A program made the translations under genes and the position numbers. A stretch of DNA of 45,089 nt from Nitrospirales bacterium (GTDB lineage: Bacteria > Nitrospirota > Nitrospiria > Nitrospirales > UBA8639), in contig BQIW01000031.1 in assembly GCA_021604105.1 (NCBI GenBank), positions 1 through 45,089 of the forward strand. Reading direction: 5' to 3'. Positions 1 through 45,089 of the stretch are shown one piece after another (the stretch's first letter is position 1; each line of letters opens with the position of its first letter). Under the pieces are notes generated by a model. The model was given only the letters and a program-made list of their open reading frames with translations. It ran no database searches and was not told the origin of the DNA.

Positions 1-562
1 ACGATGAGTGGTCGACGGTTCTTGTGAAATGTTTGCAACATAGTAAGTTCCCTAATCAAAAAGAATGGAAAGGACTTTCAACGCGATTTCCCACCTATTG
101 TTGGAGAAATAACTCCAGAGAGTCAATTGACCGTTCCCGGATCTCTCATTTTTTTTCTTTTTTAAATTGAGAGATTCAGCCGCCATTGACCTTCGTCCTG
201 GCAGTTGGATCCAAAATTTCCTAGCCAGATTTCCCCCTTAAATAGGAGCCTATACCCGAATTTGCTTATCACATTCTTGATCGCGTAAGGCTTCGGCTTC
301 TCCAATCATATCACCGAACGGCGATATATCCTGGCCATCGTCAGATTGGTTATGTTTGGAAACCGTGGAAAGCACCTTGCAACCTTGGAAAGCCCAAACA
401 GTTTAAAACGTGATCCCATCTTCAATATTTCCTAAAATTCGGTATGGGCGTCTTACGCACTTACCCCATTTATTTTTTTAAATTAGATTTTCAAAGCTGC
501 GGGACGTAAAATCCTTCAGTAATATTTCCGACATTATGTCGGTGTTTAAAAAAGGATCCGTA
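1..562. other. AT-rich intergenic stretch without a recognisable gene
   Basis: No convincing reading frame is seen. The only structure is a weak hairpin with 8-bp arms (141-148 and 168-175, ATCTCTCA/TGAGAGAT) around a T-rich loop, which could end transcription arriving from outside the window. The stretch is AT-rich like the gene that follows it. Confidence 0.5.
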
Positions 563-1858
563 ATGAACAGTGAAATAGAAAAATTAATTGAAAGAAAAGC
601 TGAAAGCGCCAACCTGGACTATAAAGGAGGGTTTAAGTGGCATAAAGAAAACCGGGATCTACAGTTCGAGCTCCTCAGAGATATCATGGCAATGGCGAAC
701 ACCCGAGACGGTGGAACAATCATTTTTGGAGTTGAAGATGGTAGCTTTGAATTAAAAGGTGTCAGTGAGGCAATTCGAGACTCTCTTGACCAAACAGATA
801 TTGCTCAAAGGCTCCATTGTTATGGAAGTCCCAAAGCCAAGATAGACGTGCAAAAGGCAATCATCTCAAGCAAACACGTTGTGGTCGTAAGTGTGGCCGA
901 ATTCGAGGATGTGCCAATTATCTGCACCGATTCTATTAAGAGGAACCAATCTAAGGATTTAATACTTCGTAAAGGTGCTATCTACATTTGCACCTCCGCT
1001 GCCACCACGGAGGAGATTTCTTCTGAACAAGACATTAGGGATTTAATTGGACGGGCAATGACAAAACGAGCAGATGAACTGGTACGTAATATCGAGATAG
1101 TTATTAAAGGAAAACCCATGGTCCCCACTAAAGAGACCGAGAATTTATATCAAAAGGAAATTCATGAAAGCGACAAATGGCTCACTAGTGTTCTACAAAA
1201 GGGGTTCTTAAACAATCCGAGATGGGAGCTTATTGTTTATCCTTCAAATTATGAACCGGAAAGAATCAAGAAATTACCGGAAGTTGAAAATATAGTCAGG
1301 GAATGTCAGGTTGAACTTCGAGGATGGCCTTTTCCATATGTTTCCAGTGATGGCGGATCAAGTATCTTTAATTCCGGCTTTAATGGCTTTGTTGACGCCC
1401 CAGATATCAGAGAAGGTTTTAGATTTTATCAAAGTGGACTATTCATTTTTAAAAGAACTTTGTGGGAGCACCAGAGGCAATTACAAGGACAGTTTGACAA
1501 AAAATGTCTTTCCTTTATCAGTGCAATAGAATCGTTAACTGAATTTTTATTATTCATTTCTCGAATCTATGAGACTCTAGGCAATATTAAATCTTTACAT
1601 TTGGTTGTAAACTTAATCGGTTGCAGTCAGAGACAACTGGCTTCATTCGATGGTCGTGTCCCTTTCCACGACTGGTATGTGAGTCAAGACGACCTAATTA
1701 CCTGGGAAAAAGATATCCAAATGATCGAATTACATGCTACCCACAAAGAAATAGCCAGACTCATTTCCATGCATATTTTTCATGTCTTCAATTGGAGGGA
1801 TGTAAGGGAAGATGTGATCAGAGATTGGCAGGATAGACTTTTAAATCGTCGATTTTAA
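563..1858 (+). CDS. AlbA_2 (Schlafen-type) domain protein
   Basis: The N-terminal ~160 residues resemble the AlbA_2 putative DNA/nucleotide-binding domain: an early E-x-DYK stretch, the glycine strand GGTIIFGVED, and LRKGAIYICTSAATTEE towards the domain end. The remaining ~270 residues are not recognised. AlbA_2 proteins are often annotated as ATP-binding or transcriptional regulators, and several occur in defence or mobile contexts. The ATG at 563 was chosen because AAAAAAGGA precedes it at normal spacing. An in-frame ATG at 536 would add nine residues and lacks such a site. The gene is clearly AT-richer than its downstream neighbours and stands alone, which suggests acquisition. The family is fairly sure and the function unknown. 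Confidence 0.75.
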   Translation: MNSEIEKLIERKAESANLDYKGGFKWHKENRDLQFELLRDIMAMANTRDGGTIIFGVEDGSFELKGVSEAIRDSLDQTDIAQRLHCYGSPKAKIDVQKAIISSKHVVVVSVAEFEDVPIICTDSIKRNQSKDLILRKGAIYICTSAATTEEISSEQDIRDLIGRAMTKRADELVRNIEIVIKGKPMVPTKETENLYQKEIHESDKWLTSVLQKGFLNNPRWELIVYPSNYEPERIKKLPEVENIVRECQVELRGWPFPYVSSDGGSSIFNSGFNGFVDAPDIREGFRFYQSGLFIFKRTLWEHQRQLQGQFDKKCLSFISAIESLTEFLLFISRIYETLGNIKSLHLVVNLIGCSQRQLASFDGRVPFHDWYVSQDDLITWEKDIQMIELHATHKEIARLISMHIFHVFNWRDVREDVIRDWQDRLLNRRF

Positions 1859-2104
1859 TGAGAATGGCCTTATGACCCTTTCTCTAATTTTCACCCTATC
1901 TCTAAACAAAGCCCTACCTTTATTATCATTTAACCTTTGCGACAAAAAGATGTGCTCAGGGCTTGCACTGACACATAACAAGGGAAGCTTCGTGGCGGAA
2001 CGTAAACATCAATAGCAAACTTTTTACCCTGAAAATTTAAAAGGCATTCTTTCGTTTTCTCCAGTGGTTTACACTATTAATCTTTTCCCGCTATACAAAC
2101 CAAC

Positions 2105-3466
2105 GTGAACTCCCACAAGACAACCATGATGAGAGCTTTGGGTCTGACAACCCTCTGCCTGTTGTTCCTGCTAGTTCCCCCAGCGACGGCGATGGGGAAG
2201 GATGTTGATTGGAAGGCGACCGTAAGCGAGGCCGTCGACACTTTGCAGAACTATCTTCGCTTCGACACGACCAACCCGCCGGGTGATGTCACCGAGGCTG
2301 CCGACTTTCTTCAGAAGGTTCTTGAGAAAGAGGGGATCACAGTCACGCGGTACGAAGCTGCACCGGGCAAAATCAATCTGTTAGCCCGACTCAAGGGCAC
2401 GGGGAAGGCCAAGCCTATCTTACTGCTCCACCATATGGATGTAGTGCCTGCCGATGCCAGTCGCTGGGATGGCGTCGATCCTTTTGGCGGCGAGATGAAA
2501 GAAGGCCACATCTGGGGCCGGGGCGCGATCGACATGAAAGGCACCGGTGTACTGCAACTCTACGCCTTTCTGACGCTGGCGCGGCAGAAGGTCTCTCTCG
2601 ACCGCGATGTCATTTTCATGGCGGTGAACGATGAAGAAATCGGTGGGACGATGGGGACGCGCTATATGCTCGACCACCACTATAACGAACTCGATCCCGA
2701 GTATGTTCTGGACGAGGGAGGGTTCGGCAGTCGAGAAATTTTTGTGGACGGGAAGTTGGTTTTCGGCATTTCCGTGGCGGAGAAGCGGGCGCTCTGGCTC
2801 CGTCTGACGGCCCACGGCACCGCTGGACACGGCTCACAACCGCATGATCAGAATCCCAATGACACGCTGATGCGTGCGCTCAATCGGCTCTTCAGTTCAC
2901 CATTTCCGACCATCCCCAATCCGGTTCTTAATGCACTTGAGAGCCAGCTTGGGCCACTTGCACCAAACCGGTTTACGAACGCCATCCGGCAGACGACGAT
3001 TTCGCTCACCTCGCTCCGATCGGGTGTGGGCGATCCGCCCAAGGCGAATGTCATCCCCTCGCTGGCCACTGCAACTCTCGACGCTCGTTTGCTGCCTGGT
3101 ATGGATGCCGAAGCTTTTTTGGCAAAGGTGCAGTCCAGACTCGGCGATGAGATCGACGTTGAGGTCATTCACCCCGCAAGTCAGTCCATTGTAACGCCGC
3201 ATGATACCGCGATGTATCGAGCACTGTCCGGGGCCATCACACGGCACCATCCCGACGCGACCGTCGTGCCGATGATTATTCCTTACGGAACCGATTCGAG
3301 GATGTTTCGTCTGCGCGGAGCCAAATGCTATGGCATCCTTCCCCTTTTGCTAAGCACCGAACTCGCCACGTCTATCCATGGTGACGCTGAGCGAATCCCT
3401 GTCGACCAATTCGAGACGGGAATCCGTATCTATTACGAGAGCCTGGTTGAAGCCGCCGCCCGCTAA
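2105..3466 (+). CDS. Secreted M20-family metallopeptidase
   Basis: A predicted exported zinc peptidase or amidohydrolase of the M20/M25/M40 family (453 aa, near the family's usual length). The hydrophobic segment at residues ~10-30 followed by ATAMGKD looks like a signal peptide. The di-zinc site is visible: H110-x-D112 in HHMDVVP, bridging D143 in GRGAIDMKG, the E177/E178 catalytic pair in DEEIGG, D203-E204 in LDEGGFG, and a late His in SIHGDAE. A dimerisation domain lies between. The start is uncertain: GTG at 2105 or ATG at 2126/2129, none with a clear ribosome site. The substrate cannot be read from sequence; PM20D1-like and carboxypeptidase-like enzymes share this layout. It converges on the sigma-factor gene. 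Confidence 0.85.
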   Translation: MNSHKTTMMRALGLTTLCLLFLLVPPATAMGKDVDWKATVSEAVDTLQNYLRFDTTNPPGDVTEAADFLQKVLEKEGITVTRYEAAPGKINLLARLKGTGKAKPILLLHHMDVVPADASRWDGVDPFGGEMKEGHIWGRGAIDMKGTGVLQLYAFLTLARQKVSLDRDVIFMAVNDEEIGGTMGTRYMLDHHYNELDPEYVLDEGGFGSREIFVDGKLVFGISVAEKRALWLRLTAHGTAGHGSQPHDQNPNDTLMRALNRLFSSPFPTIPNPVLNALESQLGPLAPNRFTNAIRQTTISLTSLRSGVGDPPKANVIPSLATATLDARLLPGMDAEAFLAKVQSRLGDEIDVEVIHPASQSIVTPHDTAMYRALSGAITRHHPDATVVPMIIPYGTDSRMFRLRGAKCYGILPLLLSTELATSIHGDAERIPVDQFETGIRIYYESLVEAAAR

Positions 3467-3599
3467 CGCTTCGGTTCCCGATCCGAACTCCAGCCCTTTG
3501 TTCCCCTTAAGGCGCGAAAAACCCCTGTTTAAGAAAACCCCATACAGAATCGGGTTCAGCAATCCGACTCCAAGTTATTCTGCATTCCTCTCGCACCGT

Positions 3600-4406
3600 T
3601 CACGCACAGGACTTAAGGGCACGGGATTTTGAGGCATAGGGATTGGACTCATCCATGTATGGAGCCAAGGCCTGACGAACTTTTGTCCTGGCGCGGTGTA
3701 ACAGCACACGCTGATTGGATTCGGAAACGCCCAGCATCCGGCGGAGTTCCTCGGATTCAACCCCCTCCACATCCCGCAGAAGGATCACTTGGCGCTGCAA
3801 GGCCGGAAGGGTGTGAATGACGGCATATATCCGCTCGACCATTTCCTTATTCAACAGCTTCCGTTCGGGTGAGGCTTCCGTTTGGGAGGAAATGATTCCG
3901 GAATAATTTCCAGGCCACCTCTCTCCTCCAGGCGTAACGGGCAGCGCATCCACCATGTCGATTCCTCCTTGATCGGCATCGGAAGCCTTTTCTGGAAATT
4001 CCACGTACCGGCTTTCCCGCACCCCTTGCGTTTTGGCCCGATTGACCAGAATGCGAAAGATCCACGTTTTTATCGACGAGCGCCCCTCAAAGCGATGAAT
4101 GCCTTTCAGCACCGCCATCCAGGTATCTTGCACGACCTCTTCGGCCACTGCCTCGCTATGCACAAAGGTCAAGGCGACTCGACGTAATGGTGAATGATAG
4201 CGTTCGACCAATTCCTGAAAAGCTGTCTCTTCGCCGCATCGAACGCGTTCCACTAAGGCCGCCTCGGCAGGATCGTCTTCCGCGGGACCTTCGTGACGGT
4301 CGTGGCCTTCGAATACCCGGAGTGTCGGGGTCGCGACTTTTCTGAGCCGACCTGAAGCGGGTGCACTGAACAGACCATCCATCGATTCTGCTGTGATTGT
4401 ACTCAT
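3600..4406 (-). CDS. ECF-type RNA polymerase sigma-70 factor
   Basis: A sigma factor of 268 aa with region 2 at about residues 55-125 (LVERYHSPLRRVAL, then the DTWMAVLKGI helix and FEGRSSIKTWIFRI) and region 4 near the C-terminus (ALPALQRQVILLRDVEG, then GVSESNQRVLLHRARTK, a helix-turn-helix for the -35 element). It lacks the region 1.1 and 3 bulk of primary sigmas. It has an unusually long N-terminal extension of ~50 residues. ATG 4406 is preferred because TGGAGGAG sits six bases upstream; an in-frame ATG at 4430 would abut the preceding stop. It follows the STAS gene by 24 bases on the same strand, so the two probably form an operon and the STAS protein may act on its regulation. Its regulon is unknown. 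Confidence 0.88.
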   Translation of the reverse strand: MSTITAESMDGLFSAPASGRLRKVATPTLRVFEGHDRHEGPAEDDPAEAALVERVRCGEETAFQELVERYHSPLRRVALTFVHSEAVAEEVVQDTWMAVLKGIHRFEGRSSIKTWIFRILVNRAKTQGVRESRYVEFPEKASDADQGGIDMVDALPVTPGGERWPGNYSGIISSQTEASPERKLLNKEMVERIYAVIHTLPALQRQVILLRDVEGVESEELRRMLGVSESNQRVLLHRARTKVRQALAPYMDESNPYASKSRALKSCA

Positions 4407-4430
4407 GAAATGCTCCTCCATCGAAACCAT

Positions 4431-4688
4431 TTAGGTAAATAAGATCTGCTGAATGAATGACGGACAATTTTTGATGCCACAGCCTTGGGTGATGAGCCGA
4501 CGAATCATGCGGACCCCATCCTCTCCCACAAAACTCACCGCTGAACAATCAAGCACCACATTGTTGCCTTGAGCCAATAGGCCCTGACATTCGATCTCCA
4601 CCACGCTGATCCATTCCGATACGATTCGTCCTTCGATTTCCACAGTCGTCGTTCCTTCCTGTGTAGCTTTGACCGTGAGCCGAACCAT
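4431..4688 (-). CDS. STAS-domain protein (anti-sigma-factor-antagonist-like)
   Basis: Eighty-five residues spanning one STAS domain: strands VRLTVKATQ, TTVEIEGRI and NNVVLDCSAVSFV, then the loop and helix that in SpoIIAA-type antagonists carry the phosphorylated serine (motif DSSG). Here the loop reads G55-E56-D57-G58, so the serine is missing and an acidic residue occupies its place. Known STAS antagonists bind anti-sigma kinases when unphosphorylated. A permanently acidic loop could be a constitutive 'phosphorylated' state or mark a different role; this is inference. It lies directly upstream of the ECF sigma gene, which supports a regulatory link. No strong ribosome-binding site is visible. 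Confidence 0.75.
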   Translation of the reverse strand: MVRLTVKATQEGTTTVEIEGRIVSEWISVVEIECQGLLAQGNNVVLDCSAVSFVGEDGVRMIRRLITQGCGIKNCPSFIQQILFT

Positions 4689-4761
4689 GAGTCAGGGTCT
4701 TTCATTATTTGATGTGAATTGTTTCATACAAAGGGTATTGAGCAACCATCGGGCCAAAAGA

Positions 4762-4798
4762 AAACCGGCCACTCAGACAGTATCCAAGTGGCCGGTTT
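4762..4798 (-). terminator. Perfect 12-bp hairpin between the sigma-54 activator and the STAS gene
   Basis: The arms AAACCGGCCACT (4762-4773) and AGTGGCCGGTTT (4787-4798) pair perfectly around a 13-base loop. Read on the minus strand the stem is followed by TCTTTT. On the plus strand a T run comes only after a gap of several bases. It probably ends transcription of the activator gene and separates it from the STAS-sigma unit. Confidence 0.7.
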
Positions 4799-4841
4799 CA
4801 ATGAAGTTTTTTATTATTTGATTGATGAATTTCTGAGCGGT

Positions 4842-4893
4842 ATTCCCAATATTTTTTCCCAATATTTCGTGACGGTCACAACATATTGGGAAT
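4842..4893. repeat. Cluster of inverted/direct TCCCAATAT motifs behind the sigma-54 activator
   Basis: ATTCCCAATAT (4842-4852) is matched by its inverse ATATTGGGAAT (4883-4893). A further direct copy, TCCCAATATT, lies at 4857-4866 inside the loop, and a GTGAC-G-GTCAC palindrome (4869-4879) sits towards the right of the loop. It starts six bases after the stop codon of the activator gene. It may be a second termination structure or a multi-site protein-binding element; the sequence alone does not decide. Confidence 0.5.
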
Positions 4894-4898
4894 CTCTC

Positions 4899-7352
4899 CT
4901 ATTTTTTTCTTGTAATTCCCAGCTTCTTCATTCGGGCTTCCAAGGTGGTGGGTTTCAACCCCAGCAGCTCTGCGGCCCCATCCTTTCCACTGACCCGCCA
5001 ACTTGTCAGTTCCAGGATATCCATGATATGCAGCCGCTCACGCTCCTCCAATGTCATGACAGATGAAACCACCTCGTCTGCCCGCCCACCCGTCGACAAT
5101 TCGATGGGTTCCAGGGAAGATCCTTCCGTAAGAATGACGGCCCGTTCGATGATATGTTCCAACTCGCGGATATTCCCGGGCCAGGAATATTGCCGCAACG
5201 CCGACATCATCGATTCGGGAATCCGGTCGATTTTTTTTCCTAAATTCGTGGCGCATTTCCGCACAAAATATTGCGCCAGGAGCGGAATGTCTCCTTCCCG
5301 TTCCCGAAGCGAGGGAAGATGAATCGGAAACACATTCAGACGATAGTACAGATCGGACCGATACTGCCCCGTTCGGGACAATTGCTCGAGATCCCGATTC
5401 GTCGCGGCAATGACCCGGACGTTGACCTTAAAGGTTTGCGTCCCTCCGACTCGTTCAAACTCCCCCTCTTGGAGGACCCGTAGCAGCTTCGCCTGCAAAT
5501 CCAGAGGCAGTTCGCCGATTTCGTCCAGAAAAATCGTCCCTTTGTCGGCCAATTCAAACCGTCCGATTTTTTTGGTTAATGCTCCGGTGAATGCGCCCTT
5601 CTCATGCCCGAAGAATTCGCTTTCGATCAAGCCGGCAGGAATGGCGGCACAATTGACTTTGACCAGCGGCTTGGATTTTCGAGGACTCAGGTTATGAATG
5701 GCCCTGGCGATCAACTCCTTCCCGGTTCCGGTCTCCCCCGTCACCAGTACGGTCGAATCGGTGGGAGCCACCCGCTCGACATTGCGCAAGACTTTTTTGA
5801 GAGTCGTTGACGATCCAATCACCTCCTCAAAATTATGCACACTTTGGATTTCCTCCCGCAGATACGTATTCTGCGCTTCCAGCCTGGCCTTTTCCTGTTC
5901 CACGAGGACTTTGTCGGTGATATCCAGAAACATGGTCCGGGTATAGGTCCCGCTGGGATCGGGCCTGGACCACCATTGGATCCAAAGGGGTTTCCCCGTG
6001 TCCTTGCGACGCAATTCCAGCACCACCCCACTGGTATCCGTCCCACGTCCAATCGAATCCAATGCCTCTTTCATTCGCTTTTGCGCTTCCGGAGTATCGG
6101 GGATAAACGATTTGCCGTACGTCCCTTCCACCTGATCGGGCGTGATGCCCAGGGTATGCATCGCCGCACGGTTCGCCCGGATAAACCTTGAATCCACCCC
6201 TTCGTTCACATAGGCAATCGGCGCCTCATCGAATAGGTCCCGCAATTGTTCTTCACTTTCCGCAAGCCTGGCATGGATTTTCTGGCGTTCTAATTCCGCC
6301 CCTGCCCTGGCGCCGAAAATTCGAAAGAGCGGAAGCAGCCTGGCATCCATAGGCATGGGTCGCACATCCAACGCGGCCAAGTGCCCCAGCACTTCACCGG
6401 CTTGGTTGAGCAACGGAATGGCCAAATAACTTTCGGCCGCCAGATCGATGAGTCCGTTTTCATGGGGAAATAGTTGTTGAATCCGTTCAGGAATATGGCA
6501 GATTTCCCCCGCAAGCACTTTTTGGCAGGGGCTATGTTTCAAATCATATTCAAAGTTTTCAATGAAGGCCTCGCCGTTCCAAAAGGCCAGAGTTCTCACT
6601 CGACTCGAATCGGCCATGAGTTGCCCCACAAAGGCATACCGGACACCCAGCGCTTTAGCCAGGTTGCATGCCAGTGCCTGGAAAAATTCCCCTCCGGAGG
6701 TCGAAGCGGTGCCTTCATCGACGAGCCGCAGGATTAAATCACTTTTCCTGAGGGCTTGGTCCAACTGAACCCGTTCAAGTTCCGCCAACGCCCGAGCGAC
6801 GAAAATACGCATGATGGAAGCCGTATAGTCCCCATTGGGCATCGGCTTATCATCGAGCACCGCCAAATGCCCGGCCACCTTTCCGGAAGCATTGATGAGG
6901 GGAAGGCCGCAATAACTGATGGCTTCCCAGTCTTTAATGACTTGGACACCAGGGTAACAATCGGCCAAACCGTCGGCATGATGGACCACCTGATGAGTCA
7001 AAACCACGGCACAGGGACCACCAGCCGGCACCTGGAAACGAGGGACCAATCCGTTCGGTGACCATCCGGCTTTTGAATAAAAACATCCGTCCGCTCGATT
7101 GAATTCCGAGAGGTAGGCATATTTCACTCCCAACGCCCTGGCCAGCTCCTCGACCAACGTGTCAAAAAATTTCTCTCCCGTCTGCGCCTCCACCCCTTTG
7201 ACTACTCGCTGGAGCACTTCGTCCTGGAGCACAGGCACGGGACCGAGGGAAGACAGCTGAGCGGAAGCGGCCGAAGGGACGGACTCTCCCTCAGAGTGCA
7301 ATGGAGACGTTGTTTGTACCTCAGCCAATACACCCTCCTCTGAAATGGCCAT
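4899..7352 (-). CDS. Sigma-54-dependent transcriptional activator (GAF-GAF-PAS-AAA+-HTH)
   Basis: An 817-aa bacterial enhancer-binding protein. Two similar GAF sensor domains lie at about residues 50-195 and 210-355, so the sensor half looks like an internal duplication. A PAS domain follows at ~365-485, then an AAA+ domain with Walker A GETGTGKE (539-546), the sigma-54-contacting GAFTGA loop (586-591), Walker B FLDE (608-611), and a Fis-type helix-turn-helix at ~785-817. All residues needed to drive sigma-54 polymerase appear present. The signal sensed is unknown; FhlA- and NorR-like proteins use GAF domains for small ligands. The gene is divergent from the glucan-enzyme operon, but I found no sigma-54 promoter there that would make it the target. 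No clear ribosome site supports the start. Confidence 0.9.
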
Positions 7353-7918
7353 GCGTGAGAAAAACCGGGCCGCCTTGAGTAGGACCCCACCGACGCTATT
7401 ATCTCCGAGGGGCCGGAGGAAAGGGAATAGATCAGGTGTTGTATTTTCGGCTTCGTATCAGTCCCTTGACGAAATTCTCCTGTGAACCTGCATTCACTTC
7501 CGGAACCGGTCAAGGAAAATTGGACGGCCTGATGGGAAATTTCCGGAGGTTGATCCTCCTACCATCCTGGCCGAGGATGGCTTGGCCAGTTTACGGTTTT
7601 TTCGTGGTACACTAGGCGTGAAGATCGTGGGAGAAAATGAAAATTGTGGAACGGAGCAGGGAGGCTCGACTATACTCGTTGGACGACCCAATGATCTCTT
7701 CTCCGGCAGGCCTGTTTTGGCGACGAACCCTTCACCCACCTTTGTGACACACACATTGCCAACATCTCAGAATATGCTTCAGGTATGGGAGCCTGGGTAC
7801 ATCCCGAGGTCGGACCTGGGATTTTCCCGTGAGCTGATGGTATGGATCCCGAACGGACATGTCCTGCAAATTATCCAACGATAACCCGTCAAGCATCTGT
7901 TCATAGGGAGCCCCATCC
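7353..7918. other. Divergent intergenic region between the activator and the glucosidase operon
   Basis: About 570 bases that must hold the promoters for both flanking transcription units. Short open frames on both strands have no recognisable protein character. A GGACATGTCC palindrome lies at 7856-7865 near the glucosidase gene. No GG-N10-GC sigma-54 promoter was found on reading. Confidence 0.5.
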
Positions 7919-10588
7919 ATGTCCAAAAGCACATCTCACCTGACCATCGAGGAAGAACGCTTAGAAGAATCAAAAAAGCGGACCGTGCATTGGAAACGGT
8001 GGGGCCCCTATCTGAGTGAACGCCAATGGGGCACGGTCCGTGAGGATTACAGTCCGAATGGGGAAGCCTGGGAAGATTTCTCCCATGACCAGGCCCGCTC
8101 CCGCGCCTATCGGTGGGGCGAGGATGGCATCGGTGGCATTTGCGACCGCCACCAGCAGATTTGCTTTGCGCTGTCGCTCTGGAACGGAAAAGATCCGATT
8201 CTGAAGGAACGCCTGTTTGGCTTGACCGGGAACGAAGGCAATCATGGGGAAGACGTCAAGGAGTATTACTTTTACCTGGACTCCACACCGACGCATTCCT
8301 ACATGAAGTTTTTGTATAAATATCCCCAGCACCCCTTTCCCTATGCCCAATTGATCGAAGAAAACCGGAAGCGGAGCAAACACGATTGGGAATATGAGTT
8401 GCTGGATACGGGTGTGTTTGATGACAACCGGTATTTCGACGTGTTTCTCGAATATGCCAAAGCGACACACGAAGACATCCTGATCCGGATTACCGCCCAT
8501 AACCGGGGGCCGGATTTTGCAGAACTTCATGTGTTGCCGACCATCTGGTTCCGCAACACCTGGTCCTGGACGCCGCATGCTCCACGTCCCACTCTCAATC
8601 GGGATCAGGAGCTTAGCGATGCACAGGCCATCCACCTGGACCATGAACAATACGGATCGCGATGGCTGCTATGCGAAGGCACTCCGGACATGCTCTTTAC
8701 CGAAAATGACACCAACATGCACCGGCTCTATGGCGTGCCCAACGCCAACCCGTATGTCAAAGACGGAATTAATGACTATATCGTCGCGGGTACACAAGGG
8801 ACGGTGAATCCGGCACAAGTGGGAACGAAGGCTGCGGTCCATTATTATCCGTTGATTGCCCCCGGACAAAGCATCACTTACCGACTGCGATTGACCAACC
8901 TCCCTCCGACCGAGGGCCAGTTGGGCGAAGAGTTCGAAACCATATTCCCGGCACGCCAACAGGAGGCTGATGAATTTTTTGCCAAACGACTCGGAACGTG
9001 CCATTCCGCCGATGCGCAAAATGTTCAGCGTCAGGCATTTGCGGGGATGCTGTGGAGCAAACAGTTTTATCATTTTGACGTCCGCACCTGGCTGGCCGGC
9101 GACCCCACAGGACCGCCGCCTCCCGCAGGGCGAAAAAATGCCCGGAACACGGATTGGAAGCACCTCTATAATGAAGACATTATTTCCATGCCCGACAAAT
9201 GGGAATACCCGTGGTTTGCGGCCTGGGACCTTGCCTTTCATTGCGTGCCCTTAGCCCTGGTGGACCCGGACTTCGCCAAGGATCAACTCCGGTTATTGGT
9301 CAGAGAATGGTATATGCATCCCAACGGTCAAATTCCGGCGTATGAGTGGGCGTTCGGCGATGTGAATCCGCCCGTCCACGCCTGGGCCACCTGGCGGGTG
9401 TATAAAATTGAAAAACGCATCAGAGGCAAAGCCGACCGGGTGTGGTTGGCCAAGATTTTCCATAAACTCCTGCTCAACTTTACCTGGTGGGTCAACCGGA
9501 AAGATGCCGATGGCCGGAATATTTTTCAGGGAGGGTTCCTCGGACTGGATAATATCGGCCTCTTCGACCGGTCCGCGCCGCTTCCCACCGGCGGATATAT
9601 TGATCAATCCGACGGCACCAGCTGGATGGGCATGTATTGCCTGAATATGCTGGCCATTGCCCTGGAACTGGCACGACACGATCCATCTTACGGTGATGTG
9701 GCCAGCAAGTTCTTTGAACATTTTGTTTACATCTCGCACGCCATCAATCACATCGGCGAAGGCAATCACGAGGCCTCCCTATGGGATGAGACCGACGGCT
9801 TCTATTATGACATGTTGCATTTCCCGGACGGCCACCATAAACAAATGAAGGTCCGGTCTATGGTAGGACTGATCCCGCTCTTTGCCGTTGAGACGTTGGA
9901 ACCGGAAGTCGTGGATGCCTTGCCGGGCTTTAAACGGCGCCTATTGTGGTTTATCGAAAACCGCCCTGAATTCCGACGTCATGTCTGCTCAACCAGCCTG
10001 CCGGATGGGAGTGTCCGCCGGATGCTCTCCATTGTGGATCAGGAGCAACTCCCTCGTGTCATGAAGTACATGTTGGATGAAGAGGAATTTCTTTCCACAT
10101 ATGGCATTCGAGCCTTATCCAAATACCATCAAGACCATCCCTATGTGCTCCATGTGAATGGACATGAACATCGCGTGGGTTATGAACCGGCGGAATCCCT
10201 GACCGGTTTGTTCGGCGGCAACTCCAATTGGAGAGGACCGATTTGGTTTCCAGTGAATTTTCTGCTGATCGAATCGTTACAAAAATTCCATCATTTCTTC
10301 GGAGATCATCTCACCGTGGAATGCCCGACCGGCTCAGGATCGCAACAGACATTATGGCAAGTCGCGGCGGACATTTCCCGTCGCCTCAATCGTCTCTTCC
10401 TTCGTGATCCTTCGGGACATCGACCCGTCTTCGGGGGAGTCGCTCTGTTTCAGCAGGATCCGCATTGGCGGGATTACCTGTTATTCCATGAATATTTTCA
10501 CGGGGACAACGGGGCGGGATTAGGCGCCAGCCACCAAACGGGATGGACCGGCCTGGTCACCAAACTGTTGGAACAATCAGGAGAATAG
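7919..10588 (+). CDS. GH63-like glucosidase (MGH1-like glycoside hydrolase)
   Basis: An 889-aa protein resembling the large 'glucosidase' family related to GH63 and mannosylglycerate hydrolases. The N-terminal half is a beta-rich domain ([36 protein letters not shown]). The C-terminal half is an (alpha/alpha)6 barrel carrying [13 protein letters not shown], whose Asp fits the general acid of GH63 enzymes, and later [20 protein letters not shown], typical of this clan. No signal peptide, so probably cytoplasmic. A GGGAG ribosome site precedes the ATG. The debranching-enzyme gene begins three bases after its stop, so the two are probably translated together and act on glycogen, trehalose-like or glucosylglycerate-like compounds. 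The exact substrate is open. Confidence 0.82.
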
Positions 10589-10591
10589 GAT

Positions 10592-12673
10592 ATGTCTCCC
10601 GACCGGAGGCAACACCACCAGGATTCCCCACCTCCCCTACCCACCTCTATCCTGCCACAGGTGGTGGATGTTGGCAGAGAGATGTGCGGCGATGTGTGGC
10701 TGGCCGAACGCCGGGAATGGCTCGTCACCAACGGCATCGGAGGATTCGCCTCCGGCACCGTGGCGGGTTCCCTGACCCGACGGTATCACGGCCTGCTCAT
10801 CGCCGCCCTCACGCCACCCCTCGGCCGCACCTTATTAGTCAGCAAACTGGAAGAGACCGTGAAATACCGGGAGCAGACGGTACAACTTTCGACGAATCAT
10901 TGGGATGGAGGCACGATTGCGCCAACCGGGTTTCTATATCTAGAGCGGTTCCGTTTGGAAGGCACCACGCCGGTCTGGACGTTTGCCATCGCCGACGCAC
11001 AATTGGAAAAACGCATATGGATGGAACCGGGGGAGAACACCACGTACGTGCAGTACTCCTTCACCAGAGGATCACTTCCGATTCGCCTCAGTCTGCGCGC
11101 CTTCATCAATCATCGGGATTATCACGGGACAACACTGAACACCCTCCCGGAATTTTTCACGACTCCCATCCCCCATGGTTTACAGATTCTCCCTTCAGAA
11201 GGCTCTCCATTTTTCCTATCCGCATCGGATGGATCGGTTGAAGCCGTCAATACGTGGTATCATAATTACGATCTGCCTCTCGAACGCGAACGCGGACTTC
11301 CCGATCGCGAGCATCATCTGCACATCGGCACGTGGAACCTCGACTTGAAACCGGGCGAAGAGATCGTCTGGATGGCCGGCACCCGTCTCAAGCCGTCGGG
11401 ACCCGCGACTTCGCATTTCGAATCACGCCGACGTCATGAAGTAGCAGTGCTTCAATCGGACCGGACCGCCAAACACTCACCCCTGCAGTGGCCGGACTGG
11501 ATCCAACAGCTCACACTGGCCGCGGATCAATTCATTGTCTCACGTCCCCTGCCACCCCACGACACCGGCCATACGATTATTGCCGGGTATCAATGGTTTG
11601 GAGATTGGGGCCGGGACACGATGATCAGCCTGCCGGGACTTACCCTGACCACCCAGCGCTTTGACGTCGCACGCAGCATCCTGTCGACCTTTGCGCAATA
11701 TACCAATCAAGGCATGCTGCCCAATCGCTTTCCCGACGCAGGGGAGGAACCGGAATACAACACCGTTGATGCCACGCTCTGGTACGTTGAGGCCGTCCGC
11801 CAATATGTGGACGCCACCGATGATCGCGCCTTTCTTAAAACGATCTTTCCCGTGCTTGTCGAGATGCTGGGGTGGTACCGCAAGGGCACCAGGTTTGGAA
11901 TCGGTATGGATCCCGCCGATCACTTACTTCATGCCGGAGAGCCGGGCGTACAGCTCACCTGGATGGATGCCAAGATCGGAGACTGGGTCGTGACTCCGCG
12001 GGTCGGCAAACCGGTCGAGATCAATGCGCTGTGGTACCAAGCCTGGCTCACCCTGGGCCAATTGGCCAGGACCTTAACAGAGCCACACGAAGAATTTCTG
12101 CACACAGCCAAGGCCATCCACACATCTTTTCAACGGTTCTGGGACGAACCCTTACACCGATGCTATGACGTGCTGGACGGACCACATGGCCATGATCCGG
12201 CCCCACGCCCCAATCAATTGTTCGCCGTGTCGTTACCCAACAGTCCGCTCACCTACAAACAGCAACATGCTGTCGTGGATTATTGCGCTCAACATCTTTA
12301 CACCTCTTACGGGTTACGCAGCCTGGGGCAGGAAGATCCGCAATTTGAAGGACAGTATGCAGGAGATATCCGGCAGAGGGATGGCGCCTATCATCAAGGC
12401 ACCGTCTGGGGCTGGCTACTCGGTCCTTTTGTGCTCGCCCACCATCGAGTGTATCGCCACCCCGAAGCGGCTCTCTCGTATCTCAACCCGATGGCTCATC
12501 ATCTCAACGATTACGGACTGGGAACCCTGGGGGAAATCTTTGACGGGCAACCGCCATTCGCTCCACGTGGATGTATCGCCCAAGCCTGGACCGTTGCCGA
12601 AGTCCTCCGCGCCTGGCATTTCATTCACCCGTCCACCAACAAGCATAGAACGGCAACACACACGCCTCAATAA
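10592..12673 (+). CDS. Amylo-alpha-1,6-glucosidase (glycogen debranching enzyme, GH133)
   Basis: A 693-aa protein with the bacterial GDE N-terminal domain (WLVTNGIGGFASGTVAGS, then RRYHGLLIAAL) and a C-terminal (alpha/alpha)6 GH133 domain with GYQWFGDWGRDTMISLPGL, DATLWYVEAVRQY and GEIFDG near the end. The enzyme family removes alpha-1,6-linked glucose branches from glycogen. The start ATG follows the upstream stop by three bases, with GGAGAATAGGAT as ribosome site inside the upstream gene's end, so coupling is likely. With the GH15 enzyme at 24-26 kb it gives the organism a glucan-breakdown set. No signal peptide; cytoplasmic. Confidence 0.92.
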   Translation: MSPDRRQHHQDSPPPLPTSILPQVVDVGREMCGDVWLAERREWLVTNGIGGFASGTVAGSLTRRYHGLLIAALTPPLGRTLLVSKLEETVKYREQTVQLSTNHWDGGTIAPTGFLYLERFRLEGTTPVWTFAIADAQLEKRIWMEPGENTTYVQYSFTRGSLPIRLSLRAFINHRDYHGTTLNTLPEFFTTPIPHGLQILPSEGSPFFLSASDGSVEAVNTWYHNYDLPLERERGLPDREHHLHIGTWNLDLKPGEEIVWMAGTRLKPSGPATSHFESRRRHEVAVLQSDRTAKHSPLQWPDWIQQLTLAADQFIVSRPLPPHDTGHTIIAGYQWFGDWGRDTMISLPGLTLTTQRFDVARSILSTFAQYTNQGMLPNRFPDAGEEPEYNTVDATLWYVEAVRQYVDATDDRAFLKTIFPVLVEMLGWYRKGTRFGIGMDPADHLLHAGEPGVQLTWMDAKIGDWVVTPRVGKPVEINALWYQAWLTLGQLARTLTEPHEEFLHTAKAIHTSFQRFWDEPLHRCYDVLDGPHGHDPAPRPNQLFAVSLPNSPLTYKQQHAVVDYCAQHLYTSYGLRSLGQEDPQFEGQYAGDIRQRDGAYHQGTVWGWLLGPFVLAHHRVYRHPEAALSYLNPMAHHLNDYGLGTLGEIFDGQPPFAPRGCIAQAWTVAEVLRAWHFIHPSTNKHRTATHTPQ

Positions 12674-12704
12674 TAAAACAATCCTGCCAGTTTAGTTTCC
12701 ACTA

Positions 12705-12870
12705 CAGTTATCATTCTGATCCACGGGAGACTTGTCTCCTCGATCATTCCTCCTAGAATTGTCATTCTGAACCACTTCCCATTTTGTCATTCTGAGGCCA
12801 TGCCGAAGAATCCAGCCCAGCCTGAAGATGCCCTTGTCTCCCAGAATTTCTCCTTCGTCATCCCGACATC
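12705..12870. repeat. Intergenic TCATTCTGA repeat cluster
   Basis: Three copies of TCATTCTGA occur within about 85 bases (near 12709, 12758 and 12785), the last continuing as TCTGAGGCCATGCCGAAGAAT. A GGAGAC-TT-GTCTCC palindrome lies at about 12726-12739, and TTGTCTCC recurs near 12834. Elements reading AGAATGACA / GAAGAATCC are common dispersed intergenic repeats in many bacterial genomes. The cluster sits behind the debranching-enzyme gene and ahead of a convergent gene. A minus-strand open frame through it is repeat-derived and not called. Confidence 0.6.
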
Positions 12871-12966
12871 CATAATAAGGGACCCATCTATTGCATTTGT
12901 CGATCCTGCTCGCCTTCGCCAGGAATTTTCTTCTTCCATAACCCCATATTTCCCACACCCGTCACG

Positions 12967-14058
12967 TCAGAGTTGCACGTGATCAAGAAATTTGGACACC
13001 ACGCTGACCGCTTCCCGAAGCTCATGCATATTCTCGGATGGATCATGATAGATCCAGATTTTCGCTTGGAGGAGATGCAGAAGTCCGAGCACGCGGTCCG
13101 ACCTACTGTTGCTCAAAGACCAGACCACCTCCGTGAGTACCGGAAACTCAATGTCATCGGGTGAGGCCATCGTATCCACCGCTTCCGCCAGATACTCCAC
13201 CATCGGTTCAAACGCGGCCCGATTTCCCGTGGTGCCATAAATCCTGCCAATCCCTCTGGCTGCGGACGCCTGAATCATAGGCAACTGGTTCCGATCCTGA
13301 AACAACGCCACAAGGTGAGGCAACCCTTCCTCCCCCGCAGATGCCAGAGCCTCAATCGCTTCAACAGGAAAATGCTGCCGTTGGATAAATGTCAGCAGGC
13401 TGGGAAGAAATGTGGAGGTGGAAAAACCTGCCAACTGTTGGACAATAAGTTGTTGGTGAGCCGGTTGGGTTTCAGGATCCAACAGGAGCGAGGCTAACCG
13501 TGAGGCATGCCCCCAGTCAGCCATGACCAAAAACGGAAATTCCGATTGTGCCACCTCTTGAAGCAGCGAGGTAAACACGGCACTCTCTTCAAAGGCTTCC
13601 CCGGACTCACGAATCCTGAACGTCTCATCAGAAGAAGGAGCCCGGACCTCCGTGAGCCAACCCAGGTCTGCACCATTCAAACGATATCGGAAGCGGCAGG
13701 CCGGACCATTCCACAGGCGATCCGGGGCCTCCTCTAATTCTGCATCCCCACCGCCAGGTGTGGTTCCCACAAACCGTTTTCGCTCCTCACAAAACACGCG
13801 AAACTCGACATCATGCGACGCCACGGAATCGCTCACAACCGAAAACCCCAGATCTTGAAACCGTTTCGCAACCAGAGCATGCAATGCCTCTGACTGGGCA
13901 AGCCCCTCCTCCGTCCTGACGCTGGAAGTGAGCAGAATGATACGGATTTGAGCTAACTGCGAGATCTGTTCAGAGGAAAGATGCACCCGCCGGGCCATTC
14001 CGTCGGAAAGTCCGGTGACGAAGACCAGTACACACAAACAAAAGAGCACTCGACGCAT
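12967..14058 (-). CDS. Secreted HEAT-repeat-like hypothetical protein
   Basis: A 363-aa protein not recognised as a named family. Residues 1-22 (MRRVLFCLCVLVFVTGLSDG) look like a signal peptide, so it is probably periplasmic or exported. The N-terminal half carries a mixed alpha/beta segment (RIILLTSSVRTEEGLAQSEA, then RFQDLGFSVVSDSV) that reads like a stress- or penicillin-binding-activator-style domain. The C-terminal half is helical with paired-helix periodicity (FPVEAIEALASAGEEGLPHL, then MIQASAARGIGRIY), as in HEAT or PBS-lyase repeats. AGGAGAG five bases upstream supports the ATG at 14058. The broken CsaA-like gene lies just upstream on the same strand. Confidence 0.65.
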   Translation of the reverse strand: MRRVLFCLCVLVFVTGLSDGMARRVHLSSEQISQLAQIRIILLTSSVRTEEGLAQSEALHALVAKRFQDLGFSVVSDSVASHDVEFRVFCEERKRFVGTTPGGGDAELEEAPDRLWNGPACRFRYRLNGADLGWLTEVRAPSSDETFRIRESGEAFEESAVFTSLLQEVAQSEFPFLVMADWGHASRLASLLLDPETQPAHQQLIVQQLAGFSTSTFLPSLLTFIQRQHFPVEAIEALASAGEEGLPHLVALFQDRNQLPMIQASAARGIGRIYGTTGNRAAFEPMVEYLAEAVDTMASPDDIEFPVLTEVVWSLSNSRSDRVLGLLHLLQAKIWIYHDPSENMHELREAVSVVSKFLDHVQL

Positions 14059-14102
14059 GGACGCTCTCCTGGAAAAAGGTTGGAGGGGCTAGTACCCCAG
14101 AC

Positions 14103-14436
14103 TTACAACATCTTCGTTCCAGGGGAACCGGCGTATCCGGCACACACACCGCCACCTCCCCGTTGACCGGAGGCAATAATCAGATGACCATATATTCGGA
14201 CATCACCGGACCGATCAGCTTGGGCGCCAAACTGACAACCGCCACAATCCGTTTTCTCTACAGCTCCTCCCATTGGGACAGATGCGTGTTCTGCGCACGC
14301 GATGGCTTCATGCCGATTTCCCCGACAAAGCTTCCAATTGCAAGAGGTAGGCCGGTTTTCTGGCCGCAGGAAAAAGCTCTGCGCTGACCATACACCCAAC
14401 CCGCATTTCAACGGTGGTGAATTCAGTCCGGGACAT
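14103..14436 (-). pseudogene. CsaA-type tRNA-binding protein, decayed
   Basis: Translated pieces match the order of the ~110-residue CsaA/tRNA-binding OB-fold family but switch frame. ATG 14436 (ribosome site GAGGTG) opens MSRTEFTTVEMRVGCMVSAE and FPAARKPAYLLQLE. Near 14335 the frame shifts to VGEIGMKPSRAQNTHL, which stops at 14259. A third frame gives RKRIVAVVSLAPKLIGPVMS, a stop near 14182, then NGEVAVCVPDTPVP. A last shift near 14120 gives the expected end GTKML and a stop at 14103. At least three frameshifts and two stops make a working product very unlikely. CsaA proteins bind tRNA-like structures and have been linked to protein export. Confidence 0.8.
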
Positions 14437-15027
14437 ATTCTGCACCTCACCCTCCTGACCAAACCTCAATCCCCTGGCCTCATTTCTGATCATCCAGGGC
14501 TCTCCTCTCCCGGTTTGGATCGGTGTCAAAAATCCCGTTACTCCAGGATCGAATCCAGGAAAAAGTCATGTCGATGACAAACGTGAACCACCCTTCTCCC
14601 TCGAAAATCCATTAGTGAGCCTCGTTGATCTCATGAATTTTCAAGGTTTCAATCTCGCAGGTGACCCCATGGTCGCACAAAATTCGAGTAACTCCTAAGT
14701 TTCCCGTCGGCAGAAAATCTCGTACCAAAGCATTAAAGCATTTTAGTCTTTGGCAGGAATCTCTCGTCCAATCATTCCCCCAAAATCCATCTGTACATTA
14801 ATGTAAGGGTTGGCTATTCTGAAATCTAAAAATAAGAGGAATTCCACTGGCTGGCTCATGGCAAACAAATCCCCCACAAAAACAAAAAAGAACAGCACTA
14901 CACGATGATCGGCTTCGAACAGAAGCTCAGGCCCGCTGTCGTCGCCCCCTGCGCGACACACTACTGTCAAGCTCATCTTCGGTGAACTGCGAGTGCCCAA
15001 TGTTGAGTCAAAAAGGAGTTTATCCAC
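14437..15027. other. Gene-poor AT-rich gap ahead of the DUF3800 operon
   Basis: No supported gene. A minus-strand open frame at about 14612-14760 reads GNLGVTRILCDHGVTCEIET and ends KIHEINEAH; it has no start codon and could be the tail of a lost gene. A second minus frame (14743-15087) overlaps the DUF3800 start and lacks a ribosome site. Base composition falls to the AT-rich level of the following operon about here. Confidence 0.45.
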
Positions 15028-15735
15028 GTGAATGATTGCATCCATATTTATTGTGACGAATCGTGTCATTTGGAATGTGATCGCCAAAAAGCCATGGCGC
15101 TTGGAGCCACCTGGTGTCCAGCTTCTTATCGAGCTGCACTCAGCCGAAAAATAAAGGCTATACGAAAACGATTTGGCCTCTCGCCAGTCTTTGAGATTAA
15201 ATGGACGAAGGTCTCGCCTGGTCGTCTTGATTTTTATTTGGCTTTGATTGATCTATTTTTCGATGAACCGCTACTTCGATTCCGAGCCGTCGTGGTGCCG
15301 GACAAGTCATTATTGGATCATTTTCGATTCAATCAGTCTCATGACGATTTTTACTATAAAATGTGGTACCTGCTCTTGACACATTTAGTGGATGACAAAC
15401 ATTCATTTCGTGTTTTTCTCGATATTAAAGACACTCACGGACAGGAGAAAGTTCGCAAACTACATGAAGTACTCTGCGATTCACACTATGATTTTGATAG
15501 GCAAAAAATTTCAGACATCGAGCAAGTACACTCACACGATGTACCTTTGTTGCAGATAGCAGATTTGCTGACTGGGGCCCTTTCACATTTGCATCGAGAC
15601 ATCCATGGTTCCCCGGCAAAACAAGCCATTATTAATCAAATACGCAAAAAAAGTGGACATAATCTCTTGTTCTCTACCCCACCTCGTGTTGAAAAGTTTA
15701 ATGTTCTCGTTTGGCGCTCCAAGGATAATGCATGA
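15028..15735 (+). CDS. DUF3800 domain protein (putative RNase H-fold nuclease)
   Basis: A 235-aa protein with the DUF3800 layout: Y8-C-D10-E-S12 at the N-terminus, E56-I-K58 in FEIKW, D132 in RVFLDIKD, and the C-terminal Q176-x2-D179 in VPLLQIADLLTG. These acidic positions are those expected for a metal-dependent RNase H/integrase-like fold, so a nuclease role is a reasonable prediction, not a demonstration. The start is GTG 15028 with AGGAG nine bases upstream. The next gene starts at 15732, inside the stop codon (ATGA overlap), so both are made from one message. Base composition is AT-rich relative to the flanks, and restriction-locus remnants lie just downstream, which suggests a horizontally acquired accessory or defence module. 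Confidence 0.8.
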   Translation: MNDCIHIYCDESCHLECDRQKAMALGATWCPASYRAALSRKIKAIRKRFGLSPVFEIKWTKVSPGRLDFYLALIDLFFDEPLLRFRAVVVPDKSLLDHFRFNQSHDDFYYKMWYLLLTHLVDDKHSFRVFLDIKDTHGQEKVRKLHEVLCDSHYDFDRQKISDIEQVHSHDVPLLQIADLLTGALSHLHRDIHGSPAKQAIINQIRKKSGHNLLFSTPPRVEKFNVLVWRSKDNA

Positions 15736-16220
15736 ATGACCCACCGAGGGTATTTCCGTTTCAAGGGGAATGGGAAACTTATGTGGACTCAATTTACAAG
15801 GCGTTTCTTGACTCTTTTGTACGGACCGATCTCCAGTTTCGTGGCTGGCGAGTTACAGCTCAACGGCACCCCGAAACACTCGGGAAGGGATTTAGTTTTT
15901 GGCATACGATCTCGGAAGCATCGGATCGAAAAAACCGGAACGAGGTCGACCGAATCCCCGACTTCCGAAGATGTGAACGTATTCTCTGGATTCGCTGGAT
16001 TATCGAGAATGCCGATAACCAGGGATTCCACTGGTGGGAAAACCGGCGTGGCCAGAATACGCATGTTGTGATTTGGGCAAAAGACTACGACTTTGCGGTC
16101 ATCCTTGGTAAACGCAATAATTACTATGTTTTGAAGACCGCCTACGCAGAAATCAAACCACATAGGCAGCGAACTTTCGAAAATGAACTGAAGGCCTATT
16201 GGAAGGCTCAAAAAAGCTGA
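15732..16220 (+). CDS. Small basic partner protein of DUF3800
   Basis: A 162-aa protein overlapping the DUF3800 stop codon by four bases (ATGA). I do not recognise it with certainty. Visible conserved-looking segments are FRGWRVTAQRHPETLGKGFS, FWHTISE, RIPDFRRCERILWIRWIIE, FHWWENRRG and VVIWAKDYDFAVILGKRNNY, then LKTAYAEIKPHR. The alternation of charged strands with a His-Pro motif early and a Thr-Ala-Tyr near the end recalls small BECR/RelE-barnase-like nucleases, but this is a guess from pattern only. There is no signal peptide or membrane segment. Tight coupling implies it works with the DUF3800 protein, for example as a toxin, effector or cognate subunit. Confidence 0.7.
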   Translation: MNDPPRVFPFQGEWETYVDSIYKAFLDSFVRTDLQFRGWRVTAQRHPETLGKGFSFWHTISEASDRKNRNEVDRIPDFRRCERILWIRWIIENADNQGFHWWENRRGQNTHVVIWAKDYDFAVILGKRNNYYVLKTAYAEIKPHRQRTFENELKAYWKAQKS

Positions 16221-16250
16221 AGCCCCTTGGCATTGCTGCCAAAGGGCTTC
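16219..16250 (+). terminator. Hairpin at the end of the DUF3800 operon
   Basis: The arms GAAGCCCCTTGGCA (16219-16232) and TGCCAAAGGGCTTC (16237-16250) pair over 14 positions with one mismatch around a 4-base loop. The stem begins inside the stop codon of the 162-aa gene. The downstream run is only weakly T-rich (GGATGCTCCTTCT), so termination may be partial. Confidence 0.6.
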
Positions 16251-16514
16251 GGATGCTCCTTCTACACATGGTAGATGAGACTATATACATTATAGTTATC
16301 GACGGATCGTAAAGCAAATTGAGTGTTTCTCAAAATATTACTTCTTCCTGAGTAAGGGAGCCGATATTCTTCATTATACTTTATTCACCATATTTCAGAA
16401 TTCCCAACACAAGCCTATATAAACAGATTGAATATTAGCCTCCATTATTCGAAATATCTCTTTAATAATCCCCCGAAGGAAAAATAGGGCAATATGTAAG
16501 ATGGGAATTTCTAA

Positions 16515-16760
16515 AGAATTTCAAGTCTGCAAAGCTCTGCCCCTGACAGTCAGGTGCGGGGCGATGTGTGGCTCGAGCAGGAGACGGTCCGACTGACAAA
16601 GCGGCAGATGTATGATCTCTTTGATTCCTCCATCGACAACGTCGGCCTGTACCTGAAAAATATCTTTGCGGATGGGAAGTTGGAGGAAGCCGCAATTACC
16701 GAGAATTTCTCGGTAGTTCAATCTGAAGGCCACCAGCGCCAACTGCTAAGGATTTCTTAA
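16515..16760 (+). pseudogene. RhuM-family gene fragment
   Basis: The frame reads DVWLEQETVRLTKRQMYDLF, DNVGLYLKNIFADGKLEE and ENFSVVQSEGHQRQLLRIS before a stop. This matches the N-terminal third of RhuM/Fic-associated virulence proteins (…ETVWLTQ.QMAELF…NI..EGEL…VVQ.EG.R.V.R), which normally continue for more than 200 residues with a Y-x-LDAIISVGYRV segment that is absent here. RhuM genes are often embedded in type I restriction loci. No start codon or ribosome site fits the fragment. Confidence 0.75.
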
Positions 16761-16927
16761 TCCTTCAAACCTGAAGGAAAATGGCCAATACGCTGTAAAC
16801 CCGGAGACGTTATAATCAAGGCGCAATTCAGTCTGTGCAAATTTTTCACAAACTGACGTGGTCAGGAAAATCAACCAGAACGATTTGATGCTCCAGCTGA
16901 TCCTCATTCTGCTGGGAAGACAGGGCA

Positions 16928-17068
16928 ATGAATCCCTTTACCGAATCCGTGGTTGAAGATACCGCACTCGTAGCCATGACCCTGATGATCGCGGAAAGCC
17001 GCCCAGAAGAAAAGGACGTGTTGGTGCGCATCGTCATGCACCTCCTCTGTGAATACGATCCAGTATGA
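16928..17068 (+). pseudogene. Possible HsdR N-terminal scrap
   Basis: A 46-codon frame beginning MNPFTESVVEDTAL. The first ~14 residues resemble the start of many type I restriction HsdR subunits (FTESVVEDAALAWLESLG), after which the similarity stops, as if joined to unrelated sequence by a deletion. The match is short, so the assignment leans on the neighbouring RhuM fragment. With that fragment it suggests a type I restriction-modification locus once occupied 16.5-17.1 kb. Confidence 0.45.
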
Positions 17069-17186
17069 GCACCGACACAGCAACCACTGCCTGCCCCGAT
17101 TGACACACAAGACCTTGGACGGCGATGCTATGAGAGAATTGGCTGGACGGTACCAATTTTTTATTTTCACATTTTGAAAGGAAATC

Positions 17187-17597
17187 ATGACCATGAATCT
17201 GTTACGCATGATAATCGGCGTCTCTTTGAGTGTTGTGCTTTTCGCGGGGATCGGCTTGGCCACAGAACCGGCCGAAGTGGAGAAATACGTGAAGGCCCGT
17301 ATTGAGATCGGCGAGATGATGACGAACTACTTTAAGGGTGGAAAGGGATACGGGGACGGTCAACGCCCCTCGCCGGAGGCCATGAAAGAAATGGGCGCAG
17401 ATATCAATTCAAAACTCAGTGCGTTATTGGCAAAGCATGATTTGACGATTGAGGAATACCGCCAACGCAGTCCTGAGGTCTTTGCCGATGATGCGGCCGT
17501 GAAGGGGTATCTCAATGCGCATCCCGATCTGAAGGCTCGCTACGATGCCCTTCCACTGGGCAGCATGAAAGGCGGGAGCACAGGCCGGGGGTATTGA
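17187..17597 (+). CDS. Small secreted hypothetical protein
   Basis: A 136-aa protein with a clear signal peptide (LLRMIIGVSLSVVLFAGIG, predicted cleavage near GLATE) and a charged helical mature part containing VEKYVKARIEIGEMMTNYF, a glycine-rich turn (KGGKGYGDGQ) and LLAKHDLTIEEYRQRSPEVF. It resembles small periplasmic proteins of the DUF4168 kind only in its general layout, and I do not assign a family. A GAAAGGA ribosome site precedes the ATG; another in-frame ATG lies two codons later. It stands alone after the restriction-gene debris. Confidence 0.75.
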   Translation: MTMNLLRMIIGVSLSVVLFAGIGLATEPAEVEKYVKARIEIGEMMTNYFKGGKGYGDGQRPSPEAMKEMGADINSKLSALLAKHDLTIEEYRQRSPEVFADDAAVKGYLNAHPDLKARYDALPLGSMKGGSTGRGY

Positions 17598-17838
17598 GAG
17601 CCCATGAATTTTAAACCGGATTCTCTCGGTCAAAAAAGCCCATTCCCGTACTATCGAAACACAAGTACACGGGAGCAGAACGGTTCTTAATCCTGGCCAA
17701 ATGAGGCGGGCAATCAATTGAATTCGCCGTCTCTATGTGTATGTGCCAGAGAGTCTGATAACAGGGGAAAGCGGGCGGAGCATCATTCGCTAGCCGACGT
17801 TTCCTCCGGAACCCTTTAAATTGAGGTCATGACATTAT

Positions 17839-18327
17839 ATGAATGATGAGCAGCCGGCGACGGTCTGCGCCAGCCTCATAAACAGTATGCACAGCCTCCA
17901 ACTCTCCACAGTCGGGGTGGACGGCATTCCCCACTGCAGCTATACGCCCTACTTGCACCGGGCTCCTGGCCACTTTTACATCTTTGTCAGTCAACTGGCC
18001 GCACATACCCGTCACCTGCTGACAAACCGGACTGTCGCCATCATGATCATTGCCGATGAACAGTCGACGTCACAGATTTTCGCCAGGACGAGGGTGCATT
18101 ACGTATGTGAGGCCACACCTATCCCGCCCGATCATCCCGAATATGAGTCTGTGCTGGACGACTATCAGAAACGGCATGGCAAGATGGCCGGCCTGTTACG
18201 GCAACTCCCGGATTTTGTTCTGTTTCAACTGGATACGAAGAGTGGGCAGTTTGTGATGGGGTTTGGCAAAGCCTACACGCTGGCCGGAGAAAATTTGTCG
18301 GTCTTCGAACATTCCCGCACGGGATAG
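17839..18327 (+). CDS. HugZ-like pyridoxamine-5'-phosphate-oxidase-family protein
   Basis: A 162-aa protein with the split-barrel flavin-binding fold: LQLSTVGVDGIPHCSYTPYL, the strand FYIFVSQLAAHTRHLL, and FARTRVHYVCEATPI, then VLFQLDTKSGQFVMGFGKAY. The ending QFVMGFGKAY is typical of HugZ/HutZ proteins, which bind or degrade heme, while related family members bind FMN or F420. Heme use is therefore possible but not shown. GAGGT lies upstream of the ATG. A MITE-like element begins nine bases after the stop codon. Confidence 0.8.
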   Translation: MNDEQPATVCASLINSMHSLQLSTVGVDGIPHCSYTPYLHRAPGHFYIFVSQLAAHTRHLLTNRTVAIMIIADEQSTSQIFARTRVHYVCEATPIPPDHPEYESVLDDYQKRHGKMAGLLRQLPDFVLFQLDTKSGQFVMGFGKAYTLAGENLSVFEHSRTG

Positions 18328-18336
18328 CGAGATTAA

Positions 18337-18554
18337 TGAGGCTGTTGAAAAAAAGCCGCCAGCGGCGTTCTCGTCATTTTCCCGTGCTCACGTACTGGAA
18401 GTACGCTCTGCCCGCAAAAATGACTGCGGCCTTGCTGGACGGACCCTTCGGGAAGACTCAGGGCATGCTTTTTTGAACCGCCCCGAGGTCTCTGATATGC
18501 AACGTGGCTGGGGGTCAATATGCTCTTGGAAATTATTATTATTCAACACTCCCT
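18337..18554 (+). mobile_element. MITE-like element, copy 1 (218 bp)
   Basis: It begins TGAGGCTGTTGAA and ends TTCAACACTCCCT, imperfect terminal inverted repeats, and is flanked by TAA at 18334-18336 and 18555-18557. The left ~110 bases match copies 2 and 3 closely: GCCGCCAGCGGCGTTCTCG, then GTGCTCACGTACT and GCGGCCTTGCTGGACGGA. The right half is diverged and about 24 bases longer. No transposase is encoded, so it would need enzymes from a related full-length element elsewhere. Confidence 0.85.
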
Positions 18555-19230
18555 TAATCAATAGCCTCCTGTGATCCCTTATGGGACGTGAACTAGATAC
18601 GTAGGTGAAAAACGATCTGCAACCGACCCAGCAAATTCCACCTCAGAGGACGCCGGGGTAATCGATCGTTTAACAAAACACTGGCCGTCCTCTATTCCAG
18701 CCCTAAACGCGTCTCTGTACTTTACAGGAGAGTAAGGGTTCGCTATTCTTGCCAAGGACTGAAGACACCTTCCCGATAACTGTTCAGGGAACTCTCCATC
18801 ACACAAGCGATCGTCATGGTGCAACCTCGGCCTTGGTAGCCCGGGCTTTGGTCCTCTGGCTAGAGCCACGGCTCCTCCTGGATCCTCCCCCTCACAAGGA
18901 TAGCGGACTCCATCGGACGGCAATCCGTACATTTCATATACGTGTAAATTTCCTTCCTGCGTGCTCCCTCGCGGGCGGAAATCACACGAAGGGAGAGGCT
19001 TGAATGGATACCCTGGAGAACCGACACGAGCAACTTGTTCAAGGGAAAAACACATTTATTAAGCGGGATGTGAATAATGGAGAACACTATACGGCGGAAC
19101 AATGGAAAAGCAGATTTCATGTGCAAGGATACGGAAAACGTATATGCATCTGATGAACCATATGTAGAGCGCTTTCGCATAGAAAGCACCACGATCACCA
19201 ACACCAACCATTGAATATCAGGAAAACACC
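18555..19230. other. Unexplained region between MITE copy 1 and pyrophosphatase
   Basis: No gene is called with confidence. Two overlapping minus-strand frames are open: 18579-19055 (158 codons) and 18860-19207 (115 codons). The peptides CTDCRPMESAILVRGRIQEE and FVKRSITPASSEVEFAGSVA have a conserved-sequence feel that I cannot attach to a family. The stretch could be a decayed element, a structured RNA or an unfamiliar gene. The last ~100 bases must hold the pyrophosphatase promoter. Confidence 0.35.
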
Positions 19231-19782
19231 ATGACCAAATTAGCGAAGAGTGAGTATTTTAATCCCTGGCATCATGCCAGCCCAGGAGACCAATTACCCG
19301 AGTTCGTGAATGGAATTATTGAGATTCCCAAAGGCACGAGAGCCAAATATGAATTAGACAAAAAAAGTGGTCTGCTGATACTGGACAGAGTCTTATACTC
19401 TTCCGTGTATTATCCCGCCAACTACGGATTTATTCCGCAAACGTATTGTGAAGATAAGGACCCCTTGGATATTCTTGTGATTTCACAAATTGATGTCGTC
19501 CCGATGTGTATCGTGCCGGCCAAAGTCATTGGAGTCATGCGCATGCTGGATAACGGAGAGGCGGATGACAAAATCATTGCGGTTGCGGCAGGCGATCCCA
19601 GTGTGAGTCACATTAAGGATATTTCAGAATTGCCACTGCACTTTATCTCCGAATTGCGCCATTTCTTTGAAGAGTACAAGACTCTTGAACATAAAGCAGT
19701 GGTGGTGGAGGAGTTTTTAGAGAAACAAGTGGCTCAAAACATTCTGAATCAGAGCCTTGGGATGTATAGAGATATATTTTAA
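19231..19782 (+). CDS. ppa: Inorganic pyrophosphatase (family I)
   Basis: A 183-aa soluble enzyme that splits pyrophosphate to two phosphates, pulling biosynthetic reactions forward in the cytoplasm. Family I signatures are present: [29 protein letters not shown], the metal-binding EDKDPLD (D75, D77, D80) and D112-D113 in NGEADDKI. Length and motif spacing match bacterial hexameric enzymes. AGGAAAA precedes the ATG. It stands as a single gene, convergent with the alcohol dehydrogenase gene. Confidence 0.95.
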
Positions 19783-19924
19783 AACTCCGCGTTGCCAGAT
19801 TGCCCCAAGTGCCGACAGTCCGGGCATGGTCAATTGAACCTCCCCGGCCTTCGGCTCATACGGGACACATCACACATGAGAGGAACCTCGCTGCCAGTAA
19901 TCAGTAATTTTCCGATGCTATATT

Positions 19925-21064
19925 TCACACTGCAGGATGGAGCAGGACCTTGACCCAGCCATTATCCTGCGCATCAAAATGCCGATAGGCTTTCGGTCCA
20001 TCCCGAAGAGGCAACTCCTGAGTGACGAGGAATGAGGGTTTGGCTTTGCCCACCTCAATGAGATTGCATAATTGACGATTGTATGTTTTGACATTGGCCT
20101 GACCGGTTCCTATCCGCTGCCACTTGGACAAGAAAAGGCCCCAGTCAAATGCCGACTGTCTTTTTTGAGTCAGGGCTTCTGATGACTTCGGATCCTCAGG
20201 TAGGAACACACCCACCACACCAATTCGACCTGTCGCGCGCACCGATCGTACAAGATTATTCATTGTGATATCGGCCTGTTCATGACTTTGGGGATCGTGT
20301 GCATGGTGTCCCAGGCATTCGCAACCCGTATCCGCGCCCTCGCCGGCAGTCAGGTCCAGGATCTGATCTACCGGGGAAACTCTCGAGTCATCGATGGGAA
20401 TAGCACCGATTTTCTCTGCCAGTCGTAATCGATCGGGGTGACGGTCCACAATCATGACCTTACTGGCACTTTTGAGGATGGCCGAGTAGGCGGCCAGGAG
20501 CCCCACCGGTCCCGCGCCATAGATGACGACCGAATCGCCGGGCCGGACACCGGCCATCTCAGTCACATGGTATCCGGTCGGAAAGATGTCTGACAGCGTC
20601 ACATAATCGGCTTCTTTCTCCTGCGCATCTTCAGGCAACCGCAAACAGTTAAAATCACCGTACGGCACGCGGAGGTACTCTGCCTGTCCACCTGGATAAG
20701 GACCCATTCCCGCACAGCCATAGGCTCCACCGGCTGTTCCTGGATTAACCGTCAGACAGAAGGCGGTCAACCCTCTCTCGCAGTTTTGGCAATATCCGCA
20801 ACTAATATTAAAGGGCAGGCAGACACGCTCGCCAACCTGCACCTGTGCAACATGAGGGCCCACCTCGATCACCTCGCCAAGATTCTCGTGCCCGAATATT
20901 GTGCCCGGCTCAATGGGCATCCGTCCTTCATACATATGTAAATCGGAATCGCAGATATTGGTCGTGGTCATTTTCACCAACACATCCGTTGGGTGCTCGA
21001 TTTTGGGATCAGGCACTTCCTCCATACTGACATCATGAGGTCCGTGATAGACAAGGGCTTTCAT
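19925..21064 (-). CDS. Zn-dependent alcohol/formaldehyde dehydrogenase
   Basis: A 379-aa medium-chain dehydrogenase. Catalytic zinc ligands C38 and H59 (in FGHEN) and a structural zinc site of four cysteines (C89, C92, C95, C103 in CGYCQNCERGLTAFC) are visible. The Rossmann nucleotide site reads VVIYGAGPVGLLAA. The overall pattern (MKALVYHGPHDVSMEEVPDP, FPTGYHVTEMAGV) is that of the glutathione-independent formaldehyde dehydrogenase/dismutase branch, so an aldehyde or formaldehyde substrate is plausible. The ATG at 21064 is set by GGAGGAACGAAGCC; the frame extends upstream to 21109 without support. It converges on ppa with ~140 bases between. Confidence 0.88.
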   Translation of the reverse strand: MKALVYHGPHDVSMEEVPDPKIEHPTDVLVKMTTTNICDSDLHMYEGRMPIEPGTIFGHENLGEVIEVGPHVAQVQVGERVCLPFNISCGYCQNCERGLTAFCLTVNPGTAGGAYGCAGMGPYPGGQAEYLRVPYGDFNCLRLPEDAQEKEADYVTLSDIFPTGYHVTEMAGVRPGDSVVIYGAGPVGLLAAYSAILKSASKVMIVDRHPDRLRLAEKIGAIPIDDSRVSPVDQILDLTAGEGADTGCECLGHHAHDPQSHEQADITMNNLVRSVRATGRIGVVGVFLPEDPKSSEALTQKRQSAFDWGLFLSKWQRIGTGQANVKTYNRQLCNLIEVGKAKPSFLVTQELPLRDGPKAYRHFDAQDNGWVKVLLHPAV

Positions 21065-21480
21065 GGCTTCGTTCCTCCTATGATAATAGGTGAAACTCCC
21101 AACATTCATGGTTGAGCCCCAGCGACCGGCGGTCCGTGGACCACATTTACCCGGCAGGCCAAGATTTGAAGTTGGGCTGAATAGGGTAGAGAGGTATTAG
21201 AGAGGAAAACGGCAGAAGGGGACACTGAGAAGAACCCTGGCTGACAAACTTTCAAGAGACTCACCTCTCTCTGTGCGTTCTTCCAGGAGTCTTCCGCATT
21301 TTAGATAAAATACAGAAAAAAATGAAGGTTTTGGCCATTGTCCTCTAACAGACAGGACTGAGAAGATTCGGGGAAGATCATGAAGGCCGTCCATGCACGC
21401 TTGGCATGGAATGATCCTGATAAGAATTCCCGGGCGAAAATTCTGCTTAGGGAGACAAGTTACCAATGTTGGAGGCGTGA
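21065..21480. other. Divergent promoter region of dehydrogenase and ferritin-like genes
   Basis: About 415 bases with no convincing gene. A 99-codon minus-strand frame through 21197-21496 has no ribosome site or family resemblance. The region must supply promoters in both directions, but no strong -35/-10 pair stands out. Confidence 0.45.
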
Positions 21481-22020
21481 ATGAAGGACCAACCATTTCT
21501 CACAGACGTACAAACTTTACGTAAACGCGCAAGAGAACATATCGAAAAAGGCGCGGTGACGCCCGGGTATGCAGCCGACCGTGACACGGTCATTAAGCTC
21601 CTCAACGAAGCCCTGGCAACTGAAATTGTCTGTGTTCTCCGGTATAAGCGGCACTATTATATGGCGTCCGGCATTCATGCTCAGAGCGTGGCGGCGGAAT
21701 TTCTCCAACATGCCAATGAAGAACAAGGCCATGCCGATCAACTGGCGGAGCGGATTGTCCAACTCGGCGGCGAACCGAATCTCTCACCTGAAGGAATGCT
21801 CATGCGCAGTCATTCCGAATATGTGGAAGGCACTTCCCTGATCGACATGATCAAGGAAGATCTGGTGGCCGAGCGCATTGCCATTGATAGCTATCGGGAA
21901 GTGATCAACTATCTAGGCACCCACGATTCAACATCGCGCCGAATGTTGGAGGGCATTTTGGCTGTCGAGGAAGAGCATGCTGATGACCTTGTCTCACTTC
22001 TGGAGGAAATGGGATCCTGA
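21481..22020 (+). CDS. Ferritin-like di-iron protein
   Basis: A 179-aa four-helix protein of the bacterioferritin/Dps-like ferritin superfamily. Di-iron ligands are recognisable in order: E48 (LATEIVCVLRY), E81-x2-H84 (EEQGHADQL), E131 (LVAERIAIDSY) and E163-x2-H166 (VEEEHADDL). The heme-binding Met of true bacterioferritin is not evident, and the ~25-residue N-terminal extension is unlike Bfr. Likely roles are iron storage or detoxification, or peroxide protection. GGAGGCGTGA before the ATG is a good ribosome site. The gluconokinase gene starts nine bases after the stop codon, so the two are probably co-transcribed. Confidence 0.85.
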   Translation: MKDQPFLTDVQTLRKRAREHIEKGAVTPGYAADRDTVIKLLNEALATEIVCVLRYKRHYYMASGIHAQSVAAEFLQHANEEQGHADQLAERIVQLGGEPNLSPEGMLMRSHSEYVEGTSLIDMIKEDLVAERIAIDSYREVINYLGTHDSTSRRMLEGILAVEEEHADDLVSLLEEMGS

Positions 22021-22029
22021 CAGTTGGCT

Positions 22030-22611
22030 ATGATAGAGGCAAAAAACCGTGACATTTGGATCGTCATCCTTATGGGGGTCTCGGGCTCGGGGAAAACGAC
22101 TGTCGGGCAACTCCTGGCCGGAAGTCTCGGCTGGTCATTTTACGAAGGCGATGATTTCCATTCCCAGGGGAATGTGTCCAAAATGCTTGCTGGGGTTCCC
22201 TTGAGTGATGAAGACCGGGTTCCCTGGCTTTCTGCGATCCATCAACTCGTTCACGAGCTGATACGCAAATCGCAGCGGGCGGTGATTACGTGTTCCGCGT
22301 TAAAAAAAACATACCGGAAGTTCATCACTGAAGGGCACCCCCACGTCGCCGTGGTGTATTTGCGAGGCAATTACGCAGTGATCCACTCACGCCTGCGGTC
22401 ACGACCTGACCACTTTATGAAAGCCGACCTGTTAGCCAGTCAGTTCAGTGTGCTTGAGGAACCGCACGAAGCACCCTCCATTGACGCTTCGCAAGCGCCC
22501 GAAGTCATTGTGGAGCAAATTAAAGGAATGCTGCATTTACATCCTCGGAGTCAACCCTGCCATACTCCGATACGACAAGCTGCCAATGATAATGACATTG
22601 ATCCCGGATGA
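22030..22611 (+). CDS. gntK: Gluconokinase
   Basis: A 193-aa P-loop kinase that phosphorylates gluconate to 6-phosphogluconate. Walker A reads GVSGSGKTTVG, followed by the family segments FYEGDDFHSQGNVSKM, SDEDRVPWLSAI, and ITCSALKKTYRKFI, then RPDHFMKADLLASQF, all diagnostic for GntK-type enzymes. A ~20-residue unconserved tail follows the domain. ATG 22030 is preferred to TTG 22024; neither has a strong ribosome site, so translation may depend on the upstream ferritin-like gene. Feeding gluconate into the pentose-phosphate route fits the sugar enzymes around it. Confidence 0.92.
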   Translation: MIEAKNRDIWIVILMGVSGSGKTTVGQLLAGSLGWSFYEGDDFHSQGNVSKMLAGVPLSDEDRVPWLSAIHQLVHELIRKSQRAVITCSALKKTYRKFITEGHPHVAVVYLRGNYAVIHSRLRSRPDHFMKADLLASQFSVLEEPHEAPSIDASQAPEVIVEQIKGMLHLHPRSQPCHTPIRQAANDNDIDPG

Positions 22612-22656
22612 AGAGGAATCCATGATGTGGAAGGCCCCTTGACGTCGATCAGAGAG

Positions 22657-23475
22657 TTAGGACATTCGGGGGGATTGGTCTTTTTCCTTTTTCCACTTAT
22701 ACCAGATCGTTTCATTGCTCCCATGCGGATAAATTAATCGCTTCAGCGCAATGTAGGGTCGCCACAAATAGCGGTGATATCGTCTATTTAAATCCGATCG
22801 CTGCGCCAACTGCTGTTCATTCTCGGATAACATCTGCGGTTGAAACGTGTGTTTGTGTTTATACAGATGATAGAGATCTTCTCGAATCAACCGTTGGAAG
22901 ACCTTCTCAGTCAGCGCGCCCACCCAACCCTGTCGAACCGGAACAGGCAGACAAATTTGAAAATCGATGAGATAGGGCTTTCCCTCGGTTGAACAAATGA
23001 TATTACCCCGTTTATTCAAGTCCGCATAGAAAATGCGCCGCCGGTGAACCGCCTGAACAATGACCCGTAATTGGTCAAAAAAGTCCGGAGCCAGCGATGT
23101 GGCATATCTGGCCATGGCCGGATCTCCCACCACCAGGTTGAATTGTTCCTGGATGCGCCTTTCAATTTCATGAAGCGTGTGCCCCTCAATAAATCGATGA
23201 AAATACCCTCGTTTCCCATATCGCGGACCTAAAGCGGGAATGCCCGGGAGATCAGACACCATCTGATAGATGCGATATTCCCGCCTGGATATCCACCCCG
23301 TCAGGGGGCGAAACAGCCAACCCAGCACAAAGCGAAAGTCGCTCAGCTTAAGCACATACCCTTCATTTGCCTGGTTCTTATAGAGGAGGTTACGAGAAAA
23401 GAAGTCATCTTTCAAAATGCGCTGAAAGGCATAGCGTTGCCCTTCAATCATAACGTGGGATGGATAGGCAGGCAT
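22657..23475 (-). CDS. Small RIO/Kdo-kinase-like protein kinase
   Basis: A 272-aa protein with protein-kinase-fold motifs: K43 in YVLKLSDF, E66 in RREYRI, the catalytic loop Y150-A-D152-L-N-K-R-G-N158, and the metal-binding L169-I-D171-F. Such short kinases resemble RIO and lipopolysaccharide (Kdo/WaaP) kinases, so the substrate may be a protein or a cell-surface sugar. ATG 23475 is chosen for GGGAAG four bases upstream. The frame stays open upstream into MITE copy 2 up to an ATG at 23586, which would add 37 residues, 13 of them from the element. Which start is used is unknown. Confidence 0.75.
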   Translation of the reverse strand: MPAYPSHVMIEGQRYAFQRILKDDFFSRNLLYKNQANEGYVLKLSDFRFVLGWLFRPLTGWISRREYRIYQMVSDLPGIPALGPRYGKRGYFHRFIEGHTLHEIERRIQEQFNLVVGDPAMARYATSLAPDFFDQLRVIVQAVHRRRIFYADLNKRGNIICSTEGKPYLIDFQICLPVPVRQGWVGALTEKVFQRLIREDLYHLYKHKHTFQPQMLSENEQQLAQRSDLNRRYHRYLWRPYIALKRLIYPHGSNETIWYKWKKEKDQSPRMS

Positions 23476-23546
23476 CAGGCTTCCCGCACTGACATCGAAC
23501 TCCCTACTCCTTGCGAGATGAAGCAACCCAGTGAAGATTGGAACAA

Positions 23547-23740
23547 CGGGCCTGTTGAAAAAAGCCGCCAGCGGCGTTCTCGCCATTTTTTCGTGCTCAC
23601 GTACTAAATGTACCCTCCCGCGCGAAAAAACGGCTGCGGCCTTGCTGGACGGATCTTTTTGAACCGACCCGGAGCCTTAAATGAGTAATCTTATCCTAGG
23701 CAAATTTGCCCTTGAAAATCATTAGTATTCAATACTCCCA
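23547..23740 (+). mobile_element. MITE-like element, copy 2 (194 bp)
   Basis: Ends CGGGCCTGTTGAA and TTCAATACTCCCA form terminal inverted repeats, flanked by CAA at 23544-23546 and 23741-23743. It is alike to copy 3 throughout, including GACCCGGAGCCT, ATGAGTAATCT and CAAATTTGCCCTTGAA in the right half. Its minus strand carries an ATG (23586) in frame with the kinase gene that lies next to its left end. Confidence 0.88.
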
Positions 23741-24064
23741 CAATGTACCTCAAATGAATGATATTTTCATCCATTTCGAGATCTTCAGAGCTACCCCAGG
23801 ATGCCTGATGGTGGGGAATGGATACGGTTCGGGGTCAGCGCAGTAAGTACGCTATCAACCAAGAAACGGCCTACTCAGACACTGGGAATGATGATCCGGA
23901 CTAGCCTTATTCGAGTTCTCAAGGTATAAATAGGAAACTCATCTGATCGGGACACGTACGGGCCTGTACGAAGCCTTTGTGGCACAGGTTATTTGCCTTC
24001 GGACAGCGTGTTGTGCCCAAGGAATGAATCAGCAATACCCAGGCTTTTCGCCGAGAAGGAGAAC
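23741..24064. other. Upstream region of the GH15 gene
   Basis: No gene is seen. A CGTAC-GGGCCT-GTACG palindrome lies at about 23956-23971, and a TATAAAT box near 23925 could be a -10 element without a good -35 partner. The last 12 bases hold the ribosome site AAGGAG for the GH15 gene. Confidence 0.4.
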
Positions 24065-25897
24065 ATGCCCTATCAGCCCATCGAAAATTACGGCCTGATC
24101 GGAAACATGCAGACGACCGCACTGGTCGGTATGAACGGGTCCATCGATTGGTTCTGCTTTCCCTATTTCGACTCTCCCAGCGTGTTCTGCGCGATCCTGG
24201 ATGATGCCAAGGGGGGACGGTTTAAGATCGCTCCCGTTCCAGACGGCGTCAAATCCAAACAGTACTATTGGCCCGACACCAATGTTCTCGTGACCCGGTT
24301 TCATACTCCTGCCGGAGTCGGGCGAATAATCGATTTTATGCCGGTCGGATTCCACCCCTCCAACTATATCCGACACGGTTTGATCCGCCGGGTACAAGCC
24401 ATCAGAAAATCGATGACCTTTCGTCTCGAATGCCGTCCGGCATTTAATTATGGTCGTGATACCCATACCCTCACGATGGCCAAAGATGGGGTGCGCTTTC
24501 AATCTCCGGGCCTGACGCTTCGACTTGGATCCACGGTTCCACTGACGCAGGACGACAACATGATCGTCACCGAATTTACCATTCAAGAAGGAGAGGAGGT
24601 CGATTTTTGTCTGCAAGAGGTGGGACCTGACCACACCCAGACCACCTTCTCCTGCCCGGAAATACAAGCGGAAGAGTTATTTAAACACACGGTCGACCAT
24701 TGGCGTCGATGGCTATCCAAATGCACCTACACCGGTCGCTGGCGGGAAATGGTCCATCGCTCGGCTTTGGTTCTTAAATTGTTGACGTTCCAGCCAACCG
24801 GGGCGATTGTCGCCGCGCCAACCTGCAGTCTTCCCGAAGAGATCGGCGGGGTTCGGAATTGGGATTATCGCTATACCTGGATCAGGGACGCCGCCTTTAC
24901 CTTATATGGCTTATTACGTATCGGTTTTACCGAAGAGGCTTCGGCCTTCATGCAGTGGCTGGAAGCCCGCTGTCATGAATTGAATCCTGACGGATCCTTA
25001 CAACTGATGTACGGTATCGAGGGACGCCACCAACTCACCGAAGAAACATTGTCTCATCTCGAGGGCTATCGCGGCTCACGACCCGTCCGGGTGGGCAATG
25101 GCGCCTACAACCAACTCCAACTCGATATTTACGGGGAATTAATGGATTCCGTGTATCTCTATAATAAATACGGCACACCCATTTCCTACGATCTCTGGAA
25201 ACACCTTCGCCGCATGATCAACTGGGTCTGCGACAACTGGCAGCGCACCGACGAAGGCATATGGGAAGTGCGAGGCGGCCAGCAACATTTTGTCTATTCT
25301 AAATTGATGTGCTGGGTGGCCGTGGACCGTGGACTACGTCTGGCAGAAAAACGATCCTTCCCTGCCGACCACGAGCATTGGTTAAAAACCCGGGATTGTA
25401 TCTATGAAGAAATTATGGCCAAGGGATGGGACGCACAATGTCAGGCTTTTATCCAGCGATATGGCAGCACTTCGTTGGATGCGGCGAATTTAGTGATGCC
25501 TCTCGTGTTTTTTGTGTCCCCGACCGACCCTCGTATGCTCAGGACCCTGGATGCCATCAACCGGAAGCCGGAACAAGGAGGTCTGGTCTCCAACGGACTG
25601 GTCTATCGGTATAATTTATCCGAAATCCAGGACGGACTGGATGGAGAGGAAGGCACCTTCAATCTTTGTACGTTCTGGCTCGTCGAAGCCATGACCCGCG
25701 CAGGGCAGGCGGATCGCAACCGCTTAGAAGAAGCCCGTCTTGTATTTGAGCAAATGCTCGGTTATGCCAACCACCTGGGACTTTATGCCGAAGAAACCGG
25801 CCATCACGGTGAGGCCCTCGGCAATTTCCCGCAAGCCTTTACGCATCTCGCCCTCATCAGCGCAGCCTTCAATCTGGACCGGGCCCTGGGTAAATAA
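24065..25897 (+). CDS. GH15-family glucan hydrolase (glucoamylase/trehalase-like)
   Basis: A 610-aa protein. The N-terminal beta-sandwich shows the family start [38 protein letters not shown]. The catalytic (alpha/alpha)6 domain has [20 protein letters not shown] with the general-acid region, and [15 protein letters not shown] near the C-terminus with the probable general base Glu. GH15 enzymes release glucose from glycogen-like chains or split trehalose, and this sub-branch includes bacterial trehalases. No signal peptide, so cytoplasmic. ATG 24065 is set by AAGGAG; the frame is open up to 23993 but unsupported there. It complements the debranching and GH63-like enzymes encoded 12 kb upstream. 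Confidence 0.9.
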
Positions 25898-25999
25898 CAA
25901 AGAGTTTGTTCTCTTCCCTGCTGTCTGCCCTCATCGCTTAGGACAGCCCGATCGAGACCACCATTGCCGGGAACCTCAAGATGGTCCTACACTTCACGG

Positions 26000-26700
26000 A
26001 TGCATGTCATCATTGGATGCGGGAATCTCTATCGAAAGGATGACGGGATAGGAGTCGTTGTGGCTCACCGACTCCAGTCATATTTTTCCGAACATCCTCA
26101 ATCCGATCTTCAGATTATTGAGACAGGCACCAATGGGATCGATGTGTTGCTTCAGGCCCATGGGGCCGCCAACCTGACCATTATGGGTCTGTTGAAAAAA
26201 GCCGCCAGCGGCGTTCTCGCCATTTTCCCGTGCTCACGTACTCAGCGTACGCTCCGCGCGTCAAAACGGCTGCGGTCTTGCCGGACGGACTTTTTTGAAC
26301 CGACCCGGAGCCTTTGATGAGTAATCTCATCCTGCGCAAATTTGCCCTTGAACATCCTTATTATTCAACACTCCCATTAACGATGCCTGTTCCAGCAACT
26401 CCGAACCGGGTACCATCTTTCACGTCTCCGGCCATTGACCTCATGAAACGGCCTTCTCCAAGTTTCAACCCGCATAATTTTCGTAGGGATCATGCCGTTC
26501 ATGCCGGCCGGATCATCTTTCAGGATGCGTTCCCCCAAGATATCCCCGTCTTTCTCATTGAGGTCTTCGATACCGCCTTTGGAGAAAATCTGAGCCCGAC
26601 TGTCGCCCCCTCGGTTGAAAAGACGTGCGCCATGATCATTTCATTTATTCACGAATCTTCCCATACACCTTTGCCGACTTACCAACCACCAACTCTCTAA
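26000..26700 (+). pseudogene. [NiFe]-hydrogenase maturation protease, disrupted by a MITE
   Basis: ATG 26000 opens MHVIIGCGNLYRKDDGIGVV, the nickel-binding N-terminus of HyaD/HycI/HoxW-type endopeptidases, and continues to GAANLTI. There the 193-bp element at 26184-26376 interrupts it. Beyond the element the original frame resumes as DACSSNSEPGTIFHVSGH, then meets a TGA. A further frameshift near 26465 is needed to reach FNPHNFRRDHAVHAGRIIFQ and DIPVFLIEVFDTAFGENLSP. Insertion, stop and frameshift together make it non-functional. The family cleaves the C-terminus of the hydrogenase large subunit after nickel loading. No hydrogenase subunit genes are in this window. Confidence 0.88.
26184..26376 (+). 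mobile_element. MITE-like element, copy 3 (193 bp), inside the protease gene
   Basis: TGGGTCTGTTGAA at the left and TTCAACACTCCCA at the right are 13-bp terminal inverted repeats with two mismatches. The target repeat TTA lies at 26181-26183 and 26377-26379. Deleting the element with one TTA restores ACC-ATT-AAC-GAT-GCC, in frame across the junction of the protease gene, which independently fixes its borders. Confidence 0.93.
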
Positions 26701-26717
26701 CCGGCCTGACTCGGCTT

Positions 26718-26743
26718 ACTGTGAGAAATATGTTATACACAGT
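26718..26743. promoter_or_regulatory. Inverted repeat upstream of the nickel permease
   Basis: ACTGTG (26718-26723) and CACAGT (26738-26743) form a 6-bp inverted repeat with a 14-base AT-rich spacer, about 95 bases before the small ORF and permease. The arm spacing resembles NikR operators, but the arm sequence does not match the GTGTTAC/GTAACAC type well. Regulatory role is a guess. Confidence 0.35.
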
Positions 26744-26837
26744 CTATTATTCTTCATGTGACGTTTCCTATGTCTAATACGTTTTCGAAGTTTTTTCCCA
26801 GAACCTATTCAACTTTCCAAATCATAGGCGGCCGTTT

Positions 26838-27050
26838 ATGATTGACACCGAATCCATTGAACGAGCTTCGGAAGAAGCCTTCTCATTTTACGTGTCCTCT
26901 GACATGGACCATTCCCTGCGCTGTGTCAACATAGGGAACGCCGCAGCTCGCGCCCTCAAGCATTTCGCTCAGACGGGAAAAGTCTTAGCAAACCGGCACC
27001 TCTGGTTTCACCAACACCGACCGTCTTGCCCGGATCGCAAAGGATTATGA
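26838..27050 (+). CDS. Small hypothetical protein coupled to the nickel permease
   Basis: A 70-aa frame starting MIDTESIERASEEAFSFYVS and ending PDRKGL, whose TGA overlaps the permease ATG (ATGA at 27047-27050). The overlap suggests translational coupling. The N-terminal ~45 residues look like a helical domain, while the last ~20 look less protein-like, so a truncated or frameshifted larger protein is possible. No family is recognised. Confidence 0.45.
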   Translation: MIDTESIERASEEAFSFYVSSDMDHSLRCVNIGNAAARALKHFAQTGKVLANRHLWFHQHRPSCPDRKGL

Positions 27051-27751
27051 TGCTCAGTATTCTCGGATTAGGATTTTTAATGGGTATGCGACATGCTTGT
27101 GAGGCTGATCATGCCGCAGCCGTAGCTTCTTTAGCCACCCGAAGCGGGTCGATCGCCCACACGGTCAAACAGGGTATGGTCTGGGGATTGGGGCATACGT
27201 TGACGTTATTGATCTTCAGTTCGCTGGTTTTGATGTTGGGCAGCATTATTCCCGAACGATTCGCACAGGGCTTGGAACTCATGGTAGGTGTGATGCTGGT
27301 TGGATTGGGAATCGACGTGTTCCGACGGCTACGAAAAAACCGGATCCATTTTCATGTTCACCACCATCCGGATCGGCCTCCCCACTTTCATGCACATGCG
27401 CATACCGAACCCACACACCCTGACCATACGTCCCATGATCATGCGCATGGTTTTCCTTATCGTGCCTTGCTGATCGGCCTGATGCACGGGATGGCCGGAT
27501 CAGCCGCGCTGATCCTCTTAACTCTGAACGCGACCCTGTCAATGAGTCAGGCCATCATGTATATCCTCCTTTTCGGGTTAGGATCGATATTCGGCATGGG
27601 CCTCCTGTCCGTGGTCATGGCTATTCCTTTTTGGTACTCAGCCCGATCCCTGACTTGGCTCCATAACGGGCTTCAGGCTTGCGTGGCAGTGATGACCACC
27701 ATTCTGGGGATGGTGATGGCATTTTCCTCAGGATCCTCACTCTGGCATTAA
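27047..27751 (+). CDS. NicO/UreH-type nickel (cobalt) permease
   Basis: A 234-aa inner-membrane transporter with about six hydrophobic segments. The first carries the nickel-transporter signature H16-x4-D21-H22 (MGMRHACEADHAAAVA). A long cytosolic or periplasmic loop at residues ~100-140 is packed with histidines (HFHVHHHPD, HFHAHAHTE, HTSHDHAHG), as expected for metal collection. A second motif, GLMHGMAGSAALILL, follows. It is related to UreH and RcnA; uptake rather than efflux is inferred from the NikR gene directly downstream. AAAGGA precedes the ATG pair at 27047/27050. It supplies nickel for hydrogenase or urease, neither of which is encoded in the window. Confidence 0.88.
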   Translation: MMLSILGLGFLMGMRHACEADHAAAVASLATRSGSIAHTVKQGMVWGLGHTLTLLIFSSLVLMLGSIIPERFAQGLELMVGVMLVGLGIDVFRRLRKNRIHFHVHHHPDRPPHFHAHAHTEPTHPDHTSHDHAHGFPYRALLIGLMHGMAGSAALILLTLNATLSMSQAIMYILLFGLGSIFGMGLLSVVMAIPFWYSARSLTWLHNGLQACVAVMTTILGMVMAFSSGSSLWH

Positions 27752-27931
27752 GGAGTCTTTTCCTAAGTCTTCTTTCACCTCGCCCTCATCAACGCGACTT
27801 CACACCCTCATCGGCTTTTGGCGGGTCGCTCCTCATGCTGTTCGGACCGGTCTTCCCGTCTGGCCCATCATTTGTCTTTCTCTATGGAAGTCCATAGGAT
27901 AAGGTCTGGCCAACACACCACCGGAAGGAAT

Positions 27932-28354
27932 ATGACAATGAGTCAATTGGTCCGCTTTGGAGTTTCTCTTGAAGAAACACTCCTTGCCGCATTTGATCAG
28001 CACATCAACCGGAAAGGATACCAGAATCGCTCTGAGGCGATTCGAGACCTCATCCGCAATCAGCTTGTAGGAGAAGAATGGGGTGGAAACAAAGAAACTG
28101 TCGGCACCATAACCCTTGTGTATGACCATCATCAATCAGATGTGCTGCAACAATTAACTCACCATCAGCACGAATACGGGAAGCAAATCATTTCGAATTT
28201 GCATGTGCATTTGGATCACGACCATTGTCTGGAGGTCATTGTGGTCAGAGGGCGAAGTTCAGCTCTTGTTGATTTAGCCAATCTGCTGATTAAAACCAAA
28301 GGGGTCAAGCATGGACAACTCACAATGACGACGACGGGAAAGGCAGTGAAATAG
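27932..28354 (+). CDS. nikR: Nickel-responsive regulator NikR
   Basis: A 140-aa ribbon-helix-helix repressor. The N-terminal DNA-binding part reads LVRFGVSLEETLLAAFDQHI, then YQNRSEAIRDLIRNQL. The C-terminal ACT-like domain holds the square-planar nickel site at H80, H91, H93 and C99, which line up with E. coli H76, H87, H89 and C95 at a constant offset of four. ATG 27932 is set by GGAAGG; the longer frame from 27818 is not supported. It sits between the permease and the TonB receptor, and a candidate box overlaps the receptor promoter region. Under nickel it should shut off uptake genes. Confidence 0.95.
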   Translation: MTMSQLVRFGVSLEETLLAAFDQHINRKGYQNRSEAIRDLIRNQLVGEEWGGNKETVGTITLVYDHHQSDVLQQLTHHQHEYGKQIISNLHVHLDHDHCLEVIVVRGRSSALVDLANLLIKTKGVKHGQLTMTTTGKAVK

Positions 28355-28450
28355 CGCATAGTCATCATCTCAAGAATTCACGGCCACACCGCATAGCTTC
28401 CTTTCCTCCCCGTGCCTCTTCTCTCCATCACCTTCCCGCACGATTGCAAA

Positions 28451-28479
28451 TTGACATTATCACCGGACCTTGCTACAAG
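28451..28479 (+). promoter_or_regulatory. Sigma-70 promoter of the TonB receptor gene
   Basis: TTGACA (28451-28456), a 17-base spacer and TACAAG (28474-28479) form a good housekeeping promoter about 80 bases before the receptor start. Transcription would begin near 28486, inside the candidate NikR box. Confidence 0.65.
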
Positions 28480-28481
28480 GC

Positions 28482-28508
28482 GTGTTACTAATTAAATTTT
28501 CGTGCTAC
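28482..28508 (+). promoter_or_regulatory. Candidate NikR operator
   Basis: GTGTTAC (28482-28488), 13 bases, then GTGCTAC (28502-28508). The left arm matches perfectly, and the right arm at four of seven positions, the published non-enterobacterial NikR consensus GTGTTAC-N13/14-GTAACAC. Placement across the start site just after the -10 element suits repression. Confidence 0.6.
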
Positions 28509-28557
28509 TCCTGTATTAAGTCTTCGTTCCCACGCTCGCTTTTTCTTTACCAATTCC

Positions 28558-30630
28558 ATGGGTATGCGGAACCTTCACGCGCTGCCGGTATGTTTCCCGG
28601 CCTGTGCTCTCTTCAGCCTCCTATGGGCCTTTTCGGCGTCAGGCCATGACCAAGAAGAGGTCACCGTGTTAGAAGAAGTCCAGGTCGTTGGAGAACGTCC
28701 TATTGCTGCCTCTTCCAATCGAATCATTCTTAATGAGGATATCCTGCTTCAGCCTCAAGGCCGGCCTGCAGATTTATTACGGTTGGCTCCCGGCCTTATT
28801 ACCTTGGAACATTCAGGCGGTGCCGGAAAGGCCGATCAGTTTCTTCTGCGTGGCTTTGACGCCGATCATGGCACGGACCTGGCCCTTCACGTAGATGGGA
28901 TGCCCATTAATATGCGCAGCCATGCCCATGGGCAAGGATACGGTGACATTAATTTCATTATTCCGGAAACCATCGAAGAAATTAGCGTGAAAAAAGGACC
29001 GTACCATGTGGAATATGGGGATTTTGCCACCGCCGGGGCCGCCAATTATGTCACCCGTGAGTCGGTTCCCCAAACCATCGTGCAATCCGCCGGCGGGAAT
29101 TTCAATACCCAACGGCATCTATTCATGACCTCTCCCGCGCACGATACATTCCGCACACTTTTTGCGGGTGAATTTTATTACACCGACGGCCCCTATGACT
29201 TTGTCAATCGCAATACCCGATATAACGGACTGGCGAAACTGACGGTGGATCCCTCTGCGACCTCTCAACTCAGTGTGACCCTTTCCCAATATTATGGACG
29301 ATGGAATGGTTCGGGCCAGCTTCCTTTGCGGGAAGTAACGTCCGGGGGGGTGGACCGCTTTGGTTCCCTTGATCCTTCCGAAGGCGGGAAATCGCTACGT
29401 AGCACCGGTCGATTGGATTACCATTACGACATTCCCGGCGGAGGGACGGCATTCGCCAGACTATGGGCTCAATATTATTACCTGTCACTGTTCAGCAACT
29501 TCACATTTTATCTCAACGATCCGGTCGAGGGTGACGGCATTGAACAAACCGACCGACGATGGTTGACAGGAAGCGATGTCGGTTATCGCCAAATATTTCG
29601 ACTGCTCAATTATGAGGGCATTATGACGGCCGGTCTTCAGACACGCTTCGATAAAATCCATGTGCGTTTGGGCACACAACAGAAACGCTCGTCCCTGGCT
29701 ATCACGCAGGAATCAGACATTTTCGAGGCCTCCTATTCTCCTTATGTCAAATTGGACCTGCAATTCCTTCCCTGGTTGCGATTGGTGGGAGGTGGCAGGG
29801 TCGACGTCTTCACGTATAACGTGAAAGATCGTTGCGGGACAGGTTGTTCGGAAAGACCGAACGGGACCGCCTCTAATGCCATCGCCAGCGGAAAAGGCAA
29901 TCTTGTTTTTGGTCCCTGGAACCAAACGGAATTCTTCGTAAATGTTGGAACCGGGTTTCACAGCAATGATGCGCGGGAAGCCGTAGAAAATCCGTCGACG
30001 AACAGCTTAACTCGAGCCATTGGCTATGAAATCGGCATTCGGAGCCGCCCGTGGACCTGGTCCGAATTCCTAGCCACATTTTGGCTCCTGGACCTGGGAT
30101 CTGAACTGGTATTCGTAGGGGATGAAGGGACAACGGAACCGCGAGGCAAAACGCGTCGCCTGGGAACAGAATTCAGCTCTCGAATCACCCCGCTGGATTG
30201 GCTTTCCATTCGAGGAGATATCACATATACCCATGCCGAGTTCCGGAAAACAGGGGATTCCGTCCCTTTGGCGCCTCAGTTCACCGCATTTTCATCGGTC
30301 ACAGCCCGCTTACCAATTGGACTATCCGGAACATTGCAAATGTTGACCGTGGGCAGCCGGGCCGGCACGGAAGATAACCATGTGAAACTGGAACCCTTTA
30401 CGATTTTTGACCTGGTTCTTCGCTACAAGATCCCCCTTGAGCCACCAACCGGACGCCTGGAGGGCTTTTTTAGCATTCGTAATGTGACCGATACCGATTG
30501 GCGTCAGGCACAGTTTTATTATGAGTCCCGTCTCCCAGGAGAACCCGCCGGAGGTGTTGCCGATATCCACTTTGTCCCTGGCACTCCACGGATGTTCATG
30601 GGTGGACTGACATGGTTTTTCCCAGCATAA
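28558..30630 (+). CDS. TonB-dependent outer-membrane receptor, probably for nickel
   Basis: A 690-aa outer-membrane receptor. Residues ~1-30 are a signal peptide ending at about FSASGHDQ. A TonB-box-like stretch (EEVTVLEEVQVV) is followed by the plug domain (PADLLRLAPGLITLEHSGG, FLLRGFDADHGTDLALHVDG, VEYGDFATAGAANYVTRE), then a ~500-residue beta-barrel rich in aromatic strands ending in GGLTWFFPA. The plug contains the histidine-rich MRSHAHGQGYGD. Nickel as ligand is inferred from the adjoining NikR and permease genes and the NikR-like box in its promoter region. The start is ATG 28558 or 28564; no clear ribosome site. Confidence 0.88.
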   Translation: MGMRNLHALPVCFPACALFSLLWAFSASGHDQEEVTVLEEVQVVGERPIAASSNRIILNEDILLQPQGRPADLLRLAPGLITLEHSGGAGKADQFLLRGFDADHGTDLALHVDGMPINMRSHAHGQGYGDINFIIPETIEEISVKKGPYHVEYGDFATAGAANYVTRESVPQTIVQSAGGNFNTQRHLFMTSPAHDTFRTLFAGEFYYTDGPYDFVNRNTRYNGLAKLTVDPSATSQLSVTLSQYYGRWNGSGQLPLREVTSGGVDRFGSLDPSEGGKSLRSTGRLDYHYDIPGGGTAFARLWAQYYYLSLFSNFTFYLNDPVEGDGIEQTDRRWLTGSDVGYRQIFRLLNYEGIMTAGLQTRFDKIHVRLGTQQKRSSLAITQESDIFEASYSPYVKLDLQFLPWLRLVGGGRVDVFTYNVKDRCGTGCSERPNGTASNAIASGKGNLVFGPWNQTEFFVNVGTGFHSNDAREAVENPSTNSLTRAIGYEIGIRSRPWTWSEFLATFWLLDLGSELVFVGDEGTTEPRGKTRRLGTEFSSRITPLDWLSIRGDITYTHAEFRKTGDSVPLAPQFTAFSSVTARLPIGLSGTLQMLTVGSRAGTEDNHVKLEPFTIFDLVLRYKIPLEPPTGRLEGFFSIRNVTDTDWRQAQFYYESRLPGEPAGGVADIHFVPGTPRMFMGGLTWFFPA

Positions 30631-30714
30631 CAGGCAGGACAACGAGGACATTCTCCAGGCTTAAACAGGCTCCCGTAACCTATATGGCAACCGTCCCCCT
30701 CTTTTCGTGAAAAA

Positions 30715-30752
30715 GGGCTTTCCAGGATTCCAACCGCAATCCCGGAAAGCCC
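30715..30752 (-). terminator. Terminator between the TonB receptor and bacterioferritin genes
   Basis: GGGCTTTCC-A-GGATT pairs with AATCC-C-GGAAAGCCC around an 8-base loop, 14 pairs with one mismatch. On the minus strand it is followed by TTTTT, a standard intrinsic terminator for the bacterioferritin gene. It may also act, less strongly, for the convergent receptor gene. Confidence 0.8.
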
Positions 30753-30778
30753 TATATTAGTTTGAGGAACAAACGCGC

Positions 30779-31252
30779 TTATGTTTCGTGCATGTGTTGG
30801 GCCAGATAATTTTCTGTTCCCACCTGCTTGATGGTTTCCAATTGTGTTTCAATCCAATCGACATGCTCTTCTTCACTTTTAATAATACCTTCCAACTTTG
30901 CGCGAGTGGTGAAATCTCCCACAGTGGCACAATGGGCAATGGCCTCAGTAAGAAGGACAACCGCTTCGTGTTCAAGAGCCAAGTCTGATTTAAATTGTTC
31001 AGGAACCGTTTCCCCGATATTTAGCGTTCCCAATTTCTGCAGATTGGGAACACCTTCTAAATAAAGAATATGCTCAATCAGTTCTTCTGCATGCTTCATT
31101 TCATCAATCGAATGTTTCCTAATCTCATTATGCAATTGTTCATATCCCCAGTTTCCACACATTTCGCCATGCAGAAAATATTGATTAATCGCGGTAAGTT
31201 CATTTGTCAGAATTTTATTGAGAAAATCGATCACACCTTTTTTCGCTTTCAT
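30779..31252 (-). CDS. bfr: Bacterioferritin
   Basis: A 157-aa iron-storage subunit. All canonical residues are at their usual positions: ferroxidase ligands E18, E51, H54, E94, E127 and H130, and heme-binding M52 in DEMKHAEEL. It should assemble into the 24-subunit cytoplasmic shell that oxidises and stores iron. A GGGGGA ribosome site precedes the ATG, and a sigma-70 promoter lies about 70 bases upstream. A second, more diverged ferritin-like gene lies at 21.5 kb. Single gene with its own terminator. Confidence 0.96.
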   Translation of the reverse strand: MKAKKGVIDFLNKILTNELTAINQYFLHGEMCGNWGYEQLHNEIRKHSIDEMKHAEELIEHILYLEGVPNLQKLGTLNIGETVPEQFKSDLALEHEAVVLLTEAIAHCATVGDFTTRAKLEGIIKSEEEHVDWIETQLETIKQVGTENYLAQHMHET

Positions 31253-31322
31253 GAAAGTCCCCCTTTTTTGAAAATTGTCTCAGACGTGAGAAATTGTGTT
31301 TTCTGTTTTATGTACTGTAAAT

Positions 31323-31352
31323 ATTTTATCGGTCCAGCTTCGATAAGGTCAA
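31323..31352 (-). promoter_or_regulatory. Sigma-70 promoter of bfr
   Basis: Read on the minus strand: TTGACC (31352-31347), an 18-base spacer, and TAAAAT (31328-31323), giving a leader of about 65 bases. No obvious Fur-type palindrome overlaps it. Confidence 0.55.
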
Positions 31353-31475
31353 TGTTTTTATTTAGGGAAAATTAATTAACATTGAATTCCTTTCTCAACT
31401 TCGTTGATCTCCATGTTCAAGTTCAACTATTTCCGTTCAGAGAGAATTTGAAATTCTACTTCCGTCTCCCAGCAC

Positions 31476-31796
31476 TCAGTCCACCCTCACGGCAGTCCCG
31501 CTCACACTCACCATGAGCATGCTCCCGGTTTCTCCCATGACTTCGTAATCCAAATCGATTCCAACAATGGCATTAGCGCCCACCCTTAAGGCTTCTTCCT
31601 GAATTTCCTGAAAGGCGATTTCACGGGCGCGTCGCAATTCTTTTTCGTAGGCCCCTGATCGGCCGCCAACAATATCACGGATATTGGCAAAGAAATCCCT
31701 AAAAAAATTCGTGCCCAAAATTGCTTCACCGGCCACAACACCTAAATACTCTTTAATCTGATGGCCTTCAACATTGGGCGTCGTTGTCAGAATCAT
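31476..31796 (-). CDS. YbjQ/UPF0145 family protein
   Basis: A 106-aa protein of the YbjQ family, annotated in databases as a putative heavy-metal-binding domain. Diagnostic stretches are [40 protein letters not shown] and [16 protein letters not shown], with the closing [13 protein letters not shown]. Length matches the family and forms a small pentameric beta/alpha fold in known structures. AGGAGGGAG is a strong ribosome site. Its cellular role is unknown. Confidence 0.92.
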
Positions 31797-31880
31797 GTCT
31801 TCTCCCTCCTTTTACCTGAGAAACAAATACTTCGGATACTCTTTCATGTGATGTCCAGGATATTTTAACGTGGGGTCCCT

Positions 31881-32126
31881 TCACAATTTTTCCACAACCA
31901 GCGCGCGCATGGCAGTCATGGGAGCGCGCCAAAGGGTCGGGAATGAATGCAGGGAGAAAATCATTTTGCTGAAATCAGGATTTTTCCAGAGCATCGTTGT
32001 GGCCCAACCCGTGGTAGACGTTTCATCGTTTAATACTATGCCCACCAAATAAGCAATCTGCTTAACGCATTCACCATGTTGCCTTTCAATCGGATCCTCA
32101 CGATTTATCCACATACTTGTACCCAT
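31881..32126 (-). CDS. Possible small hypothetical protein
   Basis: An 81-codon frame reading MGTSMWINREDPIERQHGEC and NDETSTTGWATTMLWKNPDF. The composition looks protein-like, and the gene fills an otherwise empty stretch ahead of dnaE. There is no good ribosome site and no recognised family, so it may be spurious. Confidence 0.35.
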   Translation of the reverse strand: MGTSMWINREDPIERQHGECVKQIAYLVGIVLNDETSTTGWATTMLWKNPDFSKMIFSLHSFPTLWRAPMTAMRALVVEKL

Positions 32127-32240
32127 TTTTTCTGGATTACTGAATTGTCATTTCTCTCGAAGATTTCTTGAATTTATTCTTGCAATTTTAAAAAAATTCT
32201 GAAACCGGATACGGCGTAATTTTTCAAGTGGTGATTTCAT

Positions 32241-32269
32241 TTGACTTCACTCGGAGTGCTCATTAAAAT
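32241..32269 (+). promoter_or_regulatory. Sigma-70 promoter of dnaE
   Basis: TTGACT (32241-32246), 17 bases, TAAAAT (32264-32269). Transcription would begin near 32277, leaving a very short leader that just includes the GGAAGGA ribosome site before GTG 32291. Confidence 0.6.
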
Positions 32270-32290
32270 TTTTACGGAAGGACCATATGA

Positions 32291-35200
32291 GTGCCACCAC
32301 AATTCGTTCATCTTCATCTTCACACCCAGTATAGCCTCCTCGACGGGGCCAACCAACTGACACCCCTGCTCCAGCAGGTCAAGAATTTCGGTATGCCCGC
32401 CGTCGCCATGACGGACCACGGCAATCTCTTTGGCGCCATTGATTTTTACCAAAAAGCCAAAGCTCATGATGTCAAGCCGATTATCGGATGTGAAGCGTAT
32501 ATGGCTCCAGGTCACCGCACCCAGCGGGCAGGTCACCTTGCGCATAACGAATACTTCCATCTGATTCTTCTTGCCACGAATCAAGTCGGCTATCACAACC
32601 TCATTAAACTCTCCAGCAAAGCCTATCTTGAGGGCTTTTATTACAAGCCTCGCATGGACAAGGAATTATTACAGGAACACCAGGAAGGTCTCATTGCTCT
32701 ATCAGGTTGTTTGAGCGGAGAAGTGCCACAACTCATTAACCACCAGGATATAGAGGGGGCTTTGCGGGTCGCAGATGAATATCGTTCAATCTTTGGAAAG
32801 GACCGCTACTACCTGGAAGTGCAGGCTAACGGTCTGGACCATCAACTTATTGCGAATCGTGGATTACTGGAGATTCATAAAAAGCTTGGCATTCCGCTGG
32901 TAGGTACCAACGATTGCCATTATCTCAACAAACGAGATGCGCGTCCGCATGAAGTCATGTTGTGTCTTCAAACGGGAAAAACACTCAAAGATCCCAACCG
33001 GATGAAGTTTGACACCGATCAGCTCTATGTAAAATCCACTGAAGAAATGATCGCGGATTTTGCGGAATTTAACCGTGCGGTCCTGAATACCACTCAGATA
33101 GCCGAACAATGCAATCTTCAATTGGAATTCGGAACCTCCTATCTGCCGGATTATCACGTTCCTGAAGGCCAGACTCATAATTCCTACCTTCAGCACCTTA
33201 CGGAAGAGGGCCTTCGCGCCCGTTTACGGGAACGCCCAACGGGTCTTCCATCCGAGGCTTACCAACAGCGACTCCACACCGAACTCGCCGTCCTGAATGC
33301 TATGGGATATGCCGGATACTTTTTGGTGGTGTGGGATATTATCAATTTCGCCCGATCCCGCAACATTCCGGTCGGGCCCGGGCGCGGATCGGCCGCCGGC
33401 AGCCTTGTGGCTTACGCCCTGCGAATCACAGATCTCGATCCCCTCGCCTACAACCTGCTCTTTGAACGCTTCCTCAACCCTGAACGTGTCACCATGCCGG
33501 ATATCGACATGGACTTTTGCATGGATCGCCGGGGGGAAGTCATCAACTATGTCATTGAGAAATACGGAGAAGAGCATGTGTGCCAGATCATTACCTTTGG
33601 CACACTAGGTGCCAAAGCGGCCATCCGGGATGTGGGGAGGGTTATGGACTTCCCCTATGCCGAAGTTGACCGGGTCGCGAAGTTGGTTCCCACCCAACTC
33701 AACATCACGCTCCAGGATGCGCTGAAACAAGAGCCACGCCTGCAGGAACTTGTCGATCAAAATACCAACATGAAGGAACTCATGGACACGGCGATGGCCC
33801 TGGAAGGCTTGGCACGACATGCCTCGACTCACGCAGCGGGTGTGGTCATTTCACAAAAACCCCTCATGGACCATGTGCCCCTCTACAAAACAAGTAACGA
33901 CGAAATCGTGACCCAATACACGATGACCGATTTGGAAAAAGTCGGGTTAGTGAAATTCGATTTTCTGGGGCTTAAAACCCTGACGATGATTCATGACGCG
34001 GTCCGAATGGTCAATGCCCGATATTCTGATAAACCTCCATTGGACATCAACAATCTGCCGTTGAATGATCTCCAGACGTTTGAGCTGCTCAGCTCTGGAA
34101 AAACTTCAGGAATTTTCCAACTGGAAAGCTCCGGCATGCGAAACCTGTTGGTTAAAATCAAACCGGAAACGTTTGAAGATTTGATCGCCATCCTCGCGCT
34201 CTATCGTCCTGGTCCTTTAGAGAGTGGCATGGTGGACGATTTCATTAAGCGAAAACGTGACGCCTCCCAAATTGTTTATGACCCTCCGCAATTGGAGCCC
34301 ATTCTCAAAGAAACCTATGGGGTGATTGTTTACCAGGAACAGGTCATGGCCGTTGCCAACCAGTTGGCAGGATTTTCATTGGGCCAAGCCGACTTACTTC
34401 GCCGGGCGATGGGCAAGAAAAAACATGAGGAAATGGCCAAACAAAAAGAATTGTTTGTCTCGGGTGCCAAAGGCAAGGGAATTTCGGAAAAACTCTCCGA
34501 AAAACTTTTTGATCAAATGGCCTTTTTCGCAGGCTACGGTTTCAACAAGTCTCACTCCGCCGCCTATGCGGTGGTGACATACCAAACGGCTTACCTGAAA
34601 GCCCATTTTCCCACTGAGTTTATGGCCGCCTTGTTGACGTCTGAAATGGGGAATACCGACAAAATGGTCGGTTATTTTACAGAATGCCGGGAATTGGGGG
34701 TACACATTCTGCCTCCCGATGCCAACCAAAGCTTAAAAAACTTCAGCGTGGTACCTGAAGGGATCCGGTTCGGGTTAGTGGCGATTAAGAACGTCGGTGG
34801 AAATGCCGTGGACGTGATTTTAGAATCACGGGAAAAGGAAGGCCCATTTTCCTCCTTTATTGATTTTTGTTGCCGTATTGATTCCCAGAAAGTTAACAAA
34901 CGGGTGTTGGAAGGGCTCATCAAGGTCGGAGCCTTTGATTCCATGGGTCTCACACGCGCCAGCGTATATCAGGTCCTGGATGAAGCGTTGGACCATGCCT
35001 CGACGGTCCAACGCAACAGGCGGGAAGGGCAAACCAGTCTGTTTGAAATACTGGCTCCTGAACCGGCAACGCCCAAGCAGGACGGGTTTGGGTTTGTCAT
35101 TCCACAGATTCCCGAATGGTCTCAGAATGACTTACTCAAATATGAACGAGAGTTGACCGGCTTTTATATCACGGCGCACCCTCTCAACCGCCACAGTGTA

Positions 35201-35755
35201 GGAATCACTCATTTTTCTACCTGCTCCACCCGGACCATTCGCGACGTCGGCGACGGACGAGAGGTCAAAGTCTGCGGGGTCATTTCCAACCTCAAAGTTA
35301 CAACGACGAAAAAGGGCCACAGGATGGCTTACGCCCAATTGGAAGACCTGCACGGAACCGTTGAAGCCATTATTTTCCCCGAAACCTTTAAGCAACACGA
35401 AGAATTATTGGGGCCGGAATCAGTGGTTCGGATCACGGGTACCGTGGACCTGATGGATAACGGCGCGCGCATCAAAGCCACCAAAGTCGAATCGCTCCCC
35501 CAATTAGAAAATGAAACCGTGAAGCATGTAACACTCCAGGTCCATGAACAGGACGTTCTCCCCCACAATCTGCTAGACTTAAAAGACATATTCGAACGCC
35601 ACCGCGGTCCGACCCCTATTTCGTTGGCGTTTCACTTACATCCTAATCTGACGGCCAGCATGTCAGGATTATCGGACATTGGCATTTCTCCGTCACCGGA
35701 ATTTTTAGAAGAAGTGGAACATCTCCTCGGCACATCCACGGTCACCTTCCAATAA
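32291..35755 (+). CDS. dnaE: DNA polymerase III alpha subunit
   Basis: The replicative polymerase, 1154 aa, normal DnaE1 length. The PHP domain opens with HLHLHTQYSLLDG. The palm holds the catalytic aspartates in PDIDMDF (D404, D406) and in MVDDFIKRK (D649). GPGRGSAAGSLVAYAL and the helix-hairpin-helix and OB regions follow (KVCGVISNLKVTTTKKGHRM, QLEDLHGTVEAIIFP). The start is GTG 32291, with GGAAGGA upstream; an ATG at 32287 is out of frame. The gene runs into accA after 25 bases, so they are probably co-transcribed, an arrangement also seen in other bacteria. Confidence 0.97.
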   Translation: MPPQFVHLHLHTQYSLLDGANQLTPLLQQVKNFGMPAVAMTDHGNLFGAIDFYQKAKAHDVKPIIGCEAYMAPGHRTQRAGHLAHNEYFHLILLATNQVGYHNLIKLSSKAYLEGFYYKPRMDKELLQEHQEGLIALSGCLSGEVPQLINHQDIEGALRVADEYRSIFGKDRYYLEVQANGLDHQLIANRGLLEIHKKLGIPLVGTNDCHYLNKRDARPHEVMLCLQTGKTLKDPNRMKFDTDQLYVKSTEEMIADFAEFNRAVLNTTQIAEQCNLQLEFGTSYLPDYHVPEGQTHNSYLQHLTEEGLRARLRERPTGLPSEAYQQRLHTELAVLNAMGYAGYFLVVWDIINFARSRNIPVGPGRGSAAGSLVAYALRITDLDPLAYNLLFERFLNPERVTMPDIDMDFCMDRRGEVINYVIEKYGEEHVCQIITFGTLGAKAAIRDVGRVMDFPYAEVDRVAKLVPTQLNITLQDALKQEPRLQELVDQNTNMKELMDTAMALEGLARHASTHAAGVVISQKPLMDHVPLYKTSNDEIVTQYTMTDLEKVGLVKFDFLGLKTLTMIHDAVRMVNARYSDKPPLDINNLPLNDLQTFELLSSGKTSGIFQLESSGMRNLLVKIKPETFEDLIAILALYRPGPLESGMVDDFIKRKRDASQIVYDPPQLEPILKETYGVIVYQEQVMAVANQLAGFSLGQADLLRRAMGKKKHEEMAKQKELFVSGAKGKGISEKLSEKLFDQMAFFAGYGFNKSHSAAYAVVTYQTAYLKAHFPTEFMAALLTSEMGNTDKMVGYFTECRELGVHILPPDANQSLKNFSVVPEGIRFGLVAIKNVGGNAVDVILESREKEGPFSSFIDFCCRIDSQKVNKRVLEGLIKVGAFDSMGLTRASVYQVLDEALDHASTVQRNRREGQTSLFEILAPEPATPKQDGFGFVIPQIPEWSQNDLLKYERELTGFYITAHPLNRHSVGITHFSTCSTRTIRDVGDGREVKVCGVISNLKVTTTKKGHRMAYAQLEDLHGTVEAIIFPETFKQHEELLGPESVVRITGTVDLMDNGARIKATKVESLPQLENETVKHVTLQVHEQDVLPHNLLDLKDIFERHRGPTPISLAFHLHPNLTASMSGLSDIGISPSPEFLEEVEHLLGTSTVTFQ

Positions 35756-35780
35756 TTTCCCTCTACCAAGGAGCTTGTCC

Positions 35781-36770
35781 GTGCGTGAATATCTGGACTT
35801 TGAAAAACCCCTGAAGGAACTTGAAGAACGCATCGCCAAGTTAGTGAAATCAAAATCAAAAAAGGTTTCGGTTCAGGAGGCCATCGTCAAATCGACCGAA
35901 CAACTGGCAAACCTTGAACGTGAGATCTATGCCAATCTTTCCCCATGGCAACATAGCCAAATCGCCAGGCACCCACAGCGCCCTTCGATTTCTGATTATC
36001 TGGAGCACATGACGAATGGATTTATGGAACTCCACGGTGACCGCCTGTTCGGCGACGACCGGGCCATCATTGGAGGATTTACCACATGGAAAGGTCGCTC
36101 CATCATGGTCATCGGTCATGAAAAAGGCAAAACCTTAAAAGAACGCATGCGCCGGAACTTTGGTATGGCCAAACCGGAGGGCTATCGAAAAGCCTTGCGT
36201 CTTATGAAATTAGCGGAACGCTTCAATCGACCAATCATTACCTTTATCGATACTCCAGGAGCCTACCCCGGTGTCGATGCGGAGCAGCGCGGCCAAGCCG
36301 AGGCCATTGCCAGAAATTTACTGGAAATGTCCCGATTGCAAGTGCCGATTCTTGCCGTGGTCACCGGAGAAGGCGGCAGTGGCGGCGCACTGGCCTTAGG
36401 TGTCGCAGATCGGGTTCTGATGCTCGAACATGCCATTTATTCGGTGATTTCCCCGGAAGGCTGCGCTGCCATTTTGTGGGGAGACGCCACAAAATCCTCC
36501 GATGCCGCGACGGCCTTACGAATGACCGGACCGGAGTTACAGAAACTTAATATTATTGAAGAGGTAATTCCTGAACCCATGGGAGGAGCCCATCGCGATC
36601 CCAAACTCATGGCGGATCGTGTGTCTCAGGCACTCGACACCCATTTCTTGCAATTACAGAAGATGTCCCCCGCAGCACTCCGAAAACAGCGAGCGGCTAA
36701 ATTCCGGAGTCTGGGTGCCTTTGGTTCTTCTCAGGCCACGCCCAAACAGGTGAAAACGGTTAACTCGTGA
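35781..36770 (+). CDS. accA: Acetyl-CoA carboxylase carboxyltransferase subunit alpha
   Basis: A 329-aa subunit that with AccD moves the carboxyl group from carboxybiotin to acetyl-CoA, giving malonyl-CoA for fatty-acid synthesis. Signatures: REYLDFEKPLKELEERI at the N-terminus, HGDRLFGDDRAIIGG, FIDTPGAYPGVDAEQRGQAE, and GEGGSGGALALGVADRVLML, then SPEGCAAILW. The start GTG 35781 has AAGGAG at seven bases; a TTG at 35775 lies too close to it. Confidence 0.96.
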   Translation: MREYLDFEKPLKELEERIAKLVKSKSKKVSVQEAIVKSTEQLANLEREIYANLSPWQHSQIARHPQRPSISDYLEHMTNGFMELHGDRLFGDDRAIIGGFTTWKGRSIMVIGHEKGKTLKERMRRNFGMAKPEGYRKALRLMKLAERFNRPIITFIDTPGAYPGVDAEQRGQAEAIARNLLEMSRLQVPILAVVTGEGGSGGALALGVADRVLMLEHAIYSVISPEGCAAILWGDATKSSDAATALRMTGPELQKLNIIEEVIPEPMGGAHRDPKLMADRVSQALDTHFLQLQKMSPAALRKQRAAKFRSLGAFGSSQATPKQVKTVNS

Positions 36771-37046
36771 CCTGCTGGACCTCCGTAAACGGATTTACGC
36801 GACCAAAACCCCTCAGGATAATTGCCATTTGATTTGTTCGCCCGTTTTCAAGGCTGTTGTTCATACCCCCCCATTAGGTAGCACGAGGTTCACATTTCGC
36901 CGCCCCATAATTTTTGTGCTCCAGGCAGCTGCCACCATTTATTTCGCACCAGAGCCCCCAGGATGATTCTCCGCGAAACAGGAAGAACCTCCATCTCTCA
37001 AAGCGGGGAACGTGCCAAAGAAATCTTCGATTGTCAGGATAAAGGA
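36771..37046. other. Intergenic region between accA and a convergent hypothetical gene
   Basis: No gene seen. A small hairpin CGTAAA-CGGA-TTTACG lies just after accA at about 36785-36800, without a T tail. Confidence 0.4.
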
Positions 37047-37451
37047 TTAGTTAGATGAAGATGCAGGAGGATTCAAATTGTCTGGAGGTGGTTCCCACTG
37101 TTGTAAGCGCTCGAGCAAAGGACGGGCTTCCGGAGTCGATTCACGTGTCGGTTCACTTGGCGGATGATCCCAGGTCAATTCAACAAAACCATTCTCATCG
37201 AAGGTGTGCCGGATCACATGGACCAGGGCCTCCAACGTGGTTTCATCACTAAGAGTCAAATCCAGCACCCGCTCTTGTGTCTTCACAGGGGGAGGGCTTT
37301 CATGCATTAATGCCCAACACCGATTGAAGACCGTTTCTCTCACAGAGTCTGGCGCATTTAGAGTCTGCAGATCCGACGTGCATAATGCCAATACCATGAG
37401 GACAAACTGGATATCGGGCAACCCGGGATTCATGAGATCTAATCGTTGCAT
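37047..37451 (-). CDS. Hypothetical protein
   Basis: A 134-aa protein without a recognised family. It is mostly helical in the first 60 residues (DIQFVLMVLALCTSDLQTL, then DSVRETVFNRCWALMHE) and ends in a proline-rich acidic tail. ATG 37451 has GAGGTAG upstream at slightly long spacing; the frame reaches 37559, but that part overlaps the divergent phosphoesterase gene. The two genes share a very short 41-base divergent region, so they may be controlled together. Confidence 0.5.
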   Translation of the reverse strand: MQRLDLMNPGLPDIQFVLMVLALCTSDLQTLNAPDSVRETVFNRCWALMHESPPPVKTQERVLDLTLSDETTLEALVHVIRHTFDENGFVELTWDHPPSEPTRESTPEARPLLERLQQWEPPPDNLNPPASSSN

Positions 37452-37492
37452 AATAATTATGCTACCTCTGACCCCACTCGGCTGACAAGCAC

Positions 37493-38458
37493 ATGATCCA
37501 TCACCACGACCAGGAAGCCTTTGCCAAATTAGTGGACCGTATCGGGCCTGATCATGCAAGCCAACGTATGGAAATGCAGGCCCACTATTCCGCCCTCCTG
37601 TTAAAAGGCTATCACCTCCACATTCACATGGAGGAATTTCCAGCCATTGCCTGGCTTATTAAAACTTTCTTAAAAACGACCGGCCTTTGGCCCCTGGCGG
37701 TCAAGAATACGTCCCAATACCGAATTGTCGGGCACACCGTCCCGATTCCTCACCTACCCGAATCCTTTGAGGGATTTCGAATTCTGCATTTGTCAGATCT
37801 CCACATCGAAGGGATGATCGATAAAGGCCAAGCGCTGCAGGCCGCGCTGTCCACCTTGCGATACGACCTGTGCGTCATGACCGGTGATTTTCGCTTTCTC
37901 ACGTATGGCCATTATGACAAGACACTGACACTCATGGAGTCATTGGTCAGCACGATCCAGGCTCCTTATGGCGTCACGGGCATTTTGGGGAATCACGATT
38001 GGCTGGAGATGGTGCCCGGCCTTGAGCGGTGTGGAATCCGCATGCTGCTCAATGAAGCTCAATCCCTGGAAAAGGGATCGGATGCGATTTGGCTTCTCGG
38101 ATTGGATGATGTCCACTATTACGAAACGGGTGACCTGGAGAAAACCATACGCCTCGCACCCACCGACGCCGTTCGAATTCTCTTAGTGCATTCCCCGGAA
38201 ATTATTCCTGAGGCATCGACTGCCGGAATGGACCTGTACCTCTGTGGCCACTCACATGGAGGCCAAATCTGTCTGCCAGGGGGCAAACCCATCATAACCC
38301 ATTGCCGCTGCCCCAGAACCTATAAGGCCGGCCCCTGGCAACATCATTCCATGCGCGGGTACACCTCTCGAGGAGTCGGCACCTCCCTGTTCCCCATTCG
38401 GCTGTTCTGCTTTCCGGAAATCATCATCCATACGCTCACACGAGCCCCTAACCTTTGA
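37493..38458 (+). CDS. Calcineurin-like metallophosphoesterase (YkuE type)
   Basis: A 321-aa protein with all metallophosphoesterase motifs: D102-L-H104 (LSDLH), G131-D132, GNHD (166-169), H233 in LLVHSPE and GHSHGG (252-257). The N-terminal ~95 residues are a His-rich, non-catalytic lead with a hydrophobic stretch (AIAWLIKTFLKTTGLWPLAV) that could tether it to the membrane, as in YkuE/LpxG-like relatives. The substrate is unknown. No ribosome site supports ATG 37493; a later ATG at 37568 is possible. Confidence 0.88.
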   Translation: MIHHHDQEAFAKLVDRIGPDHASQRMEMQAHYSALLLKGYHLHIHMEEFPAIAWLIKTFLKTTGLWPLAVKNTSQYRIVGHTVPIPHLPESFEGFRILHLSDLHIEGMIDKGQALQAALSTLRYDLCVMTGDFRFLTYGHYDKTLTLMESLVSTIQAPYGVTGILGNHDWLEMVPGLERCGIRMLLNEAQSLEKGSDAIWLLGLDDVHYYETGDLEKTIRLAPTDAVRILLVHSPEIIPEASTAGMDLYLCGHSHGGQICLPGGKPIITHCRCPRTYKAGPWQHHSMRGYTSRGVGTSLFPIRLFCFPEIIIHTLTRAPNL

Positions 38459-38755
38459 GCGCCGCCTGTCCCCCATTCAATCGTTGACTCCTCAACCTTC
38501 CGGAACACGTAAATAACAATCAAAAAAGATGGATAGTCAAGACACATTCCTGAAATTATTTCCCCTTTCAAACCAAATTTTCCCCGGCCATCAATTCATC
38601 AACAGCCTCACAGACTCCTCACACACAGTCTGATTACCCATCGTAGGAATCATGCGGCTATGGAATCCCGAATAGACTTGACCTGTACTTTTCTTTTTTG
38701 CCACGCTATGCTCTGAGTGGTCATCTGCCATAACATCCTCCTTCGTTCTATTATC
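38459..38755. other. Intergenic region upstream of sthA
   Basis: No gene seen. An inverted repeat CAGACT-N10-AGTCTG lies at 38611-38632. No strong promoter was identified by eye. Confidence 0.4.
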
Positions 38756-40174
38756 ATGAGCTCCCCGATCACGACACCCTCACCATTTCAATACGACCTG
38801 ATTTGTATCGGCAGCGGGCCGGCTGGACAGCGAGCAGCGATTCAAGCGGCCAAAATCGGGAAACGGGTCGCAGTTATTGAAAAAAAGCATGTCGGCGGCG
38901 GCGCGTGTCTCGAGACCGGGACCATTCCCAGTAAAACGTTTCGGGAAGCCGTGTTGTCCTTTACCGGACCCCATCAACATTGGGGTCGTTTACCGGATAC
39001 CGCGAAACTACGACCCACGGCCGAGCAACTGATCACTCGCGTGGCAGAAGTCATTCGCATCGAAGGTGAGGTGATTAACGATCAATTAGGAAGAAACGAT
39101 GTGGAATTTCTCCAAGGAGAAGCCTCTTTTGTGGATCCCCACACACTGTTGGTTCGCACCGACCACCACTCACAAACCCTGTCGAGCGCCCACATTCTGA
39201 TTGCCGTGGGAACCATCCCAACGCCTCCTCCCAACATTGCCATTGACGGCCAATATATCCTCGACAGTGATAGTATCATCCATCTGCCGCAACTCCCGCG
39301 AACCATGACCGTGGTTGGCGCCGGGATCATCGGCATTGAATATGCCTCAATGCTGGGAGCTCTTGGCATCGAAGTCACCCTTGTGGATTCACGGATCCGG
39401 CCGTTGGAATTTCTGGATGGCGAAATCGTCGATGAACTCATTTATCAAATGCGAAATCACCAGGTGACTTTTCGCCTTGGTGAAACTGTCGAAAAATTAG
39501 AAATCGCGGACACACCATCCCGAAAAGTCGTGATTCATTTAGCCTCCGGAAAACGACTGGTCTCAGGCCTGGTCCTCTATTCCGTCGGTCGAACGGGAGC
39601 CACATCGACACTCCAACTCGAGAAAGCCGGATTGACCGTGGATGCCCGTGGCCGTCTGCAGGTTGATTCGCAATATCGCACCAGCGTCCCGCATATTCAG
39701 GCCGCAGGCGATGTCATCGGCTTTCCAAGCCTGGCGGCCACATCTTCCGAGCAAGGCCGTTTAGCGGCCTGCTATGCCTTCGACATGGAAGCCAATCCGA
39801 TGACCAGCCTGTTTCCTGTTGGTATTTATGCCATTCCGGAAATTTCTATGGTGGGAGCCACGGAGGAGCAGCTGACGCTCGAAAAAGTTCCGTATGAGGT
39901 GGGAGTCGCCCGTTACCGCGAAATCGCAAGGGGCACAATCATGGGAGATCCAAACGGCATGTTGAAATTATTATTTCATCGAATCGATCATCGGCTATTG
40001 GGCGTGCATGTAATCGGGACGGGTGCCACAGAGCTTATTCACATCGGACAGGCCATCCTTCATACCGAACGGGGACTCGAATACTTCCTCACGACGGTTT
40101 TCAATTATCCCACACTGGCGGAATGCTACAAAGTTGCAGCCTTGGACGCCTACAACAAACTTTGTGAAATATAA
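38756..40174 (+). CDS. sthA: Soluble pyridine nucleotide transhydrogenase
   Basis: A 472-aa flavoprotein of the disulfide-reductase fold that exchanges hydride between NADPH and NAD+. It has the FAD site IGSGPAGQRAA, the NAD(P) site VVGAGIIGIEYASMLG and a C-terminal dimerisation domain with FNYPTLAECYKVAALDAYN. The redox motif reads CLETGTIPSK: the second cysteine of lipoamide dehydrogenase (CxxxxC) is Thr, as in known SthA proteins, so it cannot act as a disulfide reductase. ATG 38756 is favoured for length; GTG 38717 is possible and neither has a ribosome site. Confidence 0.9.
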   Translation: MSSPITTPSPFQYDLICIGSGPAGQRAAIQAAKIGKRVAVIEKKHVGGGACLETGTIPSKTFREAVLSFTGPHQHWGRLPDTAKLRPTAEQLITRVAEVIRIEGEVINDQLGRNDVEFLQGEASFVDPHTLLVRTDHHSQTLSSAHILIAVGTIPTPPPNIAIDGQYILDSDSIIHLPQLPRTMTVVGAGIIGIEYASMLGALGIEVTLVDSRIRPLEFLDGEIVDELIYQMRNHQVTFRLGETVEKLEIADTPSRKVVIHLASGKRLVSGLVLYSVGRTGATSTLQLEKAGLTVDARGRLQVDSQYRTSVPHIQAAGDVIGFPSLAATSSEQGRLAACYAFDMEANPMTSLFPVGIYAIPEISMVGATEEQLTLEKVPYEVGVARYREIARGTIMGDPNGMLKLLFHRIDHRLLGVHVIGTGATELIHIGQAILHTERGLEYFLTTVFNYPTLAECYKVAALDAYNKLCEI

Positions 40175-40192
40175 TCGACATTTCAGATACCG

Positions 40193-41983
40193 TTAAAACG
40201 GAAGCTTGAATCCGCCGGGAAGATCCTTCAATCCTTTGGTGGGAAGATTTTTTTCCAAAAGACTGCTGAGCACGTCATGATGCTGCGTGACCCGCTCCGT
40301 CAACTCACCGGCAATGCGTTCAAACCCGGACAACTCGTTCTTGAGTTGTTGCATGGGTTCTGCAATCTTCGCCGAGATGGCCGTTTGAAGCTCCGCACCA
40401 AACTTCGCAGCCAATTCATTCACCATCTTGCCGGCCGCATCCTGCAGAATACGATCCAGGTCTGAAGAGACCGTGACATCCGGTTGGTCCAATGTCCCCG
40501 TCACATCGGCCTGAATGGACAATTGGGAAATGTCAGTCACGGCAGAGCTGAGGGCTTTGGTCAAAGGATTGGAATCATCCCCCCTTCCTGCGGTTAGGTG
40601 AATGGCGCGCAGAATTCCGGCGCCATGAACCGTCAAGGCCTGGCCCTTGAGTTCCGTGTTCACGTTGATATCGCCCACCCCGCTCGTCAGGGTTACCGGC
40701 CATTTGGCATCTTTGGACAATGCGACATTGGTGAGTTCATACCCTTTCGCCTGCACGGTGAACTGATCTTTGGAATCGGCGGGCTCCACGTGATTGAGAG
40801 CTCCTTCCAATGTAACAGACTGGACCCCTTTCAACCGGTCCCCGGAAAAGTCAAATGTTGTGGGTTGTCCCAAAGTCGGTTGATCGGTGGTGATATTATG
40901 AACAGTCCCCGCCAATCCCCCGAAGTTTAAATCGGCCGATACCTTCGTCGACCGAATCAGAAAGTCCGGGAGCGGATGCGCTTCCTTGAAATGCACATCC
41001 AATCCCTTCCCCCGCAAAGGCTTGTGCACCTGAGGACCGTCCTCCCCTTCCCCTGTCCGTGCTCCTTCCAGAAGCGGCTTTGCTCGCTCATACCAAGTCG
41101 CCCCCTGGTGAACCCACCATCCAATCTGGGGCCCTAAAAGCGTTTGACTCATATTGGCCAATCCTTGCGGAGACAAATGATATTTGGCCTTGAGGTGTTG
41201 AATATCCCGTTGTGGTGCGGTTTGAATCTGCTTAAACCGAGTACGTAACGAGGCCACAGTATTTTCAAATTCCTTTTTGGCGCCTGTGAGAGATTGAATT
41301 TCCTGTTCAATATCCTGCTTCAACGCTTGCACTTCCCCAACTCCTCCCAGCAAGCCGTCCAATCCGCCCTTCCCCGCTTTTTTTAAATTTTTGACGCGTT
41401 CCTCATATTGGGCGAGCTGGGCTTTTCCCGGTAACTTCTCGAGCCGTGTTTTCCAGGCCTCTTTCTCCCGCTGCATGTCCTCTTTGAGCGTCTCAATCAT
41501 TCGGAGGGTTTCCAGATCTTCTTTCTCTAAAATATTTTTCACGTCGGGCACTTCTAGAGCCGGAAGAGCAAGAGCAAACATTCCGGATTCCTCTTCAGGA
41601 GACATATCTGAGACCGGCTGAACGGCGCCGGATGTGGTTCTGGGAGTGTCCAATCGAACCCCTTCCACAGTCATTTCCTCAACAATGACTTTTCTCCGCA
41701 ACAGGTTCAATCCGTCTAGACTCATCGTCACTCTTCCCACTTCCACCGCATTGGTCATGGGCGTCTTGGGATTTGTGACTTGCAGTCTCGTCAAGGAGAG
41801 TCCTGCCGGAAACAGGCTGAGATCGGCCGCATCTAACTCCACCTTGGCTCCCACAGCCTTGGTCCCCGCCCCTTCAATGGCACCTTTCACCCATCCATCC
41901 ACAAAAAATATCCACACACAACCCACAATGGCGGCAAACACCACAAACGCCCCAAGCCCCCACCACCGAATCCATTTCGCCAT
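40193..41983 (-). CDS. TIGR03545-family protein (AsmA-like)
   Basis: A 596-aa protein matching the conserved TIGR03545 family. An N-terminal membrane helix (GLGAFVVFAAIVGCVWIFFV) is followed by an AsmA/DUF748-like start (KAVGAKVELDAADLSLFPAG, then LSLTRLQVTNP), a long coiled coil at about residues 150-270, and a second AsmA-like region. AsmA relatives span the periplasm and move lipids between membranes; here that is inference. ATG 41983 shares its A with the TGA of the upstream TIGR03546 gene (TGATG overlap), with GGAG upstream, and is preferred to 41998. The fixed pairing argues that the two act together. Confidence 0.82.
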   Translation of the reverse strand: MAKWIRWWGLGAFVVFAAIVGCVWIFFVDGWVKGAIEGAGTKAVGAKVELDAADLSLFPAGLSLTRLQVTNPKTPMTNAVEVGRVTMSLDGLNLLRRKVIVEEMTVEGVRLDTPRTTSGAVQPVSDMSPEEESGMFALALPALEVPDVKNILEKEDLETLRMIETLKEDMQREKEAWKTRLEKLPGKAQLAQYEERVKNLKKAGKGGLDGLLGGVGEVQALKQDIEQEIQSLTGAKKEFENTVASLRTRFKQIQTAPQRDIQHLKAKYHLSPQGLANMSQTLLGPQIGWWVHQGATWYERAKPLLEGARTGEGEDGPQVHKPLRGKGLDVHFKEAHPLPDFLIRSTKVSADLNFGGLAGTVHNITTDQPTLGQPTTFDFSGDRLKGVQSVTLEGALNHVEPADSKDQFTVQAKGYELTNVALSKDAKWPVTLTSGVGDINVNTELKGQALTVHGAGILRAIHLTAGRGDDSNPLTKALSSAVTDISQLSIQADVTGTLDQPDVTVSSDLDRILQDAAGKMVNELAAKFGAELQTAISAKIAEPMQQLKNELSGFERIAGELTERVTQHHDVLSSLLEKNLPTKGLKDLPGGFKLPF

Positions 41984-42510
41984 CAGCCTGGTCTCCATGA
42001 CGAAAGGGTTTCATAGGTCTGATATAACTTGCTGGCTTTAAACATTTGCATAATCCTGGTTTTTTGGACCCAAACCATGACATGTTGGCGATAGCGCCGA
42101 ATCAGGAGGTTCGAAAGCAGAAGAACAGGCACAAACATCGCAACGGCAAACACCAGGCTGCCCATCACAATTGAATTATTGAAATGCTCCAATCGCCACC
42201 ACACCGATTGATAGAGGAAGGTCCAAAGATCTGCCAGGGACGGGGCGGTCAGAACAGCTAACCCAAGCCGGTGGAAGAGGGGATCAAGCAGATAGGCCAT
42301 GCCCGTAAACAACGCCAGCCCCAACAGAAAAGCCGATAGATTCACGCGCAGAATAAATACCAACAGGACCACAAAGAGATTATGCAGGCTCAACAGTGGG
42401 GTGAGACCTGCGATCATCGCAAAACACAATCCCAAGGAGATCTGGCCAGGATCGGTTTCGGAATTCAGAACACGAAGGAGTTTGGCAAGAAGCTTAATCA
42501 TGTCCTTCAA
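41983..42510 (-). CDS. TIGR03546-family membrane protein
   Basis: A 175-aa inner-membrane protein with three to four hydrophobic segments (MIAGLTPLLSLHNLFVVLLV, LSAFLLGLALFTGMAYLLD, SLVFAVAMFVPVLLLSNLL), distantly like DUF2062. It lacks enzyme motifs. In other genomes this family occurs beside TIGR03545, as here, with overlapping stop and start codons. The function of the pair is unknown; a role in the cell envelope is suggested by the membrane and AsmA-like parts. Confidence 0.8.
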   Translation of the reverse strand: MKDMIKLLAKLLRVLNSETDPGQISLGLCFAMIAGLTPLLSLHNLFVVLLVFILRVNLSAFLLGLALFTGMAYLLDPLFHRLGLAVLTAPSLADLWTFLYQSVWWRLEHFNNSIVMGSLVFAVAMFVPVLLLSNLLIRRYRQHVMVWVQKTRIMQMFKASKLYQTYETLSSWRPG

Positions 42511-42602
42511 AAGACAGGTGATATGGACATAATATCAGATTAGCTTTGTTACCGTGCTACGTCTACCCAATGGATAGGTGAAATGTTCAAACAGGTTGGG
42601 GC

Positions 42603-44219
42603 TTAATTCATACTTGGCGATGTAAGTAATGTAGCCGCGGTTTCATTCCTTCCGCTGGTTGTCTTCTCCGGATCAATGGCCCGCCGGGATACACTACGCT
42701 TACTTTTGGTCTTGGCCTTTGTACGATGCATTTTCTCCCGGGAATGGTACGGAAGGATTCCGCTTAGGACCTCCGCCAGGGTGTCGCACGGGACATCTTC
42801 CAATAACTTGATGGCCGGCTTGGGATCGGGGCCGGAACGGCCACCGACAAAAATATCCACAGCCTCGAGGATCTGACCTTTGACTTTAATCTTTTTTCCT
42901 AACAGCCCGACATCAGCCACGAGATGATTGCCGCAGCCTGCCGGACATCCCGACCAGTGCATGGTGATGGGTTTCATCTCCGTGCCGATCATCGATTCAA
43001 TTCGTTTGGCAGTTTCCACCGCCCGACTTTTGGATTCGATTACGGCGAGATTACAGTAGTCGCTCCCCACGCAACTGACCAGGCCCTTTTGTACCGGCGT
43101 GGGATTGTAGACAAAGCGCTGCAACAAGGGCTCTTCGGTCAGATCTCCTAATACACGGTCAGAAACATGGGGCATGATCACGGCTTGATTGGCTGCCAGG
43201 CGGAGTTCCCCGGTACCGTACTTGTCGGCCAGACCGGCTATTCCGTGTAAATCATCCGCTTGAATCCGGCCGACGGGAATTTTGAGCCCCACATAGTTCA
43301 AGCCTGACTGCTTTTGCCGATAGACACCCATATGGTCGTTGACCGACGACTTCCGTACATCGATCCCCGCTCGCGACAATTCCCATCCTACTTCCCGCTG
43401 GACTTCCATACGAAACCGTTCTTCGCCCCAATCATCCAACAAAAAAGCCAGTCTGGCAGTGGTGCGGGATTCCCGGCATCCATGATTCCGAAAGACGCGA
43501 AGGATGGCTCCGGTCACCGCAACAACTTCCCGGGGAGTCACAAACACATCGAGTGGGGTAGCAATCCGGTACCCGCCGGATCCAAGTTTGCCTCCGGCCA
43601 ACAGGTTAAATCCCGTGATCGCATTGCCCTCCCCCTCGACCGTCGCAGGCACCAGAGCCAGATCCTGCGTTTCAAGATGTAAACAATTGTCGAGGCAGCC
43701 GGTAATCGCCATGTTAAATTTTCGCGGAAGATTCGAATAGGCCCGATGCCCCACCAGTTCTTCTGTGAGCCGATTGACCATTTCCGTGGCGTCCAATTGT
43801 TCCTGCGCCGTTAACCCGGCCACCGGGCAGGTCATGATGTTACGGACGTTATCCATGCCGGTTTGCAACGAGCACAAGCCCGCCTCTTCCATTTGACGAA
43901 ACACTTCCGGTACATGCTCTATCTTCATATGCCGTAATTGAAACTGCTGACGGGTTGTCAAATCCAACACGCCGTTTCCAAAGGTGTTCGCGAGGTGCGC
44001 CAATGTGCGCATCTGGACCGACGTGGTTCTTCCTCCTGGAATCCGCACGCGAATCATGAAGTATCCCGGGGTGGGATTTCGCAGAAATAATCCATACCAT
44101 TTCAGCCGTTGAATATCTTCATCCGGGATGGCCTCCCACCCTAATTCGGCATATCGGGCAATATCCTCTTTGATGTCCAAGCCGTCTTTTTCCCCCTTGA
44201 GCACTTCAATCTTATTCAT
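42603..44219 (-). CDS. nirA: Ferredoxin-type assimilatory nitrite reductase
   Basis: A 538-aa siroheme/[4Fe-4S] enzyme reducing nitrite to ammonia. Two ferredoxin-like half domains and two siroheme-binding halves are visible; the cluster and heme cysteines are C383, C389 (SCVGSDYC) and C425, C429 (SGCPAGCG), spacing C-x5-C-x35-C-x3-C. Other motifs: GVLDLTTRQQFQLRHM and TGCLDNCLH. Related sulfite reductases share this plan, but the NirC-like neighbour favours nitrite. The last ~45 residues are a lysine/arginine- and Ser/Thr-rich tail beyond the usual end. ATG 44219 has GGAAGGAAG at five bases; the longer frame to 44573 runs through the nirC coding sequence and is rejected. Confidence 0.93.
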   Translation of the reverse strand: MNKIEVLKGEKDGLDIKEDIARYAELGWEAIPDEDIQRLKWYGLFLRNPTPGYFMIRVRIPGGRTTSVQMRTLAHLANTFGNGVLDLTTRQQFQLRHMKIEHVPEVFRQMEEAGLCSLQTGMDNVRNIMTCPVAGLTAQEQLDATEMVNRLTEELVGHRAYSNLPRKFNMAITGCLDNCLHLETQDLALVPATVEGEGNAITGFNLLAGGKLGSGGYRIATPLDVFVTPREVVAVTGAILRVFRNHGCRESRTTARLAFLLDDWGEERFRMEVQREVGWELSRAGIDVRKSSVNDHMGVYRQKQSGLNYVGLKIPVGRIQADDLHGIAGLADKYGTGELRLAANQAVIMPHVSDRVLGDLTEEPLLQRFVYNPTPVQKGLVSCVGSDYCNLAVIESKSRAVETAKRIESMIGTEMKPITMHWSGCPAGCGNHLVADVGLLGKKIKVKGQILEAVDIFVGGRSGPDPKPAIKLLEDVPCDTLAEVLSGILPYHSREKMHRTKAKTKSKRSVSRRAIDPEKTTSGRNETAATLLTSPSMN

Positions 44220-44271
44220 CAGACTTCCTTCCCGTTTCTTTCTCGATTCCGTCGACAATCCGTGGTTTGTC

Positions 44272-45089
44272 CTAATTTCTCCGACTAACAGCCAGGGGCT
44301 GAGACAATAATTTCCCCTCTCCTGGTAGATGGATGGGCGGTGACGATTCAGATGCCACATCTTCCACGACCCTTTCTGTTGTCTTGATCCACCCACGCAC
44401 AGGACTGATAATCCAATAGGCACCTCCCATAAACACGACCCCACCGACGATATTTCCGGATACCACCCACATCTGATTCCAGAAAAACCCGGTCCAGGAA
44501 ACATCCGGACCATGCGGGAGAAATAACGCCATTCCCAGAAGCGATTGATTGGCAATGCTGTGTTCAAACCCACTTCCGATGAACGCGAACAGGCACCAGA
44601 AAATCAGCATGATCTTCGCGGCATCATTGGTCGTACGGCCGGCCGTCCATACCGCCAAACAGACGAGCCAGTTACAAAGAATCCCACGGATAAACAGCTC
44701 CCACATCGGGAGGTTCATTTTGAGGGCGGCGACCTTGAGCAGCAGATCGCTTTGAGGGGCCTGTCCCACCACCCCCGATTGTACAACCAACCAGGCCAAA
44801 ACCAACGATCCGGCCAGGTTGCCCACAAACGACCAGAAAAAAATGAACAAGACGTCTTTCAGTGTGATGGCTTTGGCCAGCGCACCAAGGGCACACACCA
44901 TATTGTTTCCGGTAAACAATTCCGAGCCCGCAAAGAGGACGAGGGTGAGCGCAATCCCGAAGGACACACCCATCACAAGTTTCAACCCGGCAGATCCCTC
45001 GGCCCAAAAAGGAGCCCCGACACTGAAGATCAAACAAATCCCAAATCCAAGATAAATACCTGCCAGGGCGGATAAAACAAGGTATCCGA
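44272..45089 (-). CDS. nirC: NirC-like formate/nitrite transporter, 5' end outside the window
   Basis: About 271 residues are visible and the frame stays open to the edge, so the first ~20-30 residues are missing. Pentameric FNT-channel signatures are clear: ALAGIYLGFGICLIFSVG, AGSELFTGNNMV, GILCNWLVCLAVW and SGFEHSIANQSLL, all close to E. coli NirC (GSELFTGHTMF, GALCNWLVCLAIW, GYEHSIANM). It moves nitrite across the inner membrane. nirA follows after 52 bases on the same strand, giving a transport-reduction operon for assimilating nitrite. A ~40-residue hydrophilic tail ends the protein. Confidence 0.93.
   Translation of the reverse strand, partial: GYLVLSALAGIYLGFGICLIFSVGAPFWAEGSAGLKLVMGVSFGIALTLVLFAGSELFTGNNMVCALGALAKAITLKDVLFIFFWSFVGNLAGSLVLAWLVVQSGVVGQAPQSDLLLKVAALKMNLPMWELFIRGILCNWLVCLAVWTAGRTTNDAAKIMLIFWCLFAFIGSGFEHSIANQSLLGMALFLPHGPDVSWTGFFWNQMWVVSGNIVGGVVFMGGAYWIISPVRGWIKTTERVVEDVASESSPPIHLPGEGKLLSQPLAVSRRN

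Follow-up and report, generated by a model that had tools for sequence, protein, structure and literature searches.

A MITE-split pseudogene of a [NiFe]-hydrogenase maturation protease, probably left over from an alternative maturation module in a Nitrospirales bacterium

Upstream of an intact set of nickel-uptake genes in a Nitrospirales genome (G000) lies a pseudogene of a HupW/HybD-type [NiFe]-hydrogenase maturation protease, which has been disabled by a 191-bp MITE and by a separate 1-bp insertion. The window analysed is a stretch of 45,089 nucleotides (contig C31) of a 4.9-Mb genome that was assembled in 217 contigs and is 96% complete with 4.4% contamination; most of the genomes used in the comparison are MAGs. 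The pseudogene is real, and a MITE-made pseudogene is by itself ordinary. In our preferred reading, to which we assign a probability of about 0.68, it would be what remains of an alternative maturation module, whose protease processes the large subunit (HydL) of the group 3b hydrogenase in relatives and has become redundant here. What deserves further attention is the wider pattern, in which one hydrogenase may be served by two maturation modules that exclude each other while the protease not in use decays.

The protease fragments and the inserted element

The two halves of the protease lie on either side of the element (Table 1). The N-terminal fragment reads MHVIIGCGNLYRKDDGIG...AANLTI, and the C-terminal fragment reads DACSSNSEPGT...PTL. 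Profile search with both halves joined gave a match to PF01750 (HycI) of 34 bits against a cut-off of 23, and the joined protein shares an identity of 81%, 80%, 75% and 73% with the intact orthologs of the relatives G010, G018, G017 and G014, respectively, the region of the 5' fragment being 83-89% identical. The joined match, together with the identity of about 75-81% to the orthologs of G010, G018 and G017, argues that the halves represent a protease and no chance resemblance. The intact orthologs scored 114-118 bits with TIGR00072 (113.7 bits and 7e-33 in one match; cut-off 47.45), and fell below the cut-offs of the TIGR00140 (HyaD/HybD) and TIGR00142 (HycI) models. In addition, the metal ligands E16, D62 and H93 of HybD align with D15, D63 and H93 of the intact orthologs, which by analogy with HybD presumably bind the metal. 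In the window, D15 belongs to the first fragment, the second starts with D63, and H93 lies beyond the 1-bp insertion.

A single uninterrupted reading frame is present in G010, G018, G017 and G014 and absent from the window copy, which carries both the MITE and the 1-bp insertion. DNA alignment placed the inserted base in GGCCATTGACC of the window, compared to GGCCG-TGACC in G010 and G018; downstream of it, the frame is open through to the normal end. The changes on the window branch include A42T, K58N, W97R, T117P and A138P, with five non-synonymous to two synonymous changes at positions that are identical in all four orthologs. Compared to the orthologs, W97R is a further candidate lesion.

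The element is short and non-coding, with the inverted ends GGGTCTGTTGAA and GGGAGTGTTGAA, as is typical of a MITE. A probe of 27 bases from its left end detected 146 copies in the 4.9-Mb genome (73 per strand), compared to none for the reversed control. The full copies scored (n=40) are 92-100% identical, 28 of the 32 sampled copies are 191 bp in length, and an exact 5-bp target duplication was found in 17 of these 32, against 0.03 expected by chance. Upon removal of the element and one 5-bp copy, the protease reads ...CTG ACC ATT ATC GAT GCC..., which encodes LTIIDA as in G018, G017 and G014. Few of the sampled copies sit inside a reading frame that rejoins, a scan result that is an undercount, as the protease site itself was missed because of the second lesion there. 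Two more copies are present in the window, at 18339-18553 and 23548-23739. The latter abuts the 5' end of a minus-strand gene (22657-23586), the listed ORF start of which (MARTPLAAFFNRP) is read out of the element; the starts in relatives lie further in. An element-like sequence (GGGAGTGTTGAATAATAA...) was also found in G004 (G004:C304; L098:2641-2760) directly behind hydL, where the accessory cassette is missing. A search of the literature gave no relevant report of a MITE in Nitrospira.

The original prediction, made from the window alone, had identified a hydrogenase maturation protease split by a MITE, in agreement with the PF01750 match, the orthologs and the 191-bp element. It was also correct in that removal of the element restores the frame, but the proposed LTIND join is wrong, since the element plus 5 bp has to be taken out, which yields the LTI-I-DACSS of the orthologs, and the target duplication is 5 bp (ATTAT/ATTAA) rather than TTA. 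Both the stop and the frameshift that it placed downstream exist, yet they are a single lesion, the 1-bp insertion, instead of two. Its order of events, "interrupted and then decayed", has to be withdrawn, because the MITE and the 1-bp insertion could have come either way round and a single copy cannot give their order.

Table 1. Coordinates of the features in the window
Feature	Position	Strand	Basis and remarks
GH15-family (trehalase/glucoamylase-like) gene	23993..25897	+	PF00723 E=3e-79; conserved upstream neighbour
Protease 5' fragment	26000..26184	+	ATG at 26000; residues 1-61 and part of 62; alignment with orthologs
Left target-site duplication ATTAT	26180..26184	+	5-bp duplication is the rule for the element
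191-bp MITE, ends GGGTCTGTTGAA...TTCAACACTCCC	26185..26375	+	Copies compared genome-wide
Right target-site duplication ATTAA, one mismatch to left copy	26376..26380	+	Flank comparison, alignment
Protease 3' fragment	26381..26700	+	Resumes CGATGCC; TAA stop 26698-26700
1-bp insertion giving in-frame TGA (26436-26438) and frameshift	26434..26438	+	Alignment with G010, G018, G017 and G014
W97R missense in otherwise invariant HNFRW motif (candidate lesion)	26485..26487	+	Ortholog alignment
70-codon scar ORF, HypF residues 1-19 fused to HypB about 229-281	26838..27050	+	blastp to HypF and HypB of G016
NicO/NiCoT-type nickel transporter, intact	27047..27751	+	PF03824 E=3e-5, below curated cut-off; dN/dS 0.08-0.11
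NikR nickel regulator, intact	27932..28354	+	PF08753 E=1e-30; dN/dS <0.07
TonB-dependent receptor, candidate outer-membrane nickel importer	28558..30630	+	PF00593/PF07715

The nickel locus and the hyp remnant

The window and the genomes G010, G018 and G017 share the gene order GH15 - protease - 70-codon ORF - NiCoT - NikR - TonB receptor, and the GH15 neighbour is also found in G014, G003, G012 and the outgroups G009 and G019. At the same position, G016 has a truncated protease followed by HypF, HypC, a GmhA-like protein, HypD, HypE, HypA, HypB and NiCoT. The 70-codon ORF joins the two ends of this array: its copy in G017 matches HypB at 65%, and blastn placed the junction at G016 coordinates 445 to 7053. 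Judged by these alignments, the ORF is the scar of a ~6.6 kb hypF-hypB deletion that is common to four genomes (the window and three relatives), an older and larger event adjoining the protease, which the original prediction had overlooked. Both Hyp clusters, described below, have a conserved gene for a GmhA/DiaA-like sugar isomerase located between hypC and hypD (L050:5132-5839; L083:12342-13034). In the outgroups G009 and G019, GH15 is followed by the nickel genes with neither the protease nor any hyp gene in between, which suggests that the maturation module probably arrived at the locus after the split from them.

Among G010, G018 and G017, the dN/dS of the protease is 0.215 (bootstrap 95% 0.14-0.34), compared to 0.65 (0.35-1.18) for the scar ORF, which is of the same age and gave a higher value than the protease in 99.7% of bootstraps. 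These genomes all share the hyp deletion, and the protease therefore stayed useful after the hyp genes had gone. NiCoT and NikR are more constrained than the protease, with dN/dS of <0.12 and <0.07, respectively. As had been proposed, the nickel-uptake set is intact, including the NicO-type transporter, NikR and the TonB receptor, whose position next to NikR points to nickel as its likely substrate. A search with the E. coli NikR operator consensus gave 12 matches, no more than the 12.7 expected, none of them near the nickel genes; Rfam gave no RNA family in the window. In other genomes, the NiCoT gene beside NikR is deleted or reduced to remnants (G014 and G003) or frameshifted (G012; L046, L049, L189), and thus erosion reaches the nickel set as well in some members of the genus.

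Hydrogenases, Hyp sets and the state of the protease in relatives

On contig C85, G000 has an operon encoding a diaphorase subunit, HydS, HydL, HycI, HypA, HypF, HypC, HypD and HypE, which we read as a 3b-type [NiFe] hydrogenase from its gene content, not from a HydDB class. The structural hydrogenase is intact, and its own protease is adjacent. Further PF00374 matches on contigs C54, C35 and C80 extend no further than the first 67-69 positions of the profile and were set aside as hydrogenases; we take them to be complex I subunits (Nuo). Urease alpha was not found in the G000 genome, and urease was therefore rejected as the enzyme that the nickel genes serve. HypB was not found over the cut-off in G000, nor in the other genomes that carry the local cassette (L051, L095, L096, L100), one of which, G008, has an estimated completeness of 100%. 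The original prediction that the nickel set must serve something else is therefore borne out; it had offered another nickel enzyme or a second protease, and the 3b hydrogenase with its adjacent protease is present on C85. Its conclusion that a hydrogenase-linked function is being lost as such is not supported, since the 3b hydrogenase is intact and what has been lost is a second, redundant protease.

The six genes from HycI to HypE are missing beside HydL in G010, G018, G014, G017, G004 and G002. A Hyp cluster that includes HypB (cluster 2) is located elsewhere in the first five of these genomes, and another (cluster 1) is present in G002 and G016. HypD search revealed a single copy in each of 17 genomes; G005 has two fragments at contig ends, apparently parts of the same gene, and G012 and G015 gave none. 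The 3b-type and the cluster-1/2 type of HypD never occur in one genome among those examined. G017 (L052, G017:C297) has a group 2a HupL of 531 aa, with DSCLVCTVH and AHDQKTGKELARFRIG, next to a HupW-type protease of its own and to the beginning of Hyp cluster 2. This locus is the likely source of cluster 2, which was kept without hup genes in G010, G018, G014 and G004. No group 2a large subunit was found in G000, G010, G018 or G014. Moreover, G010 and G018 are single-contig genomes, in which the 3b enzyme is the only PF00374 protein besides short complex-I-like matches. With this as their one hydrogenase, their single Hyp set and single protease therefore have no other known client.

The original prediction had proposed a comparison of the locus in related strains, which yielded four intact orthologs at the same locus (G010, G018, G014 and G017) and independent losses in G016, G003 and G012. 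The 3b operons of the former four have neither protease nor hyp genes. In G010, G018 and G014, PF01750 matched nothing besides the locus protease, and G017 has in addition the second protease of its group 2a locus, with an identity of 47% to the first. Besides the MITE and the 1-bp insertion of G000, the protease has internal deletions in G016 and G003 and is wholly gone from G012. A 3b-type HycI fragment is present in G016 and a 3b-type HypF-C-D-E set in G003, HydL being found in neither; no 3b hydrogenase was detected in G012. The protease was inactivated or lost by four different routes, three of them in genomes with 3b accessory genes and one in the genome where no 3b was found. It is intact in 4/4 genomes classed as "needed" and broken or lost in 4/4 classed as "not needed" (Fisher exact p=0.014, a value that ignores shared ancestry, with three or four independent contrasts only in this reciprocal pattern). 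G004 and G002, which have a 3b HydL without an adjacent protease, lie outside the 4/4 count, the locus being unreadable there owing to contig ends or incomplete genomes. In the rpoB tree, G003 is sister to G014, and G000 with G004 is sister to G010 with G018; the contrasts therefore fall between close relatives.

In genomes without an adjacent HycI, HydL keeps a C-terminal extension after DPCISCATH. HydL ends with FLKFTRE(E/K)(V/I)S where HycI is adjacent (G000, G009, G008, G007 and G005), compared to FLTLT(K/R)E(D/N)... in genomes that lack the six genes, as seen in the contrasted extensions FLKFTREKVS and FLTLTKENLPPAMS. The HydL of G001 is intermediate (FLKFTKEELPTSPQI), with an insertion between HydL and the hyp genes. 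The hydL gene of G000 is 87-99% identical to that of G010 in successive 90-base windows, followed by an abrupt switch just after CATHFL to a G009-like end. By rpoB, G000 is nearest to G004 (97.3%), which is without the cassette, whereas its HydL is nearer to that of G010 (94.7%) than to that of G004 (91.5%). This disagreement, together with the abrupt switch within hydL, points to probable recombination at the 3b locus. The data would have a simple explanation if G000 had re-acquired the cassette; the alternative, in which G000 retained the cassette while the deletion allele spread, is not separated from it by divergence.

Readings of the loss and comparison with known systems

In the preferred reading, the original module at the locus would have run from the protease through the hyp and GmhA-like genes to NiCoT in the order of G016, and the pseudogene would be its last piece. 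Comparison with G016 shows that the older deletion fused HypF codon 19 to HypB codon ~230 and thereby removed the hyp part. In relatives without a protease in the 3b operon, the locus protease would most likely trim the C-terminal extension of HydL, as we infer from the extension itself, the sole HycI-family protease and the precedent of FrxA discussed below. In G000, the 3b operon has its own protease and Hyp genes, which would make the locus copy redundant and free to be lost; the nickel-uptake and NikR genes would have been kept intact because the 3b hydrogenase still needs nickel.

Against this reading, the nearest relatives of the protease outside Nitrospirales are mostly cyanobacterial (44-52% identity). 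We take these matches to be of the HupW kind by family position, presumably acting on group 2a HupL. They would suit a protease that had been dedicated to a group 2a HupL since lost, so that the copies in G010, G018 and G014 are orphans awaiting decay and the 3b enzyme is processed otherwise or not at all. Such a history would agree with the group 2a hydrogenase retained in G017 together with a related protease (47% identity) and adjoining Hyp genes, and with the usual narrow specificity of maturation proteases, each of which is considered to act on a single hydrogenase class (PMC2670836). Similarly, group-2a-like maturation proteases without 2a genes were reported in two lineage IVa MAGs, the hydrogenase genes being suggested to be missing through incompleteness (PMC12342949). 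Unlike this suggestion, G010 and G018 have a 2a-type protease without a group 2a large subunit in single-contig genomes, to which incompleteness does not apply. Linkage to or co-occurrence with group 2a hupSL, as in HupW, was not found either; G017 has the 2a genes, but another protease is located there. Moreover, the constraint on the protease persists (0.215, compared to 0.65 for the scar ORF) in lineages all sharing the hyp deletion, HydL keeps its extension where no other HycI-family protease was found, and loss of the protease tracks the presence of 3b accessory genes or the absence of 3b. Altogether, we consider a protease orphaned by the loss of group 2a unlikely.

Two further explanations concern the lesions themselves. 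Fragmented assemblies such as this one, and repeated elements that are often misassembled, raise the question of whether the gene is intact in the living strain. However, the MITE lies within a 45-kb contig with matching target duplications, unique flanks and conserved synteny, the 1-bp insertion and W97R are independent of it, and the same gene has been hit by different lesions in G016 and G003, which makes an artefact very improbable. That the split gene works as two polypeptides, or is switched on through excision of the element, is harder still to credit: despite a C-terminal fragment whose frame is open to the normal stop, the three ligand positions are divided between the fragments, a stop follows in frame after the join, and W97 is changed. 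To our knowledge, no precise-excision switch exists with such elements.

For lineage IV marine Nitrospira as a whole, to which G000 probably belongs, we give even odds to a broader model: the 3b hydrogenase would be matured by either of two mutually exclusive modules, and a switch between them would go along with a different HydL C-terminus and allow the other protease to decay. The local module would be HycI-HypAFCDE without HypB, and the borrowed group-2a-type module would combine a remote Hyp cluster with HypB and the HupW-type protease at the NikR locus. No description of such an exchange was found in the literature searched. Group 3b hydrogenases are common in Nitrospirales, with an unknown phenotype (PMC10579370, PMC12342949). 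For this enzyme, Nitrospira genomes that consist of a single contig apparently depend on a Hyp set and a protease of the 2a type. If so, a 2a-type protease could not signal a 2a hydrogenase missing from incomplete MAGs (PMC12342949), and these genomes would provide a natural experiment on what fixes the specificity between protease and hydrogenase.

Compared to known systems, the element resembles MITEs with 5-bp target duplications in being short and non-coding, with inverted ends, many copies and a clean 5-bp duplication. The intact orthologs align over their full length with E. coli HybD (1CFZ), including the metal-ligand positions, as members of the HybD/HupD/HycI family (PF01750, TIGR00072), from which the window copy differs in being MITE-split and frameshifted. 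Despite the similarity to cyanobacterial HupW, to which the closest non-Nitrospirales sequences mostly belong, the protease is present in G010, G018 and G014, where no group 2a hydrogenase was found, and its proposed client is the 3b large subunit. A further parallel is the soluble hydrogenase I (SHI) of P. furiosus, which we take to be a group 3b enzyme. SHI is processed by FrxA, a HybD-like protease (PMC2865534). There, as proposed here, the protease that acts on a group 3b hydrogenase is of the HybD type and its gene lies outside the operon; lineage IV Nitrospira differs in that some 3b operons have an adjacent protease, for which the remote one appears to substitute in the others.
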